Of a DNA stretch of 64,000 nt, positions 1 to 64,000 are shown piece by piece. The stretch is from Gillisia sp. Hel1_33_143 (GTDB lineage Bacteria; Bacteroidota; Bacteroidia; Flavobacteriales; Flavobacteriaceae): the NCBI RefSeq assembly GCF_900104765.1, contig NZ_LT629737.1, forward strand, positions 1,674,001 to 1,738,000, in the 5' to 3' direction. Each line of letters opens with the position of its first letter. The first letter of the stretch is position 1. A program made the translations under genes and the position numbers. The notes under the pieces are model-generated. The model did no database searches, was not told the origin of the DNA, and worked only from the letters and a program-made list of their open reading frames with translations.

Positions 1-431
1 TTCACAGAAAGGCCAAAAGAGATGGGAAGTCCGGTTTCTCGGGTGATCTTTTTTCTCAATTCTGAAGCATATTTATAACAACCAAAAAAGCGATCCATTC
101 CGGTGAGATCTGCGTAAAACTCATCGATGCTCGATTTTTCAAATAGCGGAACATCGATTTTGATAATATCTGTTACATCTTTAGAATATTTGGTATACGT
201 GCTTGCGTTTCCTCTAATAACTGTAGCCTCCGGGCAGAGTTGTTTAGCTAATTTCATAGACATTCCGGAGTGCACCCCAAAAGCACGCGTTTCATAACTA
301 CAAGCAGCAACCACCCCACGATCGCTAGTACCACCCACCAATAGCGGTCTATGTTGAAGGCGCGTATCTATTAACCTTTCTACAGAAACATAGAAAGTAT
401 CAAGATCTAGATGTAACACGGTTTTCTCCAT
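1..431 (-). CDS. dinB: DNA polymerase IV (Y-family), C-terminus cut by window edge
   Basis: This is the N-terminal 143 residues of a Y-family translesion DNA polymerase; the rest lies beyond base 1. The first catalytic motif HLDLDTFYVSVE is at residues 7-18 with the metal-binding D9, and the second motif SIDEFYAD at 101-108 supplies D103 and E104. Residue Y14 occupies the steric-gate position that excludes ribonucleotides in this family. The start codon at 431 leaves the usual short N-terminus. The gene is divergent from a LexA-like repressor, and its candidate -7 box directly abuts a palindromic site, so DNA-damage control by that neighbour is inferred. It was not in the supplied protein set because it is incomplete. 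Identity is secure from the two polymerase motifs. Confidence 0.93.
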   Translation of the reverse strand, partial: MEKTVLHLDLDTFYVSVERLIDTRLQHRPLLVGGTSDRGVVAACSYETRAFGVHSGMSMKLAKQLCPEATVIRGNASTYTKYSKDVTDIIKIDVPLFEKSSIDEFYADLTGMDRFFGCYKYASELRKKITRETGLPISFGLSV

Positions 432-473
432 AATTTCTTTTCCTTTTGATATTAGCTCAAATTGGAATCTTTA

Positions 474-481
474 CAAAATTA
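474..481 (-). promoter_or_regulatory. Candidate -7 box of dinB
   Basis: Read on the minus strand this is TAATTTTG, an exact match to the Bacteroidetes -7 consensus TAnnTTTG, 43 bases upstream of the dinB start. I see no good -33 TTG at the proper distance. It touches the first operator palindrome at 482-494, so a bound repressor would cover it. Confidence 0.55.
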
Positions 482-536
482 TGGAATAATTCCATTAAAT
501 AGGAAATAATCCAATGTTAAAATTGGACTTATTCCA
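482..536. promoter_or_regulatory. Three 13-bp operator-like palindromes between dinB and the S24 repressor gene
   Basis: Three copies of one motif are visible: TGGAATAATTCCA at 482-494 (a perfect palindrome), AGGAAATAATCCA at 501-513 and TGGACTTATTCCA at 524-536. Their starts are 19 and 23 bases apart. The first abuts the dinB -7 box; the third overlaps the -33 TTG of the repressor's own promoter. This is the arrangement expected for an autoregulated LexA/CI-type switch that also represses the divergent polymerase gene. Binding is inferred. Confidence 0.65.
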
Positions 537-552
537 AAAAAAGTTATATTTG
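523..552 (+). promoter_or_regulatory. Promoter of the S24 repressor gene
   Basis: TTG at 523-525, a 19-base spacer and TATATTTG at 545-552 match the Bacteroidetes promoter consensus exactly. Transcription should begin a few bases downstream, almost at the ATG at 556, so the mRNA would be leaderless or nearly so. This rules out the upstream ATG at 514 as the translation start. Confidence 0.65.
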
Positions 553-555
553 TGT

Positions 556-1323
556 ATGGGAACAGATGTAACACTGGAGGTTAAGCGCTTTAAAGAAATT
601 CGTGAAGACCATAATTTTACCCAGACCGAGTTTGCGGAATTACTGGGAATTAAAAATTCTACTGCTGATATTGAGCGTGGAAGAACAAAGCTATCTGGCA
701 AGATGGTAGCAGAATTACTGCGCCAGTTTGGGGTGAATCCGCTTTGGATCTTTGGCGATAGCAATCAGAAATTCTTACCAATTAATAGAGGAGACGTAAG
801 TCCAAAGGTGGTTACTGTAAATAGTGGGGAAGAAGAGAATATTGTGTTGGTAAATCAAAAGGCGGCAGCCGGATATCCTCATAATGTTCAAGATGTAGAG
901 TGGTATCATCAACTTCCTGCTTTCGATATTCCTTTACCAGAATATAGAAATGCCAGTTATAGAGGATTTCAAGTGGAAGGAGATAGTATGATGCCTAATC
1001 TAAGACCCGGAGAATGGGTGTTAGGGAAAGCTATTTCCAGTGTTAATGAAGTGAGTTATAGTAAGATTTATGTAGTAGTATTATATGATTCTGTACTGGT
1101 AAAGAAAATTCAGAAATTAGAAGACCCACAAAAAGCCGTGCTAATCTCTTTAAATGAAGAATATGCACCCATTCAAATTCAGGTAAATGATATTCAAGAA
1201 CTGTGGCAAATTAATAGTAAATTGACTTTTAGTGTAGATGCTACTTCAGAAAGTGGATTGTTAAGGCAACTACAACAATCTATGGATGAGCTTAAAAGCG
1301 AGTTCAAAACTTTAAAACAATAA
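556..1323 (+). CDS. XRE-family repressor with S24 (LexA/CI-like) self-cleavage domain
   Basis: This 255-residue protein has an N-terminal helix-turn-helix at about residues 9-62 (TQTEFAELLGIKNSTADIE) and a C-terminal S24 peptidase domain from about 98. The domain shows an Ala-Gly pair at 105-106 as the likely self-cleavage site, the serine in GDSMMP (S144) and a lysine at 183 or 184, the Ser-Lys pair of LexA and phage CI. The start at 556 was chosen because the HTH begins immediately after it and because a promoter lies just upstream; an ATG at 514 sits inside the third operator. Lying divergent from dinB with shared operators, it most likely acts as a RecA-dependent DNA-damage repressor. It could instead be a phage-derived regulator that was domesticated. 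No other SOS genes are in view. Confidence 0.88.
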   Translation: MGTDVTLEVKRFKEIREDHNFTQTEFAELLGIKNSTADIERGRTKLSGKMVAELLRQFGVNPLWIFGDSNQKFLPINRGDVSPKVVTVNSGEEENIVLVNQKAAAGYPHNVQDVEWYHQLPAFDIPLPEYRNASYRGFQVEGDSMMPNLRPGEWVLGKAISSVNEVSYSKIYVVVLYDSVLVKKIQKLEDPQKAVLISLNEEYAPIQIQVNDIQELWQINSKLTFSVDATSESGLLRQLQQSMDELKSEFKTLKQ

Positions 1324-1324
1324 A

Positions 1325-1355
1325 AAAATCCATCCCTTTATAGGATGGATTTTTT
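1325..1355. terminator. Bidirectional intrinsic terminator
   Basis: An 11-base stem AAAATCCATCC / GGATGGATTTT with a 7-base loop is followed by T residues, and preceded by A residues, so it can act on both strands. It separates the repressor gene from the convergent small lipoprotein gene. Confidence 0.85.
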
Positions 1356-1381
1356 GGTTTAAGTTGGATTGAAAATGCGAG

Positions 1382-1501
1382 TTAATCTACTGCATCTTCA
1401 ACATCATCTGCTACTTTCTCTACAGTAGATTTCTCTCTGCAAGAAGTAAAGGCAATACTTGTTGTAAAAGTAAGTGCCATCAATAAGATTAATCTTTTCA
1501 T
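1382..1501 (-). CDS. Very small lipoprotein, 39 residues
   Basis: The product begins MKRLILLMALTFTTSIAFTSC, a signal peptide ending in a lipobox with the lipidated cysteine at residue 21, and the mature part is only about 19 residues (REKSTVEKVADDVEDAVD). Its tail DDVEDA resembles the acidic repeat of the next gene at 1564-1809, and all three lipoproteins here share the SFTSCR or SLTSCR style of junction. It ends just before the bidirectional terminator. The function is unknown. Similarity of the signal peptide and tail to its neighbours is the main evidence that it is a real gene, perhaps a shortened duplicate. Confidence 0.6.
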   Translation of the reverse strand: MKRLILLMALTFTTSIAFTSCREKSTVEKVADDVEDAVD

Positions 1502-1563
1502 AATTTAAATTTTAAAACATTCAATTGGTTAGTTGAACTTAAGAAAGCTTAAAAAAAGCGATA

Positions 1564-1809
1564 TTACATATCGTCATTTCCTTCAACTTCATCTTCTACT
1601 TCGTTAGCTGCATTATTAACTGCATCTCCTGCATCGTTAGCTGCATCTTCAACGTCATCTGCCACGTCGTCCATGTCATCTTCAACATCATCCATATCAT
1701 CGCTTACCTCCATTTTATCGTCAGAGTCTGCAGTGTTGGTATCTCTACATGAAGTGAAAACTGCAGATAAAGAAAAAGCTGTTGCTAATACTAGAATTGA
1801 TTTTTTCAT
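1564..1809 (-). CDS. Small acidic lipoprotein with DD-VEDA type repeats
   Basis: This 81-residue protein has a signal peptide ending in a lipobox (AVFTSC, Cys at 21). The mature part is almost entirely acidic and low-complexity, with repeated DDMDDV, DDVEDA, NDAGDAVNNA and NEVEDEV units of helical, heptad-like spacing. No enzymatic motif is visible. It lies between two other small lipoprotein genes on the same strand, with gaps of 62 and 106 bases. Lipid anchoring in the inner leaflet of the outer membrane or outer face of the inner membrane is expected. The function is unknown; a spacer or cation-binding surface peptide is one guess. Confidence 0.75.
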   Translation of the reverse strand: MKKSILVLATAFSLSAVFTSCRDTNTADSDDKMEVSDDMDDVEDDMDDVADDVEDAANDAGDAVNNAANEVEDEVEGNDDM

Positions 1810-1915
1810 AATTATTTGTTTTATCAGGTTTAATATTGGTTAGTTCGTTTATTTATTAATTAGCAATAATATATAAAATTAAGTAAATTTCAATATAAAA
1901 TGTAAGAATATACAA

Positions 1916-2155
1916 TTAATTGTCGTCTCCTATAGTTTCGATCTTTTTATCGATTTCTTTATTAACCTCTCCATCTACCTTTTTAGCAGTTCTTTCTAAG
2001 ATCCCTTCTTTTTCTTCTGCTTCTACTTTTACAGGTTCTGCCTTTTCAACTCTAACTTCACGTACTATGGTCTCTTTCTCTACATTGTCTCTACACGAAG
2101 TAAGACTTGCAACTGTGGTTACTAATAACGCGGTTATGTATATAACTCGTTTCAT
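1916..2155 (-). CDS. Small charged lipoprotein
   Basis: This 79-residue protein starts with a signal peptide and lipobox (VASLTSC, Cys at 21) followed by a highly charged Glu/Lys/Val-rich mature region (VREVRVEKAEPVKVEAEEKE) and a possible amphipathic helix RTAKKVDGEVNKEIDKKIETIG. I do not recognise a family. It is the promoter-proximal member of a run of three small lipoprotein genes on the minus strand. An overlapping plus-strand frame of similar length lacks any such signal and is taken as a shadow. Function unknown. Confidence 0.72.
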   Translation of the reverse strand: MKRVIYITALLVTTVASLTSCRDNVEKETIVREVRVEKAEPVKVEAEEKEGILERTAKKVDGEVNKEIDKKIETIGDDN

Positions 2156-2263
2156 ACTATAAAATTTGCGATTTGTAAAGATCGAAATTACTACTATTAA
2201 GCTATGGGCAGTCTCGTTTTTAGAATATTTTAATATAAATTAAAATGAAATTTAGTTTTCAGC

Positions 2264-3520
2264 CTACATTTCATGAGTTTTTAACGCTGTATTTTTTAAA
2301 TATTCACGCACCATTTCTGTAGCTCCTATATTTTCTTGTATATAGCTTTTCGAAATTCTTCCTGTTTCAGCTCTAAATGCTTGATCACAAAGGAGTTTAT
2401 TTACAATTAATGTGAAATCTTCTGTGTCTGATACAGAATATAGTCCTTGAAGTTCTTTTAGCTGAACAGCTTCCGGGAACTTATTGAAATTCTTTCCTAT
2501 AATAATAGGTATACCAAAAGTAGCCGGTTCTAAGATGTTATGCAGCCCTGTATTACCAGCAGCGCCCCCTACGTAGGCAATATCTGCGTAATGATAGATC
2601 TTACTCAAAAGACCAATTGTATCTATTATAAATACATCGTAATCTTGTATAACCTTGTTGTTTTTTTCTGAAAATAAAAGGGTTTTCTTAGTAAGCTTAC
2701 TCCTAAAACTAGCTATTTGATTTGCCTTGATCTGATGTGGTGCTATGATAAACTTTACGTTGGCAGAAGAATTGTTTATGAGTTCATGTAACATAAGTTC
2801 ATCTTCAGGCCATGTACTTCCTGCCACTACACATGCTTTATCTGCTTTGAAGGTTTCAATGAAATCTAATTTGTTATTGTGAGATAACTGTTTGGCAACT
2901 CTATCAAATCTTGTATCTCCACTAACACTTATATTATTAAAACCTATCGTACTTAAAAGCTCTTTTGACCTTAAATTCTGAACAAAGAAATGCTCGAAGG
3001 TTTCGAGATATTTTATCATCCATTTGCCATATGCTTTAAAGAAAACCATATCTTCTCTAAATCCACCAGAGACAAGCAAAGTTCTTATACCTCGATCCTT
3101 AAGTTCTGAGAGATAATTAGGCCAGAATTCATATTTAATAAAGAATACAAGATCTGGATGAACCAGATCTAAGAATTGGTTGGCATTTGCTGCAGTATCT
3201 AATGGTAAGTATACTATAGCATCTGCAACATTAGAGTTTTTCTTTATTTCATATCCGGAAGGAGAGAAAAAGCTAACCACAATTTTATGTGATGGGTATA
3301 AGTCTTTAACAATTTCTATTATTGGTAATCCTTGTTCAAATTCTCCTAAAGATGCGGCGTGAAACCATATTACAGCATCATCGCTCTTAATTTTGTCTTT
3401 CAAAATAGAAAAGGTTGCCTTTCTTCCATTTACAAAAAGTTTCATCTTTTCACTAAAAATGGAGGTAATGGGAAGCAAGCTTTTAATGATCTTAATTAAT
3501 ATGTTATAAGCTAGTTTCAA
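2264..3520 (-). CDS. waaA: 3-deoxy-D-manno-octulosonic acid (Kdo) transferase
   Basis: The 418-residue protein is a GT30-family glycosyltransferase that moves Kdo from CMP-Kdo to lipid A precursor on the cytoplasmic face of the inner membrane. Family hallmarks are the N-terminal membrane-associated helix, the IWFHAASLGEFEQ segment at about residues 51-63 with the catalytic glutamate, EFWPNYL, FFVQN, SGDTRFDR and VAGSTWPEDE, and the C-terminal GGAAGNTGLHNILEPA nucleotide-binding segment. The length is normal for the family. The gene is divergent from the sugar aminotransferase at 3619, and both are envelope-polysaccharide functions. How many Kdo residues it adds cannot be told from sequence. 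Confidence 0.93.
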   Translation of the reverse strand: MKLAYNILIKIIKSLLPITSIFSEKMKLFVNGRKATFSILKDKIKSDDAVIWFHAASLGEFEQGLPIIEIVKDLYPSHKIVVSFFSPSGYEIKKNSNVADAIVYLPLDTAANANQFLDLVHPDLVFFIKYEFWPNYLSELKDRGIRTLLVSGGFREDMVFFKAYGKWMIKYLETFEHFFVQNLRSKELLSTIGFNNISVSGDTRFDRVAKQLSHNNKLDFIETFKADKACVVAGSTWPEDELMLHELINNSSANVKFIIAPHQIKANQIASFRSKLTKKTLLFSEKNNKVIQDYDVFIIDTIGLLSKIYHYADIAYVGGAAGNTGLHNILEPATFGIPIIIGKNFNKFPEAVQLKELQGLYSVSDTEDFTLIVNKLLCDQAFRAETGRISKSYIQENIGATEMVREYLKNTALKTHEM

Positions 3521-3618
3521 TCGATTTTATTTTAACGGCTAAAATACCGCTTTCCTAAAAATAGCATTGGTGAAAGGGGCTATATTTTGTATTTTCGTTG
3601 TCTTAGAATTAAAGATAC

Positions 3619-4752
3619 ATGAAAAAGATACAAATGGTTGACCTTCAGGGTCAGTATAGTCTAATTAAAGATCAGGTTAATAATTCTCTTCAGGAAATAA
3701 TGGAAACTTCGGCATATATAAATGGACCGGAAGTTCAGGCATTTCAGAAGGAATTAGAGGAATATTTAGGAGTAAAACATGTAATTCCATGTGCTAATGG
3801 AACTGATGCATTACAAATTGCAATGATGGGATTAGATCTTAAGCCCGGAGATGAGGTTATAACGGCAGATTTTACATTTGCTGCTACTGTAGAAGTTATT
3901 GCACTCCTACAACTTACTCCTGTTTTGGTTGATGTAGAACCAGATACGTTTAATATAGATCCGGAAGCTATTAGAAGAGCAATTACACCAAAAACAAAAG
4001 CTATAGTTCCGGTACATTTGTTTGGGCAAACTGCAAATATGAATACTATTATGGAAATTGCTAAAGAGCATGATCTTTATGTTATTGAAGATAATGCACA
4101 GGCAATTGGAGCAGATTTTCATTCTAAAGAGGCAAAAACCTACAAAACCGGGACTATAGGGCATGTCGGGTCTACATCATTTTTCCCTTCTAAAAATCTT
4201 GGAGCGTATGGAGATGGTGGAGCTATCTTTACTAATGATGATGATCTAGCGCATATGATTCGTGGTATCGTAAATCATGGTATGTACGAGAGATATCATC
4301 ATGATGTGGTTGGAGTAAATTCTAGATTGGATAGTTTTCAGGCAGCTGTTTTAAGAGCAAAGCTACCAAACTTGGATATGTATAACGAAGCTAGAAAAAA
4401 GGCGGCGTTTATGTATAATGATTATTTTAAAGGACAAGAACATATTCAGGTTCCATTTAGATCTGGAGATTGTGATACTCATGTATTCCATCAATACACA
4501 TTAAAGATCACTAATGGAAAGCGAGATGCATTGGTGAAACATTTAAATGAAAAGGGAATTCCGTGTGGTGTTTATTATCCAATTCCTTTGCATAGTCAAA
4601 AAGCATATGTAGATGCAAGATATAATGAAGCAGATTTCCCTGTTACCAATCAGTTAGTGAAGGAAGTTATTTCTTTACCTATGCATACAGAGTTAGAGGA
4701 AGACCAAATAGAGCTGATCTGTAAAACGGTAATAGATTTTGTAAACTCTTAA
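3619..4752 (+). CDS. DegT/DnrJ/EryC1/StrS-family sugar aminotransferase
   Basis: This 377-residue PLP enzyme of the DegT family probably transfers an amino group from glutamate to a keto-sugar nucleotide used for surface polysaccharide or LPS. The PLP lysine is K192 in SFFPSKNLGAYGDGG, the aspartate motif is VIEDNAQAIGA at about 155-165, and PCANGTDALQIA near residue 57 contacts the cofactor phosphate. The strongest resemblance, from memory, is to UDP-2-acetamido-3-keto-glucuronate aminotransferases (WbpE/WlbC type), but the substrate cannot be fixed here, and no dehydrogenase or acetyltransferase partner is adjacent. It is followed 10 bases later by a secreted amidohydrolase gene, probably on the same transcript. 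Confidence 0.88.
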   Translation: MKKIQMVDLQGQYSLIKDQVNNSLQEIMETSAYINGPEVQAFQKELEEYLGVKHVIPCANGTDALQIAMMGLDLKPGDEVITADFTFAATVEVIALLQLTPVLVDVEPDTFNIDPEAIRRAITPKTKAIVPVHLFGQTANMNTIMEIAKEHDLYVIEDNAQAIGADFHSKEAKTYKTGTIGHVGSTSFFPSKNLGAYGDGGAIFTNDDDLAHMIRGIVNHGMYERYHHDVVGVNSRLDSFQAAVLRAKLPNLDMYNEARKKAAFMYNDYFKGQEHIQVPFRSGDCDTHVFHQYTLKITNGKRDALVKHLNEKGIPCGVYYPIPLHSQKAYVDARYNEADFPVTNQLVKEVISLPMHTELEEDQIELICKTVIDFVNS

Positions 4753-4762
4753 ATTTTTAAAT

Positions 4763-6046
4763 ATGAAGAAACTATTATTGTTTTGCATTGGAATAGCATG
4801 CTCCGGAGTAATTAATGCTCAGGATATCTATATTCAAAGTGGTAAACTTATAGATACTAAAAATGGAAAAGTTCTCAATGAAAAGACCATAATCGTTTCT
4901 GGAAATACTATAAAAAGTATTGAAAATGGATTTGTAGCACCAGCTACAGAGGCTGATAGTTTAATAGATCTTAGAACTATGACAGTTCTTCCCGGACTTA
5001 CAGATATGCACGTACATCTGGAAGGGCAATCCAATCCAACTGAATATCTGGAAGAATTTACAAGTAATGAACCAGATGTGGCATTTAGATCTGTAGGTTT
5101 TGCTAAAAGTACGCTTTTAGCGGGGTTTACTACGGTAAGAGATCTAGGAGGAAGCGGTGTAAATATAGCTTTAAGAAATGCTATTAATAAAAAGGAGATC
5201 TCTGGTCCAAGAATTTTTACTGCCGGTAAATCATTAGCCTCTACTGGAGGTCATGCAGACCCTACCAATGGTAGAAGCAGAGATCTTATGGGAGATCCGG
5301 GACCTAAAGAAGGTGTGGTGAATAATGTAGATGATGCTAGAAAAGCGGTAAGGCAACGTTATAAAAATGGCGCAGACCTTATTAAAATAACTGCAACTGG
5401 AGGGGTTCTTAGTGTGGCGAAAAGTAGTTCTAATCCTCAGTTTACTTTAGAAGAGATAAAGGCAATTACAGAGACTGCTAAAGATTATGGTTTTCATGTT
5501 GCCGCTCATGCACATGGAGATGATGGGATGCAAAGAGCTGTAAAAGGTGGTGTTCTTACTATTGAACATGGTACTTTAATGAGTGAAGAAACCATGGAAG
5601 TGATGAAACAATATAAAGCTTATTTAGTACCAACAATTACAGCAGGAAAAGAAGTAACAGAGAATGCAAAGATCAAAAATTACTATCCTGCTATTGTAGT
5701 CCCTAAAGCCTTAGAAATAGGGCCAAAGATTCAGAATACATTTTCTAAGGCCTATAAAAAAGGAGTGATGATCGCCTTTGGAACAGATGCAGGAGTATAT
5801 CCGCATGGAGAGAATGCAAAAGAATTTAGTTATATGGTAGAGGCAGGAATGCCGGCAATGGAAGCAATACAAAGTGCTACGATTACCCCTGCAAAGATCT
5901 TAAATGTTGAAAATAGCTCAGGGCAATTAGCGCCTGGCTTTCATGCTGATATTATAGCCGTACAGGAAGATCCTACTCAAAATATAAAGACTTTGGAAAA
6001 TGTACGGTTTGTAATGAAAGACGGCAAGACCTATAAAAACCTTTAG
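4763..6046 (+). CDS. Secreted metal-dependent amidohydrolase (imidazolonepropionase-like)
   Basis: The 427-residue protein carries a signal peptide (residues 1-19, cleavage before QDIYIQ) and an amidohydrolase-superfamily barrel. Metal ligands are visible as HVH at 83-85 after the strand LPGLTD, a probable carbamylated lysine in LIKITATGGV near 207, histidines in AAHAHGDD and TIEHGT, and the terminal aspartate in FGTDAGVYP. The family includes Xaa-Pro dipeptidases, prolidase-like and imidazolone-propionase-like enzymes, so a periplasmic peptidase or amidase role is likely, with the exact substrate unknown. It lies 10 bases after the aminotransferase gene and ends before a strong bidirectional terminator. 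Confidence 0.88.
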   Translation: MKKLLLFCIGIACSGVINAQDIYIQSGKLIDTKNGKVLNEKTIIVSGNTIKSIENGFVAPATEADSLIDLRTMTVLPGLTDMHVHLEGQSNPTEYLEEFTSNEPDVAFRSVGFAKSTLLAGFTTVRDLGGSGVNIALRNAINKKEISGPRIFTAGKSLASTGGHADPTNGRSRDLMGDPGPKEGVVNNVDDARKAVRQRYKNGADLIKITATGGVLSVAKSSSNPQFTLEEIKAITETAKDYGFHVAAHAHGDDGMQRAVKGGVLTIEHGTLMSEETMEVMKQYKAYLVPTITAGKEVTENAKIKNYYPAIVVPKALEIGPKIQNTFSKAYKKGVMIAFGTDAGVYPHGENAKEFSYMVEAGMPAMEAIQSATITPAKILNVENSSGQLAPGFHADIIAVQEDPTQNIKTLENVRFVMKDGKTYKNL

Positions 6047-6068
6047 ATTATAAATACACATTAAAAGA

Positions 6069-6101
6069 AAAGCCCTCATCATTTGATGAGGGCTTTTTTT
6101 A
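6069..6101. terminator. Bidirectional intrinsic terminator
   Basis: A GC-rich stem AAAGCCCTCATCA / TGATGAGGGCTTT with a tiny loop is followed by seven Ts. It lies between the convergent amidohydrolase gene and the large surface-protein gene, and the A-rich 5' side suits use on either strand. Confidence 0.9.
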
Positions 6102-6117
6102 TTTTCTATTAAAAATT

Positions 6118-8490
6118 CTAATTCGTTTTAATTATTATTTCTTCAGAAATTAAATTTCCATCTGTAGTAATTCCTTCAATAAAGAGTGATAGTTCTGGTT
6201 GTAACGTATTTAGAACTTTAAAACTAGCCGCACCATTTTTTTCAAGGCTAATATTAGAAATCCAGTCTATAACCCCATAATGCTTAAAGGCGTCACTTGT
6301 ATAAGATGTATATTTTGGAGCATAGAATTCTTTATCTGTAGTAAATCCATTTCCATTTATGATCTCTTTAATTGTTTCTTTTGAAGAGATTCCAATACCT
6401 CTTCCTTTACGGGTTGTGATCTCAATAACACCATTATTACCATTCATTCCATAACCAAGTCCATTTTTGCTAATAATAATAGATTCTACTTCAGAAGTTT
6501 TAAGATAAACTAGCGGAGAAGTATCTGCACCCAATCGCATTCCGTTAAAGAAAATTTGTGGAATAGGTGGTCTGTTTTCATCTAGTGATGAGGGGGTTCT
6601 ATTTTCAATAACTAAATTCCCATAACCACCTTGTAAAACTCTAAATCCGTTAGCTCCAATATAATCTGTAATAAATAAATATCTACGGGCTAACTCTTCA
6701 GTAATCGTTACCTCTGGCTTTATCACTTTTAGATCATTACGATATTTATCGGTCTTTTTATTTTCTCCAATTAACTGTATGGTATCAAGACTTTCTGTGT
6801 CTCCTACAAAATCATTAAAATTTACGTTAGAATTGTCAGTAACTTTTACATGGCGACTACTATAGGCATCCTTAAGCTCAGATCGTGTTTTATTAGGAGA
6901 TATTGTTGCGTAAATAGCAGGTTTAGAGATCTTACTATTTCTATCATTCATCAATCCATAAGATAGTGAGGAACTATCTTGAACATATACATTTTGAAGT
7001 TGGAACGTATTATCCTCTTTTATTTCTACCATTTCGAATAATCCAGTTTCTTCAGATTTTATAAAAACTGTATTTTCTTTCTTTTCATTTCTATCAGAAA
7101 CTTTACCATCTATGTTAAACCCTTTTTCGTGCGCTACTAATTTAGGAGTGCTAGAGTTTGCAATATCTTTCCAGCTATATTTGCTCCAGCCTTGAGTAAG
7201 CATTAGAATATCCAGATCATAATCTACTTTTCTCTCATTGGTATCAGAGAAATAATAAGCTCCATTTTCCAAGTTACCAGATAGGTAAGGCTTTAAATAG
7301 AATGCAGAGAGAATATTGTGCCTGGGTTTATAAGCTTTTGTAGCTGCAGGAAGTACAGATACACTTAAAGAGTTGTTATTTATAGCGGTTACCGCTTTAA
7401 GATCTATTCTAATAGAATCTGTAATGGAGCTAGATACAGTTGCTTTAACTCGTTTTCTACCTATATTATTTCTATTAAAGAATAAGCGCTCCAAAATTGG
7501 ATTGAAATCTTCATCAAAAATAGTAACCGTATTAATTCCCGGGTAAAGAGAATCTTTACTCACATTCATTGTTACTTCTAATTTGTCTTTTGGAAATTGA
7601 AAGGCAAAATCTTTAATGTTCCCATTTTGATGAATAGCCGCGAAGAAAGTTTTGTCTTTAACTAATTCTTCAGAACTAGCATTGGAATTAACTTTAAAAA
7701 TTATTTGATCATTTAAATTATTACCAGCAATATTAAATCCGGTAACATCTATATTTGGTAATGGCTTTTTTATTTTCTTACCATTTTCTGTTGTAACCTC
7801 TATACTATAGCTCTCCTTGGTAGTAGGTAAGAAATTAAATTTAGAAAGTCCGAATTGATTAGATTTAAAAGTAAGTAGAACTTCCCCAGATCCATTTAAT
7901 AGCTTGCCATCATAAAAGAATGTAGAACTCCCATTAGAGTCAATTAACTTTATACCGATATTATTTCGAACATCAGCAAGAATATGGCCACCTTCCGGAA
8001 GTACCTGCAGATCAAAATTCATATCCTTGGAAGTATTTGAATCTGCGGAATCGCCTAAAATTTCGAAAGCCTGTACGTAAGACAGATCTTCTTTGAAATT
8101 TTCCATATACTTTGTGGAAGCCTTGATAAAATACCTTCCTGCGGTATAGTTTTTATTAGAAAGATCTATAAAAATAGAGCCTTTGCCTTGAGCAATTAGA
8201 ACTGTTTTTGATGCTACAAATTCTCCAGAATCCTTAAAGATCTCTAAGTTGAGATTCATAGTTTCCGCATTAGGAGAATTTAATGTGGCATTGTACACAT
8301 AGGCAGAAAGCCATAAATTCTCTTGTTTTAGGAAAGAGGTCTTGTTTAAATGTAAAAAAACAGATTCTCTGTTGAGTTTGAAATAACTGGTGTAGTTATT
8401 TTCAAAACTTTCTAGTTCAGAGGATCTGTTTTGAGCGTTGCTATTGAGTGCAATTAGGCACGAGATAATAATTACAAATAAGTTTTTCAT
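6118..8490 (-). CDS. Large secreted protein with MG2-like and TonB-plug-like regions
   Basis: This 790-residue protein has a signal peptide (MKNLFVIIISCLIALNSNAQ) and looks like the Bacteroidetes family related to the N-terminal MG domains of alpha-2-macroglobulin: FLHLNKTSFLKQENLWLSAY near residue 46, YTAGRYFIKAST near 117 and VLPEGGHILAD near 164. Near the C-terminus, residues about 630-700 resemble a TonB-receptor plug domain (PQIFFNGMRLG, VYLKTSEVESIII, NNGVIEITTRKG) without any following beta barrel. Such proteins are common in Flavobacteriaceae and are usually left as hypothetical; an outer-surface or periplasmic binding role is plausible. It stands alone between a terminator and fabD. 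Confidence 0.8.
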   Translation of the reverse strand: MKNLFVIIISCLIALNSNAQNRSSELESFENNYTSYFKLNRESVFLHLNKTSFLKQENLWLSAYVYNATLNSPNAETMNLNLEIFKDSGEFVASKTVLIAQGKGSIFIDLSNKNYTAGRYFIKASTKYMENFKEDLSYVQAFEILGDSADSNTSKDMNFDLQVLPEGGHILADVRNNIGIKLIDSNGSSTFFYDGKLLNGSGEVLLTFKSNQFGLSKFNFLPTTKESYSIEVTTENGKKIKKPLPNIDVTGFNIAGNNLNDQIIFKVNSNASSEELVKDKTFFAAIHQNGNIKDFAFQFPKDKLEVTMNVSKDSLYPGINTVTIFDEDFNPILERLFFNRNNIGRKRVKATVSSSITDSIRIDLKAVTAINNNSLSVSVLPAATKAYKPRHNILSAFYLKPYLSGNLENGAYYFSDTNERKVDYDLDILMLTQGWSKYSWKDIANSSTPKLVAHEKGFNIDGKVSDRNEKKENTVFIKSEETGLFEMVEIKEDNTFQLQNVYVQDSSSLSYGLMNDRNSKISKPAIYATISPNKTRSELKDAYSSRHVKVTDNSNVNFNDFVGDTESLDTIQLIGENKKTDKYRNDLKVIKPEVTITEELARRYLFITDYIGANGFRVLQGGYGNLVIENRTPSSLDENRPPIPQIFFNGMRLGADTSPLVYLKTSEVESIIISKNGLGYGMNGNNGVIEITTRKGRGIGISSKETIKEIINGNGFTTDKEFYAPKYTSYTSDAFKHYGVIDWISNISLEKNGAASFKVLNTLQPELSLFIEGITTDGNLISEEIIIKTN

Positions 8491-8536
8491 TCTTAATTAA
8501 ATTATCTTCTAGAGTAGGGCCTAAAAGGTGGGGGTT

Positions 8537-9418
8537 TTAAATACTAGCTGAAGAGACTTCAGAACTTCTGTTTATTTTTTTTACTAATCCTTGTAATACT
8601 TTTCCTGGTCCAACTTCTGTGAAATTTGTAGCACCATCTGCGATCATGTTCTGAACAGATTGGGTCCATTTAACCGGAGCTGTTAATTGAAATACCAAGT
8701 TTTTTTTGATCTCTGCAGGATCTGTTACCGCGGTAGTACTCACATTCTGATAAATTGGGCAGATAGGTTCACTAAATAAAGTAGACTCTATAGCTTCGGC
8801 CAATTCTTTTCTAGCTGGTTCCATTAATGGGGAATGAAATGCTCCACCTACAGGTAATAATAATGCCCTCTTAGCGCCACGCTCCTTTAAAAGCTCACAT
8901 GCTTTTTCTACTGCACTTGTGGCTCCAGAAATTACAAGTTGACCCGGGCAGTTATAATTCGCGGCAACTACAGTGCCCTCAACTTGTGCGCAAACTGCTT
9001 CCACTAATTCATCTTCCAGACCCAAAACCGCAGCCATTGTAGATGGTTCCAACTCGCAGGCATGTTGCATTGCCATAGCCCTTTTTGAAACTAGCCTTAG
9101 TGCAGCTTCAAACTCTAGAGTCTTATTTGCTACCAGTGCAGAAATTTCACCTAAGGAGTGTCCTGCAACCATATCTGGCTTAAAGCTATCTCCCATGATG
9201 GTGCTAAGAATCACAGAGTGTAAGAAAATTGCAGGTTGAGTTACTTTGGTTTGTTTTAGATCTTCAGCAGAACCTTCAAACATGACGTCTGTAATTGAAA
9301 AGCCTAAAATATCATTGGCTTTTTCAAATAAAGCTTGCGCATCATGAGATTTTTCGTAAAGGTCTAATCCCATTCCTGAGAATTGTGCCCCTTGACCGGG
9401 AAATATGTAAGCGTTCAT
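8537..9418 (-). CDS. fabD: Malonyl-CoA:ACP transacylase
   Basis: The 293-residue cytosolic enzyme loads malonyl groups onto acyl carrier protein for fatty-acid synthesis. It begins with the FPGQGAQFSGMG motif, has the nucleophile in GHSLGE (S88) and the catalytic histidine in GAFHSPLM (H195), and the late motif FTEVGPGKVLQGLVKKI. Length and motif spacing are those of the standalone enzyme. It sits apart from other fab genes, 46 bases downstream of a surface-protein start on the same strand order and preceded by the terminator of the next gene, so it probably has its own promoter. Confidence 0.96.
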   Translation of the reverse strand: MNAYIFPGQGAQFSGMGLDLYEKSHDAQALFEKANDILGFSITDVMFEGSAEDLKQTKVTQPAIFLHSVILSTIMGDSFKPDMVAGHSLGEISALVANKTLEFEAALRLVSKRAMAMQHACELEPSTMAAVLGLEDELVEAVCAQVEGTVVAANYNCPGQLVISGATSAVEKACELLKERGAKRALLLPVGGAFHSPLMEPARKELAEAIESTLFSEPICPIYQNVSTTAVTDPAEIKKNLVFQLTAPVKWTQSVQNMIADGATNFTEVGPGKVLQGLVKKINRSSEVSSASI

Positions 9419-9454
9419 TTTATTTAATTTTAATTCAGCTAAAATAGAAATAAT

Positions 9455-9496
9455 AAAAAAGACCTCACAAGAATTATTCCTTATGAGGTCTTTTTA
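9455..9496 (-). terminator. Intrinsic terminator downstream of the PNPOx-like gene
   Basis: Stem AAAAAGACCTCA / TGAGGTCTTTTT (9456-9467 with 9484-9495) with a 16-base loop, flanked by A and T runs. It lies between the stop of the gene at 9514 and the fabD start. Confidence 0.85.
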
Positions 9497-9513
9497 AATG
9501 TTAAAACAATAAA

Positions 9514-10014
9514 TTAAACGTTCAGCTTTCCTTTTTCTCCAACATCTGCTTTATCTCCGGTAAGCGCTGCAACTCCCATTTTAAATAAGCTTATATATTT
9601 ATTTTGCTTTGTATCCCAATAATATGCTTCATTCGGATCAAATTTAATAGCTGTAAGATTTGGATCATCTACACCGTCAAACCACGCATCATCTGTTTTT
9701 CCATAAAGATCTTTTAAGATGGATTTATCTGTAACGATGCTCGCATGTCCAAAAATGCTAATAAATTCCATATCTGATGGCTTACTATATAATAGCTGTA
9801 CCTTAGAATCTCTAACAATATTAGTATTGTGGTCACTATTCATTCCGCTCAAGAACCAAATATCACCATTTTCATCTACCTTTTTTGTAGACATTGGTAT
9901 AGCGCTAATAGGGGTTGTCTTAAGGTCTGTAAGCATCATACAGAAATCTATATCATCAACCAATTTCATCATTTTGTCAAGCGCATCTTGACTTGTAAGA
10001 TTTTTTGTGCTCAT
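9514..10014 (-). CDS. Pyridoxamine 5'-phosphate oxidase-fold stress protein (GSP26-like)
   Basis: This 166-residue protein belongs to the split-barrel flavin-binding family typified by Bacillus general stress protein 26. Visible features are KMMKLVDDIDFCMMLT at residues 14-30, PISAIPMSTKKVDENGDIWFLSG, the segment VQLLYSKPSDMEFISIFGHASIV, and the late WFDGVDDPNLTAIKFDPNEAYYWD that is typical of the group. It probably binds FMN or a related cofactor in the cytosol; the substrate is unknown. It is a single-gene unit with a terminator behind it. Confidence 0.85.
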   Translation of the reverse strand: MSTKNLTSQDALDKMMKLVDDIDFCMMLTDLKTTPISAIPMSTKKVDENGDIWFLSGMNSDHNTNIVRDSKVQLLYSKPSDMEFISIFGHASIVTDKSILKDLYGKTDDAWFDGVDDPNLTAIKFDPNEAYYWDTKQNKYISLFKMGVAALTGDKADVGEKGKLNV

Positions 10015-10111
10015 AACTTTTTTTGATTTTCAACTAAATTACCTTAAAGCTTTATGACAAAGCGCTAACAAAATGCCAAAAGATAACTGCGGCATGTTAA
10101 GAAATGTGAAA

Positions 10112-10978
10112 TCAGTTAAATTTCATTAGAATTTGTTCAACACGAGATTTGTAGCCAAGTCCAAATATATTGAGATGTACTAAAAGATAATATAGTTGCC
10201 AGATCTCAAGGCGCTCCTTAAATCCATCTATAATAGGGAATTGTAGGTGGTAACTTTGGAATAATTTCTCATTAAATCCACCAAACATATGCATTAATGC
10301 CAGATCTAGTTCTCTGGGTGCAAAACTCACAGCAGGATCTATTAAACAAGGTTTGCCTTGTTCATTAATAATAAAATTACCATTCCATAGATCTCCATGT
10401 GTTAATGCCGGAGCTTCATTAGGGATTAAATTTGAAATATTCTTGAAAAAGTTCTTATAGGAATCATTCAGATAGCCATTATCTTTTGCCAGTTGAAGCT
10501 GCGGCTCCAATCTTTGCGAGATGTAAAATTCTGAAGCTGATGAATTCCAGCTATTATATTGACGGAGATTTGCGATGTAATTATCTTCTTTAAAACCAAA
10601 ATTCTCTGAAGTAGTTTGATGTAACTTTGCTAATTGATTTCCAAATACCTCCCAAAAATCCTCGTTAGGGGTAGTAGCTCTCTTATATTCTAATAATAAA
10701 TAGGCGTGATGCTTATATTCACCAGTAAAAAGGGCTTTAGGAATATCTATGCAATTTGGAGCAGCTAGTGCATTTAATCCAGTCATTTCTGCCGCGAACA
10801 TCCCCGGAAATTTGTTGGCATTGTTAATCTTAATTACCAACTTTTCATTGGTAGCGGAGGTTAGAAGAAAAACTTCATTAATATCGCCACCGGTTAAAGC
10901 AGAAGAATATTTCAGATCAAAATTGATCTCACTTGAAGCTCTTTCAATTAGCTTTTTAAAATCATTATTTCCTGTCAT
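10112..10978 (-). CDS. Fructosamine kinase family protein
   Basis: The 288-residue protein is a small-molecule kinase of the fructosamine/ketosamine-3-kinase family, which phosphorylates sugar adducts on amines so that they fall off (deglycation). Hallmarks are the glycine-rich GGDINEVFLL near residue 28, the invariant lysine in KLVIKINN, the catalytic loop THGDLWNGNFI with D and N residues near 196-201, and the metal-binding aspartate in CLIDPAVSFAPRELDLALM. Its start overlaps the end of folA by 14 bases, indicating co-transcription behind folA. The physiological substrate is not known for bacterial members in general. Confidence 0.9.
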   Translation of the reverse strand: MTGNNDFKKLIERASSEINFDLKYSSALTGGDINEVFLLTSATNEKLVIKINNANKFPGMFAAEMTGLNALAAPNCIDIPKALFTGEYKHHAYLLLEYKRATTPNEDFWEVFGNQLAKLHQTTSENFGFKEDNYIANLRQYNSWNSSASEFYISQRLEPQLQLAKDNGYLNDSYKNFFKNISNLIPNEAPALTHGDLWNGNFIINEQGKPCLIDPAVSFAPRELDLALMHMFGGFNEKLFQSYHLQFPIIDGFKERLEIWQLYYLLVHLNIFGLGYKSRVEQILMKFN

Positions 10979-11447
10979 AGGTTAGATAAGTAAATGCATA
11001 ATCATGCTTTTCATCCTTATCGTGAAATACTTTAGACACTAAATCCCACTTGCTTTCATCAATCTCAGGAAAAAAGGTATCGGCTTCAAAAGTTCCATGA
11101 ACTCTCGTAAGTTCTATTCTATCTGCTAGTTCTAAGCCCATTTTATAAATCTCTCCACCGCCAATTATAAAAGTCTGTGGATCTTCATTAGAGAATTCTA
11201 TTGCTCGCTCTATGGAGTGAACTACAATAATACCTTCTTTCTTATAATTATCTTTTCTTGTAATTACTAGGTGTGTTCTTTTAGGTAAAGGCTTCGGGAA
11301 AGATTCAAATGTTTTTCGGCCCATAATTATATGATGTCCGGACGTAAGTTCTTTAAACCTTTTAAAATCATCTGGTAAATGCCATACAAGATCATTCTCT
11401 TTTCCTAATGCATTATTCTCTCCAGCAGCTGCAATTATTGTAAGCAT
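10965..11447 (-). CDS. folA: Dihydrofolate reductase
   Basis: The 160-residue enzyme reduces dihydrofolate with NADPH. It starts MLTIIAAAGENNALGKENDLVWHLPDD, containing the substrate-binding W22/D27-equivalent segment (LVWHLPDDFKRFKELT), then IIMGRKTFES (NADPH phosphate contacts) and IIGGGEIY, the conserved glycine pair. The gene overlaps the kinase gene by 14 bases and begins 2 bases after the 2TM gene ends, so the three genes at 10112-11923 form an operon. Thymidylate synthase, which makes the dihydrofolate, is in the same window at 16097. Confidence 0.97.
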   Translation of the reverse strand: MLTIIAAAGENNALGKENDLVWHLPDDFKRFKELTSGHHIIMGRKTFESFPKPLPKRTHLVITRKDNYKKEGIIVVHSIERAIEFSNEDPQTFIIGGGEIYKMGLELADRIELTRVHGTFEADTFFPEIDESKWDLVSKVFHDKDEKHDYAFTYLTYDRK

Positions 11448-11449
11448 AA

Positions 11450-11923
11450 TTATTTCTGATTATATGGATTTGAATTAGTGTTATCTGGTGTAATCGGTTT
11501 AATACGAGAAGTATCTTTAGGGGGAAGTGGGTACTCTCTATCTACTTGTTGTTGTAACTCTGCAATTTTATCCTTTTGCTTTTTCACCAATTTGTCTAGT
11601 TGCTTTTGTTCCCATTCTTTCCCCATAAATGCGCTTGTAACAAATACATTAATAACGTGAATTAAGAAAAAGAATGTCCATAGTAAAATTGCCCAAACAA
11701 ACCAATTATAGCCCAACGGCATAAAATCTTCTCTATATCCAATAACAACATTCACTACTATTAAGAGTACGGCTCCCACCAAAAATATTACAAAATGTTG
11801 AAAAAGTCTTTTCTTTTGTATTGCTCTTAATCTAGCATTCTCATACAACTCACGTTGCTCGGAATCTAGTTTACCTGGGTTTTTCTTTTTAGAGAACATA
11901 TTTAGAATTACATTAGTATTCAT
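11450..11923 (-). CDS. 2TM-domain membrane protein
   Basis: This 157-residue protein has two membrane helices (about residues 44-65 HFVIFLVGAVLLIVVNVVIG and 78-97) joined by a short loop, preceded by an Arg/Lys-rich segment ENARLRAIQKKRLF and followed by a coiled-coil-like KQLDKLVKKQKDKIAELQQQV and a Pro-rich tail. This is the 2TM family common in Flavobacteriia, sometimes fused to histidine kinases; alone, its function is unknown. An alternative start at 11899 (MFSKKKN) is equally plausible. A TAAATTTG box at 11935-11942 on the minus strand may be the promoter of the three-gene operon with folA. Confidence 0.8.
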   Translation of the reverse strand: MNTNVILNMFSKKKNPGKLDSEQRELYENARLRAIQKKRLFQHFVIFLVGAVLLIVVNVVIGYREDFMPLGYNWFVWAILLWTFFFLIHVINVFVTSAFMGKEWEQKQLDKLVKKQKDKIAELQQQVDREYPLPPKDTSRIKPITPDNTNSNPYNQK

Positions 11924-11961
11924 TCAAATTTAAAGGTTTTTAAACCAATGTTAAAGCGCTT

Positions 11962-13050
11962 ATGAAGAATTTAAGAAAACCCTTCCCGGTTCTAGCTCAA
12001 TATATTTATTTTAATACTGCTGCATCCGGACTATTGTCTGAAAAGGTATTGGAGTTTAGACAAGATCATGATCTTGATTTTTTGATTTCCGGGAGTATCC
12101 TTAAAGATAAACAAGGCAAGTTAATCTCTCAAGTTCGAGAGAGTGTGGGCAAGTTCTTTAAATGTGAACCTCATAGAGTAGCTTTGGTACCTAATTTTTC
12201 TTTCGGATTTAATACTCTGATGGAAAGTATAGACAAGTCTAAAAAAGTTCTTTTGCTAGAAGGAGACTATCCATCTATAAATTGGGCTGTAACTTCTAGA
12301 GATTTTAATATATGTTATGCAGATTTAAATGAAAATTTAGAAGCTAATATTGAAGCTGCTATAGAAGGTCATAAGCCAGATGTCTTCGCCTTTAGTATCA
12401 TTCAGTACATAAGCGGTATAAAACTTTCTATCTCATTTTTAAAAACACTAAAGGAGAAGTATCCAGACATCATCTTTGTTGCAGACGGCACTCAGTTTTG
12501 TGGTACTGAAGATTTCAATTTTGATGATTCTGGAATAGATGTTCTACTATGTAGTTCTTATAAATGGTTAAACGCAGGTTATGGAAATGGCTTTGTTCTT
12601 TTTAACGAAAATGTACAAGGGAAAATAGCGCCTAGATCCTTAGGCTTTAACTCGGTTAAAGGAAAATATAAAGAAGCAGAAGGAAATCTTATAGGAAAAT
12701 TTGAACCAGGCCATCAAGACACTCTAAATTTTGGAAGTTTAAAAGTTGCTCTAGAGTTATTAACTGAGGTTGGAATGGAAAAAGTTCAAAGTAATATATT
12801 AGAACTTAGCAAGCAGGCTAAAAAAGAATTCGCATCATTAGGCCTTTTACAAGAAGATGTTGTTAATAGAGATACTCACTCTTCGATCTTTAATATAAAA
12901 GGCGATGACAAGCTATTTAATTATCTTAGAAGTAATAATGTAATTTGTGCTCAAAGGGGAAAAGGAATTAGATTGAGTTTCCATTATTTCAATACTTCAG
13001 AAGAGATAGAAAATTTAGTGCAGTTGCTTAAAAAGTTCCTTAATAAGTAA
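11962..13050 (+). CDS. Class V aminotransferase / cysteine desulfurase-fold PLP enzyme, possible EgtE-type lyase
   Basis: The 362-residue protein has the fold of class V PLP enzymes. The Schiff-base lysine lies in LLCSSYKWLNAGYGNG at about residue 203, and the PLP-contacting aspartate in IIFVADGTQFCG at about 171. N-terminal YIYFNTAASGLLS is the family's typical start. The family includes cysteine desulfurases, kynureninase, isopenicillin-N epimerase and the ergothioneine C-S lyase EgtE. It is convergent with DUF427-egtD-egtB, so I infer it might cleave hercynylcysteine sulfoxide. The orientation weakens that inference, because it is not in their operon. A generic lyase or aminotransferase role is the fallback. 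Confidence 0.8.
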   Translation: MKNLRKPFPVLAQYIYFNTAASGLLSEKVLEFRQDHDLDFLISGSILKDKQGKLISQVRESVGKFFKCEPHRVALVPNFSFGFNTLMESIDKSKKVLLLEGDYPSINWAVTSRDFNICYADLNENLEANIEAAIEGHKPDVFAFSIIQYISGIKLSISFLKTLKEKYPDIIFVADGTQFCGTEDFNFDDSGIDVLLCSSYKWLNAGYGNGFVLFNENVQGKIAPRSLGFNSVKGKYKEAEGNLIGKFEPGHQDTLNFGSLKVALELLTEVGMEKVQSNILELSKQAKKEFASLGLLQEDVVNRDTHSSIFNIKGDDKLFNYLRSNNVICAQRGKGIRLSFHYFNTSEEIENLVQLLKKFLNK

Positions 13051-13059
13051 TTAAATTAC

Positions 13060-13341
13060 TTACTCAGTAACCTTTATCTCTTTCCAGAATGCAACATAAT
13101 TTTCTATAGGTTTTGCAGCATGACTTGTATTGGGGTAGTACCAGGCGGCATCCTTATTTATTTTATCTCCTACAGTTACATTATAATAAGAGGCAACTCC
13201 TTTCCATGGGCAGCGTGAGGTAGTGTCACTGTTATTAAAGAATTCAGACTTTATAGATTCTTTCGGGAAATAGTGATTGTTCTCTACGATCTTAGTGTCA
13301 TTACTTTCAGCAATTACGGTATTGTTCCAAATAGCCTTCAT
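13060..13341 (-). CDS. DUF427 family protein
   Basis: The 93-residue protein belongs to the DUF427 family, recognisable from MKAIWNNTVIAESNDTKIVENNHYFP at the start, SRCPWKGVASYYNV in the middle and AAWYYPNTSHAAKPIENYVAFWKEIKV near the end. The start at 13341 was chosen over 13392 because the family begins at MKAIWN and because it then follows the egtD stop by one base instead of running 50 bases into it. It is the last gene of an apparent egtB-egtD-DUF427 operon. No reaction is established for DUF427; the operon position suggests a link to hercynine or thiol chemistry, which is inference. Confidence 0.85.
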   Translation of the reverse strand: MKAIWNNTVIAESNDTKIVENNHYFPKESIKSEFFNNSDTTSRCPWKGVASYYNVTVGDKINKDAAWYYPNTSHAAKPIENYVAFWKEIKVTE

Positions 13342-13342
13342 A

Positions 13343-14311
13343 TTATTGTTTTTTAAAAATGTAGTTCTTATAATATTTTTTTTCGTCAACAAAGGAGTGG
13401 GTTACTTTTAAACCTGCTTCTTCCGCGAGCCACTCTACAACAGCATCATCATATTTTTGTGATATCTCTGTATGAATTGTCTCCCACGCATCAAAATGAA
13501 TATCTATTCCCAGACTTTCTATACTTACATTTTGCTCTTCTCTACTTACCAAAAAGCTTTTTGCAGTGCCAGACTCCGGATCATAAGTTTCCCAGTGAGA
13601 AAAAGTTTCTAAGTTAAAATTACCTCCAAGCTCAGAATTTATTCTTGCGAGCAAATTTTTGTTGAAGGCAGCGGTAACCCCCGTTTTATCGTTGTAGGCT
13701 TCCAGTATGATTTCCGGGTCTTTCTTTTGATCAAATCCCATAAAAAGCATATCCTCATCACTCATTGCAATTTGAATATGTTTTAGAAAATCTATAGCAT
13801 CTGTATGTAGAAGGTTACCAATATTTGAACCCAATACAAGAATTACCTTTTTTCGGGTATTATAATCTGACAGTTTTTCTAATGTTTTGAAATAGGTTCC
13901 TTGCTGAATCTTTACCTGAACTTCTGGGATCTCCTTTTTAAGAGAATCTTCCAGTTCTAGAAGTACATTCTCGCTTATATCTATTGGTAGATAATTAAAG
14001 TGTATTTTTTGAGCTACTAATTCTTTAAGCAGAAGTTTCGTCTTTTTACCATCACCTGCCCCCAGCTCAATTAGATCAAAACCTTTATCGCTCTTAAATA
14101 TTTCTGTAATTTCTGAAGTATGATCTTTTAGAATATTGAATTCACAATTGGTTAAATAATATTCCGGTAAGTTCATGATATCTTGAAACAACTTATCGCC
14201 CTTTTTATCATAAATATACTTTGACAATAAATATTTAGGATAGGTACTTAGCCCTATATGTACATCTTCTTCAAATGCTGAAGAAAAAGTGGTCTTTATA
14301 TTTTCTTTCAT
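13343..14311 (-). CDS. egtD: L-histidine N(alpha)-methyltransferase
   Basis: The 322-residue SAM-dependent methyltransferase trimethylates the alpha-amino group of histidine to hercynine, first step of ergothioneine synthesis. The DUF2260/EgtD family signatures are visible: STYPKYLLSKYIYDKKGDKLFQDI near residue 22, PEYYLTNCEFNIL, the SAM-binding FDLIELGAGDGKKTKLLL near 78-96, and ILVLGSNIGNL near 155. C-terminal TEISQKYDDAVVEWLAEEAGL is also typical. It follows egtB by 14 bases on the same strand. All domain parts appear intact. Confidence 0.92.
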   Translation of the reverse strand: MKENIKTTFSSAFEEDVHIGLSTYPKYLLSKYIYDKKGDKLFQDIMNLPEYYLTNCEFNILKDHTSEITEIFKSDKGFDLIELGAGDGKKTKLLLKELVAQKIHFNYLPIDISENVLLELEDSLKKEIPEVQVKIQQGTYFKTLEKLSDYNTRKKVILVLGSNIGNLLHTDAIDFLKHIQIAMSDEDMLFMGFDQKKDPEIILEAYNDKTGVTAAFNKNLLARINSELGGNFNLETFSHWETYDPESGTAKSFLVSREEQNVSIESLGIDIHFDAWETIHTEISQKYDDAVVEWLAEEAGLKVTHSFVDEKKYYKNYIFKKQ

Positions 14312-14325
14312 CTTTAATTGTAAAA

Positions 14326-15492
14326 TTATCTAGCCAACCTTAATCCTGTGAATTGCCATCTTAATTGGGTTTGGAAAAAGTTTCTATAAGTGGCTCTGGT
14401 ATGATCTTTAGAGGTTGCAACAGAACCCCCTCGAAGTACTTTTTGATTTACCATGAACTTCCCATTGTACTCTCCAAGTGCCCCAGGAGCTTTCGTATAA
14501 TTAGGGTAGGGGCTATATGCACTTTCTGTCCATTCCCATCTGCTTCCCCAATCAAAATTCTTTTGAGCAATTTCCCATTCAAATTCTGTGGGCAATCTCA
14601 TTTCTTTCCATTGAGAGTATGCAAATGCTTCAAAATAGGAGATGTGAGTAACGGGAGCTTCCAATTTTAAATCTTTTAAACCTTGAAGGGTGTATTGTTG
14701 CCATTTACCATCTATGTGGTGCCAGTATGCAGGAGATTTAATGTTGTTGATATTCACCCATTCCCATCCTTCAGCATGCCATAATAATACATCCTTGTAA
14801 CCTCCGGCTTCAATAAATTCAAGATACTCTTTATTGGTAACTAACTTATTTGCTATTTCGTAATCCTGAAGGTACACTTTATGTCTCCCAAGTTCATTAT
14901 CATAACAAAAAGAATCAGTATCATGCCCTATTTCATAGATACCGGCAGGTACTGTTATCCACTCAGTCTCATATTTCTGAATGGGATTTTCTTTAAATGT
15001 TAGATTGTAATGAGGGAGTAAGGGGTTATTTCCTAATATGTATTTAATATCCGTAAGGAGTAACTCCTGGTGTTGTTTTTCATGATGACAACCAATCTCT
15101 ATCACTTCTAGCATTTTTTTAGAAAAATTGGAAGTATTTTCAAAAAGCTTCATCATTGCATCAGTCACATGCTTTCTGTAAGAATAGATCCAAGCAACTG
15201 TGGGTCGAGAAAGATTACCTCTATCTGTTCTTACCACTTTCTCACCAACGCTTTCATAATAACTGTTGAATACAAAAGCAGTGTGATCGTCAAAAAGCAC
15301 ATAATCCTTATAAAATTCCTTAAGAACAAATTCTTCGAAGAACCAGGTGGTATGGCCTAGATGCCATTTAGGTGGAGAAACATCTACTACGGGTTGCACC
15401 ACGTAATCTTCTGTTTCTAGAAAAGAACATATTTGCTCTGTATCTTTTCTTGTATTTGTAAATAAGTTAAGTAATTTGTTTTTTGAGATCAT
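14326..15492 (-). CDS. egtB: Ergothioneine synthase EgtB (iron-dependent sulfoxide synthase)
   Basis: The 388-residue non-haem iron enzyme couples hercynine to a thiol (cysteine or gamma-glutamylcysteine) with oxygen. An N-terminal DinB-like helical domain supplies the iron triad: H47 in WHLGHTTWFFE and H137 and H141 in CHHEKQHQELLL. A formylglycine-generating-enzyme-like domain follows (about 195-388), with LPTEFEWEIAQ, RWEWTESAYSPYP and LRGGSVATSKDHTRATYRNF. It is first in an operon with egtD and DUF427. Neither egtA nor egtC is nearby, so direct use of cysteine is possible but unproven. A separate methyltransferase gene argues against the fused ovothiol enzyme OvoA. Confidence 0.9.
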   Translation of the reverse strand: MISKNKLLNLFTNTRKDTEQICSFLETEDYVVQPVVDVSPPKWHLGHTTWFFEEFVLKEFYKDYVLFDDHTAFVFNSYYESVGEKVVRTDRGNLSRPTVAWIYSYRKHVTDAMMKLFENTSNFSKKMLEVIEIGCHHEKQHQELLLTDIKYILGNNPLLPHYNLTFKENPIQKYETEWITVPAGIYEIGHDTDSFCYDNELGRHKVYLQDYEIANKLVTNKEYLEFIEAGGYKDVLLWHAEGWEWVNINNIKSPAYWHHIDGKWQQYTLQGLKDLKLEAPVTHISYFEAFAYSQWKEMRLPTEFEWEIAQKNFDWGSRWEWTESAYSPYPNYTKAPGALGEYNGKFMVNQKVLRGGSVATSKDHTRATYRNFFQTQLRWQFTGLRLAR

Positions 15493-15616
15493 ATAAGTAG
15501 TAATAGAGGCTACTACTCAAAGTTACAATAATTTAGAAATGACAGAAATATACATGAGTTAAGGAGGAGTTAAAAAATAACTCGCCCTTAATTCAATATT
15601 AACCGATTTTAAATAC

Positions 15617-16030
15617 CTAAAAGTTAAGGGGGATGGTATATTCGATAGGAGTAGGTTTTCCGGCTAAACTACCTGGCTTCATTTTAGGCATCTTCATGAT
15701 CATTTCTTTAGCAGCAGCATTTATTTTAGCGTCCTTTCCCTCAATAGATGTAACTTCAACCATTCCTTCTTTATTGATGACCATAGAAATTATTGCCTTC
15801 CCTCTAAGGAATTCTCCTTTGCTATTCTTAGGATATTTATAATTTTCGCGTACGTGTTGTCCTAACATCTTATTAAAACAAGCTTTTGTGTCTTTGCTAT
15901 TTTCGCAACCAGGCCATACGGGCGCAATTTCTGTAGTTGAAACAGAATTACCAGAAACTTTTACTCCTTCTTGTGCAAAAGAAATGCTTGCTACAAAAAA
16001 CAAAACAACAAATGAAATTACTTTTTCCAT
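15617..16030 (-). CDS. Periplasmic protein with TonB C-terminal-like domain
   Basis: This 137-residue protein has a signal peptide (MEKVISFVVLFFVASISFAQ) and then a domain like the C-terminus of TonB-family energy transducers: APVWPGCENSKDTKACFNKMLGQHV followed by GKAIISMVINKEGMVEVTSIEGKDAKINAAAKEMIMKMPKMKPG and a final PIEYTIPLNF strand. It lacks the membrane anchor and proline-rich spacer of a true TonB, so it is a soluble single-domain member, a type common in flavobacteria. It probably binds other envelope proteins; the role is unknown. It is a single gene with gaps of 124 and 66 bases. Confidence 0.85.
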   Translation of the reverse strand: MEKVISFVVLFFVASISFAQEGVKVSGNSVSTTEIAPVWPGCENSKDTKACFNKMLGQHVRENYKYPKNSKGEFLRGKAIISMVINKEGMVEVTSIEGKDAKINAAAKEMIMKMPKMKPGSLAGKPTPIEYTIPLNF

Positions 16031-16096
16031 GATTTACGTAGATTTTAGTGCCCTAAATTTGGGTTGTAAGGCGTTGAGGTAGGTCTAGTACAATTA

Positions 16097-16921
16097 TTAT
16101 ACCGCTACTTTTCCTTTTATATGCGGGTGCGGATCATAATTTTCAAGACTGAAATCTTCAAATTTAAAACTGAAGATATCTTTAACCTCAGGATTTATTT
16201 TAATTTGAGGTAATTTACGAAGATCTCTAGATAACTGCAATTCTACTTGTTCAAAATGATTGTTATAGATATGCGCATCTCCAAAGGTATGTATGAAATC
16301 TCCGGGTTCATAACCACATACCTGAGCCATCATCATGGTAAATAGAGCGTAGGAGGCTATATTAAAAGGTACGCCAAGAAATACATCTGCACTGCGCTGA
16401 TAAAGTTGACAAGACAACTTTCCATCTGCAACATAGAATTGGAAAAAAGCATGACATGGTGGTAAAGCAGCCTTTCCATTGGCTACATTTTCAGAAAAAG
16501 TTTTTGAAGTATCGGGCATTACGGATGGATTCCAAGCAGAAACCAACATTCTTCTACTATTTGGGTTTTTCTTTAAAGTCTCAACTATCTCTTTAATCTG
16601 GTCTATATCTTCTCCATTCCAATTTCTCCACTGGTAACCATATACAGGTCCAAGATCGCCATTTTCATCAGCCCATTCATTCCAGATCCTTACCCCGTTA
16701 TCTTGAAGATATTTTACGTTGGTGTCTCCGTTTAAGAACCACAACAGCTCATATACTATAGACTTTAAATGAAGCTTTTTGGTAGTTACCATTGGAAATC
16801 CTTCGCTAAGGTCAAATCTCATTTGGTATCCAAAAACGCTTTTGGTACCTGTACCTGTGCGATCTCCTTTTTGTACCCCGTTATCCAGAATATGTTTTAT
16901 AAGGTCGTGATATTGTTTCAT
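16097..16921 (-). CDS. thyA: Thymidylate synthase
   Basis: The 274-residue enzyme methylates dUMP to dTMP using methylene-tetrahydrofolate and releases dihydrofolate. Landmarks are [13 protein letters not shown] at residues 19-31, [33 protein letters not shown], the active-site cysteine C156 in [28 protein letters not shown] and the folate-site [12 protein letters not shown]. It ends [12 protein letters not shown], the normal C-terminus that closes over the active site. FolA, its functional partner, is encoded 5 kb to the left. Confidence 0.98.
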
Positions 16922-17062
16922 AACTTTAAAATAGTCCTTTTATAATAGAAATGGTATTGTAAGAATAGCTAAAATATGGAATAGAAGAGTAGGATAAAAC
17001 TTTGAGGTTCTACCAATTATTAATAGTTATTAACTACATAATTTTAATATAGGAACTGCTAT

Positions 17063-18769
17063 TTAACCTATAATCATCCCAGCTAACGTGGCAGAAAGTA
17101 AAGACGCTATGGTACCACCAATTAGTGCTTTAAGTCCAAATTCTGAAAGGGTTTTCCTTTTGCCGGGAGCTAAAGAGCCAATACCTCCAATTTGAATTCC
17201 TATAGAAGCAAAGTTGGCAAATCCACAGAGCATATAGGTAGCCATAATCACAGATTTCTCATAGTTAAGGCTTAATGCATTTGCAGGATTCTTAAGATCT
17301 GCAAGCTGAATATATCCAACAAATTCACTAGCAGCTAGCTTTATACCTAATAATTGCCCCATTAGCATCATATCTTCTTTAGCCACACCAATTAACCACA
17401 TTAAAGGCGCAAATACAGTTCCTAATATAGATTCTAAAGAGAATTTAGTATAAGGTGTGTAAGTTGCCAAAAGTGAGTTTAAATGAGTGAGAGAACCAAA
17501 GTATCCCAGAATATAGTTTATCATGGCTATAAACGCGATAAATACAAGAAGCATAGCGGCAACATTTGCAGCCAATTTTAAACCTTCTGTGGTTCCATTT
17601 GCTATTGCATCTAGTATATTAGATCCAATCTTTTCTGAAGAGATCTCAACATTGGTATTTACCGGTTCCTGTTGCGGATATAGTATTTTAGAGATTACAA
17701 TAGCACCCGGAGCTGCCATTACAGAGGCTGCTAATAAATGTTTTGCAAATTGAAGTCTTAATTCTGGATCGTCTCCTCCCAGAAAACCTATATAGGCAGC
17801 TAATACACCACCTGCTACGGTTGCCATACCACCAATCATTACCAGTAATATTTCAGAACGATTCATTCTTTCCAAATAGGCTTTGATCATTAATGGTGCT
17901 TCTGTTTGTCCTAAAAAGATATTCCCGGCTACACTTAAACTTTCTGCTCCAGATATTCCCATTAGTTTGGTTAGAACCTTAGCTAAACCTTTAACTACCA
18001 ATTGAATTACTCCTAAATAGAATAATACTGATGTAAGTGCCGAGAAGAAGATAATTGTGGGTAATACTTGGAATAGAAATATGAACCCAAAACTGTCCAC
18101 ATCCATCATTCCTCCTAATAAGAATTCACTTCCTGCTCGGGTAAAGTCTAAAATGAGTACAAAGATGTTTCCAACAAATTCAAAGATCCTTTGAACAAAA
18201 CCTATCTTTAATACACCAATTGCCAATAATAATTGAGCACCAAGTCCTATTCCCACAGTTTTCCAGCTTATAGCTTTTCTGGCGCTACTAAATAAATATG
18301 CTATTAATAGTAATACGAACATTCCCAGAACTCCGCGCCATATACTGGAAAAAGAAATACCAGAACTTGGGATCATGGTTTTTTCTGTAGCTACCGGAAG
18401 AACCTCAGAAATTGTTTGAGGAGATTCTTTGAAAGTGTATGTACTATTATTATCTAGGATTACAAGTGAAGAATCTGTAAGTTCAGAAATTCGAAAGTTT
18501 CTAATGGTATCTTTTGGCGCGCTGTAAAAGAAAACCAATAAATTGTTCTGATAGAGATAATCTCCTTTGGCTTTTACAGAATCCTCTTGATTGGTTCTGA
18601 TCTCAAACTGACCTTCGTCTAAAATCAATTTGTCTCTGTCTGAAAAATTATTTTGGATGATGCTGGTGTCTTGTACGGACTGATAGCTCCAATTTTTAGA
18701 AATGCTTTGGGAATGGGCCGTAACTATTCCGAATAAAATAAAGAACAGGCAATACCAGTAATTCTTCAT
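17063..18769 (-). CDS. Concentrative nucleoside transporter with N-terminal secreted domain
   Basis: The C-terminal 430 residues form a CNT/NupC-type sodium- or proton-coupled nucleoside importer: many membrane helices, GAQLLLAIGVLKIG, AGNIFLGQTEAPLMIKAYLERMNRSE and MIGGMATVAGGVLAAYIGFL, and late LCGFANFASIGIQIGGIGSLAPGKRK. Ahead of it lies a signal-peptide-like helix (MKNYWYCLFFILFGIVTAHSQ) and about 110 hydrophilic residues that look like a small beta-sheet, lipocalin-like module. The start at 18769 is preferred to 18802 because the signal peptide begins there and the longer form would overlap the preceding gene. It follows the nuclease-family gene by 10 bases. The added periplasmic domain is unusual relative to the about 400-residue bacterial transporters. 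Confidence 0.9.
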   Translation of the reverse strand: MKNYWYCLFFILFGIVTAHSQSISKNWSYQSVQDTSIIQNNFSDRDKLILDEGQFEIRTNQEDSVKAKGDYLYQNNLLVFFYSAPKDTIRNFRISELTDSSLVILDNNSTYTFKESPQTISEVLPVATEKTMIPSSGISFSSIWRGVLGMFVLLLIAYLFSSARKAISWKTVGIGLGAQLLLAIGVLKIGFVQRIFEFVGNIFVLILDFTRAGSEFLLGGMMDVDSFGFIFLFQVLPTIIFFSALTSVLFYLGVIQLVVKGLAKVLTKLMGISGAESLSVAGNIFLGQTEAPLMIKAYLERMNRSEILLVMIGGMATVAGGVLAAYIGFLGGDDPELRLQFAKHLLAASVMAAPGAIVISKILYPQQEPVNTNVEISSEKIGSNILDAIANGTTEGLKLAANVAAMLLVFIAFIAMINYILGYFGSLTHLNSLLATYTPYTKFSLESILGTVFAPLMWLIGVAKEDMMLMGQLLGIKLAASEFVGYIQLADLKNPANALSLNYEKSVIMATYMLCGFANFASIGIQIGGIGSLAPGKRKTLSEFGLKALIGGTIASLLSATLAGMIIG

Positions 18770-18779
18770 AAACAAATGC

Positions 18780-19400
18780 TTATTTGCGTTTTGAAATTTC
18801 ATCTCTTAAACGCGCAGCTTTTTCGTAGTCTTCATTCTTAACTGCTTGAGAGAGTAACGTTTCGAGTTCGTCTAATGACATGTTTTTATAATTGGGTCCC
18901 GGAGTTTCCATTTCCTCTGCATGTATATCATCTACATCCATAGTCATGCTTTCTCTTCCGGTAGGAGGTGTCATGGTGCCAGTTTCTCCTTTAAGGAAGA
19001 TCCCGGCTTTATCTAAAATATTCTTATAAGTAAAAATTGGAGCATCAAACCTTAAGGCAAGTGCAATAGCATCGCTAGTTCTGGCATCTATGATCTCTTC
19101 TATCTTATCGCGTTCACAAATAAGACTAGAATAAAATACTCCATCTACGAGTTTGTGAATAATTACCTGTTTCACGATGATGTTGAATCGTTCACAGAAG
19201 TTTTTGAAAAGATCGTGGGTAAGGGGTCTAGGTGGTTTTATCTCTTTCTCTAGAGCAATGGCAATAGATTGTGCCTCGAAAGCTCCAATAACAATTGGTA
19301 GTTTTCTTTCCCCATCAACTTCACTAAGTATTAGTGCGTAAGCTCCATTTTGGGTTTGACTATAAGATATTCCTTTTATGTTAAGGCGTACTAAGCTCAT
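18780..19400 (-). CDS. Bifunctional nuclease (BFN/DUF151) domain protein with UVR motif
   Basis: The 206-residue cytosolic protein has a DUF151 domain (residues about 1-135; ALILSEVDGERKLPIVIGAFEAQSIAIALE and DARTSDAIALALRFDAPIFTYKNILDKAG), a family with reported RNase and DNase activity in plant members. A linker rich in Met, Asp and Glu leads to a C-terminal UVR motif (LDELETLLSQAVKNEDYEKAARLRDEI), the helical hairpin by which UvrB and UvrC interact. The combination is normal for Bacteroidetes. It is followed 10 bases later by the nucleoside transporter, suggesting an operon joined by nucleic-acid turnover. Confidence 0.9.
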   Translation of the reverse strand: MSLVRLNIKGISYSQTQNGAYALILSEVDGERKLPIVIGAFEAQSIAIALEKEIKPPRPLTHDLFKNFCERFNIIVKQVIIHKLVDGVFYSSLICERDKIEEIIDARTSDAIALALRFDAPIFTYKNILDKAGIFLKGETGTMTPPTGRESMTMDVDDIHAEEMETPGPNYKNMSLDELETLLSQAVKNEDYEKAARLRDEISKRK

Positions 19401-19413
19401 ATAGCAATAATTG

Positions 19414-19465
19414 AAAAGGGCTGTCTAAAATAAGGACAATGTTACCATATTTAGACAGCCCTTTT
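19414..19465 (-). terminator. Intrinsic terminator of the etfBA operon
   Basis: A perfect 16-base inverted repeat, AAAAGGGCTGTCTAAA at 19414-19429 and its complement at 19450-19465, with a 20-base loop. It lies 22 bases after the etfA stop on the minus strand and has U-rich RNA 3' flanks. It also ends in A-rich sequence, so bidirectional use is possible. Confidence 0.88.
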
Positions 19466-19486
19466 AAGGGGTGCAAGTTAAAAAAA

Positions 19487-20455
19487 TTATGCGTTTTTCG
19501 CTTTAAATTCTTTTAGTTTTTCATTAAGCTTTGGTATAATCTCAAACGCATCTCCTACTACTCCGTAATCTGCAGCTTTAAAGAAAGGTGCTTCCGGGTC
19601 ATTATTTATAACGACTTTAGTTTTAGAAGAGTTGATTCCTGCTAAGTGTTGGATAGCTCCAGAGATACCAATAGCAATGTATAAGTTAGAAGCTACAGGT
19701 TTACCAGTTTGCCCTACGTGCTCGCTATGAGGTCTCCATCCCATATCGCTTACAGGTTTGGAACAAGCGGTAGCTGCTCCAAGAGTATCTGCTAATTCTT
19801 CTATCATACCCCAGTTTTCAGGTCCTTTAAGTCCTCTACCACCAGAAACAACAATTTCTGCATCTGCAATAGTCACGGTATTTTTAGCTTTATCTACATT
19901 GGTAACTTTAACAGAAAAATCTTCTGCTGTAAGCGTTGCGTCAAAATCTTCTGAAGTTGCAGAAGCTTGATTTTCCTTTAGACCAAAAGCATTCTTAGAT
20001 AGCCCTATGATCTTAACATCTGTATCAATTTTTGTGAAATTGAATGCCTTGTTAGTAAATGCTGTTCTTTTAACAACAAATGGACTTTGGCTTTCTGGTA
20101 ATGCAACAACATTAGAAGCATACCCAGCATTTAAATGCACTGCTAAAAGTGGTGCTAAATATTTGCTATTAGCACTTTGGCTAAGTACCAACACTTTAGT
20201 TTCTTCTTTCTTTGCAGCTTGTGTTAGAACATCTGCATAAGCTTCAGCATTAAAGTTTGATAATTTATCGTTATTTACTTTTAAAACTTTATCTACTCCA
20301 TAAGTTCCAAGTTCTGAAGTGTTTTCTACATTAAAAGTTACTGCGGTAACAGTAGTTTGCAACATTTGTGCAACTTCTCTAGCGTAAGAAGCTACCTCAA
20401 AAGATGCTTTTTTAAATTTTCCGTCTTCGGATTCTATATATACTAAAACTGACAT
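19487..20455 (-). CDS. etfA: Electron transfer flavoprotein, alpha subunit
   Basis: The 322-residue subunit binds FAD and, with EtfB, carries electrons from acyl-CoA dehydrogenases to the quinone pool. The diagnostic C-terminal half is present: [25 protein letters not shown] near residue 200, [30 protein letters not shown] near 248 and [22 protein letters not shown] near 285. It lies 83 bases after etfB on the same strand. An acyl-CoA dehydrogenase that could feed it is encoded at 38233. Confidence 0.97.
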
Positions 20456-20538
20456 ATCTTTAATTTTTTGTTATTGAATAAATGAATTCTGATTATGCAT
20501 TATCATTAAATCGATCTCTCAATTTGAAAAGGCAATAA

Positions 20539-21285
20539 TTAGATCACTTTTGCTTCATTGTGCAATAGGTTGATCAATTCATCTAAATTGTCTGGATCGA
20601 TCAATTTCACAGCTCCTTTAGGTGCTGGTTTTTCAAACTTTTCAGCCTCTGTTTGAGCAACTACCTCTATCGGAGCAACTACATTAAGAGGTTTTTTACG
20701 CGCTTGCATAATCCCTCTCATGTTTGGTATTCTAAGATCGCTCTCTTCTACCAATCCTTTTTGTCCACCAATTACTAATGGTAAAGAAGTAGTAACACTT
20801 TCTTTACCCCCGTCAATCTCACGAATGGCTTTAGCTTCAGTTCCTTCAATTTCAATACCTATGCATGTGTTTACAAAATTTGCGCTAAGCAAAGCTGCTA
20901 ACATTCCTGGTACCATTCCTCCATTATAATCAATAGATTCTCTTCCGGCAATTATTAAATCATATCCACCTTCTTTTGCTACATTGGCAAGTTGTTTTGC
21001 AACCTGAAATCCATCTGTAGCAGGAGTATTTACTCTAATAGCATTATCTGCTCCAATTGCTAAAGCTTTTCTCAATGTAGGTTCTGTTTCTGCACCTCCC
21101 ACATTTACTACATCTACACTTGCACCTTGCTTTTCTTTAAACCACATAGCACGGGTTAGACCAAATTCATCATTAGGATTTATTACAAACTGAACCCCAT
21201 TAGTATCAAACTGGGTATCATTATCTGTAAAATTGATCTTTGAAGTAGTGTCCGGTACGTGACTAATACACACTAATATTTTCAT
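20539..21285 (-). CDS. etfB: Electron transfer flavoprotein, beta subunit
   Basis: The 248-residue partner of EtfA normally binds AMP. Typical features are the start MKILVCISHVPDTTSKINF, NPNDEFGLTRAMWFKEK, VDVVNVGGAETEPTLRKALAIGADNAIRV and GGYDLIIAGRESIDYNGGMVPGMLAALL. It is the first gene of the etfBA operon and is divergent from pdhB; a 24-bp palindrome in the shared upstream region lies 62 bases ahead of its start. Length is as usual. Confidence 0.97.
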   Translation of the reverse strand: MKILVCISHVPDTTSKINFTDNDTQFDTNGVQFVINPNDEFGLTRAMWFKEKQGASVDVVNVGGAETEPTLRKALAIGADNAIRVNTPATDGFQVAKQLANVAKEGGYDLIIAGRESIDYNGGMVPGMLAALLSANFVNTCIGIEIEGTEAKAIREIDGGKESVTTSLPLVIGGQKGLVEESDLRIPNMRGIMQARKKPLNVVAPIEVVAQTEAEKFEKPAPKGAVKLIDPDNLDELINLLHNEAKVI

Positions 21286-21347
21286 CTATATACTCTTTTT
21301 GAATGATTTATTTTTAATGTTTACGAAGATAAGGAAATTAAATCGAA

Positions 21348-21371
21348 ATTTACTATGCATGCATAGTAAAT
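21348..21371. promoter_or_regulatory. 24-bp perfect palindrome between etfB and pdhB
   Basis: The two arms ATTTACTATGCA and TGCATAGTAAAT are exact complements with no spacer, centred in the 168-base divergent region. The left edge overlaps TAAATTTC on the minus strand, one base from the -7 consensus, so binding there could block etfB transcription. The shape suits a TetR- or MarR-family dimer site. No such regulator gene is in the window. Confidence 0.7.
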
Positions 21372-21410
21372 ATTTTATCTAGAAGTAGTAGTTAAACTTT
21401 TTTGAATTAC

Positions 21411-21418
21411 TATTTTTG
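21411..21418 (+). promoter_or_regulatory. Candidate -7 box of pdhB
   Basis: TATTTTTG matches TAnnTTTG exactly and lies 35 bases before the pdhB ATG. No clear -33 TTG is seen at 17-23 bases. Confidence 0.45.
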
Positions 21419-21453
21419 TTTTTTTAAGTCTACAATTAATATTTTATCATAGA

Positions 21454-22431
21454 ATGAAGACAATTCAGTTTAGAGAAGCCGTTCAACAGGCAATGAGCGA
21501 GGAGATGCGTAAAGATGATACCATTTATTTAATGGGAGAAGAAGTGGCAGAATATAATGGAGCTTATAAAGCGTCTAAAGGGATGTTGGATGAGTTTGGT
21601 CCAGATCGTGTAATTGATACTCCAATTGCAGAGCTAGGTTTTTCTGGAATTGCTATTGGAAGTGCTATGAATGGCAATAGGCCAATTGTGGAGTTCATGA
21701 CTTTTAATTTCTCTTTAGTTGGAATAGATCAAATTATCAACAACGCTGCTAAGATGCGCCAAATGAGTGGTGGGCAATTTAATATTCCTATCGTTTTTAG
21801 AGGGCCAACAGCTTCTGCAGGTCAATTAGCTGCTACCCACTCTCAAGCTTTTGAAAGCTGGTATGCAAACTGTCCTGGACTTAAAGTGGTAATTCCATCA
21901 AATCCATACGATGCTAAAGGTTTATTGAAATCTGCAATTAGAGATGATGATCCTGTTATCTTTATGGAGAGCGAGCAAATGTATGGTGACAAGGGAGAAG
22001 TGCCTGAAGAAGAATACACTATTCCTTTAGGAGTTGCAGATATTAAAAGAGAAGGAACAGATGTAACTATAGTTTCTTTTGGTAAGATCATCAAAGAAGC
22101 TTACAAAGCTGCAGAAGAATTAGAAAAAGAAAATATTTCTTGTGAGATCATAGATCTTAGAACTATCCGCCCTATGGACCATGACACTATATTGAAGTCT
22201 GTGAAGAAAACAAACAGATTAGTGATCTTAGAAGAGGCATGGCCTTTTGGAAATATTGCTACAGAAATAACCTATCAGGTGCAAGCAAATGCTTTTGATT
22301 ATTTGGATGCCCCTATTATAAAGATCAATACGGCAGATACTCCAGCGCCATATTCACCAGAACTATTCAAAGAATGGTTGCCAAATAGTGAAGATGTTGT
22401 TAAAGCTGTGAAAAAGGTGCTTTACAAGTAA
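21454..22431 (+). CDS. pdhB: Pyruvate dehydrogenase E1 component, beta subunit
   Basis: The 325-residue subunit forms the E1 heterotetramer with PdhA and decarboxylates pyruvate using thiamine diphosphate. Visible are TIQFREAVQQAMSEEMRKD, MGEEVAEYNGAYKASKGML with the cofactor glutamate, DTPIAELGFSGIAIGSAM, EFMTFNFSLVGIDQI, FRGPTASAGQLAATHSQ and PSNPYDAKGLLKSAIRDDDPVIFMESE. The tail matches transketolase C-terminal domains. No pdhA or E2 gene is adjacent. The gene is followed by a terminator and is divergent from etfBA. A branched-chain 2-oxoacid E1 beta is less likely given the sequence. Confidence 0.93.
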   Translation: MKTIQFREAVQQAMSEEMRKDDTIYLMGEEVAEYNGAYKASKGMLDEFGPDRVIDTPIAELGFSGIAIGSAMNGNRPIVEFMTFNFSLVGIDQIINNAAKMRQMSGGQFNIPIVFRGPTASAGQLAATHSQAFESWYANCPGLKVVIPSNPYDAKGLLKSAIRDDDPVIFMESEQMYGDKGEVPEEEYTIPLGVADIKREGTDVTIVSFGKIIKEAYKAAEELEKENISCEIIDLRTIRPMDHDTILKSVKKTNRLVILEEAWPFGNIATEITYQVQANAFDYLDAPIIKINTADTPAPYSPELFKEWLPNSEDVVKAVKKVLYK

Positions 22432-22452
22432 TAAGATAAACATATCTTTGCG

Positions 22453-22482
22453 GCTTCATCTTAACAGATGAAGCTTTTTTTT
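22453..22482 (+). terminator. Intrinsic terminator after pdhB
   Basis: Stem GCTTCATCT / AGATGAAGC (22453-22461 and 22466-22474) with a 4-base loop and eight following Ts, 21 bases after the pdhB stop and only 9 bases before the next start codon. Confidence 0.85.
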
Positions 22483-22490
22483 GCCCTATT

Positions 22491-24980
22491 ATGAAAAACT
22501 TCCTTGCCTTTTCCTTATTATTTCTAGTATCTTTCTTTGCTTTTTCTCAAACCAGAATTGAGGGGAAAGTGGTAGATGAATCTGGAATTCCATTGCCATT
22601 TGTTAATGTTATATTCTTAAATTCTTCTGAGGGAACTACCTCTAGTGAGAATGGAGATTTTTATTTAGAGTCTAAGAAAAGTTACAAAGCACTAGAGATT
22701 TCTTATATAGGATATACCACTTTAGAAGTTCCATTAAAGAATGGGGATAATCTCAATTTAAAGGTGGTATTAAAAGAAGCCTCAGAATCTTTGGATGAAG
22801 TTGTGATCTATCGCGGTAAAACTTCAAAAAAGAACAATCCGGCAATAGATATACTTCGGAAGATATGGGAAAATAGAAGAAAGAATGGTGTAAAGGAGTT
22901 TGATCAATATCAATATAGAAGGTATGAGAAGCTAGAATTCGATCTAAATTCTATAGATAGCGCACTGGTTGAAAGTCCTATTTTTAACGGGATGGAATTT
23001 ATATTTGATGATCTAGATACTAATGCTTTTACCGGTAAAGCTTATTTGCCAATTTTCTTAAATGAAGCAGTTTCTAAAGTTTATGGAGATAATACTAACG
23101 GCCAGTTAAGAGAAGAGTTACTTGGAAATAAGAATTCTGGATTTAGCAAAAATCAAACCTTGATCTCAGATCTTAAAGATATTTATGATGAGGTAGATAT
23201 TTACGATAACTATTTACAGTTCTTCGATAAAAGTTTTATAAGTCCACTTTCTACTACAGGTGTTAATAATTACAATTATGTATTACGAGATAGCTCATTT
23301 ATTGGTGATAAATGGTGCTATAACATCTTATATTATCCAAGAAGAAAGAATGAATTAACCTTTAGTGGAGATTTTTGGGTAAATGATACTACTTGGGCGG
23401 TGAAGAAGATTAATCTTGAGATGGATGAAAGTGCCAATATAAATTGGGTAAATGGTGTATATATAGAACAGGAATTTGATGTTTTAAATGATTCTGTTTT
23501 CTTAATGACTAGAGATTTCTTTCAAGCAAACTTTGCACTTCAAAAGAAAAAAGATGCTCGAGGAGTTTACGGAAAGCGTACTGTTCTCTATGATAATTAT
23601 GAATTCAATAAAAAGAAATCTGCAGAATTCTACAATAGGCCTTTAAATAAATTTCAAGAAACCAAGTACGATAAGAGCGATGAGTTTTGGGCCGAGAATA
23701 GGCTTGAATCCTTAAATGGAGATGAGCGAGGGGTATATGATCTTATAGATACCTTACAAACTGTAAAGGCATTTAATAGGATTTACGATGTTACCACCAC
23801 GCTTGCTACTGGTTATATAGAATTAAATGATTTTGACTTTGGTCCCATCTATTCTACGGTAGGTTTCAACGATGTTGAAGGCCTTAGATTACGTGCCGGT
23901 GGTAGAACTTATTTTGGTTTTAATGATCTTTGGAGATTAGAAGGATATGGAGCCTATGGATTTAAAGACAATCAATTTAAATATGGGATCTCTGGAAAAG
24001 TATTATTAGATAGAAGATCTAGATTAACCTTATCTGGAGGAAATAGAAGAGATATAGAGCAATTAGGAACCAATCTTACCAATTCTACAGATGTATTAGG
24101 CAGAAGTTTAGCTTCTTCATCACTTATTAATGTGGGAAATAATGACAAGCTTAGTTCTATAAATCTTTCGGTATTAGCTTTGGAAATAGAACCTTTCAAA
24201 AATTTCACATTTAGGGTGGGGGCATCCTATAGATTCTTAAAACCTGCTTCTCCAACTTTTAGCTTAGATTATTATACAGATGAAGCCAGAACCCAAACTG
24301 CTTCTAATATAAATCAAACAGAGATCTCTACCATTGTTAGTTTTACTCCTGGAAGAGAAACTTCTGGATACGGCGTAGAGCGAAATGTAGTGAATGAAGG
24401 AGATTTTCCAACATTCTTTCTTAATTATAGCGTTGGAGTAAAAGACTATTTCAATAGCGATTTTAATTATAAGAAGGTTCAATTATTTTATAATCAGCCA
24501 TGGATGGTTGGAGGTTTTGGGAAAGCCAATTTTAGTTTGGAAGCAGGAAAAACTTTTGGAGAAGTTCCACTGGGTCTTCTAAATGTGGTTCCTGGAAATC
24601 AGACCTATTTTCAATTATTCAACACTTTTTCGCTTCTTAATTTCTATGAGTTTGTTACAGATACCTATGCTGCAGTTCATTTTGAACACAATTTTAATGG
24701 AAGACTGTTCTCTAGAGTTCCGCTTCTAAGAGACCTTAATCTAAGGGAGATTGTTGGGGTGAAAGGAGTATGGGGAGAACTTTCGGATGATAATAAAAGA
24801 TTAGATGCTTCTGGCTTAGAGCTTATAGCTCCTAGTAATGAGCCATATTATGAGTATAGCGTAGGAATAGGAAATATTTTAAAATTTATTAGAATAGACG
24901 CCCATTTTAGAGGGAATTATTTTAATAATGTAGACGCTAGATCTTTTGGGGTAACAGCAGCTTTCGGATTTCACTTTTAA
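22491..24980 (+). CDS. DUF5686 outer-membrane protein with carboxypeptidase-like N-terminal domain
   Basis: The 829-residue protein has a signal peptide (MKNFLAFSLLFLVSFFAFSQ), a carboxypeptidase-regulatory-like beta-sandwich at about residues 22-100 (RIEGKVVDESGIPLPFVNVIFLNSSEGTTSSENG is its typical form) and a long DUF5686 region ending in a beta-barrel-like stretch with alternating residues and terminal FGVTAAFGFHF. This resembles TonB-dependent surface proteins but no TonB box or plug is evident. The family is widespread in Bacteroidetes and of unknown function; location in the outer membrane is inferred. It starts just after the pdhB terminator. Confidence 0.85.
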   Translation: MKNFLAFSLLFLVSFFAFSQTRIEGKVVDESGIPLPFVNVIFLNSSEGTTSSENGDFYLESKKSYKALEISYIGYTTLEVPLKNGDNLNLKVVLKEASESLDEVVIYRGKTSKKNNPAIDILRKIWENRRKNGVKEFDQYQYRRYEKLEFDLNSIDSALVESPIFNGMEFIFDDLDTNAFTGKAYLPIFLNEAVSKVYGDNTNGQLREELLGNKNSGFSKNQTLISDLKDIYDEVDIYDNYLQFFDKSFISPLSTTGVNNYNYVLRDSSFIGDKWCYNILYYPRRKNELTFSGDFWVNDTTWAVKKINLEMDESANINWVNGVYIEQEFDVLNDSVFLMTRDFFQANFALQKKKDARGVYGKRTVLYDNYEFNKKKSAEFYNRPLNKFQETKYDKSDEFWAENRLESLNGDERGVYDLIDTLQTVKAFNRIYDVTTTLATGYIELNDFDFGPIYSTVGFNDVEGLRLRAGGRTYFGFNDLWRLEGYGAYGFKDNQFKYGISGKVLLDRRSRLTLSGGNRRDIEQLGTNLTNSTDVLGRSLASSSLINVGNNDKLSSINLSVLALEIEPFKNFTFRVGASYRFLKPASPTFSLDYYTDEARTQTASNINQTEISTIVSFTPGRETSGYGVERNVVNEGDFPTFFLNYSVGVKDYFNSDFNYKKVQLFYNQPWMVGGFGKANFSLEAGKTFGEVPLGLLNVVPGNQTYFQLFNTFSLLNFYEFVTDTYAAVHFEHNFNGRLFSRVPLLRDLNLREIVGVKGVWGELSDDNKRLDASGLELIAPSNEPYYEYSVGIGNILKFIRIDAHFRGNYFNNVDARSFGVTAAFGFHF

Positions 24981-25006
24981 ATAATGATTTTAAGGTTGAA
25001 ATGTGC

Positions 25007-25014
25007 TATATTTG
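25007..25014 (+). promoter_or_regulatory. Candidate -7 box of ppa
   Basis: TATATTTG matches the Bacteroidetes -7 consensus. Transcription would begin near 25018, after the upstream ATG at 25001, which supports the ATG at 25049 as the start of ppa. No exact -33 TTG at proper spacing was found. Confidence 0.5.
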
Positions 25015-25048
25015 CGCCCTCGAAAATAGAATAATAAACACGTATACA

Positions 25049-25561
25049 ATGTCTGAGACTTTTGATGTATTGATAGAAATCCCTAAAGGGAGTAGAAATA
25101 AGTATGAGTATGATTTTGAATTAAAGAAAGTTCGTTATGATAGAATGATCTTTTCTTCTATGATGTACCCTGCAGATTATGGTTTTATTCCAAATACCCT
25201 TGCGTTAGACAGCGATCCGCTAGACGTATTGGTATTGGTTGCAGAACCAACTTTTCCAGGAATTGTAATGGAAGTTAAACCAATTGGAGTATTCCATATG
25301 GCAGATGAGAAAGGTCCGGATGAGAAAATTATCTGTGTGCCGGTTTCAGATCCTATCTGGAATAGAATTAATGATCTTCCAGAACTTAATGGTCACCTTA
25401 CTAAAGAGATCGAGCATTTCTTTAAAGTTTACAAAGATCTTGAAAAGAAAAAAGTAGATGTTGGTGGATGGGGAAATGCTGCTGAAGCAAAAGAAATTAT
25501 TCAACAATGTATCGACAGATATAAGAATTATGAAGGTGATAAGGAGAGATTTGGGATATAA
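25049..25561 (+). CDS. ppa: Inorganic pyrophosphatase, soluble family I
   Basis: The 170-residue cytosolic enzyme hydrolyses pyrophosphate. The metal-binding signature DSDPLDVLVL is at about residues 52-61, preceded by IEIPKGSRNKYEYDF and YPADYGFIPNT. The start at 25049 (MSETFDVL) was chosen because family members begin close to IEIPKGS and the promoter lies downstream of the longer alternative start. A membrane pyrophosphatase gene follows after a terminator, so the cell can either waste or conserve the energy of pyrophosphate. Confidence 0.96.
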   Translation: MSETFDVLIEIPKGSRNKYEYDFELKKVRYDRMIFSSMMYPADYGFIPNTLALDSDPLDVLVLVAEPTFPGIVMEVKPIGVFHMADEKGPDEKIICVPVSDPIWNRINDLPELNGHLTKEIEHFFKVYKDLEKKKVDVGGWGNAAEAKEIIQQCIDRYKNYEGDKERFGI

Positions 25562-25593
25562 ACCCAATCCTTTTACATAATCATTAAATATTT

Positions 25594-25627
25594 AAAAGCA
25601 ATAACCTTAAAAAGTTATTGCTTTTTT
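25594..25627 (+). terminator. Intrinsic terminator after ppa
   Basis: Stem AAAAGCAATAAC / GTTATTGCTTTT with an 8-base loop and trailing Ts, 33 bases after the ppa stop. It separates ppa from hppA. Confidence 0.85.
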
Positions 25628-25681
25628 AATTATCTACGTTTCACTACATTAGCTTAATTAACTAATAATTAACAAGCTAAT

Positions 25682-28108
25682 ATGGAGTCAATAATGATTT
25701 ATGTGCCTATTGTTTTGGCCATTTTCGGTCTAATTTACATGTGGATTAAAAAGTCTTGGGTATTAAAACAGGACGCCGGAGACGGAAAAATGAATGAAAT
25801 AGCTACTCACATCTATGAAGGTGCATTAGCTTTTTTAAAATCTGAATACAAAATACTTACCTTTTTTGTAATAGCCGCAAGTATAGCCTTAGCGGTTGTT
25901 TCGTTTATAGTACCCACTACACATTGGCTTATTGTAGTAGCTTTTATCTTCGGAGCTTTCTTTTCTGCCTTGGCAGGGAATATGGGGATGAAAATTGCAA
26001 CACAAACTAACGTAAGAACTACTCAGGCGGCAAGAACCAGTTTGCCACAAGCTTTAAAAGTAGCTTTTAGTGGAGGAACCGTTATGGGGTTGGGTGTGGC
26101 AGGATTAGCAGTTTTGGGGCTCACTTCCTTCTTTATATTTTTCTATCATTATTTCATGGGTGGCGTTTGGACTAATACAGATCAAATGACAATAGTATTG
26201 GAAACGCTGGCAGGATTTTCTTTAGGAGCAGAATCTATTGCGTTATTTGCGAGAGTTGGAGGAGGAATCTATACCAAAGCTGCAGATGTGGGTGCAGATC
26301 TTGTGGGTAAGGTGGAAGCCGGAATTCCAGAAGACGATCCAAGGAACCCTGCAACCATAGCAGATAATGTTGGGGATAACGTGGGAGATGTTGCTGGAAT
26401 GGGCGCAGATCTTTTTGGAAGTTATGTAGCAACCGTATTAGCGGCCATGGTTCTTGGGAATTATGTTATAAAAGACATGGGTGGAGATATAATTCAGGAA
26501 GGATTTGGAGGAATTGGTCCTATTTTACTGCCAATGGCAATTGCAGGAGTAGGAATTATTATTTCTATTGCAGGAACCCTGTTGGTAAAGATCAGTAGTA
26601 ACTCAGCTAAAGAGAAGGAAGTTCAGCAGGCTCTTAATATTGGAAACTGGGTATCTATAGTTTTAGTGATGGTGGCATGTTTCTTTCTGGTTAGAATGTT
26701 ACTACCTGCAGAAACTATGACAATGGGATTCTTTGTAGGCGGCCAAGAGGGGTTTGAATATAAAAGTATTTCTTCTATGAGAGTTTTCTATGCCACTTTA
26801 GTTGGATTGGGAGTAGGAGGATTTATATCTGCAGTCACAGAATATTATACAGGACTTGGTAAAAAACCAGTGCTCTCCATAGTACAGAAATCCAGTACAG
26901 GTGCAGGAACCAATATTATTGCCGGTTTAGCAACAGGAATGATCTCTACTTTTTCTTCAGTTTTATTATTTGCTGCAGCAATATGGGCATCATACGCCCT
27001 TGCAGGATTTTATGGTGTTGCCATAGCAGCTTCAGCAATGATGGCCACAACTGCCATGCAATTAGCTATAGATGCTTTTGGACCTATTTCTGACAATGCT
27101 GGTGGTATTGCAGAAATGAGTGAATTACCTGCAGAAGTGCGCGAGCGTACAGATATTTTAGACTCTGTAGGGAATACCACAGCGGCTACTGGAAAAGGTT
27201 TTGCTATTGCCTCTGCAGCGTTAACATCTTTAGCTTTGTTTGCGGCTTATGTTACTTTTACTGGAATAGATGGGATCAATATTTTTAAAGCTCCAGTGCT
27301 AGCAATGTTATTTGTTGGAGGAATGGTGCCGGTAGTATTCTCTGCATTGGCAATGAATTCTGTAGGAAAGGCTGCTATGGAGATGGTAAACGAAGTAAGA
27401 AGACAGTTTAAAGAGATTCCAGGAATTATGGAGGGAACCGGAAAACCTGAATACGATAAGTGCGTAGCGATCTCTACAGATGCTGCACTAAAAGAAATGT
27501 TATTACCGGGAGTTCTTACAATAGGATTTCCAATCTTAATTGCGTTTTTCCCAATGCTTTTTGGTTATGAAAATATTTTAATTGCAGAAATGTTAGGAGG
27601 TTATATGGCTGGAGTAACTGTGAGCGGGGTATTATGGGCGATTTTTCAGAATAACGCAGGAGGAGCCTGGGACAATGCTAAAAAATCTTTTGAAGCTGGA
27701 GTTCTTATAAATGGAGAGATGACCTATAAAGGTTCTGAAGCTCATAAAGCGGCGGTAACCGGAGATACCGTTGGAGATCCTTTTAAAGACACCTCGGGCC
27801 CATCTATGAATATCCTTATTAAACTAACATGCCTTATAGGTTTAGTAATTGCTCCTATTCTAGGAGGAAATTCTGTAGGAGATATTGATGCTATTAATGG
27901 AGAAGCATCTACATTGCAAACAGAAACTATCACCTCAGATTCCAACTTAAATTCAACAAAACAAGTAGAAGTTAATATCACTTCAGAAGGGAATAATACA
28001 ATAGCTAAAGTTAGAACTACCACCATTAAAGATGGAGAGACAGATGTAAAAGTTAAAACCTTTTCCGGTTCTAGAGAAGAAGTACAGGAAAGCTTAGATA
28101 ATATGTAA
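25682..28108 (+). CDS. hppA: Membrane-bound ion-translocating pyrophosphatase with C-terminal extension
   Basis: The 808-residue protein pumps Na+ and/or H+ across the inner membrane at the expense of pyrophosphate. About 16 membrane helices are visible. Catalytic segments are [20 protein letters not shown] (193-212), [17 protein letters not shown] (228-244) and [16 protein letters not shown] near the end. In [13 protein letters not shown] (about 497-509), alanine rather than lysine after the threonines indicates the potassium-dependent subclass. Following the last helix (LVIAPILGG) is a hydrophilic tail of about 85 residues rich in Thr, Val and Glu, not part of the usual core. Whether it pumps sodium or protons cannot be settled here. 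Confidence 0.94.
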
Positions 28109-28133
28109 TAATTTTTATAAGACTTAATAAATC

Positions 28134-28172
28134 AAAAGATCTTCAGTCACAACGATTGAAGATCTTTTTTTT
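28134..28172. terminator. Bidirectional intrinsic terminator
   Basis: Stem AAAAGATCTTCA / TGAAGATCTTTT (28134-28145 and 28157-28168) followed by a T run, between hppA and the convergent DUF892 gene. Confidence 0.85.
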
Positions 28173-28193
28173 AGTTCAGAAATTAAAGCGAAC

Positions 28194-28679
28194 TTATTCT
28201 TTTGCTTTTTTATTTAAACGCTTTTCTGCAAGATCGTCCAATTTTTGATCTGCATTATATTCCTCGTCTAATGTTTTTTGTAATTTTTTCGCAATTTTAT
28301 CATGCCCCAGTTCTTTGGCAAAACGCACAGCAGTACCATAACCTGAGATCTCATAATGTTCTACACGCTGAGCTTCAGCAATTAATCCTGCATCTTTAAC
28401 TTCAGGATCTGCCTTTTCATCTATCATAGATTGTGCTTCTCTAATAAGACCTTCCATAGCTTTGCATTTTTCTCCCGTTGGTTTAATAGATAACTCTTCA
28501 CAAACCTCTTCAATACGCTCTTTATGAATCTTGGTTTATTCTAAATGCCCTTCAAAAGCTTTCTTTAATTGTGAATCATGAGCTGCTTTTACCATTTTTG
28601 GTAAGGCATCCAAAAGTTGACTTTCAGCACTGTAAAGGTCTTTTAATTGATGTTCAAATAAATCTTCTAAATTTTTCAT
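28194..28679 (-). pseudogene. DUF892 ferritin-like protein (YciE/YciF type) with an in-frame stop codon
   Basis: Reading from the ATG at 28679 gives a normal-looking 161-codon DUF892 protein, except that codon 48 (bases 28536-28538) is TAA. Before it: MKNLEDLFEHQLKDLYSAES and LLDALPKMVKAAHDSQLKKAF; after it, in the same frame, TKIHKERIEEVCEELSIKP, then EAQRVEHYEISGYGTAVRFAKELGH. Helices and the family's glutamate and histidine positions continue intact across the stop, so a single base change (from CAA or GAA) is the only damage. Re-initiation at the ATG at 28457 would make an 87-residue fragment lacking the first half of the four-helix bundle. Family members are stress-induced and related to ferritins. 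Recent inactivation, a sequencing error or read-through are all possible. Confidence 0.82.
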
Positions 28680-28955
28680 GATGGTTTAATTTTTAATGGT
28701 TATCCATCAAAATTAATCTGTAAAAGAATTGGTAGTAGTTAAAGCTGTAATAATAAAAACAAAATTTTTGCTCACCAATTATTAAATATCAGCTAATTAA
28801 TTTGCTCTAAAACTTCTAGAAAAATTATTCATTTTATATAGAACTTTTCAACCTAGACTGGCTTCTCTTAAAGTTTATCTAAAATTGCTGCCTAAAATCT
28901 TTGGTAGATTGTAATAATAGTAAATTACCCCTTCTTTTAATTTTTAAATATTATC

Positions 28956-29987
28956 ATGCTCAAAAGAATAAAGAAACTATTTGGTGAAAACAAGATCGAT
29001 AATGTTCTTATAACCCCTTATAGAAGTTACGGCACCAGTCATCATCTATATTTACTAGGGAGAGCGTTGGATGATGTGCCTCTTAAAATTCTTGAAGATC
29101 AAAACATTTTTACTAATCTCAAAAATGCATACAAGCAGTTTAACAGTTATGAGATAAGAAATGCTAAGATTAGAGTTAAGGTAGGAGAGGAGATACAACT
29201 GCAAGGAACAACCAATGGAGAAGGCTACTACTTGTTTGATGAGAAAACTACTATAGATCTTTCTAATTTTGTAAATGAAGAAGGTTGGTTAACAGCAGAA
29301 ATATTCTATGAGAATGAAATAGCCCCGAACACCACTTTGGTAAATGATCATTTTCAGGGAGAATTACTTATACCAGAGAAAAATGCGGAATACGGAGTAA
29401 TAAGTGATATAGATGATACTATAATGCACACAGGGGTGACTTCTTTTCTTAAATGGAGGTTGCTTAAAAATTCTCTGTTAACAAATGCATATGATAGGAT
29501 ACCATTAAAAGGAGCAGCAGAACTATATCAAAAATTTCATCTGGGAAAAAGTGGTAAAAATAAGAACCCAATGTTTTATTTAAGTAATAGTCCGTGGAAC
29601 TTATATCAATATCTTAAATTGTTTTTAGATTTTAATAAGTTTCCAAAAGGACCAATGTTATTAAGAAACTTTAGAGGCCCTTTTGATCAGTCTTTAAAAC
29701 CAGAAAAACCTCATAAGCAAAAAGAGATCATAAATATCTTGAATACCTATCCTGAGCTAAATTTTATTTTGATTGGAGATAGTGGAGAGCACGACGCTAC
29801 TATTTATACAGAAATTGCAGAAAAATATGCAGATAGGATCTTGGCAATCTATTTAAGAAGCGTAACCCACAAAAAAAGTATGAGGCGTGTACAAGGGGTT
29901 ATAGATGGATTTAAATCTGTTCCTGTTTTAATGGTAGAGAATTCTATAGATGCAGAGGCTCATGCAAGAGAAAATGGTTGGATATAG
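28956..29987 (+). CDS. App1-family phosphatase (DUF2183, phosphatidate phosphatase-like)
   Basis: This 343-residue protein has the DUF2183 domain of yeast App1, a HAD-like phosphatase active on phosphatidate. The catalytic DxDxT motif is D151-I-D153-D-T155 in YGVISDIDDTIMHTGV, with later PMFYLSNSPWNLYQYL (motif II) and NFILIGDSGEHDATIY (motif III). The N-terminal 140 residues form a beta-rich accessory domain. There is no signal peptide, so it acts in the cytosol or at the inner face of the membrane. It is a lone gene after a 276-base upstream region in which I see no other feature. Confidence 0.9.
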   Translation: MLKRIKKLFGENKIDNVLITPYRSYGTSHHLYLLGRALDDVPLKILEDQNIFTNLKNAYKQFNSYEIRNAKIRVKVGEEIQLQGTTNGEGYYLFDEKTTIDLSNFVNEEGWLTAEIFYENEIAPNTTLVNDHFQGELLIPEKNAEYGVISDIDDTIMHTGVTSFLKWRLLKNSLLTNAYDRIPLKGAAELYQKFHLGKSGKNKNPMFYLSNSPWNLYQYLKLFLDFNKFPKGPMLLRNFRGPFDQSLKPEKPHKQKEIINILNTYPELNFILIGDSGEHDATIYTEIAEKYADRILAIYLRSVTHKKSMRRVQGVIDGFKSVPVLMVENSIDAEAHARENGWI

Positions 29988-30006
29988 AATTAAAATATAA
30001 TCATAT

Positions 30007-30038
30007 AAAAAAAGGGAGCTATTTTAGCTCCCTTTTTT
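30007..30038. terminator. Bidirectional intrinsic terminator
   Basis: Stem AAAAAAGGGAGCT / AGCTCCCTTTTTT with a 5-base loop between the convergent App1-like and hydroxylase genes; the right arm touches the stop codon of the latter. Confidence 0.88.
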
Positions 30039-30679
30039 TATTTTCCTGCAGCTTCTACAGGAGATTTTCTTGGCATAGTTCCAAATACTACATCCCATAG
30101 CGGAGACGAAACTCCATAAGCTCTATCTGGCTCTCTATAATGATGAATACTATGGTGATGCCATAAGATCTTTAGAAAATTGTTAGGAACCTTAAAGGCA
30201 TGCACAGAGTAGTGTACTCCTAAGTAAGCTGTATAACCCATTAAGAAACCAGCTAAAAATCCAAAGGCATAATCGCCCATAATACCTCTATATATTACAA
30301 AAAATATAGTAGCTAATATTAAGCTTAAAACAGGAGGCATGGCCAATCTGTCTTTATCTTTTGGATAATCATGATGAACACCGTGCATAGTATATACAAA
30401 TTTTTCCCTTTTTGGATTGGTAACAGGAAGGTGGTATAAATACCTATGCATAAGATATTCTATAAATGTAAAAAAGAACAAGCCGCCTAAGAATAGTAAG
30501 ATCATGTTAGGGACTTCAAAACCTTTTTCAACAATTCCGAAATAGATAAGAATTGCAGATATCACCGTGAAAATTATTAAAGGTGCAGCAATATGAGTGT
30601 GTGTAAGTTTCTCTAAGATCGGGTTAGAAAATAATTTAGCCGATCCTTTATGATTAGGTCTTCTTTTTGAATTGCTCAT
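30038..30679 (-). CDS. Fatty acid hydroxylase superfamily membrane protein
   Basis: The 213-residue integral membrane di-iron protein has the histidine clusters of the fatty-acid hydroxylase/sterol desaturase family: HRYLYH at about residue 78, HGVHHDYPKD near 98, HYSVHAF near 156 and HHHSIHHYREPDRAYGVSSPLWD near 173-195. About four membrane helices are present. The pattern best fits fatty-acid 2-hydroxylases acting on lipid acyl chains; 2-hydroxy fatty acids are common in Flavobacteriaceae, which agrees. It precedes no partner on the strand but follows the deoxynucleoside kinase gene by 11 bases, so they may share a transcript. Confidence 0.88.
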   Translation of the reverse strand: MSNSKRRPNHKGSAKLFSNPILEKLTHTHIAAPLIIFTVISAILIYFGIVEKGFEVPNMILLFLGGLFFFTFIEYLMHRYLYHLPVTNPKREKFVYTMHGVHHDYPKDKDRLAMPPVLSLILATIFFVIYRGIMGDYAFGFLAGFLMGYTAYLGVHYSVHAFKVPNNFLKILWHHHSIHHYREPDRAYGVSSPLWDVVFGTMPRKSPVEAAGK

Positions 30680-30690
30680 AACAACATTTA

Positions 30691-31305
30691 TTAAAATAAG
30701 CCGTTTATTTCGGCATCTATCTTATTAATTATATTTCCGAGATCCTCAGGTTCATCCACAAAGTTGATATCATCTACATCTATAATAAGTAAGTTCCCTT
30801 TGTCGTAATTATGAATCCAGGCCTCGTAGCGCTCATTTAATCTACTAAGATAATCAATAGAGATAGAATTTTCATAATCTCTACCTCGTTTATGAATTTG
30901 AGAAACCAGATTTGGAATGCTGCTTCTTAGATAAATTAAAAGGTCTGGTCCTTGAACAACGCTTTCCATAAGGTCAAAAAGAGATTTATAATTTTCGAAA
31001 TCCCTATTAGGCATTAATCCCATAGAATGAAGATTGGGAGCAAATATATGCGCATCTTCATATATGGTTCTATCCTGAATGATATTTTTTCCGCTCTCTC
31101 TAATCTGAAGCACCTGTCTAAATCTACTATTTAAAAAGTATATCTGTAAATTGAAAGACCATCGTTCCATTTTATTATAGAAATCTTCTAAATATGGATT
31201 TTCAAGTACATCTTCAAATTGAGGTTCCCATTGGTAATGTTTTGCTAATAATTTGGTAAGGGTGGTTTTTCCTGCCCCTATATTTCCCGCAATGGCTACG
31301 TGCAT
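30691..31305 (-). CDS. Deoxynucleoside kinase
   Basis: The 204-residue salvage enzyme phosphorylates deoxynucleosides with ATP. Walker A GNIGAGKT is at residues 7-14, the substrate segment ERWSFNLQIYFLNSRF near 47-62, the catalytic DRTIYEDAHIFA near 81-92, and a lid-like RGRDYENSISIDYLSRLNERYE near 140-160. These match the deoxyadenosine/deoxyguanosine kinase branch found in Firmicutes and Bacteroidetes more than thymidine kinase. Together with the nucleoside importer at 17063 it would recycle environmental nucleosides. Substrate range is inferred from family only. Confidence 0.92.
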   Translation of the reverse strand: MHVAIAGNIGAGKTTLTKLLAKHYQWEPQFEDVLENPYLEDFYNKMERWSFNLQIYFLNSRFRQVLQIRESGKNIIQDRTIYEDAHIFAPNLHSMGLMPNRDFENYKSLFDLMESVVQGPDLLIYLRSSIPNLVSQIHKRGRDYENSISIDYLSRLNERYEAWIHNYDKGNLLIIDVDDINFVDEPEDLGNIINKIDAEINGLF

Positions 31306-31514
31306 AATTTATATTTAATGGCTAGTTAGAGTTGAAGCTCTTGAAATTAATTTAAAGTGGATAAAGATACAAGTTTTCCTGAAAAAACAACCGTGCATTG
31401 ATAATAGGTAGCATCTAAATTCTTTAATAAGTTTAACAGTTGAGGTTAATTTTATACAAACTAAAATCACACTACGAATCATTAAGATATCTTACAAAAA
31501 AACAAAAAATCAAT

Positions 31515-32438
31515 ATGTACAAGTATTTAATTTTGACGGTTTTTATTGGAATATTTGGGTCTTGCAGTAATACTGATGATACAGACGATGTAATAACTCA
31601 AACTGAGGCACCAAATGTAGTGGGAACAAAATATGCTGTAAGTAAGAATAATTTTATGGAAACCTATTCCACATTTTTAGAATCGCTCAATTCGAACGAT
31701 GCTATAACCATAGTTGCAGAGGTAGATCATTCATCAAACGCTAGTTCTATAGGAAGTGTACTTAATCCTATAAGAATTGTTTTCTTTGGAAATCCTGCAC
31801 TTGGAACTCCTTTAATGCAAAAGAATCAATTAGCAGGATTAGATCTTCCACAAAAGGTTTTATTTATTCAAAATTCTGCAGATTCTGTTTACGTTATTTA
31901 TAACAGCGCTCAATATTTAGAGTCTAGGCACAATTTGGGAGGAGTTTCTACTTTAGATAAAATTTCAACTGCTTTAGAAAATTTAACTAAATCTTCTACA
32001 TCTTCAGATGTTCAAAGTGCAACAAAAGTAGGAGTGGATTTCAAAGAAGGTGTAATTTCTAAAGAAAGTGCTCAAAATTTTGAAACTACTTATAACACTT
32101 TGCTAAATAGTATTTCTACTAATGATAATCTAAAAGTAATTGCTCAATTAGATCATCAAGCAAATGCAGCCAAAGTATCATTAGAGTTAAGGCCAACTAA
32201 AGTCATTATTTTCGGAAACCCAAATCTTGGAACACCATTGATGCAGGATAAGCAAGCTATAGGTTTAGATCTGCCACAGAAAATGTTGGTTTGGGAAGCA
32301 GAAGATGGTACCGTGAATATTTCTTATAATGATCCTTCTTATCTTGCTAAAAGACATCAAATTGAAGGAAAAGTAGATGTTATAAATCAAATTACTGAAG
32401 CCCTGAACAAGCTTTCAGACGCTGCGGCAGGGCTGTAA
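31515..32438 (+). CDS. Lipoprotein with two tandem DUF302 domains
   Basis: The 307-residue product begins MYKYLILTVFIGIFGSC, a lipoprotein signal with the lipidated Cys at residue 17. It contains two copies of DUF302, each with the signature FGNP-LGTPLM and GLDLPQK followed by a YN-P-YL--RH segment: first at about residues 30-150, second at about 180-300. The copies keep the same motif order, so it is an internal duplication. The start at 31515 was preferred to a TTG at 31440 because the signal peptide begins there. DUF302 has no established activity; members are suspected to respond to oxidants or bind small ligands. Expected location is the envelope. Confidence 0.87.
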   Translation: MYKYLILTVFIGIFGSCSNTDDTDDVITQTEAPNVVGTKYAVSKNNFMETYSTFLESLNSNDAITIVAEVDHSSNASSIGSVLNPIRIVFFGNPALGTPLMQKNQLAGLDLPQKVLFIQNSADSVYVIYNSAQYLESRHNLGGVSTLDKISTALENLTKSSTSSDVQSATKVGVDFKEGVISKESAQNFETTYNTLLNSISTNDNLKVIAQLDHQANAAKVSLELRPTKVIIFGNPNLGTPLMQDKQAIGLDLPQKMLVWEAEDGTVNISYNDPSYLAKRHQIEGKVDVINQITEALNKLSDAAAGL

Positions 32439-32444
32439 TCAATT

Positions 32445-32825
32445 TCAATTTCTTAAAATCTTAAACCATTTAAAAACTTCAGAGTTCTCATAGCAACCAG
32501 AACATTTAGAAAACATCCAAAGACAATCAATAAAATCTGTGATCATGTGAAAGAGAAGTCCTATGAAGATTAATCTCAATATTTTATTCTTTGTAAAGAT
32601 GATTCCAAGAATGTAAGTTGCAATAGCCACCTCAGAATGTAAAGGGTGGAAACCAATACTGCATCTATTAGGAGCAAAGATGGGAACTGCTAAAAGATGA
32701 TCTAGATCTACCAGCATGGTTGCAATTAGGATCAACCAATTTCGTTTCCAATTCTTTTTATCATATAAATAAGCTATTATGCCAATAGCCAGAAAATGAA
32801 GGGAATAATGTAGTACTGTTTGCAT
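32445..32825 (-). CDS. Small membrane protein with His/Asp motifs (DUF6122-like)
   Basis: The 126-residue protein has about four membrane helices and conserved-looking polar residues: LHYSLHFLAIG at the start, LVDLDHLLAVPIFAPNRCSIGFHPLHS and GLLFHMITDFIDCLW. The VDLDHL and FHPLHS motifs resemble YdjM-type membrane-bound putative metal-dependent hydrolases. The start at 32825 (MQTVLHYS) was preferred to one 30 bases upstream as it fits the family. It is convergent with the DUF302 gene (6-base gap). Function unknown. Confidence 0.78.
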   Translation of the reverse strand: MQTVLHYSLHFLAIGIIAYLYDKKNWKRNWLILIATMLVDLDHLLAVPIFAPNRCSIGFHPLHSEVAIATYILGIIFTKNKILRLIFIGLLFHMITDFIDCLWMFSKCSGCYENSEVFKWFKILRN

Positions 32826-32891
32826 TCTTATATAAAATAGAAAAACCCATAGCATATTATATACTTATGGGTTTTTAATGTTATGTTTATT

Positions 32892-35800
32892 TTAATCGCA
32901 TATAAAACCGTGTGGGGTAGTAAAGCTTTTAGTGCTTTCATGCCAAGGAAATGCTTGGTTATATTTGCTGTTTTCCCAATAAAATTTACTTCTTTCTTTA
33001 GGATGATTTCCAATTTCATTCATGGTTTCAGAATCAAAAAGTCTTCCATTTACCATAGTGTAAATTACAGAATTGGAGTTTTGAATATCCTCTAAAGGAT
33101 TTTTATCCAACACGATCAGATCGGCAAGTTTTCCAACTTCTAAAGATCCAATTTCCTTATCCATTCCTAAGTAATGAGCTCCGGTAATGGTGGCAGATCT
33201 TAAAGCTTCCATATTACTCATGCCTCCCATTTGTAATAACCACAATTCCCAATGTGCACCAAGACCTTGTAATTGTCCGTGGGCTCCAAGATTTACTTTT
33301 ACACCGGCATCTGCTAATTTTTTAACTGCTTTTGATACTAAGATCGGTCCATTCTCGTATTCTTCATCTGGCACCATTGTACGGTTTCTAGATCTAGAAT
33401 CTACAATATATCTTGGAGTAAAGTTCAATAACCTTTCGTTTTCCCAAACATTGGTCTTTTGGTACCAATAATATTCTCCGTTAATGCCACCATAATTTAC
33501 AATTAGAGTAGGGGTGTAGCCGGTTTTGCTATTTCCCCAAAGAGTTAATACGTCTTTATATACTGGAGCTACAGGTATGTTATGCTCAATTCCCGTATGT
33601 CCATCCATGATCATACTCATATTGGTGAAAAATGTACTTCCTCCTTCCGGAACTACATTCATATCTAACTCTTTTGCAGCCTGCATAATTTGCTGACGTT
33701 GCTCTCTTCTAGGCTGATTGTAACTTTTTACCGAGTTGGCTCCATAAGCCTTTGTTCTTCTTAAAGCAGATCTTGCGTCATCTAAATTATTGATAACTGC
33801 TTTAAAATCTCCCTCGGCTCCATAAAGAATCATTCCTGTAGAAAAAATTCTAGGTCCTACCATTTCTCCGCTTTGTACCAATTCTGAAAGTCCGAATACA
33901 GTTTCACTTAATGCTGAAGGATCATGAGAGGTTGTAACACCAAAAGCAAGATTTGCATATGCAGGCCAATGTTTTTGAGGGCTTATTCCTGCTCTAAAAG
34001 CTCCAAGATGAGCATGTACATCTACTATTCCAGGCATAATGGTTTTGCCTGCTACATCATAAACTTTAGCTCCGCCCGGAATATTAACTTCTGAAGATTT
34101 TCCAACGGCAAGGATCTTGTTCTCCTTGATAATTATTGTTCCATCTTCGATTATTTGCCCACCATTCATTGTAATTATACGAGCATTTTTGAATGCGATC
34201 TCTCCAGAAGGAACATAAGTTTTTGCTTCTAGGCCAATTTTGATCCCTTTCTCGGTAATTGGTGAAACAGCATCAGATGAGTTTTCTAAATAGGTAAATT
34301 TGTTAGCTACTTCATTGGTGAAATATTCGTCACCTAAAGTCCAGTGAACCTGTTTGGAATTATTAGACCAGTGTAGATTTACACCTGCATCCTTAGTGAT
34401 TTTAGTCACTGGGAATGTTTTAGTTTTAGCATCCAGATCTATAGGCTTTCCGGTTATTACAAAAGGCGCCAAATAAGCTTCATGTAAATTTGTAAAAACT
34501 AACCATTCATTGTTTGGGCTAGGCACCAATCTATTGGCATATTTTGAATTAAAATGAGTTCGTTCATCATTTCCATTTAGATCGATACTCTTTAAACTTT
34601 TTGTGAGTTCTCCAAAAAAAGTACCACCGATTTGATAAATAATTCGTGAGTCGTCTTTATTAAATACAGGATAAGCACCTTCTTTAATAAGTATTTTCAT
34701 ATTCTTTCCATCAGCATCCATAAGATAGATTCCGGGATCGTTGGTAAAAGTTTGACCAAGATCTGAGTTTCCATCTTCCTTCATAAATACTATAGACTTT
34801 CCATCGTTAGAAAAAGATGGAGTTCTGTAGATACTTTTCTGGGTAGTAATAGTTTTTTGATCTCCACCAGAAATATTCATGGTTTTTATCTGCCCTTTAG
34901 ATTCGTCATTCCAAGTAACGTAAACAATTAGATCGCCATTTGGTGAGAAACTAGGTTCATATTCAAAATCTTTACCTTCTGTAAGTCGCTGAGGTTTTCC
35001 GTTAGGTAACTTCTTTTTCCATAAATAGCCAACCGCATGAAATATCAAGGTTTTTCCATCTGGAGAAGTCACCGCATCTCTAATTGATCTAGGAGTGAAT
35101 TTATTTTCAAAAACTGGAGTCTTAGCGCGGTGTGCTTCCGCAATTTTAATTTTTGTGTCTACTTGAAATGGAATATTGGTAACCTCAAGATTGTCAATAT
35201 TTATATTTTTGATCTTTCCTTCACTCCAGAAAACGATACTTTTGTCTCCGGGCATCCATGAGAATCCTGGATATACACCAAAAATAGCCCAAGCCTCTTG
35301 CTGGTCTTTACTTAAACTATCATAAATGGGCCATTCTTCTCCTGTTTCAAGGTCATGAATAAATAACACCGATTTTGTTCTTACTCTCTTTACAAAAGCA
35401 AGTTTTTTACCATCTCGAGAAACTTCTGGTCTTGCAGCTCCGCCAGGTCCACCTGTAATAGTTTCGGTTTTTCCTGTTTTAAAATCATAGCGTTTTATAA
35501 CATAGATCTGCTTGTTTGGATCTTTGTTATACTGAAAATTTCCACCAGGGTACATATCTTCACTATAATAAAGATATCTCCCATCCGGAGAAATACCAGG
35601 CTCATTTACATCTTGCTGATCATTCTTGCGCTCTGTAAGTTGAAGTCCGGCGCTACCGGCAATATGATATTGCCACATTTCTCCTGCCCCTAAAGAACGT
35701 TCTGAAGTAAAATGTTTTCTTGCGATTATAGAATTTCCATCTTTGGTCCAAACCGCATTATTTAGTAAATGAAAATCTTCTTTGGTGATCTGCTTGGCAT

Positions 35801-36188
35801 CTGTACCATCCAAATTCATAGTCCAAATATTATCTCCTCCGCCCGCATCACTGGTAAAAGAGAGTCTTTTTCCATCTGGACTAAACCTTGGCTGAACTTC
35901 AAAAGGCATTCCTTCTCTTAAAGCAGTAGCTTTTCCTCCAGAAATTGGCATAATATAAATATCACCTAGTAAGTCAAAAGCGATTTTTGATCCATCTGGA
36001 CTTACATCTAGATCCATCCAAGTACCTTCATCGGTGCTTAAGGACACTTCATTTATCTTCCAATCTTTTGTATAGGGATTTGCAACATCCCAAGATTCAT
36101 TTTTGTCTTTATTATTTTCCTTTTCCTGTGAGAAAATGGTAGAGGTAGACATTACTATAAGTAATGCCATAAGAAATTTATGAAGCAT
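32892..36188 (-). CDS. Secreted beta-propeller plus amidohydrolase fusion protein
   Basis: This 1098-residue protein has a signal peptide (MLHKFLMALLIVMSTSTIFSQ), then a TolB/WD40-like propeller region of about 600 residues with repeated SPDGK-type blades (DVSPDGSKIAFD, RFSPDGKRLSFTSDA, SFSPNGDLIVYV), and a C-terminal amidohydrolase domain from about 650. The domain shows GIVDVHAHLGAF with metal-binding HAH, FGVTTSHDPSA, GIEHNIPVAP and NLGAHGQLQGLG, and a final KLADLIVLDKNPLEDI. Such fusions are common in marine Bacteroidetes and probably act on peptides or amide-bearing compounds in the periplasm. The propeller may gate substrate. It stands alone with a short leader. Confidence 0.9.
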   Translation of the reverse strand: MLHKFLMALLIVMSTSTIFSQEKENNKDKNESWDVANPYTKDWKINEVSLSTDEGTWMDLDVSPDGSKIAFDLLGDIYIMPISGGKATALREGMPFEVQPRFSPDGKRLSFTSDAGGGDNIWTMNLDGTDAKQITKEDFHLLNNAVWTKDGNSIIARKHFTSERSLGAGEMWQYHIAGSAGLQLTERKNDQQDVNEPGISPDGRYLYYSEDMYPGGNFQYNKDPNKQIYVIKRYDFKTGKTETITGGPGGAARPEVSRDGKKLAFVKRVRTKSVLFIHDLETGEEWPIYDSLSKDQQEAWAIFGVYPGFSWMPGDKSIVFWSEGKIKNINIDNLEVTNIPFQVDTKIKIAEAHRAKTPVFENKFTPRSIRDAVTSPDGKTLIFHAVGYLWKKKLPNGKPQRLTEGKDFEYEPSFSPNGDLIVYVTWNDESKGQIKTMNISGGDQKTITTQKSIYRTPSFSNDGKSIVFMKEDGNSDLGQTFTNDPGIYLMDADGKNMKILIKEGAYPVFNKDDSRIIYQIGGTFFGELTKSLKSIDLNGNDERTHFNSKYANRLVPSPNNEWLVFTNLHEAYLAPFVITGKPIDLDAKTKTFPVTKITKDAGVNLHWSNNSKQVHWTLGDEYFTNEVANKFTYLENSSDAVSPITEKGIKIGLEAKTYVPSGEIAFKNARIITMNGGQIIEDGTIIIKENKILAVGKSSEVNIPGGAKVYDVAGKTIMPGIVDVHAHLGAFRAGISPQKHWPAYANLAFGVTTSHDPSALSETVFGLSELVQSGEMVGPRIFSTGMILYGAEGDFKAVINNLDDARSALRRTKAYGANSVKSYNQPRREQRQQIMQAAKELDMNVVPEGGSTFFTNMSMIMDGHTGIEHNIPVAPVYKDVLTLWGNSKTGYTPTLIVNYGGINGEYYWYQKTNVWENERLLNFTPRYIVDSRSRNRTMVPDEEYENGPILVSKAVKKLADAGVKVNLGAHGQLQGLGAHWELWLLQMGGMSNMEALRSATITGAHYLGMDKEIGSLEVGKLADLIVLDKNPLEDIQNSNSVIYTMVNGRLFDSETMNEIGNHPKERSKFYWENSKYNQAFPWHESTKSFTTPHGFICD

Positions 36189-36251
36189 ATTATTTAATTT
36201 AAGAAGTCTAAAGATACTATTTCTTTTATTTTTTCCGATTTTGCATTTCTA

Positions 36252-36791
36252 ATGAAAGATCAAAATATTAAATCTGAAAAACCTCAACAAAAACCGGAAG
36301 TTTGGTTGAGAGGTCCTGTTCAAGGAATACCAAACCTGTTGCAACCGGCAGCGCATGCTTTACTGCAAGCAGGTGAGGATATGCATAGCTATGCAGATAA
36401 TTTTCCGAAGGAACTTTTATGGCGAAAACCTGCAGGACGGGCTTCGGTAGGATTTCATCTACAACACTTAACGGGAGTGTTGGACAGGATGCTTACATAT
36501 GCAAGAAAGGAAAACCTAAGCGATCTTCAATTTAAACATTTAAAGAAAGAAGGAGCCGAGAATCCTGAGATTTCAACAATCCAATTATTACAAGATTTCG
36601 ATACTAAGGTTTCGGAAGCATTGCAGTATTTTAAGACTGTTGATGCAGATACTCTAACTGAAGAAAGATCTGTAGGAAGAAAAAAAATGCCTTCAACTCA
36701 CTTGGGCTTACTTTTTCACGCAGCCGAGCATAGTCAAAGGCATATAGGACAAATGTTGGTAACTATTAGTATTCTAAAAGAGCGATCTTAA
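36252..36791 (+). CDS. DinB-fold metalloprotein (not the polymerase)
   Basis: This 179-residue protein is a four-helix DinB/YfiT-family protein, the fold of bacillithiol and mycothiol S-transferases. A three-histidine metal site is visible: H69 or H72 in VGFHLQHLTG and H160 and H164 in FHAAEHSQRHIGQM. There is no relation to DNA polymerase IV despite the family name. A thiol-dependent transferase, hydrolase or damage-response role is typical, and the iron-binding part of EgtB has the same fold. It is convergent with the uspA gene, with a 1-base gap. Confidence 0.85.
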   Translation: MKDQNIKSEKPQQKPEVWLRGPVQGIPNLLQPAAHALLQAGEDMHSYADNFPKELLWRKPAGRASVGFHLQHLTGVLDRMLTYARKENLSDLQFKHLKKEGAENPEISTIQLLQDFDTKVSEALQYFKTVDADTLTEERSVGRKKMPSTHLGLLFHAAEHSQRHIGQMLVTISILKERS

Positions 36792-36792
36792 T

Positions 36793-37248
36793 TTAATTAT
36801 TCTCTTCTGATATTGGAATAGTAAGCAATGGTATATTGCCATTTTTAAGCAATTCTAAAGAGACACTTTCAGATAACAGATTATGAAGAAAACTATGCTT
36901 GTGATTCCCCACAATTAAAAGATCCACCTCCAGTTTTCTTGCTTCTGCCAATACGGCTTCTACAGTAGATCCCTGAATTAGCAAAGCACTTTTTTCAATC
37001 TCCGGAGCTAAGAAGGTATTACAAATGTCATGTAGTTGTTTATGTTCTCCTTTCAACTCATCTGCTCTAAAATCTCTTATATATTGAGGTCCGGCTTCAT
37101 AACCAACAAAATCGGGATGTGGAGCAGCAACATGAACAACCCAAACTTTTGCTTCAAATTTTAAAGCTAACATTTCTGTGTAAGCCATAAGTTCACCAAT
37201 AGCATCATTAAAATCTATAGCTACTAGAATTGTTTTAAGATTGTTCAT
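36793..37248 (-). CDS. Universal stress protein
   Basis: The 151-residue cytosolic protein is UspA-like: TILVAIDFNDAIGELMAYTEMLA at the start, KVWVVHVAAPHP, and the nucleotide-binding C-terminal segment DLLIVGNHKHSFLHNLLSESVSLELLKNGNIPLLTIP with G-2X-G-9X-G-like spacing partly changed (VGNHKHSFLHNLLSESVS), so ATP binding is uncertain. It is 38 bases after the hydroxyacid dehydrogenase start on the same strand and could be read with it. Its targets are unknown. Confidence 0.88.
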   Translation of the reverse strand: MNNLKTILVAIDFNDAIGELMAYTEMLALKFEAKVWVVHVAAPHPDFVGYEAGPQYIRDFRADELKGEHKQLHDICNTFLAPEIEKSALLIQGSTVEAVLAEARKLEVDLLIVGNHKHSFLHNLLSESVSLELLKNGNIPLLTIPISEENN

Positions 37249-37286
37249 AATTTTTATTTATTACAATTTTATAGGAATTGAATTGA

Positions 37287-38207
37287 TCAATATCCTTTTT
37301 TTCTTTCAACTACATTTAAAAGATCTTGCTCTTGGCTCATTCGTTCGTAATTATCAGCCATTTGTGGTACTACTTTCTTCGGATTCGTAACGCTTGCAAT
37401 ATGCGGTGTGATCTTAATTTTACTATGATTCCAAAAGGGATGTTCCTGTGGTAAAGGCTCTTTTCTGAAAACATCTAGACTAGCGCCACATAATTGCTCA
37501 CTATCAATCATTTCCAAAAGATCTTGTTCTACCAAATGTTCACCTCGAGCTACATTAATAACATGGGCACCTTTTGGTAGTTTTTCAAAAAGCTCTTTAT
37601 TTAAAATGTTTTCTGTTTCAGGGGTTAATGGGAGTAAACACACCAATATCTCTGCATTACTCAAAAATTCTGTTAGATTTTCATCTCCGCAAAAAGTATG
37701 TATTCCATCTATATCTTTGGTAGATTTAGACCAGCCATAAACATTAAAGCCAACGTTTTTTAAGGTGTTGGCAACGCCTTTTCCAAGCACACCTAATCCC
37801 ATAATTCCAATCTTAGTGTTTTCTATACTTCGATAGGAAGTTGGTTCCCAATTTTTCTGACTGTAATAATGAGAAATGTTTCTCATTTTATCCATGATTA
37901 GAGCTAAAACAAATGCGCTCATATCTTCTGTAAGCTGCTCGTCTACAACACGAGTGATTTTGATATTTTCTGGGATGTCTGGATCACTTGTTATATGATC
38001 TACTCCTGCACCCATAGAAGCTATCACTTTTAAATTAGGATAATTTTTGAAAATACCTCTTGGGTGCTTCCAAGAAATGGCATATTCCACCTCTTCCTTA
38101 TCATGATCTTCTGGATATACATAAATATTCATTCCCGGGTGCTCATTTTTTAAAGCTTTAACCCAAGCTTCGGGGTTTCTCCCCGGACTTACTACTAAAA
38201 CTGACAT
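37287..38207 (-). CDS. D-2-hydroxyacid dehydrogenase, glyoxylate/hydroxypyruvate reductase A type
   Basis: The 306-residue NAD(P)H-dependent enzyme has the Rossmann motif IGIMGLGVLGKGVANTL at about residues 131-147, the catalytic arginine in VINVARGEHLVEQDLL, the glutamate in DVFRKEPLPQEHPFW and the histidine in ITPHIASV. ASMGAGVDHI near 64 is typical of the GhrA subgroup. It probably reduces glyoxylate or hydroxypyruvate; a broader 2-ketoacid range is possible. It lies 25 bases after the acyl-CoA dehydrogenase start-side neighbour on the same strand, so 38233-39597 and this gene likely form a transcript. Confidence 0.9.
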   Translation of the reverse strand: MSVLVVSPGRNPEAWVKALKNEHPGMNIYVYPEDHDKEEVEYAISWKHPRGIFKNYPNLKVIASMGAGVDHITSDPDIPENIKITRVVDEQLTEDMSAFVLALIMDKMRNISHYYSQKNWEPTSYRSIENTKIGIMGLGVLGKGVANTLKNVGFNVYGWSKSTKDIDGIHTFCGDENLTEFLSNAEILVCLLPLTPETENILNKELFEKLPKGAHVINVARGEHLVEQDLLEMIDSEQLCGASLDVFRKEPLPQEHPFWNHSKIKITPHIASVTNPKKVVPQMADNYERMSQEQDLLNVVERKKGY

Positions 38208-38232
38208 TGTTTGATTTTTTACTTATTAGTAT

Positions 38233-39597
38233 CTAATTCACAAATGCACTATAGCCTGTAATGGCTCTACCAACAATTAATGAATTAATTTCTTTTGTTC
38301 CTTCATAGCTATAAATCGCTTCGGCATCTGCTACAAATCTTGCTACATCATATTCCAGCAAAATCCCATTTCCACCTAATACTTCTCGTGCTCTACTTAC
38401 TACATCTCTAGTTCTCATACTACAGAATACTTTAGCTAGCGATGCATGCTCATCTGTTAGTATCTCTTGATCTTGTAATTCTGAAAGTCTGGTAACCATA
38501 GTTTGCATAGCGGTAAGATTAGAAAGCATTTCAACTAGATGGTTCTGTACTAGTTGATAGGAAGCAATAGGTCTTCCAAATTGTTCTCGTTTTTTGGTGT
38601 ATTTTAATGCACTTTCATAAGCACCTCTTGCGCATCCAACCGCTTGCCACGCAACCCCGGCTCGTGTCATTCTTAGAACTTTTGCAGTATCTCTAAAAGA
38701 ATTGGCGTTTTGCAATCTGTCTGATTCTGGAACCACACAGTCTGTAAGAGTGATGAGTGCATTTTGCACAATTCTTAACGCCATTTTATCTTCCATCTTT
38801 TCTGCATGGAATCCTGGATTTCCCTTGCGTATTAAAAATCCTTTTACTTGATTACTGTCTTCATCTCTTGCCCAAATTATTATAACATCAGCAAAAGTTG
38901 CATTTCCTATCCATTTCTTTTCACCATTTAAGATCCAATTCTCCCCATCGAACCTACAGGTAGTTTCCATTCCCCCGGCCACTCCAGATCCAACATTAGG
39001 TTCTGTAAGTCCAAAGGCTCCAATCTTTTCTAATTTTTGCATTTGTGGCAACCATTCTTGTTTTTGTTCTTCACTTCCACATAAATAAATAGATCCCATG
39101 GCGAGGCCGCTATGAACTCCAAAAAAGGTGGAAATAGAAACATCTACTCGTGCCATTTCCTGCGCAATTATTCCCTCCATTAAAAAAGGTAAATTAGGGC
39201 AGCCATATCCTTCATAAGGAATACCGGCAATATCTAATTGTTTGAATTTTTCGATAATCTCAAATGGAAATTTGGCTCTGTTCCAGTGATCGTTCACTAA
39301 AGGTTTTACCTCATCTTCCATAAAGTTTCGCACTTTAAGTTGAAGTGTTCTTTGTTCTGGAGTTAGTTTAAGATCGAGATTATAAAAATCTCCATCTATA
39401 GGAGGTAAGTCATGCTGACCTTTTTTCTTTTTAGTTTTTAACATTTTCATCAAGCCCTTCAACTGTCGCTCATCTAATGTGCCTAAGGCCTTCATAGCTT
39501 CGGGTAGATCTATCTGTTCATTGATTTTAGCGAGTTGGTCCATATCAACCGATTTTAATAGGTTGATCGTATTCTTAACTTTTCCGAAGATTGACAT
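38233..39597 (-). CDS. Acyl-CoA dehydrogenase (glutaryl-CoA dehydrogenase-like) with N-terminal extension
   Basis: The 454-residue flavoenzyme has the standard core from about residue 70: LTPEQRTLQLKVRNFMEDEV, FGLTEPNVGSG (FAD-binding), KKWIGNATFADV, REQFGRPIASYQLVQNHLVEML and VLGGNGILLEYDVARFVADAEAIYSYEGTKEIN with the catalytic glutamate in YEGT. These features point to the glutaryl-CoA/medium-chain branch. The first about 65 residues (with KNTINLLKSVDMDQLAKINEQIDLPEAM and a KTKKKKG run) are an extra helical segment, absent from most family members. Electrons would pass to the EtfAB encoded at 19-21 kb. Substrate not determinable. Confidence 0.9.
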   Translation of the reverse strand: MSIFGKVKNTINLLKSVDMDQLAKINEQIDLPEAMKALGTLDERQLKGLMKMLKTKKKKGQHDLPPIDGDFYNLDLKLTPEQRTLQLKVRNFMEDEVKPLVNDHWNRAKFPFEIIEKFKQLDIAGIPYEGYGCPNLPFLMEGIIAQEMARVDVSISTFFGVHSGLAMGSIYLCGSEEQKQEWLPQMQKLEKIGAFGLTEPNVGSGVAGGMETTCRFDGENWILNGEKKWIGNATFADVIIIWARDEDSNQVKGFLIRKGNPGFHAEKMEDKMALRIVQNALITLTDCVVPESDRLQNANSFRDTAKVLRMTRAGVAWQAVGCARGAYESALKYTKKREQFGRPIASYQLVQNHLVEMLSNLTAMQTMVTRLSELQDQEILTDEHASLAKVFCSMRTRDVVSRAREVLGGNGILLEYDVARFVADAEAIYSYEGTKEINSLIVGRAITGYSAFVN

Positions 39598-39676
39598 AGA
39601 AGTGTTTTTGATTCCATCTAAAATTAAGGATTAATAGAGCTCCTAGTTGTTAAAGCTTTCCGAAGAAAAAGTCAAA

Positions 39677-39706
39677 AAAAAGGCCGTCATTTCTGACAGC
39701 CTTTTT
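39677..39706 (-). terminator. Intrinsic terminator downstream of metK
   Basis: Stem AAAAAGGCCGTCA / TGACAGCCTTTTT with one internal mismatch and a 4-base loop. It lies 148 bases beyond the metK stop on the minus strand, before the acyl-CoA dehydrogenase gene. Confidence 0.75.
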
Positions 39707-39723
39707 AGCTTTATTCTTCTTTA

Positions 39724-39846
39724 TACCAAATCGAGCGGTATCGAGATGTTAATGGATATATTTATGTTGTCTATAACCCTTCGACTCCGCTAAGGGTGAC
39801 AAATAACAGTCATTATAATTTTGCCACATCGAGCGTAGTCGAGATG
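39724..39846. repeat. Cluster of three small GACT-CGCT hairpin repeats
   Basis: Three related units lie between metK and its terminator. On the plus strand, 39776-39801 has ACCCTT, core CGACTCCGCT, AAGGGT, then GACA. On the minus strand, 39822-39846 and 39724-39748 have CATC, core TCGACTACGCTC or TCGATACCGCTC, then GATG or GATT. The core is kept while the flanking arms change but stay complementary. Similar units occur at 49947 and 50070. Confidence 0.7.
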
Positions 39847-39854
39847 AAAAAATA

Positions 39855-41111
39855 TTACAATCCGAATGCTTCTTTTACTTTATCTACGTAATCTAACTTT
39901 TCCCAAGTAAATAATTCTACTTCGCGAGTGATCTTCCCAGAATACGGACTTTCAAAAACCTTGGTAATGGTACGAGGTTCTTTCCCCATATGTCCATAAG
40001 CTGCAGTTTCTCTGTAGATAGGATTTCTTAATTTCAATCTATCTTCAATTGCCGAGGGTCTCATATCAAATATCTCTGCTACTTTTTTCGCTATTTCTCC
40101 ATTGCTAAGATCTACTTTTTTACTTCCGTAGGTGTCAACATAAATGGAGGTTGGTTCAACAACTCCAATTGCATAAGAAACCTGCACTAAAACCTCATCT
40201 GCAACTCCCGCTGCTACAAGATTTTTAGCAATATGTCTGGTTGCATAGGCAGCAGAACGGTCTACCTTACTTGGATCTTTTCCTGAAAATGCACCACCAC
40301 CGTGAGCGCCTTTTCCACCATACGTATCTACAATGATCTTTCTTCCGGTAAGTCCGGCATCTCCATGAGGTCCACCAATCACAAATTTCCCAGTTGGGTT
40401 AATGTGGTAAGTGATCTCTTCATCAAACAATTCCTGAACATATTCCGGAAGTTGAGTTTTTACTCTAGGAATTAAAATTTCAACAATATCTTTTTTGATC
40501 TTGTTCAACATCTTAATATCATCCGGATCAAAATCGTCATGCTGCGTAGAAACTACAATGGCAACAATTCTTTGTGGCACATTATCATCACTATACTCAA
40601 TAGTAACCTGACTTTTAGAATCGGGCCTTAGGTAAGAGATTTCTTTATTTTCTCTTCTAAGTTTAGCAAGTTCTATCAAAATTTTATGAGAAATATCTAG
40701 TGCCAAAGGCATATAATTCTCAGTTTCTTTGGTAGCATAGCCAAACATCATCCCTTGATCTCCAGCACCTTGCTCTTCTTTATTTCCGCGATCTACCCCT
40801 TGGTTAATATCTTGAGATTGTTCATGGATCAATGAGATCACACCACAAGAATCACCACTAAATTTATAAGCGCCTTTGGTGTAACCAATATCATTAATTA
40901 CCTCACGGGCAATATTTTGCACATCTATATAAGTGTTACTTCTCACTTCTCCGGCAAGTACTACTTGTCCTGTAGTTACTAAGGTTTCACAAGCAACTTT
41001 GGAGTTTTCATCAAAAGCAAGAAAATTATCTAAAAGGGTGTCGCTAATTTGATCTGCAACTTTATCTGGGTGTCCTTCAGAAACACTCTCTGAAGTGAAT
41101 AAATAAGCCAT
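39855..41111 (-). CDS. metK: S-adenosylmethionine synthetase
   Basis: The 418-residue cytosolic enzyme makes S-adenosylmethionine from methionine and ATP. Family motifs are [21 protein letters not shown] at the start, [16 protein letters not shown] near residue 117 and [23 protein letters not shown] near 275, with the P-loop-like [21 protein letters not shown] before it. Length is at the long end for bacteria but usual for Bacteroidetes. It is divergent from the methionine-synthesis operon. Its leader contains a SAM-II-like RNA and a -7 box, so feedback by its own product is likely. Confidence 0.97.
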
Positions 41112-41171
41112 TTTCGAAATTTAAATTAATAGTGTAGAAAACTATTTGACGTGAAAGGCTAGAGGAGTTTA

Positions 41172-41220
41172 CACTGCTTTAGCATTTTTTAAGGGTTGCA
41201 ATCAGTCAAATCATTCCCTG
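41172..41220 (-). ncRNA. SAM-II-like riboswitch in the metK leader
   Basis: Read 5' to 3' on the minus strand the leader holds, in order, AGGG, GATTTGACTGATTGCA, ACCCTT, an A-rich joint, and GCTAAAGCAGTG. Order, spacing and sequences (GATTTGA, TTGCA, GCTAAA) match the SAM-II riboswitch as I remember it. AGGG pairs with CCCT to form P1, and ACTG of the loop pairs with CAGT of the tail to give the H-type pseudoknot P2. The RNA would begin 6-10 bases after the predicted transcription start. SAM binding would then repress metK. The tail ends 60 bases before the ATG, so the mechanism is not evident. A covariance-model search is needed to confirm it. Confidence 0.72.
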
Positions 41221-41232
41221 TAATAATTAAAG

Positions 41233-41240
41233 CAAATGTA
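41233..41240 (-). promoter_or_regulatory. Candidate -7 box of metK
   Basis: On the minus strand this reads TACATTTG, an exact fit to TAnnTTTG. Transcription would begin near 41226-41229, placing the SAM-II-like element at the 5' end of a leader of about 115 bases. No clear -33 TTG is present. Confidence 0.55.
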
Positions 41241-41287
41241 TAAAATAAGATTGAAATGCCTTATCCTTTAACGTCAAATTAAAAGTT

Positions 41288-41377
41288 GTTGGGCGCTCCG
41301 CTTCGCTAAAAAGCTCGCGTCTGGCTATCTCGGCTCGCTTCCCGATAAAAAAATATCGGGAGAGCTCAAACAACCGT
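41288..41377. repeat. GC-rich intergenic element with imperfect terminal inverted repeats
   Basis: This 90-base stretch stands out from AT-rich surroundings. The left end GTTGTTGGGCGCTC and the right end GAGCTCAAACAAC are imperfect inverted repeats. Inside is a hairpin with CCCGATA and TATCGGG arms, and CGCTCC, CGCTTCGC and CTCGGCTCGC segments. It has no coding potential that I can see. It looks like one of the dispersed palindromic intergenic elements of flavobacteria. It lies just upstream of the met operon promoter. Confidence 0.5.
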
Positions 41378-41476
41378 TCTATCCATAGCGCAAAATATAA
41401 CTCTTAAAATTAATTACTCTAAACACTGATTTTTAGAGGCTTATGAATAATAATTCAAAAAAATATAAAATTATGT

Positions 41477-41508
41477 TTGTTTTATAAAACTTTCTGTCGT
41501 TAACTTTG
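41477..41508 (+). promoter_or_regulatory. Promoter of the met leader and metY operon
   Basis: TTG at 41477-41479, a 21-base spacer and TAACTTTG at 41501-41508 match the Bacteroidetes consensus. Transcription would start near 41513-41515, about 13 bases before the first leader peptide's ATG. I see no second promoter between the two leader modules. Confidence 0.7.
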
Positions 41509-41527
41509 CGGTATAGAATTAAAAAAA

Positions 41528-41596
41528 ATGAATCAAGTAATGTGTAATATGTATATGATGATGTGGGGAAACCTCGCAGCGTACTCTATTGCATAA
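41528..41596 (+). CDS. Met-rich leader peptide 1 of the metY-metX-hom operon
   Basis: This 22-residue ORF encodes MNQVMCNMYMMMW followed by GNLAAYSIA: six methionines, including three consecutive ATG codons at 41555-41563. It is preceded by eight A residues and a consensus promoter and followed 21 bases later by a strong terminator. Codons 17-18 (GCAGCG, 41576-41581) are complementary to CGCTGC at 41625-41630 in the terminator's left arm, providing an antiterminator. A ribosome stalled at the Met codons for lack of charged tRNA-Met would leave that arm free; one reaching the stop at 41594 would cover it. This is the classic attenuator plan. The ORF is too short for gene finders. Confidence 0.82.
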   Translation: MNQVMCNMYMMMWGNLAAYSIA

Positions 41597-41617
41597 CACT
41601 TAACTTATAAGAAATGC

Positions 41618-41649
41618 AAAAAGCCGCTGCCAACCGCAGCGGCTTTTTT
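41618..41649 (+). terminator. Attenuator terminator 1 of the met operon
   Basis: A 13-base stem AAAAAGCCGCTGC / GCAGCGGCTTTTT (41618-41630 and 41636-41648) with a 5-base loop and a T run. It lies between the two Met leader ORFs, in the 5' untranslated part of the met operon, where a terminator makes sense only as an attenuator or if the leader is a separate RNA. Confidence 0.88.
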
Positions 41650-41697
41650 GTTTCCATAAATCGCCATTAAATAAATTTAAATTCTAAAAATAAGAAC

Positions 41698-41796
41698 ATG
41701 ATTAAATATTTCGCAATAGCAACTAATATGTATCAAATGATGCAAATGTGTATGATGTACGCAACAAACCGCTATTGCCAAAAATTCAGGATATAA
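41698..41796 (+). CDS. Met-rich leader peptide 2 of the metY-metX-hom operon
   Basis: This 32-residue ORF begins MIKYFAIATN and then MYQMMQMCMMYA, seven methionines in total, six of them within residues 11-20. It ends RYCQKFRI with the stop at 41794-41796, 25 bases before a second strong terminator. TTGCCA at 41775-41780 is complementary to TGGCAA at 41831-41836 in that terminator, and AGGAT at 41788-41792 can add pairs with ATCCCT. Spacing of Met codons, antiterminator arm and stop matches leader 1, although the terminator sequences are unrelated. I see no separate promoter, so both attenuators would act in series on one transcript. Confidence 0.82.
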   Translation: MIKYFAIATNMYQMMQMCMMYATNRYCQKFRI

Positions 41797-41821
41797 ATTA
41801 GTTTTATATAGTTCAATTCCT

Positions 41822-41863
41822 AAATCCCTCTGGCAAACAAACAAGCCAGAGGGATTTTTTTTT
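41822..41863 (+). terminator. Attenuator terminator 2 of the met operon
   Basis: A 13-base stem AAATCCCTCTGGC / GCCAGAGGGATTT (41822-41834 and 41845-41857) with a 10-base loop and nine Ts. It lies 95 bases before the metY start. Between it and metY the sequence is AT-rich, with three head-to-tail CAATACT units at 41910-41930 and no other visible signal. Confidence 0.88.
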
Positions 41864-41957
41864 ACAACAAAGTCAAGATCAATTATCAATTATCAAAAAT
41901 TAATTTACTCAATACTCAATACTCAATACTAATTACTAACTACTAAATTCAATAAAA

Positions 41958-43250
41958 ATGAGCACACAACAATTCGCAACCAACGCATTACACGCAGGAC
42001 ATGATGTAACCGCCAATGGAGGAACCAGAGCAGTTCCTTTATATCAAACTTCATCCTACGTTTTTAAGAATTCAGATCACGCTGCAAATCTTTTCTCTTT
42101 ATCAGAACCTGGATTTATCTACACCAGACTTAACAATCCTACCAATGATGTCTTGGAGCAACGATTAGCATCTTTAGAGGGTGGGATAGGAGCAGTGGTT
42201 ACAGCATCTGGTGCAGCAGCTATCAATACTACCTTATTGACATTACTTCGCTCCGGAGATCATATTGTTGCTTCTAGTAGCCTTTATGGTGGAACCTATA
42301 ATCTGTTAAGTGTCACTTTACCAAGATTTGGGATCACCACCACTTTTGTAGATCCATCTGATCCTGAAAATTTTAAAAAAGCATCCAAAGAAAATACCAG
42401 AGTTTATTTTATAGAATCGCTTGGAAATCCAAAGCTGGATGTGTTAGACATTCAAGAGATCTCTAAGCGAGCAAAAGAACATAAGGTTCCGTTGATAGTA
42501 GATAATACGGTTGCCACTCCCTCTCTTTTAAATCCAATAAAATATGGAGCCGATATCGTAATTCATTCGTTGACCAAATACATCAACGGGAACGGAACTT
42601 CTTTGGGAGGCGTAATTATAGATGCCGGAAAATTTGATTGGGCGAACGGGAAATTTCCGGAGTTTACAGAACCTTCTGCCGGATATCATGGTTTAGTATA
42701 TCACGATGCTTTAAAAGAAGCAGCCTTTATTGCCAAAGTAAGAATAGAAGGTTTGAGAGATCATGGTGCCGCATTAAGTCCATTTAATGCCTTTCAGATC
42801 ATTCAAGGATTGGAAACTTTAGAATTACGAATTAAGAAACACAGTGAAAATGCATTGGCACTGGCCAAATGGTTACAAGAACAAACTCAGGTAAAATGGG
42901 TGAATTATCCCGGACTTGAAAACAATGAGTATTATGAGCTAGCTCAAAAATATCTTCCAAAAGGGCAGAGTGGAATCGTAACCTTTGGAGTGGAAGGCGG
43001 ATTTGAAGCTGCAAAAGTTATTGCAGACGAAACTAACATCTTCTCGCTACTTGCAAATATTGGAGATACAAAGTCTTTAATTATTCATCCTGCAAGTACA
43101 ACCCATCAGCAATTGAGTGACGAGCAACAAGAATCTACAGGAGTTACCAAAGATCTTATTAGGCTTTCTGTAGGTCTGGAGGATCTAGAAGATTTGAAGG
43201 CAGATCTTCAACAGGCCTTTTCAAAAATAGGAAGTAAAATTCTTCAATAA
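41958..43250 (+). CDS. metY: O-acetylhomoserine sulfhydrylase
   Basis: The 430-residue PLP enzyme of the Cys/Met metabolism family converts O-acetylhomoserine and sulfide to homocysteine. Signatures are ATNALHAGHDVTANGGTRAVPLYQTSSYVF at the start (the TRAVPLYQT form marks the sulfhydrylase branch), FIYTRLNNPTNDVLEQRLASLEGG, ASGAAAINTTLLTLL, LVDNTVATP and the PLP lysine in VIHSLTKYINGNGTSLGG near residue 208. It is followed by metX, which makes its substrate, and by homoserine dehydrogenase. It lies behind two Met-rich leader attenuators. Cystathionine synthases have different motifs at the start. Confidence 0.95.
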   Translation: MSTQQFATNALHAGHDVTANGGTRAVPLYQTSSYVFKNSDHAANLFSLSEPGFIYTRLNNPTNDVLEQRLASLEGGIGAVVTASGAAAINTTLLTLLRSGDHIVASSSLYGGTYNLLSVTLPRFGITTTFVDPSDPENFKKASKENTRVYFIESLGNPKLDVLDIQEISKRAKEHKVPLIVDNTVATPSLLNPIKYGADIVIHSLTKYINGNGTSLGGVIIDAGKFDWANGKFPEFTEPSAGYHGLVYHDALKEAAFIAKVRIEGLRDHGAALSPFNAFQIIQGLETLELRIKKHSENALALAKWLQEQTQVKWVNYPGLENNEYYELAQKYLPKGQSGIVTFGVEGGFEAAKVIADETNIFSLLANIGDTKSLIIHPASTTHQQLSDEQQESTGVTKDLIRLSVGLEDLEDLKADLQQAFSKIGSKILQ

Positions 43251-43333
43251 TGTTTGTTGGTGGATCAAGGCAGCCGGAATGTTCAAATCCTCATGCGGCA
43301 GTTTCGGTTGCCCTTGATCAAATCAATAATTAA
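43250..43333 (+). ncRNA. Structured metY-metX spacer with a 27-codon overlapping ORF
   Basis: The metY stop overlaps an ATG (TAATG), opening a frame of 27 codons (MFVGGSRQPECSNPHAA then VSVALDQINN) that ends 11 bases before metX. The same bases form a long hairpin: GATCAAGG at 43263-43270 and CAGCCG at 43271-43276 pair with CGGTTG at 43305-43310 and CCTTGATC at 43312-43319, 14 pairs with one bulged C and one G-U. It is more GC-rich than its surroundings. Whether it is a coupled small peptide, a translation-control hairpin or an unknown metabolite-sensing RNA I cannot tell. I do not recognise a known riboswitch class. Confidence 0.45.
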
Positions 43334-43344
43334 AAGTAGCAACA

Positions 43345-44358
43345 ATGCTTCAAGAAATAAAAATATCAGAATTTAAAAATAGTTCAGGCGGCGTTCAGAA
43401 CATTCATCTTACGTATGAGATTTTCGGGAAGCCATTGGCAAGTGCTCCTTTAGTGCTTATCAATCATGCGCTTACGGGCAACTCTTTGGTAATTGGAAAT
43501 ACCGGTTGGTGGAAAGAGATCGTAGGAGATGGTAAAAGTATAGATACCCAAGAATATACCATCTTGGCTTTTAACGTCCCGGGAAATGGATATGATGGTA
43601 AGAAAGATCATCTGCTTAATAATTATAAAGAATTTACCCTACGGGACATTGCTAAGATCTATCAAATAGCACTTAATCAGCTTGGAATTACTAAGATATT
43701 TGCAGGTATTGGAGGGTCTATTGGCGGAGCGTTGCTTTGGGAACAGGCAGTTTTAAGTCCGGAACTTTTTGAACATATTATTCCCGTTGCATCAGATTAT
43801 AAAGCCACACATTGGGTAAAAGCACTGTGTAAAGTGCAAGAACAGATCTTGAATAATTCAAATACCCCGGTTGCCGATGCCAGAATGCAGGCAATGACCT
43901 TTTATAGAAGTCCGCAATCTTTTATTTCAAAATTTGGATCACTGCATGGAGAACAGAATTCTAATTGGAATATAGAGGGTTGGTTAGAGCATCACGGTAG
44001 AAAACTGGAAGAGAGATTTCAGTTGGCGTCTTATAGACTGATGAATCATCTATTAACAACAGCAGATATCAGTCTTGGCAATGGAGATCATATAACTGCA
44101 GCTTCCAAGATCAATTCTAACATTCATATAATAACTATTAATTCTGATGGATTTTTTACCCCTTCTGAAAATTGGGAAACCTACGTAAATCTATCACTCA
44201 TCAAAACTAACATCAGTATCCATGAGATTAACTCTATTCACGGGCATGATGCCTTTTTAATAGAATATGCTCAGGTAGCAACATTTTTAAAGCCAATATT
44301 CAACATTAATAAAACACAAAATGAAAAAGATAAACATAGTACTGTTTGGAGTAGGTAA
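43345..44358 (+). CDS. metX: Homoserine O-acetyltransferase
   Basis: The 337-residue alpha/beta-hydrolase transfers acetyl from acetyl-CoA to homoserine. It has PLVLINHALTGNS near residue 34 (oxyanion region), the nucleophile serine in GGSIGGALLWE near 126 (the usual family form is GGSMGG), the conserved FYRSPQSF, the acid aspartate in INSDGFFTPSENWE and the base histidine in IHGHDAFLIE. It is shorter in the lid domain than proteobacterial MetX, as often in Bacteroidetes. Its last 38 bases overlap the start of hom, indicating translational coupling. Operon with metY and hom. Confidence 0.93.
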   Translation: MLQEIKISEFKNSSGGVQNIHLTYEIFGKPLASAPLVLINHALTGNSLVIGNTGWWKEIVGDGKSIDTQEYTILAFNVPGNGYDGKKDHLLNNYKEFTLRDIAKIYQIALNQLGITKIFAGIGGSIGGALLWEQAVLSPELFEHIIPVASDYKATHWVKALCKVQEQILNNSNTPVADARMQAMTFYRSPQSFISKFGSLHGEQNSNWNIEGWLEHHGRKLEERFQLASYRLMNHLLTTADISLGNGDHITAASKINSNIHIITINSDGFFTPSENWETYVNLSLIKTNISIHEINSIHGHDAFLIEYAQVATFLKPIFNINKTQNEKDKHSTVWSR

Positions 44359-45403
44359 CGTAGGGAGTACTTTGATCAAACAAATATTAGAAACCAGACA
44401 GAGCATTTTAAAATCTTTAAATGTAGAGATCAATATTCCTATAGTGGTAAATTCTAAGATCGCTTTTTTCGAACAAAAAACGGTGAGACCTTCATGGGAA
44501 ACAGATTTTAAAGCATTTGGACATCCTTATAAGATTTCAAATATTATCAATCATGTTAAAGCGGAAGGATTGCAGAATGTAATTGCGGTAGATGCCACCG
44601 CCAGCGAAGATTTTGTAAAGAATTATAAAGAGCTAATTAGAAACGGGTTTCATATTGTAGCCGCTAATAAGGCCGCCAATACCTTATCTGAAAAATTCTA
44701 TAAAGACCTTAGAGTTGAGCTTAAAAAGCACAATAGACAATTCTTATACGAAACCAACGTAGGAGCAGGATTGCCAATTATCAAAACATTACAAGATCTA
44801 CACATTGCCGGAGAGGAGGTCACTAAAATGAGAGGTGTTTTTTCGGGTTCTCTGAGTTATATTTTCAATACTTTTTCTAATGAGAACAAGTTGTTTTCTG
44901 AAGTATTGCAGGAGGCGAGAGAGAAGGGACTTACAGAACCAGATCCAAGAATAGACCTTTCTGGGAAAGATGTTGGAAGAAAATTGTTAATTCTTGCAAG
45001 AGAGATCAAGATCAAGAAAGAACTTTCAGAAATTACAATAGAAAATCTTATTCCTAGTCATCTTAACGGGAAAAGTTCTATTGCTCATTTTATAGATAAT
45101 CAGAAAGATCTTAATATTGGGTTTGATGAACGTAAATCGAACTTAAAAAAGGATGAGGTGTTACGACATATTGGAGAATTGGATGTCGCCACCGGAAAAT
45201 TAGAAGTGAAGTTGGTTTCAGAAAAAAGAAGTTCTCCATTTGGAAGTCTTCAGCAAGCAGATGCTTCTTTTGAGATTTATACCAAATCTTATGGAGAAAG
45301 GCCCATCGTAATTCAAGGAGCAGGTGCTGGTGCCGCTGTAACTTCCAGAGGAGTTCTCTCTGATATTTTAAAGCTTTCAGAAAAGATAGAATTTAAAAAT
45401 TAA
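44321..45403 (+). CDS. hom: Homoserine dehydrogenase
   Basis: The 360-residue monofunctional enzyme reduces aspartate semialdehyde to homoserine. It starts INIVLFGVGNVGSTLIKQIL, the NAD(P)-binding Rossmann motif (GxGxxG), then VAANKAANTLSEKFYKDL with the catalytic lysine region, YETNVGAGLPIIKTLQDL, GVFSGSLSYIFNTF and GLTEPDPRIDLSGKDVGRKLLILARE, the standard signature. It lacks an aspartokinase or ACT domain. In this operon it supplies homoserine for methionine specifically, which is likely distinct from the aspartokinase-fused enzyme often found for threonine. Its start overlaps metX. Confidence 0.95.
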   Translation: MKKINIVLFGVGNVGSTLIKQILETRQSILKSLNVEINIPIVVNSKIAFFEQKTVRPSWETDFKAFGHPYKISNIINHVKAEGLQNVIAVDATASEDFVKNYKELIRNGFHIVAANKAANTLSEKFYKDLRVELKKHNRQFLYETNVGAGLPIIKTLQDLHIAGEEVTKMRGVFSGSLSYIFNTFSNENKLFSEVLQEAREKGLTEPDPRIDLSGKDVGRKLLILAREIKIKKELSEITIENLIPSHLNGKSSIAHFIDNQKDLNIGFDERKSNLKKDEVLRHIGELDVATGKLEVKLVSEKRSSPFGSLQQADASFEIYTKSYGERPIVIQGAGAGAAVTSRGVLSDILKLSEKIEFKN

Positions 45404-45472
45404 TTTAAATTTGCATTAATATTATTCAAGGATCTCTATGTTTTTGAACAGAACTATTTCTCTAAAATTGTT

Positions 45473-45480
45473 TAGATTTG
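45473..45480 (+). promoter_or_regulatory. Candidate -7 box of the OsmC gene
   Basis: TAGATTTG matches TAnnTTTG, 17 bases before the OsmC start. A TTG at 45444-45446 is 26 bases upstream, slightly too far. A second match, TAAATTTG, lies at 45406-45413. Confidence 0.45.
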
Positions 45481-45496
45481 GATAAAATCAAACTTT

Positions 45497-45919
45497 ATGA
45501 AAATCAATCTAAAACGCCTAAACGATAATTACCTTTTTGAAACTAAAAATGAACGTGGAGACGTCGTTCTTTTAGATAACAAATCGGAAGATGAGCCAAA
45601 AGGATCAAGCCCGATGGATCTTCTTCTACGAGGAATTGCCGGATGTAGCAGTATAGATGTGGTAATGATCTTAAAGAAACAACAACATGAGTTGGAAGAT
45701 CTTCAAGTAGAAGTAGAAGGTTTTCGTGAAGATGGAGCTATTCCAAATGTTTTCAAAAAGATCCAATTAGACTTTATTCTTAAGGGAGATGTACCCGCAG
45801 CAAAGGTTGAAAGAGCAGTAAAATTATCTATGGATAAATATTGTTCGGTATCAAAAATGTTAGAAAAAGCAGCAGAAATAGCTTATAGTATAACTCTTAA
45901 CGGAGAGAAGCTTAGCTAA
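45497..45919 (+). CDS. OsmC-family thiol peroxidase-like protein
   Basis: The 140-residue cytosolic protein has the OsmC/Ohr fold: SSPMDLLLRGIAGCSSIDVVMILKK near residues 34-58, with the first redox cysteine in AGCSS, and DKYCSVSKMLEKAAEIAYSI near 115 with the second. These proteins reduce organic hydroperoxides with two cysteines. The YhfA-like subgroup is the best fit given this length and EVEGFREDG strand. The stop overlaps the next start (TAATG), suggesting coupling to the membrane protein at 45919. Confidence 0.9.
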   Translation: MKINLKRLNDNYLFETKNERGDVVLLDNKSEDEPKGSSPMDLLLRGIAGCSSIDVVMILKKQQHELEDLQVEVEGFREDGAIPNVFKKIQLDFILKGDVPAAKVERAVKLSMDKYCSVSKMLEKAAEIAYSITLNGEKLS

Positions 45920-46425
45920 TGGTTGCTTTTGAAACAAGAATAGTTAGAACCTGGGAGCCTTCTAAATGGTTAAGAATCTTAGGAGCATTGCTTTTAGTAG
46001 GTAGCGGAATTACATTATATGTTTGGAAGCCAGATATTAGGTGGCTCATGATCTTATCTGGAATAGTATATTTGATATCTTTCATATTTGCATTAAGCTT
46101 TTCATTCATAAAACCTAAAAATCTAGGAATAATCTCTATTACAGAAGATAGAATACAAGTAAATCTAAAAGAGGAGAAAAGAGAATTTCAAATTTCAGAA
46201 CTTTTAGAATTAGGTTTAGATTATAAAGGCTATGCAAGTATTTGGAAGCACTCCATCTATGGAAATAAAAATCATCTCTATTTTACGAATAGTTCTAACG
46301 ATATATTCGACTATGAGATAGTAATAGAAAACAAAGAGAAAAAGGAAGAACTAAAGCAATTTTTAGAAGATTTATCAGTGACTCATCAGTTAAAAGTGGC
46401 ACATTCAGGACTTTCTTCATTTTAA
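45919..46425 (+). CDS. Two-helix membrane protein with a possible PH-like cytosolic domain
   Basis: The 168-residue protein has two membrane helices (about residues 17-33 and 41-63) followed by a soluble beta-rich domain (SITEDRIQVNLKEEKREFQISELLELGLDYKG... HLYFTNSSNDIFDYEIVIENKEKKEELKQFLEDL). That layout resembles small bacterial PH-domain-like membrane proteins, but I do not recognise the family. It is translationally coupled to the OsmC gene and is followed 17 bases later by another protein with the same layout. Function unknown. Confidence 0.75.
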   Translation: MVAFETRIVRTWEPSKWLRILGALLLVGSGITLYVWKPDIRWLMILSGIVYLISFIFALSFSFIKPKNLGIISITEDRIQVNLKEEKREFQISELLELGLDYKGYASIWKHSIYGNKNHLYFTNSSNDIFDYEIVIENKEKKEELKQFLEDLSVTHQLKVAHSGLSSF

Positions 46426-46442
46426 TATTTCAATCTTTATCT

Positions 46443-46853
46443 ATGAAAATTAGGCACGATAAGACGGAGAATTTATTGGTTATAAATGACAATTTAGGAT
46501 CTCAGAATTTGATCATAAGCACCATGTTGATCCTAACTCTAATAAATGCTGTCATAAATTTATTTTTAGTGCTTAATGATGCACAAAAAAGTATGTTTGG
46601 TTATATATATGTTCTATTGGGTGTGTTCTCAGCAGTAGTTCTAATTTATAGATATGTTAAAAAAACTTCTAAGAATAGAATTGGGCTGAATAATATCAAA
46701 TCTCTACAAGAGAAAGACTTATTTGGTAGGAACAGGTATTCATTAATGTTAGATAACGGAAAATCTCGAGACCTCCCAGAATTAAGATCTGAGGAGGATA
46801 TTGATGATCTAAAAAACGTATTACAGCACTCTACTTTAAAAGAAGAAGTCTAG
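46443..46853 (+). CDS. Small two-helix membrane protein
   Basis: This 136-residue protein has two membrane helices (about residues 23-44 and 52-68) and a basic, soluble C-terminal portion (KSLQEKDLFGRNRYSLMLDNGKSRDLPELRSEEDIDDLKNVLQ). The arrangement, short N-terminal strand then helix pair then strand-rich tail, echoes its upstream neighbour, so the pair may have arisen by duplication or serve together. No catalytic motif is seen. The 156 bases after it show only AT-rich sequence before the next promoter. Confidence 0.7.
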   Translation: MKIRHDKTENLLVINDNLGSQNLIISTMLILTLINAVINLFLVLNDAQKSMFGYIYVLLGVFSAVVLIYRYVKKTSKNRIGLNNIKSLQEKDLFGRNRYSLMLDNGKSRDLPELRSEEDIDDLKNVLQHSTLKEEV

Positions 46854-47035
46854 CACGACCATTTAAAATTTAATGATATTTCGACTTACTTCTTGTAAGT
46901 ATTTGACCTAATTTACCTGCGTCTAAAACCCATTTATACGTTTTTGCGTAAATGTGTTTGAATATTAAAAAAAAACCAGAGATCTTGTAATGTACAGCCA
47001 GATCATTAGATGCAGCGGTATTTTTACGAACAAGT

Positions 47036-47043
47036 TACATTTG
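47036..47043 (+). promoter_or_regulatory. Candidate -7 box of the PagL-like gene
   Basis: TACATTTG matches TAnnTTTG. Transcription would begin within a few bases of the ATG at 47052, so the message would be leaderless or nearly so, and the ATG at 47010 would not be transcribed from it. Confidence 0.45.
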
Positions 47044-47051
47044 CCCCATAT

Positions 47052-48155
47052 ATGAAGAGAATTACCCTGTTGTTAATTTTGCTTATAAGCTCTAACTCTT
47101 ATTCGCAAGATGAGATCAAAAAATATTATTCATTAGACGCCAATTATTTTTACGGTACCATTTTAGAACACAATCCGGATATTTCTCATCTTATTACCGG
47201 ACATCCGAGCGGTTTCATTTTAAGCTTGAATCAAAAGACATATGGCTTAAAAGAATGGGAGCGTAGATATAACTATCCAGATTTCGGGTATTCTTTCTCT
47301 TATCAAGATATGCAAAATCAATATCTTGGAAAGAATTATGCGCTCTACGCTCATTTTAACTTCTATTTCTTCAAGAGAAACCTAATGTTTAGAATTGGGC
47401 AGGGAATTGCATATGCCAGTAACCCCTATAATCCGGAAACCAATTATATAAACAATGCTTATGGTTCAAGATTTTTGAGTTCTACCTATTTAATGGGAAA
47501 CTATTCCAGGCAAAATATCTATAAGGGTTTTGGAATACAGGCAGGGATATCTTTAATTCACTATTCCAATGCCGATTTTAAATCTCCTAATAACAGCACT
47601 AATACCATGGCTTTTAATATTGGTGTGAATTATCTGTTAGATGCAGAAAATACTCCAGACTTTGTGCCTAGAGATCCGGAAGACAAAAAATACACTGAGC
47701 CATTCCACTATAATTTCGCACTTCGCGGTGGCGTTAATACTACCGGGGTAATTGGTTCTAAGCAATATCCTTTTTTAACTATTTCTGCCTATGCAGATAA
47801 GGTTATTAATAAAAAGAGTACGTTGCAGGCAGGAACTGATATATTCTTTTCTAAAGCACTAGAAGAATACATCTATTTCCAGTCTGTTGCCTTTCCTCAG
47901 GGAGAGACCGTGGGAGATGAAGATGCTAAGAGAGTAGGGCTTTTTGTGGGTCATTTACTAACATTCAATAAATTATCTCTAGTAACTCAATTAGGCTATT
48001 ATGTGTACTACCCTTATGATAATTATGTAGAGCAAGTCTATAATAGAATAGGTTTACAAAGAAAGATCTCTGATGATTTTTGGGCTTCGGTTACCGTTCG
48101 ATCTCATGCAGCAAATGCAGAAGCAGTAGAATTTTCACTTGGATATAGATTATAA
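47052..48155 (+). CDS. PagL-like acyloxyacyl hydrolase / lipid A 3-O-deacylase family outer-membrane protein
   Basis: The 367-residue protein starts with a signal peptide (MKRITLLLILLISSNSYSQ), then a beta-barrel-like sequence with many aromatic alternations. GIQAGISLIHYSNADFKSPNNSTN near residue 175 contains the H-Y-S-N core of the PagL active site, where His and Ser form the catalytic pair. A second homologous half after residue 210 extends it beyond PagL's own length of about 150-190 residues, as usual for Bacteroidetes members. The start at 47052 was preferred to 47010 because of the signal peptide and promoter. Probable location is the outer membrane, trimming LPS acyl chains. Confidence 0.8.
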   Translation: MKRITLLLILLISSNSYSQDEIKKYYSLDANYFYGTILEHNPDISHLITGHPSGFILSLNQKTYGLKEWERRYNYPDFGYSFSYQDMQNQYLGKNYALYAHFNFYFFKRNLMFRIGQGIAYASNPYNPETNYINNAYGSRFLSSTYLMGNYSRQNIYKGFGIQAGISLIHYSNADFKSPNNSTNTMAFNIGVNYLLDAENTPDFVPRDPEDKKYTEPFHYNFALRGGVNTTGVIGSKQYPFLTISAYADKVINKKSTLQAGTDIFFSKALEEYIYFQSVAFPQGETVGDEDAKRVGLFVGHLLTFNKLSLVTQLGYYVYYPYDNYVEQVYNRIGLQRKISDDFWASVTVRSHAANAEAVEFSLGYRL

Positions 48156-48156
48156 G

Positions 48157-48915
48157 ATGAAAGCGATAAAAATAATATTCTGTATCATTCTAACAGTAAC
48201 GTTTTTGGGTTGCGATAAAGAAGATGCCCCGGGTTGTTTTAAAACAGCAGGTTCTATAATAACTGAAGAAGTAGCGGTTTCTCCTTTTAACGAAATCATT
48301 GTATATGAAAGGGTTAAACTTTATATAGATCAGGGTGAAGAACAGCGAATAGTTATAGAATCTGGAGAAAATCTAATAAATGATGTTAGTGTTGAGGTAG
48401 TAGATAACAGGTTGAGCATTCGCAATGAGAATTCATGTAATCTGTTTCGGGATTATGAGATCACCAAAGTTTATGTAACGGTTAAAGATCTTACCTGGTT
48501 ACAAAATAGCAGCGGTAGTACTATAGAAACTACAGGCGTTATAAAATTAGAAGACCTATGGCTAAGATCTGTTAATCAGGAAAGGGATCTTTCTATACAT
48601 ACTAATGGAGATTTTAAACTAGAGCTTGATGTTCAAAATCTTAGAATAACAAACGATAATGTTTCTAATTATTTTCTATCGGGGAAAGCAGATAAAGTGA
48701 ATGCATTTTTTGCAGCAGGAGATGGAAGAATGGAAGCTGCAGATCTAATTGTAAAAGATTATCAGATATTTCATAGAGGAACAAATAAGTTGATCATCAA
48801 TCCTCAACAATCTATTAGAGCAGAATTAAGAAGTAGCGGAGATGTGATCTCAAAGAATAGACCACCTGTGGTGAAGGTGGATGAATATTACACAGGTAGG
48901 CTTATTTTTGAGTAG
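48157..48915 (+). CDS. GIN-domain (DUF2807) lipoprotein
   Basis: The 252-residue protein has a lipoprotein signal (MKAIKIIFCIILTVTFLGC, lipidated Cys at 19) and then DUF2807, a parallel beta-helix domain: FNEIIVYERVKLYIDQGEEQRIVIESGENLIN is its typical first segment, with later LSIRNENSC and VKDLTWLQNSSGSTIE repeats. The start at 48157 was chosen for the signal peptide; an alternative 18 bases upstream overlaps the previous gene. It follows the PagL-like gene by one base, so both are probably co-transcribed envelope functions. Its 3' end overlaps gldA's 3' end by 14 bases. Function of GIN domains is unknown. Confidence 0.88.
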   Translation: MKAIKIIFCIILTVTFLGCDKEDAPGCFKTAGSIITEEVAVSPFNEIIVYERVKLYIDQGEEQRIVIESGENLINDVSVEVVDNRLSIRNENSCNLFRDYEITKVYVTVKDLTWLQNSSGSTIETTGVIKLEDLWLRSVNQERDLSIHTNGDFKLELDVQNLRITNDNVSNYFLSGKADKVNAFFAAGDGRMEAADLIVKDYQIFHRGTNKLIINPQQSIRAELRSSGDVISKNRPPVVKVDEYYTGRLIFE

Positions 48916-49804
48916 AGGTTAACTCTGAAAATAACGTTTCTAAATTTTTAGATTTTCTGTTTAGCTGAAGTGTTTTAAGTCCGTTATCGTGAGCAAAGTC
49001 AAAAACCGCAGGGCGCATGTCTTTGTTCGTGTCAAATTTTAGTTCATAATGAAATCCTCCTAAGTTCTTAGCTGAAACTAAGTGAGGCAAGACATTTAAT
49101 GCCACTTCTTCAATGCGGTAATCAAACTCTACCTGAATGATCTGTTCTTTTTGCTCCTGCAGTTCCTTCATTTTCTTATCGGCTACAATTACACCTTTGT
49201 CAATAATGATCACCCGGTCGCATATAGCTTCTACTTCCTGCATGATGTGTGTGGAGAGAAATACTGTTTTTTCTTTTCCAACCTTTAAGATCAAATTCCG
49301 GATCTCTGTAAGCTGATTTGGATCTAGCCCGGTAGTAGGTTCATCCAAAATAAGCACTTCAGGATCGTGTAAAAGTGCGGCAGCAAGACCAACTCTTTGG
49401 CGATACCCTTTAGAAAGTTGTTCGATCTTTTTATTGGCTTCCGGCAAAAGACCTGTCATTTCTATCACTTCTTCAATTCTCGACTTTTTGATCTTAAATA
49501 TAGAAGCATTAAAAGAAAGGTATTCTCTTACATACATTTCGGTATAAAGTGGATTATGCTCCGGTAAATATCCTACAGAGCGCTGTACTGCTTTCAAATC
49601 ATCCGAGATCGCGATATTGTTTACGCTGGCAATACCTTCAGAAGCGCTCAAATATCCTGTTAGAATTTTCATCAAAGTAGATTTTCCGGCACCATTAGGA
49701 CCAAGAAAACCAACGATCTCCCCTCTTTTAATACTAAAGTTTACAGTATCAAGAGCTTTTTGATCGCCATAGAATTTTGAGATGTTTTCAACCGAAATAG
49801 ACAT
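48902..49804 (-). CDS. gldA: Gliding motility ABC transporter ATP-binding protein
   Basis: The 300-residue ATPase matches GldA, which with GldF and GldG is required for gliding in Flavobacterium. Walker A GPNGAGKST is near residue 35, the Q-loop region YLPEHNPLYTEMYVREYL near 80, the signature LSKGYRQRVGLAAALLHDP, Walker B VLILDEPTTGLDPNQ and the switch histidine in FLSTHIMQEVEAI. The C-terminal 80 residues are the usual GldA extension. gldF and gldG are not adjacent. Other ABC ATPases share these motifs, but N-terminus and length agree with GldA. Its tail overlaps the convergent GIN gene. Confidence 0.88.
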   Translation of the reverse strand: MSISVENISKFYGDQKALDTVNFSIKRGEIVGFLGPNGAGKSTLMKILTGYLSASEGIASVNNIAISDDLKAVQRSVGYLPEHNPLYTEMYVREYLSFNASIFKIKKSRIEEVIEMTGLLPEANKKIEQLSKGYRQRVGLAAALLHDPEVLILDEPTTGLDPNQLTEIRNLILKVGKEKTVFLSTHIMQEVEAICDRVIIIDKGVIVADKKMKELQEQKEQIIQVEFDYRIEEVALNVLPHLVSAKNLGGFHYELKFDTNKDMRPAVFDFAHDNGLKTLQLNRKSKNLETLFSELTSTQK

Positions 49805-49946
49805 AATAAAGCTTTTTTCAAAAGTAAGAATTAATTCAGCATCTAATACTTTCCGAGATTTTTATAGCGTTTGATTTTGCGATTTTTCATGAAAAAAGTA
49901 AGTATCAGATTTTGATTATTCAAAACCTAATTTTAGAAACTACAAT

Positions 49947-49972
49947 AGTTCTCGACTCCGCTCGAACTGACA
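49947..49972 (+). repeat. GACTCCGCT hairpin repeat, forward unit
   Basis: AGTTC, core TCGACTCCGCTC, GAACT, then GACA. The arms are complementary and the core equals that of the 39776 unit, but the arm sequence differs (AGTTC against ACCCTT). Confidence 0.65.
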
Positions 49973-50069
49973 TCATTTCTAAAATCTACATTCTTCTTTT
50001 GCGACTTGTAAAAAAACATTTAAATTGAATTGATACTGAAATGAGTTCAGCAAAAAAAAATAATAATGA

Positions 50070-50097
50070 TGTCTCCCCTAGCGGAGTCAGGGGGTCA
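50070..50097 (-). repeat. GACTCCGCT hairpin repeat, reverse unit
   Basis: On the minus strand: CCCCT, core GACTCCGCT, AGGGG, AGACA. Same core, third arm sequence. With the unit at 49947 it makes an inverted pair upstream of the aromatic leader. The rest of the 388-base gap between gldA and the leader is AT-rich with no other clear feature. Confidence 0.65.
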
Positions 50098-50192
50098 ATA
50101 ACAGTTTAAACGAAACCGTTTGAGTATAAAAAGTAAATTTTTATAAGGTGTTTTAATTTTTAATTTTAAATTAGCAGTATTCAATTACAGAC

Positions 50193-50270
50193 ATGAACAA
50201 CTTTAATTCTTGGAACGCTTGTTATTATTTTTATTTCTACACCAGAGATAAGATCGGGAGCGCCATGTAA
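50193..50270 (+). CDS. Phe/Tyr-rich leader peptide of the aromatic operon
   Basis: This 25-residue ORF starts MNNFNSWNAC and then has YYFYFY at residues 11-16 (50223-50240), followed by TRDKIGSAM and the stop at 50268-50270. A strong terminator begins 21 bases later, and pheA, an aminotransferase, tyrA and aroG-CM follow. ATCGGGA at 50253-50259 can pair with TCCTGAT at 50298-50304 (six Watson-Crick pairs and one G-U), blocking the terminator. Stalling at the Tyr/Phe run would thus allow read-through when charged tRNA-Tyr or tRNA-Phe is scarce. The match between peptide composition and downstream pathway is the strongest evidence. Confidence 0.88.
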   Translation: MNNFNSWNACYYFYFYTRDKIGSAM

Positions 50271-50291
50271 TTAAGTAAGCAAATTATATAT

Positions 50292-50328
50292 AAAAGGTCC
50301 TGATTTTTAAATCAGGACCTTTTTTTTA
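50292..50328 (+). terminator. Attenuator terminator of the aromatic operon
   Basis: A 15-base stem AAAAGGTCCTGATTT / AAATCAGGACCTTTT with a very small loop and a T run, 14 bases before the pheA start. Its position in a leader, after the Phe/Tyr-rich ORF, marks it as an attenuator. Confidence 0.9.
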
Positions 50329-50341
50329 TTTCAATTTTAAA

Positions 50342-51166
50342 ATGGATAAATTAATAGGAATTCAAGGAATACAAGGTTCATTTCATCATTTAGTAGCTCA
50401 GCAATATTTTGGGCAGCAAGTAAATGTTTTGGAAGCTATGTCTTTTCATGAGATGGTGAATAGCCTTGTTTCTGGGGAATCTCAAGAAGCTGTGATGGCC
50501 ATAGAAAATTCTATTGCCGGTTCTATTCTTCCCAATTACGCCTTGATAGATGAAAATGAACTTCAGATTATTGGAGAGCATTATATTCCTATTAATATGA
50601 ATTTGATGTCGATTCCAGGACAGAAAATAACCGATATCAAAAAAGTATTTTCACACCCAATGGCTTTGCTTCAGTGTAAAGAATTCTTTAAGAATTATCC
50701 GCATATAAAACTTATTGAAGATACCGATACTGCTGAAGTTGCTAGAAGAATTTCAGAAAAAGGGAGCATGGGAATTGCTGCAGTAGCAAGTGAAGCAGCT
50801 GCAAAAATCTTTGGGTTAGAAATTTTAGCTTCCGGTATTCATACAAAAAAGAGCAACGCTACCAGATTCTGGATCATCAGTAAGATCAAAAAAGAACCAA
50901 ACGGAGAAGTATTAAATAAAGCTTCAATGAAATTTGAATTGGAAAGCACTCGTGGAAGTCTGGTTTCTGTACTAAACATTTTCAGAGATTTTAATTTGGA
51001 CATGACCAAGATCCAATCGATGCCAATAATTGAAACGCCCTGGAAATATTCATTTTTTGTAGATGTGATTTTTGAAGATCATTCAGAATTCTTGAAAGCC
51101 ATGGAAATAATTACAGTAATGACAGATCATTTAAAAATTTTAGGAACATATAAAAATCGCTTATAA
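50342..51166 (+). CDS. pheA: Prephenate dehydratase
   Basis: The 274-residue enzyme turns prephenate into phenylpyruvate, the last special step of phenylalanine synthesis. The catalytic domain occupies about residues 4-185 (GIQGIQGSFHHLVAQQYFG, VMAIENSIAGSILPNYALI, SHPMALLQCKEFF, and the TRFWIISK threonine-arginine-phenylalanine motif). A C-terminal ACT domain (ESTRGSLVSVLNIFRDFNLDMTKIQSMPI) gives feedback control by phenylalanine. It lacks the chorismate mutase domain of E. coli PheA; that activity is provided by the fused protein at 53185. Stop and next start overlap (TAATG). Confidence 0.95.
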   Translation: MDKLIGIQGIQGSFHHLVAQQYFGQQVNVLEAMSFHEMVNSLVSGESQEAVMAIENSIAGSILPNYALIDENELQIIGEHYIPINMNLMSIPGQKITDIKKVFSHPMALLQCKEFFKNYPHIKLIEDTDTAEVARRISEKGSMGIAAVASEAAAKIFGLEILASGIHTKKSNATRFWIISKIKKEPNGEVLNKASMKFELESTRGSLVSVLNIFRDFNLDMTKIQSMPIIETPWKYSFFVDVIFEDHSEFLKAMEIITVMTDHLKILGTYKNRL

Positions 51167-52311
51167 TGATACAGGCCAATAGATTGAATCAGGTACAGGA
51201 GTATTATTTTTCTTCTAAGTTGAGAGAGGTACGTGCATTAGAAGCGCAGGGTAAACCTATCATTAATTTAGGAATTGGAAGCCCGGATCTTCCTCCACCA
51301 ATGCAGGTGGTAGAGGGATTAACTAAAGCGCTTTCTCAATCTGCGGCGCATCAATATCAGCCTTATAAGGGAACTTCAGATTTTAGAAATGCAATACAAG
51401 AATTCTATAAATCTCATTATAGTGTTGAATTGGCTTCAGAAACAGAGATTCTTCCGTTAATGGGAAGTAAAGAAGGGATACTTCATATTTCTATGGCTTT
51501 TTTAAATGAAGGTGATGAAGTTTTAATTCCGAATCCTGGATATCCAACGTATTCTTCGGTTACAGAATTGGTTGGAGCCAAAGCGGTAAAATATCAACTT
51601 TCAGAAGAGAGAAATTGGTTGCCAGATTTGCGAGAATTAGCCAAAAATGATCTTAGCAAGGTAAAGTTAATGTGGGTGAACTATCCACATATGCCAACCG
51701 GCGCTTCTGCCACGAAACAGGTTTTCAAAGATTTAGTGGCATTTGCCAAAAAACATCAAATTTTGGTAGTGAATGACAATCCGTATAGCTTTATTTTAAA
51801 CGAACATCCGTTGAGTATTTTAGAAGTTGAAGGAGCTAAAGAAGTGGCTTTAGAACTTAATTCCCTCAGCAAAAGTTTTAATATGTCTGGCTGGAGAGTG
51901 GGAATGGTTTGCGGAAGTGAAGAAAATTTGAATAGCATCTTAAAAGTAAAATCTAATATGGATAGCGGCATGTTTTATCCGCTACAAGCCGGAGCTGCTA
52001 TTGCGCTAAGATTGTCTAAAGAATGGTTTCGATCTTTAAATGAAATATATTTAAAAAGAAAGAAGCTGATTTTGGAGTTATCAGTTGCGTTGGATTGTAT
52101 TCCCACAAAAGATCAAACAGGGATGTTCGTATGGGCAAAAATTCCTGATGGAACTACTTCAGAATTGATAGTAGATAAACTGTTACATGAGTATGATCTT
52201 TTTATAACTCCCGGTTTTATCTTCGGAAGTCAGGGAGAAGGTTATGTACGGTTTTCATTATGTACTCCGGAAGAAACGATTCTAGAAGCAATTAAAAGAG
52301 TGAAGCAATGA
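51166..52311 (+). CDS. Class I aminotransferase, probably aromatic amino acid specific
   Basis: The 381-residue PLP enzyme of fold type I has VNYPHMPTGA, VVNDNPYSFI (with the pyridine-nitrogen Asp) and the PLP lysine in LNSLSKSFNMSGWRVGM near residue 232, and GYVRFSLCTPEE near the end with the carboxylate-binding arginine. Placed between pheA and tyrA it most likely makes phenylalanine and tyrosine from phenylpyruvate and hydroxyphenylpyruvate, although the sequence resembles aspartate, LL-diaminopimelate and alanine aminotransferases too. It overlaps tyrA by 4 bases. Confidence 0.9.
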   Translation: MIQANRLNQVQEYYFSSKLREVRALEAQGKPIINLGIGSPDLPPPMQVVEGLTKALSQSAAHQYQPYKGTSDFRNAIQEFYKSHYSVELASETEILPLMGSKEGILHISMAFLNEGDEVLIPNPGYPTYSSVTELVGAKAVKYQLSEERNWLPDLRELAKNDLSKVKLMWVNYPHMPTGASATKQVFKDLVAFAKKHQILVVNDNPYSFILNEHPLSILEVEGAKEVALELNSLSKSFNMSGWRVGMVCGSEENLNSILKVKSNMDSGMFYPLQAGAAIALRLSKEWFRSLNEIYLKRKKLILELSVALDCIPTKDQTGMFVWAKIPDGTTSELIVDKLLHEYDLFITPGFIFGSQGEGYVRFSLCTPEETILEAIKRVKQ

Positions 52312-53156
52312 GAGTGCATATAATTGGAGTTGGATTGATCGGCGGTTCGTTTGCGCTTGATATTAGAAATACATATTCTAATGTTACCTTGGTGGGAATA
52401 GACAAAAATCAGGAAAACCAAAAGCGAGCTTTGGAATTGGAACTTGTAGATGAAGTTGCCGAAATTGAAGACGTTGCAACTTCAGATATTGTAATTATTG
52501 CCGTTCCTGTAGATGTAAGTTTAAATGTAGTAAAGCAGGTTTTAGATCTGGTAAAAGACGATGCTATTGTTATAGATACCGGGTCTACTAAAGGTAAATT
52601 ATGTGAAGAGATTGCAATTCATGAAAAGAGGAGAAATTTCTTGGCCGCTCATCCAATTGCCGGAACAGAATTTTCCGGTCCCGATGCTGCGATTGCTAAT
52701 CTTTTTAGGAATAAAACAAATATTATTTGTGAGGTAGAGAAGACCACTTTTAAGCTTCAGGAAAAAGCTTTAGATCTTTTTCAGAAATTAGGCATGAGAA
52801 TTTGTTATATGGATGCTAAGTCTCACGACAGACATATTGCGTATGTTTCGCATTTGTCGCACATCAGTTCTTTTATGTTAGGGAAAACGGTGCTGGAAAA
52901 AGAGAAGAATGAGCGTAATATTTTTGATCTTGCCGGAAGTGGATTTGCTTCTACGGTAAGATTGGCAAAGAGTTCACCAGCCATGTGGACCCCGATATTT
53001 GAGCAGAATAAGGAAAATGTAGTGGAAATTTTAAATGAATATATATTGAATCTCGTCAATTTTAAAAATCTATTAGAAGATGATAATTTTGAAGAAGTAT
53101 ATCAAGAAATGGAAACTACCAATCATATAAAAGCCATTTTAAATGGCATTAACTAA
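52308..53156 (+). CDS. tyrA: Prephenate dehydrogenase
   Basis: The 282-residue NAD-dependent enzyme converts prephenate to 4-hydroxyphenylpyruvate. It begins MRVHIIGVGLIGGSFALDIR (GxGxxGG Rossmann), with DTGSTKGKLCEEI, AAHPIAGTEFSGPDAA with the catalytic histidine, and SHDRHIAYVSHLSHISSFML. Helical dimerisation domain is intact and no ACT domain is appended. It overlaps the aminotransferase gene by 4 bases and is followed 28 bases later by aroG-CM, so these genes are transcribed together. Confidence 0.95.
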   Translation: MRVHIIGVGLIGGSFALDIRNTYSNVTLVGIDKNQENQKRALELELVDEVAEIEDVATSDIVIIAVPVDVSLNVVKQVLDLVKDDAIVIDTGSTKGKLCEEIAIHEKRRNFLAAHPIAGTEFSGPDAAIANLFRNKTNIICEVEKTTFKLQEKALDLFQKLGMRICYMDAKSHDRHIAYVSHLSHISSFMLGKTVLEKEKNERNIFDLAGSGFASTVRLAKSSPAMWTPIFEQNKENVVEILNEYILNLVNFKNLLEDDNFEEVYQEMETTNHIKAILNGIN

Positions 53157-53184
53157 AATTAGAATTATTTAAAAAATATTGAAA

Positions 53185-54267
53185 ATGGAAAATAAAAAAG
53201 AACTTGGAAATTGGTTAAAGAAGTTTGGTCTTGATCACCCGCTAGTAATTGCAGGACCTTGTAGTGCTGAAACGGAAGAGCAGGTAGTAAAGATCGCTCA
53301 TCAATTAAAAGATAGCGATGTAAGTGTGCTGCGTGCAGGAATTTGGAAACCAAGAACCAGACCCGGAAATTTTGAAGGAGTTGGTGCTTTAGGTTTAAAA
53401 TGGATGCAAACCGCAAAAGAAGAAACAGGATTGTTAACTACTACAGAAGTAGCGAATCCAAACCATGTAGAACTGGCTTTAAAGCATGATGTAGATATTC
53501 TTTGGATTGGGGCAAGAACTACAGTTTCGCCATTTATAGTTCAGGAAATTGCAGATGCTTTAAAAGGAACTGATAAAACAGTCTTGGTTAAAAACCCTGT
53601 AAATCCAGATCTGTCGTTATGGTTAGGTGCGGTGGAAAGACTTTATACAGCAGATATCAAGAATCTTGGAGTGATTCATAGAGGATTTTCAGCGTATGAA
53701 AAAACAAAATACAGAAACAATCCGGAGTGGCAAATTGCGATAGATCTTCAAAATAAGTTTCCAGATCTACCTTTAATTTTAGATCCATCTCATATTGCAG
53801 GTAGAAGAGATCTTATTTTCGATCTATGTCAAACCGCTTTAGATCTTAATTATGATGGGTTGATGGTAGAAACTCATTACGATCCGGATAATGCGTGGAG
53901 TGATGCCGCTCAACAAATTACACCGGCTACGTTGGTACAGATCATGAAAGATCTGAAGATTAGAAAAGAAGTAGGCGAGAGCGAAGAATTTCAGAAGAAT
54001 TTGCAAAATCTTAGAGCTAAGATCGATATTGCAGATAATCAGTTACTAGATGTGATGTCTAAAAGAATGAAAATCTCAGACGAAATTGGAAAGATCAAGA
54101 AAACTCAAAATGTGGCAATTTTACAAACTTCAAGATGGAATGAGATTTTAGGAAAAATGATCTTGGAAGGAGAACAGCAAGGTTTAAGTGAAGAATTCAT
54201 CTTAAAATTGTTCAAAGCTATTCATCAGGAATCTATAAATCATCAGAAAAAAGTAATTAGCGAATAA
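53185..54267 (+). CDS. Bifunctional DAHP synthase / chorismate mutase
   Basis: The 360-residue fused protein opens the shikimate pathway and also makes prephenate. The N-terminal domain (about 15-265) is DAHP synthase of the KDO8PS-like type: VIAGPCSAET, RAGIWKPRTRPGNFEG, LWIGARTTVSPF, VKNPVNPDLSLWLGAVERL, ILDPSHIAGRRDL and MVETHYDPDNAWSDA. The C-terminal 85 residues are AroQ-type chorismate mutase (LRAKIDIADNQLLDVMSKRMKISDEIGKIKK). The ATG at 53185 was taken over a TTG six bases earlier. Such fusion is typical of Bacteroidetes and allows prephenate feedback on the first step. Confidence 0.95.
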   Translation: MENKKELGNWLKKFGLDHPLVIAGPCSAETEEQVVKIAHQLKDSDVSVLRAGIWKPRTRPGNFEGVGALGLKWMQTAKEETGLLTTTEVANPNHVELALKHDVDILWIGARTTVSPFIVQEIADALKGTDKTVLVKNPVNPDLSLWLGAVERLYTADIKNLGVIHRGFSAYEKTKYRNNPEWQIAIDLQNKFPDLPLILDPSHIAGRRDLIFDLCQTALDLNYDGLMVETHYDPDNAWSDAAQQITPATLVQIMKDLKIRKEVGESEEFQKNLQNLRAKIDIADNQLLDVMSKRMKISDEIGKIKKTQNVAILQTSRWNEILGKMILEGEQQGLSEEFILKLFKAIHQESINHQKKVISE

Positions 54268-54292
54268 GCATGGGATTTCGCACCTTTGTAGT

Positions 54293-55246
54293 ATGAAAGG
54301 AATAGTTTACAAATCTACCGGAAGTTGGTATCACGTTAAGGCTGAAGATAATAAGGTCTATAGATGTCGTATCAAAGGGAAATTTAGAATGCAAGGCATA
54401 AAGAGTACCAATCCGGTAGCTGTTGGCGATAAGGTGGAATTTGATCTGGAAGAAACCGGAGATGATGTTTTTGGAGTTATCAAAACTATAGAAGAAAGGG
54501 AGAATTATATTATTAGAAAATCTGTAAATCTTTCTAAGCAAACACACATTATTGCTTCGAATATAGATCAAGCCTTTCTTTTAGTAACGCTAAACAATCC
54601 ACCTACGTTTACAACTTTTATAGACAGGTTTTTAGTAACCGCAGAGGCATATCATATTAAAACGATCTTGCTTTTTAATAAAATAGATACTTATACGCCG
54701 GAAGAGACCGATGAGATAAGATATCTTGCAGCGCTCTACAGAGAAATTGGATATGAGTGTATAGGAATTTCGGCGATGACCGGAAAAAATTTGGATAAGG
54801 TTAAAGAGAAAATGATAGGCAAAACCAGTATGTTCTCAGGGCATAGTGGTACCGGTAAATCTACGCTCATCAATGCGTTAGAACCATCATTAGATCTTAA
54901 AACCTCTGTAATAAGCACACAACATAAACAAGGGCAACATACCACAACATTTGCAGAAATGTACGATCTTAGTTTTGATGCAAGAATTATTGATACTCCC
55001 GGAATTAAAGGTTTTGGGATCGTGGAAATGGAAAATGAAGAATTAGGAAATAATTTTCCTGAATTTTTTGCAGTTAAGCAAAACTGTAAATTCCATAATT
55101 GTATTCATGTGGAAGAGCCAAAATGTGCAGTAAAAGATGGTTTGGAGGAGGGGAGCATAGCCTGGTCTAGGTATAAAAGTTATTTGCAGATCATGGCAGG
55201 AGAAGATGAGCAGCAATATAGAATAGATAATTATACCGAAGAATGA
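54293..55246 (+). CDS. rsgA: Ribosome small-subunit-dependent GTPase A
   Basis: The 317-residue GTPase assists late 30S subunit maturation. It has an N-terminal OB domain, the circularly permuted GTPase order (LLFNKIDTY G4 before FSGHSGTGKSTLIN G1 and IIDTPGIKGFG G3) and the C-terminal zinc cluster CKFHNCIHVEEPKC. This permuted order is diagnostic. It starts 25 bases after aroG-CM and overlaps dtd by 4 bases. It may be read both with the aromatic operon and from a weak promoter near 54270-54290 (CACCTTTG, one base from consensus). Confidence 0.95.
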   Translation: MKGIVYKSTGSWYHVKAEDNKVYRCRIKGKFRMQGIKSTNPVAVGDKVEFDLEETGDDVFGVIKTIEERENYIIRKSVNLSKQTHIIASNIDQAFLLVTLNNPPTFTTFIDRFLVTAEAYHIKTILLFNKIDTYTPEETDEIRYLAALYREIGYECIGISAMTGKNLDKVKEKMIGKTSMFSGHSGTGKSTLINALEPSLDLKTSVISTQHKQGQHTTTFAEMYDLSFDARIIDTPGIKGFGIVEMENEELGNNFPEFFAVKQNCKFHNCIHVEEPKCAVKDGLEEGSIAWSRYKSYLQIMAGEDEQQYRIDNYTEE

Positions 55247-55695
55247 AGGTAATCTTACAAAGAGTTACTCAAGCTTCGGTTTCTATTGAAAACAAAGTAA
55301 AAGCTAGTATAGATCAAGGACTTTTAATTCTGCTAGGAATTGAAAATGAAGATACTTCAGAAGATATTAGCTGGTTATGTAAAAAGATCTTAAACATGCG
55401 CATCTTTAATGATGAAAATGAAGTAATGAATTTATCTTTAGATGACATACAGGGAGAAATTCTGCTTATAAGTCAGTTTACCTTGCATGCCAGCACCAAA
55501 AAAGGGAATAGACCAAGTTATATAAAGGCTGCTAAGCCAGACGTTGCAATTCCGCTTTACAAGAAGTTTATTCAGGAAATGCAATCACTGCTAGGAAAAG
55601 AGATAAGTACAGGAACTTTTGGTGCAGATATGAAAGTTTCATTGTTAAATGATGGTCCGGTTACCATCATCATAGATTCAAAGAATAGAGAATAA
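55243..55695 (+). CDS. dtd: D-aminoacyl-tRNA deacylase
   Basis: The 150-residue enzyme removes D-amino acids, classically D-tyrosine, from tRNA. It starts MKVILQRVTQASVSIENKV, with the GILLILLGI-like QGLLILLGIE, LLISQFTLHA (SQFTL active-site motif), NRPSYIKAA and TGTFGADMKVSLLNDGPVTIIID including the invariant GP dipeptide. It is coupled to rsgA by a 4-base overlap. Its presence downstream of phenylalanine and tyrosine genes is functionally suggestive but may be accidental. Confidence 0.96.
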   Translation: MKVILQRVTQASVSIENKVKASIDQGLLILLGIENEDTSEDISWLCKKILNMRIFNDENEVMNLSLDDIQGEILLISQFTLHASTKKGNRPSYIKAAKPDVAIPLYKKFIQEMQSLLGKEISTGTFGADMKVSLLNDGPVTIIIDSKNRE

Positions 55696-55700
55696 TTTTG
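55693..55700 (+). promoter_or_regulatory. Candidate -7 box before the DUF3857 pair
   Basis: TAATTTTG matches TAnnTTTG and overlaps the dtd stop codon, 46 bases before the next start. No clear -33 TTG. Confidence 0.4.
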
Positions 55701-55746
55701 CATATTCTTAATTAAATCTTAATTTTAGCGAAATACTTTTCCTAAA

Positions 55747-57657
55747 ATGCGATTGAAAATTCTATTTATTCTGTTAATAGCAGGATATTCTTCTATTTCC
55801 TACGGTCAGGAAAAAGATCTGGCTATATCAAAAATTCCATTTCAACTTTTACTCAATGTAAATTCTGTTGTTAGAAATGAAGAGCTACTTATAGAGGTAG
55901 AAGATGTAGATAAAATGAGCATCATTACCAAAAAAGTGATCACCGTTTTAAATGCCAATGGAGATGATTCTGCTATTGCTTATCAATATTACGATGATAA
56001 TATTAAGATCAGAAAGCAGTTCCTTAAAGTTTATAATGCTACAGGTAATGAGATTAAAGAGTATAAGCAGCGAGATTTTAAGGATGTAAGCGGCGTTAGT
56101 ACCAATGACCTATTTTCAGATAACAGGATTAGTTATTTAGATTATACACCTACTGAATATCCATACACTATAGAATATTATTGTGAGATAAAATCTGGAA
56201 ATACGGCCTTTATTAGATCTTGGATGCCGGTAAAGCGTTATGCCCAAAGTGTTGAGGAATCTAATTATATTCTGAATAACCCGAAGTTAATAGGCTTAAG
56301 GGTTATAAAAAATAATATGAGCAATCGTATCTCCAATTCTGGAGATGATTTTAATTTGAAGTATAAAGCAGAAAATTTACCTGCATATAATTATGAGAAT
56401 TTAAGTCCGCCTTTAGAAACCTATACTCCTTATGTGAAAGTCGCTTTAGATAAATTCTCTCTGGTGGGTGTAGAGGGAGAAGCAACTACCTGGAAAGATT
56501 TTGGAAAATGGCAATATGAGCATTTGCTAAAAGGTAGAGACGTCTTGCCTGCTAAAACCGTGCAGGATCTGGAAGTGCTTACAAAAGGAATTTCAGATAC
56601 TCTTGAGAAAGCAAGATTGATCTATGAGTATGCTCAGAATAAAACCAGATACATAAGTATACAACTTGGAATTGGCGGATGGATGCCTATGCTGGCTTCT
56701 GATGTTGATAATCTTGGTTATGGAGATTGTAAAGCGCTTACCAATTACACCAAATCTTTATTGGAGAGTCAAGGAATATCTTCTAACTATGCCATAGTAT
56801 TTGCCGGAGATGAGAAAGAGAGTATAGATAAGGATATAGTTTCTATGCAGGGAAATCATGTAATTCTTAACGTACCTCAACAAGGAGAAGAAGTGTGGTT
56901 GGAATGTACAAGTCAGACTCATCCCTTCAATTATTTAGGGGATTTTACAGATAATCGAGATGTTCTGTTAGTAAAACCAAATGGAGGAGAAATTGTAACT
57001 ACCAAAAAGTATAAGGCTTCAGAGAATGTTATTCATACTACTACTCATCTAGAGCTAGGTTCAGATAGAAGTTTTAAGGCTGAAGGTAAGAGAAGTTCTA
57101 AAGGAATTGAATATGGTAATATATATCCCATTGCAAAGATCGATGAGCAAAAGCAAAAAACATATTACAAGAATGTGCTGGGACATATAAATTATCTTGA
57201 ACTTGAGAATATAGTACATACCAATAATAAACGGGCTCAAAATTTTGAAGAAACTCTTACATTTTCCGGTGCTAACTTTGGCACCACTGCAGGTTCAAGG
57301 ATCTTAATCCCTCTAAATATCTTTAAAATTGAAGGAGAAGATGTTCCCCGCTACAAACCGAGAAAATTGGATCTAGAAATATTAAGAGGTAAAACAGTGA
57401 TAGATGAGCTTATCATTAGCATTCCAGAAAATTATACTATTGAAACCCTACCTAAAGCTATAGATATTAATAATCAATTTGGGAGCTACAACTTTCAGGT
57501 TAGTGCTATAGCAGATAAAGAATTTAAGGTTACCAGAAAATATGTTTTAAACGATGGACTTTGGAAAAAAGAAGAATACACTGCCTTTCGTAATTTCATG
57601 AATCAGATAAATCTATTGAATAATCAAAAGGCTGTAATAGCTATTATAAATCAATAA
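55747..57657 (+). CDS. DUF3857 and transglutaminase-like periplasmic protein
   Basis: The 636-residue protein has a signal peptide (MRLKILFILLIAGYSSISYGQ), a DUF3857 domain (about 50-230) and a transglutaminase-like domain with the catalytic cysteine in NLGYGDCKALTNYTKSLL near residue 330 and histidine in GNHVILNV near 376, followed by a C-terminal beta domain. These proteins are common in flavobacteria and thought to be secreted or periplasmic proteases or cross-linkers; the substrate is unknown. A paralogue follows after 6 bases. Confidence 0.9.
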   Translation: MRLKILFILLIAGYSSISYGQEKDLAISKIPFQLLLNVNSVVRNEELLIEVEDVDKMSIITKKVITVLNANGDDSAIAYQYYDDNIKIRKQFLKVYNATGNEIKEYKQRDFKDVSGVSTNDLFSDNRISYLDYTPTEYPYTIEYYCEIKSGNTAFIRSWMPVKRYAQSVEESNYILNNPKLIGLRVIKNNMSNRISNSGDDFNLKYKAENLPAYNYENLSPPLETYTPYVKVALDKFSLVGVEGEATTWKDFGKWQYEHLLKGRDVLPAKTVQDLEVLTKGISDTLEKARLIYEYAQNKTRYISIQLGIGGWMPMLASDVDNLGYGDCKALTNYTKSLLESQGISSNYAIVFAGDEKESIDKDIVSMQGNHVILNVPQQGEEVWLECTSQTHPFNYLGDFTDNRDVLLVKPNGGEIVTTKKYKASENVIHTTTHLELGSDRSFKAEGKRSSKGIEYGNIYPIAKIDEQKQKTYYKNVLGHINYLELENIVHTNNKRAQNFEETLTFSGANFGTTAGSRILIPLNIFKIEGEDVPRYKPRKLDLEILRGKTVIDELIISIPENYTIETLPKAIDINNQFGSYNFQVSAIADKEFKVTRKYVLNDGLWKKEEYTAFRNFMNQINLLNNQKAVIAIINQ

Positions 57658-57663
57658 ATAATT

Positions 57664-59676
57664 ATGAAAAAATTCTACTTGGGTTGTTTACTTATTCTAT
57701 TTGTATTTAATGTGAATGCACAGAATTATAAATACGGCAAAGTTTCTAAAAAAGAAGTTGCTGCTACTTCTTATGAGAAAGATTCTTCTGCAAATGCCGC
57801 GGTGTTATATAGAGAACAACATATCTATTATGATTATTCCAAGGCAGAGGGTTTTCAAGTAATAGAAGAAGTTTTTGAACGTGTTAAGATCTACAATAAA
57901 GAGGGATTTGACTGGGCAACAAGAAATATAGATTATTATGTTTCCGGGAATAATAAAGAAAGTATTTCCAGCCTAAAGGGAGAAACATATAATATAGAAA
58001 ATGGTAAATTAACCTCTGTAAAATTAGATAAAGATGCCATTTTTGAAGAAGAGGTAAATAAATATAGAGAGCGTATAAAATTTACGATGCCGGCGGTAAA
58101 GGCAGGTAGCGTTATAGAATTTAAATACATTAGAACTTCGCCATTTATAACATCTATAGATGATATTCCACTTCAATACACCATTCCTATTAAAAACTTA
58201 GACTTCCAGATAGCGATTCCAGAATATTATACGTTTAATACTCACTTTAATCCAAGAAGTACGTTAAGATATGATCTAACCAGCCATACCGGTAGATCTA
58301 GTTATAATATTAGTAGTGTTTCCAGGTCTGGTGGTTATGTTCAGAAGAGTAATGCCACTGTACAGAAATTAGAATTTTCAAAAACAATCTATGAGATAAA
58401 TCAAGAGGAAATTCCGGCATTAAAAAGTGAACCTTATATAGATTACCTGCGTAATTATGCAGGGTTTTTAAAGATGGAGCTGGTATTTATTAAATACCCA
58501 AATTCTAATATTGAGAACTATGCTCTAACCTGGGAAAATGTTGCAGAAAAGATCCAATCTCATCCAGAATTTGGAGATCAGCTAGAGAAATCCAGATATT
58601 TTGAAGATGATCTTGATGCTGTTTTGGTTGGTAAATCTGGAGTAGAAGATAAAATTAGCGCAATTCTTGAATTTGTTAAATCTAAGGTGAAGTGGAATGA
58701 TTACTTAGGGTATTATACAGACGAGGGTGTAAAAGAAGCATATAAAGAAGGTTCTGGAAATTCTGCGGATATCAACTTAATGCTTACCGCTATGCTTAAA
58801 TATGCTGGATTAGACGCAAACCCGGTTTTGATAAGTACTAAAAGCAATGGAATTCCTGTGTTTCCTACCAGAAATGGTTTCAATTATGTAGTGGCTTCTG
58901 TAAAATATAATAACAAAACTACCTTGATAGATGCTACAGATAAAAATGCTTTGCCTAATATTTTACCGGAACATGCTCAAAACTGGTTAGGGAGATTAGT
59001 AAGAACAGATGGATCTTCAGAATTAATAGAGTTAATGAATTTAGGGGTTTCTGAAACTAAGAAGATCTTAAAGATTAAGTTTGAGGATGCTCTTTCTATT
59101 AATGGCAGTTTTACTCAAATTGCTAGCGGGTATTCAGCTAAAGAATTTAGAGATGAGCATGAGAATATGAGCGAAGAGAATTTAATAAAAGAATTGGAAG
59201 AGGGAAAAGGAAACATTGAGATTCTGGATGTAAAGTTAAAAAATGATGATAGTAATTATGCTGAGGTTACAGAGATCTTCAATTTTAAACTTAAAAACGG
59301 AGTAGAAAAGATAAGTGACAATGTGTACATAAAACCTATGTTCTTTATGGCGCAAAGCACAAATCCGTTTAAAGCTGATGAGAGAAAACTTCCTATATTC
59401 TTTAAGTACCCATCTACAGAATCTAAAACGGTTTATATGCAAATTCCCGATAATTACAAGGTAGAATCTTTGCCGGAAAGTAAAATGTTTGATCTAAACG
59501 AAGGTCAAGGAAGTTATAAATTCATAATTTTGCAAAGTGGAAATTTTATCAAGGTCACTTCTGAATTAAAAATGAATAACATTGTGTACACGCCAGATGA
59601 TTACCAGAATTTGAAGAGGTTTTATGATGGTATGGTAGCATTAAATTCTGAAGCGATTGTACTAACCAAAATATAA
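57664..59676 (+). CDS. DUF3857 paralogue with altered transglutaminase active site
   Basis: The 670-residue protein repeats its neighbour's layout: signal peptide (MKKFYLGCLLILFVFNVNAQ), DUF3857 domain and transglutaminase-like domain. Where the first protein has GYGDCKALTNYTKSLL, this one has GSGNSADINLMLTAMLK, so the catalytic cysteine is replaced by serine and the enzyme is probably inactive as a cysteine transglutaminase. The two likely arose by duplication and work as a pair, one catalytic and one structural or binding. Gap between genes is 6 bases; mazG follows 1 base later. Confidence 0.88.
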   Translation: MKKFYLGCLLILFVFNVNAQNYKYGKVSKKEVAATSYEKDSSANAAVLYREQHIYYDYSKAEGFQVIEEVFERVKIYNKEGFDWATRNIDYYVSGNNKESISSLKGETYNIENGKLTSVKLDKDAIFEEEVNKYRERIKFTMPAVKAGSVIEFKYIRTSPFITSIDDIPLQYTIPIKNLDFQIAIPEYYTFNTHFNPRSTLRYDLTSHTGRSSYNISSVSRSGGYVQKSNATVQKLEFSKTIYEINQEEIPALKSEPYIDYLRNYAGFLKMELVFIKYPNSNIENYALTWENVAEKIQSHPEFGDQLEKSRYFEDDLDAVLVGKSGVEDKISAILEFVKSKVKWNDYLGYYTDEGVKEAYKEGSGNSADINLMLTAMLKYAGLDANPVLISTKSNGIPVFPTRNGFNYVVASVKYNNKTTLIDATDKNALPNILPEHAQNWLGRLVRTDGSSELIELMNLGVSETKKILKIKFEDALSINGSFTQIASGYSAKEFRDEHENMSEENLIKELEEGKGNIEILDVKLKNDDSNYAEVTEIFNFKLKNGVEKISDNVYIKPMFFMAQSTNPFKADERKLPIFFKYPSTESKTVYMQIPDNYKVESLPESKMFDLNEGQGSYKFIILQSGNFIKVTSELKMNNIVYTPDDYQNLKRFYDGMVALNSEAIVLTKI

Positions 59677-59677
59677 T

Positions 59678-60004
59678 ATGGAAATTAAGAACGCACAGCT
59701 AGAAGTAGATAATTGGATAAAGGAGCACGGGGTGCGCTATTTTAATGAACTTACAAATATGGCACAGCTTACAGAAGAAGTAGGTGAGGTGGCCAGAATT
59801 ATAGCTCGCAGATATGGGGAGCAAAGTGAGAAAGAAAGCGATAAGAATAAAGATCTTGGAGAAGAACTGGCAGATGTAATGTTTGTAGTGTTGTGTCTTG
59901 CAAATCAAACAGGAATAGATCTTCAGGAAGCATTTGATAAAAAGTTAGATCTCAAGACCAAAAGAGATCATGATCGCCATCAGAACAATCAAAAACTGAA
60001 ATAA
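59678..60004 (+). CDS. MazG-family nucleotide pyrophosphohydrolase
   Basis: The 108-residue all-helical protein has the MazG/MazG-like signature: LTNMAQLTEEVGEVARIIARRYGE with the EExxE metal-binding glutamates near residues 31-36, and DLGEELADVMFVVLCLANQTGIDLQEAFDKKL with ExxD near 66-70. It hydrolyses nucleoside triphosphates to monophosphates, possibly removing damaged nucleotides; this short form is related to dCTPase/MazG-like proteins. It overlaps the next start by one base (AATG). Confidence 0.9.
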   Translation: MEIKNAQLEVDNWIKEHGVRYFNELTNMAQLTEEVGEVARIIARRYGEQSEKESDKNKDLGEELADVMFVVLCLANQTGIDLQEAFDKKLDLKTKRDHDRHQNNQKLK

Positions 60005-60264
60005 TGCTTTTTCAAAAGATCTTTAAGCTAAAAGCTTTTTGGAAATCTGTTCTCGTGTTGGGAATGGGTTTCGTTATAGTATATAATCTTTTTACCATGT
60101 TCATAGAGTTCGGAGGATTCGATTTCTCCGGATTTTATGATAAAAAATTAGCAGATGGGAAATGGATTAGATTTGTGCTGGCTTCTATATTTTCTGCTTT
60201 TGTCTATGGTTTGATAATAGCCTATGGAAAATTTTATATGAAGTTAAAAAATGGTGAAAATTAA
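60004..60264 (+). CDS. Small two-helix membrane protein
   Basis: The 86-residue protein has two membrane helices (about residues 14-32 VLVLGMGFVIVYNLFTMFI and 57-75), a short connecting FGGFDFSGFYDKKLADGKW loop, and a charged tail. I do not recognise a family. It is coupled to mazG by a one-base overlap and precedes aroA by 52 bases, in which TTG at 60266 and TTAATTTG at 60285 may be a promoter one base from consensus. Function unknown. Confidence 0.72.
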   Translation: MLFQKIFKLKAFWKSVLVLGMGFVIVYNLFTMFIEFGGFDFSGFYDKKLADGKWIRFVLASIFSAFVYGLIIAYGKFYMKLKNGEN

Positions 60265-60316
60265 AATTGACAGCATTAAATTCACTTAATTTGCCTGCTT
60301 AATATTCTTTTAAGCT

Positions 60317-61543
60317 ATGACCATTCAATTACCACAGTCTTCTTTAAACATCTCGTCATCATTGAAAATCACTGGTTCTAAAAGTGAATCTAATCGAGGG
60401 TTGATCTTGCAGGCACTATTCCCGGAAATTACATTAGAAAATCTTTCTAATAGTGATGATACTATGGTTCTACAAAAAGCTTTAAAGCTTGTAAATGGAG
60501 TGGTAGATATACATCATGCTGGTACAGCAATGAGATTCTTAACTGCCTATTTTGCTGCGAAACCAGGATGTGATGTGGTGCTTACCGGTAGTAAAAGAAT
60601 GCAGGAGCGGCCAATTAGATTATTGGTAGAAGCCTTGCAAAGTATGGGAGCGGAGATCTCCTATAATCATGAAGAAGGATATCCTCCTATAAATATTAAG
60701 GGGAGTAATCTGCAGAGACGTAGTGTAAATTTACAGGCTAATATTAGCAGTCAGTATATTTCTGCAATAATGCTAATAGCTGCCTCACTTCCAAGTGGAA
60801 TAGAGATCAATCTAATAGGGCCAGTTACTTCTGTACCTTATATTAATATGACGTTAGATCTTCTTAAATTAGTTGGAATTAAAGGAGAATTCAATAAGAA
60901 CAGAATTAACATAGAGCCATGTTCTAAGTTATCCCCCGTAACTGTAAATATTGAATCTGATTGGAGCTCTGCATCCTATTTTTATGCTATGATGGCTATC
61001 TCTAAAGATGCCGAAATTAGATTGTCTAATTATAGAGCGTCCAGCTTGCAAGGAGATTCTTGTATTGCAAAGATCTATGCTCAATTTGGGGTAGAAACAG
61101 AGTATCTGGAAGATGAAATAATCCTCAGAAAGATCCCGCATAGCAAACCTCTTAGAATTTATGAGAATTTAGTTAATGCTCCAGATATAGCTCAAACCAT
61201 TGCCGTTACTTGTTTGGCGTTAGGGATAGAGTGCGAACTTACAGGGCTTCATACCTTAAAGATCAAAGAAACAGATAGGTTGGTGGCTCTAAAGAACGAG
61301 ATGGAGAAACTAGGCGCAACGGTAGAAATTGGAGAAGACCGATTGATACTATCTTCTCAAAGCAATTTAAAGGAAAATGTGGCTATAGAAACTTATAATG
61401 ATCATAGAATGGCTATGGCTTTTGCACCACTTGCTTTAAAAGTACCAATTACAATAAACAATGCAGATGTAGTATCAAAATCGTACCCTGGATTTTGGAA
61501 TGATCTTCAAAATATTGGTTTCAATTGTGTGGAAGGCGCTTAA
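60317..61543 (+). CDS. aroA: 3-phosphoshikimate 1-carboxyvinyltransferase (EPSP synthase)
   Basis: The 408-residue enzyme forms EPSP from shikimate-3-phosphate and phosphoenolpyruvate. Evident are SKSESNRGLILQALF (S3P binding), HHAGTAMRFLTAYF, TGSKRMQERPIRLLVEALQSMGAEI, SSQYISAIMLIAASL, the catalytic APDIAQTIAV region, LKIKETDRLVALKNEMEKLGA and YNDHRMAMAFAPLAL. It is slightly short for the family (about 427 residues in E. coli) but all motifs are there. It is separated by about 6 kb from the other aromatic genes and not covered by their attenuator. Confidence 0.95.
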   Translation: MTIQLPQSSLNISSSLKITGSKSESNRGLILQALFPEITLENLSNSDDTMVLQKALKLVNGVVDIHHAGTAMRFLTAYFAAKPGCDVVLTGSKRMQERPIRLLVEALQSMGAEISYNHEEGYPPINIKGSNLQRRSVNLQANISSQYISAIMLIAASLPSGIEINLIGPVTSVPYINMTLDLLKLVGIKGEFNKNRINIEPCSKLSPVTVNIESDWSSASYFYAMMAISKDAEIRLSNYRASSLQGDSCIAKIYAQFGVETEYLEDEIILRKIPHSKPLRIYENLVNAPDIAQTIAVTCLALGIECELTGLHTLKIKETDRLVALKNEMEKLGATVEIGEDRLILSSQSNLKENVAIETYNDHRMAMAFAPLALKVPITINNADVVSKSYPGFWNDLQNIGFNCVEGA

Positions 61544-61576
61544 ACATAGAGATTTCCTAAATAAATAGCCATTTGC

Positions 61577-61608
61577 TTGACAACCCCTATGTTGAGGTTG
61601 TATATTTG
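61577..61608 (+). promoter_or_regulatory. Promoter of queA
   Basis: TTG at 61577-61579, a 21-base spacer and TATATTTG at 61601-61608 match the Bacteroidetes consensus. The spacer contains a near-perfect inverted repeat, ACAACCCC and GAGGTTGT. Transcription would begin near 61612, so queA must start at 61630 and not at an upstream ATG at 61573. Confidence 0.65.
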
Positions 61609-61629
61609 CAGCCTTTAAAAAATGTAACT

Positions 61630-62685
61630 ATGGGAATGAAACTTTCACAATTCAATTTTGAACTTCCAAAAGAACTTTTGGCGGAATACCCTGCAGAGAA
61701 CAGGGATGAAGCTAGATTGATGGTTCTTAACAGGAAAGAACAAACAATTGAACATAAACAATTCAAAGATCTAATAGATTATTTTGAGCCAGAAGATGTG
61801 ATGGTTCTTAACAATACGAAGGTTTTTCCTGCTCGTCTTTATGGAAATAAAGAAAAAACAGGCGCAAGAATCGAGGTTTTTTTATTGAGAGAGTTAAATG
61901 CTGAAACGAAACTTTGGGATGTTTTGGTAGATCCTGCAAGAAAGATAAGAATTGGTAACAAGCTTTACTTTGGTGACGATGAAAGTTTGGTTGCGGAAGT
62001 TATAGATAATACTACTTCAAGAGGTAGAACCCTACGTTTTTTATATGATGGTTCTTACGAAGAGTTTAGAAAAAAATTACAAGACCTAGGAGAAACTCCA
62101 CTTCCTAAATATATTAAAAGAGAAGTGCAACCTGAAGATCAGGAAAGATATCAAACCATTTATGCTAAAAAAGAAGGAGCTGTTGCTGCGCCAACTGCCG
62201 GACTTCACTTTTCTAAGCATTTATTAAAAAGATTGGAAATTAAAGGGATAGATTTTGCTGAGGTAACTCTTCATGTTGGTCTTGGAACTTTTAACCCGGT
62301 GGAGGTAGAAGATCTTTCTAAACATAAAATGGATAGTGAAGAAGCTTTTATTGAAACTAACGCTACCAATACAATTAACCAAGCAATACAGGATCGTCGC
62401 AGAATTTGTGCTGTAGGAACTACGGTAATGAGAGTTTTAGAAAGCGCGGTTTCTTCAAATCATACATTAAATGAATTTAGTGGTTGGACCAATAAATTTA
62501 TTTTCCCTCCATATGATTTTAGTATTGCAAATTGTATGATCACCAATTTCCATACCCCAAAATCTACTTTAATGATGATGGTGTCTGCTTTTGCTGGTCA
62601 TGATTTTATGAAAAAAGCATATGCTGAAGCTATTAAAGAAGAGTATAAATTCTATACTTATGGTGATGCCATGTTGATTATCTAA
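61630..62685 (+). CDS. queA: S-adenosylmethionine:tRNA ribosyltransferase-isomerase
   Basis: The 351-residue enzyme transfers the ribosyl part of SAM to preQ1-modified tRNA, late in queuosine synthesis. Evident are [31 protein letters not shown] at the start, [59 protein letters not shown] and [22 protein letters not shown]. The start at 61630 was chosen over 61573, which lies upstream of the promoter; MKLSQF six bases later is also possible. Followed by a terminator and rlmN. Confidence 0.95.
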
Positions 62686-62704
62686 TAGCAACTTATAATA
62701 TTAT

Positions 62705-62751
62705 AAAGTCACGATTTTACAGATTTGAAACTGTAGGATCGTGGCTTTTTT
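62705..62751 (+). terminator. Intrinsic terminator after queA
   Basis: An 18-base stem (62705-62722 with 62731-62748, including G-U pairs), core TCACGATTTTACAG against CTGTAGGATCGTGG, with an 8-base loop and T run. Confidence 0.82.
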
Positions 62752-62846
62752 ATTTTATAGAGCCAAGTCAAATTTTAATTTGAAGATTTACGATGATTGA
62801 AAATACTGAAATTAGGTTCTTTACAGAGAAATCCTAATAATCTTCT

Positions 62847-62854
62847 TACTTTTG
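62847..62854 (+). promoter_or_regulatory. Candidate -7 box of rlmN
   Basis: TACTTTTG matches TAnnTTTG and ends 4 bases before the GTG start of rlmN, so the message would be leaderless. No -33 TTG is present at 17-23 bases. Confidence 0.45.
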
Positions 62855-62858
62855 CATC

Positions 62859-63902
62859 GTGAAAAATGATAAGAAAGATATACGGGCTTTAACCAAACAG
62901 CAACTACAGGAATTTTTTGTTTCTCAAGGAGATAAATCATTTCGTGGAACTCAGGTTTACGAGTGGTTGTGGGTGAAGAGTGCCTATAGTTTTGAAGATA
63001 TGACCAATATCTCCAAGCAAACCAGACAAATGCTGGAAGATAACTTCGTGATCAATCATATTAGGGTAGATCAAATGCAGCGCAGTAGTGATGGTACTAT
63101 TAAGAATGCTGTAAAATTACACGATAATCTTACGGTTGAATCTGTTCTTATTCCAACTCCTAAAAGAACCACTGCTTGTGTTTCTTCTCAAGTTGGTTGT
63201 AGTCTGGATTGTAAATTCTGTGCTACCGCAACTTTAAAGAGAATGCGAAATTTAAATCCTGATGAAATTTACGATCAGGTAGTAGCTATAGATAATGAAA
63301 GCAGGTTGTATTTTGATAAGCCACTTTCAAACATTGTATTTATGGGAATGGGAGAGCCTCTCATGAACTATAATAATGTTATGAAGGCAGTAGAGAAGAT
63401 CACTTCAAAAGAAGGTCTGGGAATGTCTGCTAAGCGAATTACCATATCTACTTCCGGAGTTCCAAAAATGATCAAGAAATTGGCAGATGATGAAGTTAAG
63501 ATCAAATTGGCAGTTTCTTTACATTCTGCAATAGATGAAGTTAGAACCACCATCATGCCTTTTAATGAAACCTTTCCATTATCAGATCTTAAAGAGGCAT
63601 TAGAATATTGGTATTCTAAAACCAAAAGTAGAATTACTTATGAGTATATAGTTTGGGAAGGTATCAACGATACCCCAAAAGATGCAGAAGCGTTAGTGAG
63701 ATTCTGTAAATATGTGCCATGTAAGGTGAATTTAATTGAATATAATCCAATAGACGATGGTGTTTTTCAACAAGCATCTTCTAAAGCTACTCATATGTAT
63801 GAAGCTATGTTGGAACAAAATGGTATTACAGTTACAGTGAGAAGATCTCGCGGAAAAGATATTGATGCTGCTTGTGGGCAACTTGCTAATAAATCATCGT
63901 AA
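62859..63902 (+). CDS. rlmN: 23S rRNA (adenine-2503 C2)-methyltransferase
   Basis: The 347-residue radical-SAM enzyme methylates A2503 of 23S rRNA (and A37 of some tRNAs). The cluster motif CSLDCKFC is near residue 112, then VFMGMGEPLMNYNNV, ISTSGVPKMI, LAVSLHSA, the late catalytic cysteine in KDIDAACGQLA near 340, and the accessory cysteine in SSQVGCS. The start is a GTG at 62859 because no in-frame ATG fits and the RALTKQQLQEFF opening follows at once. It precedes the polyprenyl synthetase gene. Confidence 0.95.
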   Translation: MKNDKKDIRALTKQQLQEFFVSQGDKSFRGTQVYEWLWVKSAYSFEDMTNISKQTRQMLEDNFVINHIRVDQMQRSSDGTIKNAVKLHDNLTVESVLIPTPKRTTACVSSQVGCSLDCKFCATATLKRMRNLNPDEIYDQVVAIDNESRLYFDKPLSNIVFMGMGEPLMNYNNVMKAVEKITSKEGLGMSAKRITISTSGVPKMIKKLADDEVKIKLAVSLHSAIDEVRTTIMPFNETFPLSDLKEALEYWYSKTKSRITYEYIVWEGINDTPKDAEALVRFCKYVPCKVNLIEYNPIDDGVFQQASSKATHMYEAMLEQNGITVTVRRSRGKDIDAACGQLANKSS

Positions 63903-63940
63903 CGTTCAAATTTATAATTTTTAGCTATTTTTAAATCCTT

Positions 63941-64000
63941 ATGAAGGTCATCTCTCAAATAAAATTGCCGGTAGAAAAAGAGATGGAGCTTTTTGAAAAG
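63941..64000 (+). CDS. Start of a probable polyprenyl synthetase, cut by window edge
   Basis: Only 20 codons are visible, encoding MKVISQIKLPVEKEMELFEK. This opening closely resembles the N-terminus of flavobacterial octaprenyl/polyprenyl diphosphate synthases (MELFEKKF segment), which make the side chain of menaquinone, and such a gene often follows rlmN in this family. The active-site DDxxD motifs lie outside the window, so the call rests on the short N-terminal match and position. Confidence 0.5.
   Translation, partial: MKVISQIKLPVEKEMELFEK

Follow-up and report, generated by a model that had tools for sequence, protein, structure and literature searches.

Tandem Met/Cys-rich leader-peptide attenuators predicted upstream of metY-metX-hom in Gillisia and other Bacteroidota

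The metY locus and its leader region

The metY-metX-hom operon of Gillisia sp. Hel1_33_143 occupies positions 41958-45403 (+ strand) of the 64,000-nucleotide stretch of DNA analysed here (the window), and comprises metY, the gene presumed to be controlled, which encodes O-acetylhomoserine sulfhydrylase (41958-43250; TIGR01326 above cut-off; PF01053), a metX-like gene for a homoserine acyltransferase (43345-44358; TIGR01392 below the curated cut-off; PF00561), and hom for homoserine dehydrogenase (44321-45403; PF00742), all on the + strand. Upstream, on the same strand, lie one predicted promoter and two modules, each a short Met-rich ORF followed by a strong terminator, as an initial annotation of this DNA had described. 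The promoter (41476-41508) has TTTG at 41476-41479 and TAACTTTG at 41501-41508, separated by 21 nt, and was assigned by the Bacteroidota consensus; transcription is predicted to start near 41515. Leader ORF 1 (41528-41596; MNQVMCNMYMMMWGNLAAYSIA, then stop) is read from the sequence and kept in the genus. Its end carries region 2 of module 1, the antiterminator half GCAGCG (41576-41581), recognised by helix search and covariation, and region 3 (CGCTGC, 41625-41630) can pair either with region 2 or with the 3' arm of terminator 1 (41618-41648; 13-bp stem, loop CAACC, T-run after); an inner antiterminator helix joins TTGCA (41589-41593) to TGCAA (41615-41619). Leader ORF 2 (41698-41796; MIKYFAIATNMYQMMQMCMMYATNRYCQKFRI, then stop), supported by sequence and conservation, contains region 1 of module 2 (GCAATAGC, 41713-41720), the complement of GCTATTGC at 41771-41778, a pairing that may form a 1:2 protector hairpin enclosing the Met codons. 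Region 2 of this module (TTGCCA, 41775-41780), the antiterminator half, was again found by helix search and covariation, region 3 (TGGCAA, 41831-41836) falls across the 5' arm and the loop of terminator 2, and terminator 2 itself (41822-41857; AAATCCCTCTGGC / GCCAGAGGGATTT, T-run after) was identified by folding and by the module detector described below.

Of the 44 two-module loci collected from related genomes, 36 have the promoter element TAnnTTTG in the 60 nt that precede leader 1, and none of the 44 has it in the stretches that separate terminator 1 from leader 2 and terminator 2 from metY. Its absence from both intervals led us to reject a promoter of its own for module 2 or metY; a start downstream of the terminators, which would have spoken against control by the leader, thus has no promoter element to go with it.

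Chance does not account for the modules. Against dinucleotide shuffles the folds of modules 1 and 2 have z-scores of -5.0 and -5.7, and a detector that seeks an ORF with at least four non-start Met/Cys codons and a terminator no more than 110 nt away recovers both modules from the real region, and none of 1500 dinucleotide shuffles gave two; one module appeared in 7 of the 1500, none of them (0/1500) with a terminator matching the weaker real one in strength. A stricter detector found no module in any of 1750 shuffles of 175 metY upstream regions, and a chance origin was rejected on the two shuffle tests. When codons were ignored and the whole window was scanned on both strands for a short ORF with a close strong terminator, nine matches were returned, both modules among them. 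The detector makes errors of both kinds: it accepts a few spurious ORFs (e.g., G016 at -992 and G030 at -541), misses module 1 of G104, and in its strict version scores G101, G104, G111, G016 and G025 as one-module.

Rfam gives no match at or above gathering in 41440-41990, where Thr_leader (RF00506; 21.9 of 55 bits) and Phe_leader (RF01859; 20.9 of 55 bits) both fall below gathering, and no T-box family is among the Rfam matches for the leader. SAM-I (RF00162) is absent before metY in the window at gathering score, and a search of the whole genome (Infernal, stricter filters) found none. The metY leader likewise lacks SAM-II (RF01726), whose sole match in the genome (41169-41225, minus strand) precedes metK, back to back with the metY leader; SAM-II is matched (E <= 0.001) in 65 of 66 family genomes tested. 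A known riboswitch or T-box in the metY leader was rejected, there being no Rfam family at gathering score.

Leader peptides and switching helices

Across the 44 two-module loci, module 1 peptides are 19.6% Met and 9.6% Cys and module 2 peptides 22.7% Met and 11.4% Cys, compared with 2.0% Met and 0.6% Cys in the long ORFs of the window. Met stands at codons -11, -12 and -15 in 86-93% of module 1, and Cys is retained through both of its codons (159 TGT, 83 TGC). The leaders are accordingly Met-rich as first proposed, and Cys-rich as well; since Cys codons are enriched as clearly as Met codons, both amino acids are probably sensed. Across the genus the Met/Cys core is conserved and the N-terminus of peptide 2 varies, in line with the expectation that Met codons would be conserved and their flanks would not.

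Reading frame is preserved as well. In alignments of 30 loci (for module 2, alignment A2, 30 of 34 sequences), gap runs divisible by three make up 81 of 81 inside ORF 1 and 53 of 54 inside ORF 2 (134 of 135 together), and 31 of 92 and 49 of 158 3' of the stop codon in modules 1 and 2, respectively; gap runs share ancestry, and hence these are not independent counts. By this sequence evidence the leader ORFs behave like translated units. The median gap from stop to terminator is 21 nt in module 1 and 23 nt in module 2. A recent duplication of one module was considered and rejected, because the two appear to belong to different sequence families in peptide, terminator and antiterminator alike.

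The antiterminator of either module joins region 2, at the end of the ORF, to region 3 in the 5' arm of its terminator. The module 1 helix is GCAGCG:CGCUGC here and GCAAGGGC:GCCCUUGC, CAGAGG:CCUCUG, GCAGGG:CCCUGC, GCGGAA:UUCCGC or GCGGGA:UCCCGC elsewhere, and the module 2 helix is UUGCCA:UGGCAA here and GCUAUUACCAA:UUGGUAAUAGC, AUGUAUUACC:GGUAAUACAU or UUGCAGAAG:CUUCUGCAA elsewhere; 16 distinct antiterminator helices occur in 47 module-1 loci and 29 in 44 module-2 loci. Because region 2 is out of place in some rows of the MAFFT alignment (A1), pairs were taken from helices identified locus by locus; such helices are selected for pairing, and the fairer evidence is a swap test, in which each region 2 was set against its own and other loci's partners. 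Own pairs averaged -16.0 kcal/mol against -12.05 for swapped pairs in module 1 (26 representatives) and -15.5 against -12.83 kcal/mol in module 2 (30 representatives), a result reached in 0 of 20000 permutations for either module, and the difference disappeared once region 2 was shuffled (-0.26, sd 0.46, for module 1; -0.08, sd 0.44, for module 2). The test speaks of means only: the own partner is best or tied best in only 7 of 26 rows (module 1) and 5 of 30 (module 2), because partners are common to related lineages and a GC-rich arm can bind many of them. The antiterminators of both modules co-evolve between lineages, and these covarying stems are the compensatory changes that the initial annotation had anticipated.

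The geometry of the switch was assessed by folding with a ribosome of assumed 12-nt footprint placed on the leader, scoring loci in which at least 40% of the terminator 5' arm paired upstream. With the ribosome on the last upstream Met/Cys codon, upstream pairing was seen in 44 of 44 loci for module 1 and 40 of 44 for module 2; with the ribosome on the stop codon, it was seen in 2 of 44 and 15 of 44, such that module 2 separates the two positions less well than module 1. In module 1, the distance from the start of region 2 to the end of the stop codon is 21 nt at 36 of 47 loci. In full-length folds, a mean of 94-99% of the terminator 5' arm pairs with its own 3' arm; the terminator is more stable once its 3' arm is made, and the switch must therefore depend on the order of folding, that is, be kinetic, as is the decision in classical attenuators. 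In module 2, the longest unbroken antiterminator helix has five pairs or fewer in 7 of 44 loci (six pairs in the window), and the terminator of one locus, L102, is probably mis-assigned. Pairing of region 1 with region 2 lies more than 3 kcal below shuffles in 26 of 44 module-2 loci and not in the other 18.

Two alternatives to ribosome-mediated attenuation bear on these sequences. One holds that the RNA alone acts, as a riboswitch for methionine, SAM or another ligand or as a T-box-type binder of tRNA, and that the ORFs are incidental. Strong alternative stems would suit such an element, SAM-I and SAM-II serve the same genes in relatives and the adjoining metK, and conserved stretches beyond the codon run, CTATT in module 1 and the loop GTTCAATTC in many module-2 rows, are not fully accounted for by the switching helix. 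Yet the conserved positions are mostly codons, switching helices and terminator helices, and the frame-preserving gaps (134/135 runs), the enrichment of Met and Cys and the lack of an Rfam match in 41440-41990 at gathering score all count against it, leaving an RNA-only element extremely unlikely. The other holds that the nascent peptide sequence stalls the ribosome on free methionine, SAM or another metabolite, in the manner of TnaC. Residues outside the Met/Cys run are indeed conserved (AA..TIA in module 1, RYCQ in module 2), but they sit where the DNA must form the antiterminator; the order and number of Met and Cys also vary, and peptides of other classes (below) are alike, by eye, only in their Met/Cys richness. 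Peptide arrest is for these reasons quite improbable, and the conservation of the ORFs together with the covarying antiterminator stems supports the reading as tandem leader-peptide attenuators that had been proposed at the outset.

Distribution in Flavobacteriaceae and other Bacteroidota

Within the genus, metY is present in 14 of 16 genomes and both modules in 14 of those 14, Met/Cys codons included; absence of the leaders from close relatives, an outcome that would have told against them, was not seen. In the family, metY is found in 66 of 100 genomes (E <= 1e-100). Among 65 upstream regions (G037, with metY split across contigs, was left out), the strict detector and SAM-I calls give SAM-I without leader in 45, leaders without SAM-I in nine and neither in 11, and setting Rfam SAM-I places against metY places gives the same 45. 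The leader call in one of the nine, G030, is weak (MITAISKHNHCMRMSFLLGTI); among the 11 with neither, G002 has module 1 by eye and G007 has its leaders on another contig. Leader-bearing genomes include Salinimicrobium, Salegentibacter, Christiangramia/Gramella, Flavobacterium and Lutibacter. Of 130 distinct metY regions, 44 have at least two modules by the detector and 12 have one only, the latter including G104, which in fact has both.

Searches with R1 (E <= 0.001) match 168 of 249 genomes, mostly at ordinary terminators; of 30 R1 loci examined, 20 have a Met/Cys leader, 19 of these before metY or metX and one (G007) before a transposase-like ORF. Leaders were present at 13 of 23 R2 loci examined, 11 before metY or metX plus those of G007 and G022, a count that omits L191, L214-L219 and, except for L261, loci of the phylum sample; weaker matches lie outside both counts. 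A second R1 match in G141 falls just after metY. SAM-I also occurs elsewhere at metY loci of this kind: between metY and metX in some leader genomes (G096, i.e. L007, and the Lutibacter loci L134 and L135, by pattern), and about 87-178 nt after metY on the same strand in G021, G025, G047 and G002.

In G007, the leader pair and metY are on different contigs (L004 and L167), with a transposase-like ORF after the leaders and integrase-like sequence before metY (by eye), and the two seem to have been separated by an insertion element. In G022 (L202), degenerate tandem leaders (..AMKMRYQ.. and ..MIMMNKCMKMYQ..) keep their terminators; by eye no recognised met gene lies downstream, and an OsmC-like frame seems to follow.

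In the phylum sample, R2 (E <= 1e-5) matches 15 of 296 genomes. Fourteen belong to the same family; the other, G307, is from another class and has its match 250 nt before metY. Outside the family, 97 metY regions were surveyed, 11 from the same class and 86 from other classes; they cover 96 of the 112 genomes of other families in which metY was matched (G276 contributes twice), a match at threshold being missing in 34 of 158 phylum genomes, and they omit L243 (unusable), L317 (a second copy of G337) and L331 (G188, of the same family). One Met/Cys leader in series with SAM-I was found in 17 of the 97, two leaders in three by the detector, with G307 a fourth by eye and antiterminator search, a single leader alone in one (L333), SAM-I alone in 44 and neither in 31. 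SAM-I was called by sequence pattern in this survey, and Rfam finds it in 11 of 16 sources tested, eight of them among the 17. Every leader detected outside the family belongs to another class (families f14, f21, f22 and f32); beyond Met/Cys richness these peptides have nothing evident in common with those of Gillisia (by eye), and most of the leaders have an antiterminator of the same layout, weak in L283 and L307 (about -10 kcal/mol).

The order of leader, SAM-I (Rfam) and metY can be followed in L272, L300, L322, L282, L303, L283, L307 and L306, the leader of L306 having been identified by eye only, and in L164 (G157) a leader and then SAM-I (Rfam) precede metX. In L331 the order is reversed: SAM-I (Rfam) is followed by a Met/Cys-rich ORF (MNLYFLNTAF...MRMRMPMSCFSYMCA) and then metY, with no clear terminator after the ORF (by eye).

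These surveys bear on a further alternative, that the two modules differ in job, one reading tRNA charging and the other being a leftover, a monitor of translational rate or a reader of another signal, with the series not functional as a whole. Some loci apparently have a single module (by the detector 12 of 130; module 1 only in G021), module 2 discriminates less in folding, and the second slot is often SAM-I in other classes. Against this, all 14 genomes of the genus that have metY retain the pair, and each module conserves its reading frame and has a co-evolving antiterminator; we regard a division of labour of this kind as unlikely. Because both modules are conserved, both would be expected to matter. 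The predicted second gate is a leader in Gillisia, many other Flavobacteriaceae and family f14, and SAM-I in family f21 and others. Homocysteine and methionine control in Bacteroidota is likely, in our judgement, to be a modular relay of exchangeable gates, a Met/Cys leader followed by a second leader or by SAM-I, in which the gene would be transcribed only if both report shortage and sensors would have been swapped in place during evolution.

Proposed mechanism and related systems

Attenuators of trp, his, leu, ilv, thr and phe operons consist of a short ORF rich in the amino acid of the pathway, an antiterminator over its end and an intrinsic terminator. The Gillisia leaders have the same parts ahead of a biosynthetic operon: both modules have a short ORF with codons of the operon's amino acid, an intrinsic terminator between leader ORF and first gene, an antiterminator, in competition with the terminator, that includes the end of the ORF, and control codons just 5' of region 2 with the stop just 3' of it, less sharply in module 2. 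They differ in their Met and Cys codons, in being two modules in series (or one plus SAM-I), and in lying in Bacteroidota. We favour ribosome-mediated transcription attenuation, acting twice in series, that would read the charging of Met- and Cys-tRNA, and give this class of mechanism a probability of roughly 0.87.

In the proposed model, the ORFs, terminators, antiterminators, geometry and co-evolution are computed or observed, and from them we infer stalling, its dependence on tRNA charging, termination and an AND-like series logic. RNA polymerase would start at the one promoter and a ribosome would translate leader 1. When Met-tRNA or Cys-tRNA is scarce, the ribosome would stall on the Met/Cys codons and leave region 2 free to pair with region 3 before the terminator 3' arm exists, allowing read-through; with fast decoding, the ribosome would arrive at the stop codon and mask region 2, and the terminator would form. 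Leader 2 would repeat the test, such that metY would be abundant only if both tests report shortage. Two like gates would multiply repression and steepen the response, and a leader with SAM-I, as in other classes, would combine amino-acid supply with the level of SAM. The model assumes transcription-translation coupling in Bacteroidota, which to our knowledge has been little tested there; if the model is true, close coupling is implied, leader-peptide attenuation with a complete antiterminator extends to the sensing of Met (and Cys), and two such sensors, or one and a SAM-I, are stacked as a logic gate.

The mgtCBR operon of Salmonella serves virulence and Mg2+ transport and answers to other signals. 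Its leader is reported to have tandem attenuators with two short ORFs (PMC3641672), and the Bacteroidota pair differs in having the same codon kind twice. The initial annotation had called a methionine leader peptide unusual; an earlier proposal exists, however, for metL of S. lividans before metNIQ, which also contains Cys (..CMCRRMC..) (PMC8079986), and the arrangement described here is widespread and not limited to one genome. Both are proposed Met leaders containing Cys, and metL differs in preceding a transport operon, in being single and, as far as the available text of that paper goes, in having no typical Rho-independent terminator and no noted antiterminator covariation (PMC8079986). 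Leader peptides with Cys codons are described in Actinobacteria, where no conserved terminator hairpins are reported for the cys cases (PMC1262725), and in Rhodobacterales, where uORFC-8-2 precedes cysS (PMC8632094). Like those of Gillisia, these leader ORFs place Cys codons ahead of genes for sulphur amino acids or CysRS; the codons named for them are Cys codons, and the phyla are others. A 2010 paper states that leader-peptide systems were to its authors' knowledge known only in Proteobacteria and Actinobacteria before their own his case in bacilli (PMC2965389). Closest in genes and logic is a tandem of SAM-I and T-box(Met) before metX and metY, described as responding when SAM is low AND Met-tRNA is uncharged (PMC9481103); the T-box binds tRNA directly, whereas in Bacteroidota charging would be read by a ribosome translating a leader ORF that stands in series with SAM-I, as in other classes, or with a second leader, as in this genome. 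Among the matches listed in the open-access literature, none describes attenuation by a Met/Cys leader, whether ahead of metY or in Bacteroidota. The elements thus have precedents in S. lividans metL and Salmonella mgtCBR, and none was found for their combination.

The same genome, which is 99.98% complete, has hom, metX, metY and metK and no match (E <= 0.001) to MTHFR (PF02219), the MetE C-terminal domain (PF01717) or the S-methyl_trans domain of MetH/BHMT (PF02574). MetY with methanethiol could make methionine directly, and, speculatively, the Cys codons of the leaders may reflect sulphur supply. A third candidate leader of this kind is present in the window at 50193-50323 (+), rich in Tyr, Phe and Trp (MNNFNSWNACYYFYFYTRDKIGSAM, then stop), with a terminator 21 nt past the stop and an antiterminator of about -14 kcal/mol, directly before genes for prephenate dehydratase, an aminotransferase, prephenate dehydrogenase and DAHP synthase-chorismate mutase; judging by its sequence, leader-peptide attenuation may be a general habit of Gillisia sp. 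Hel1_33_143.
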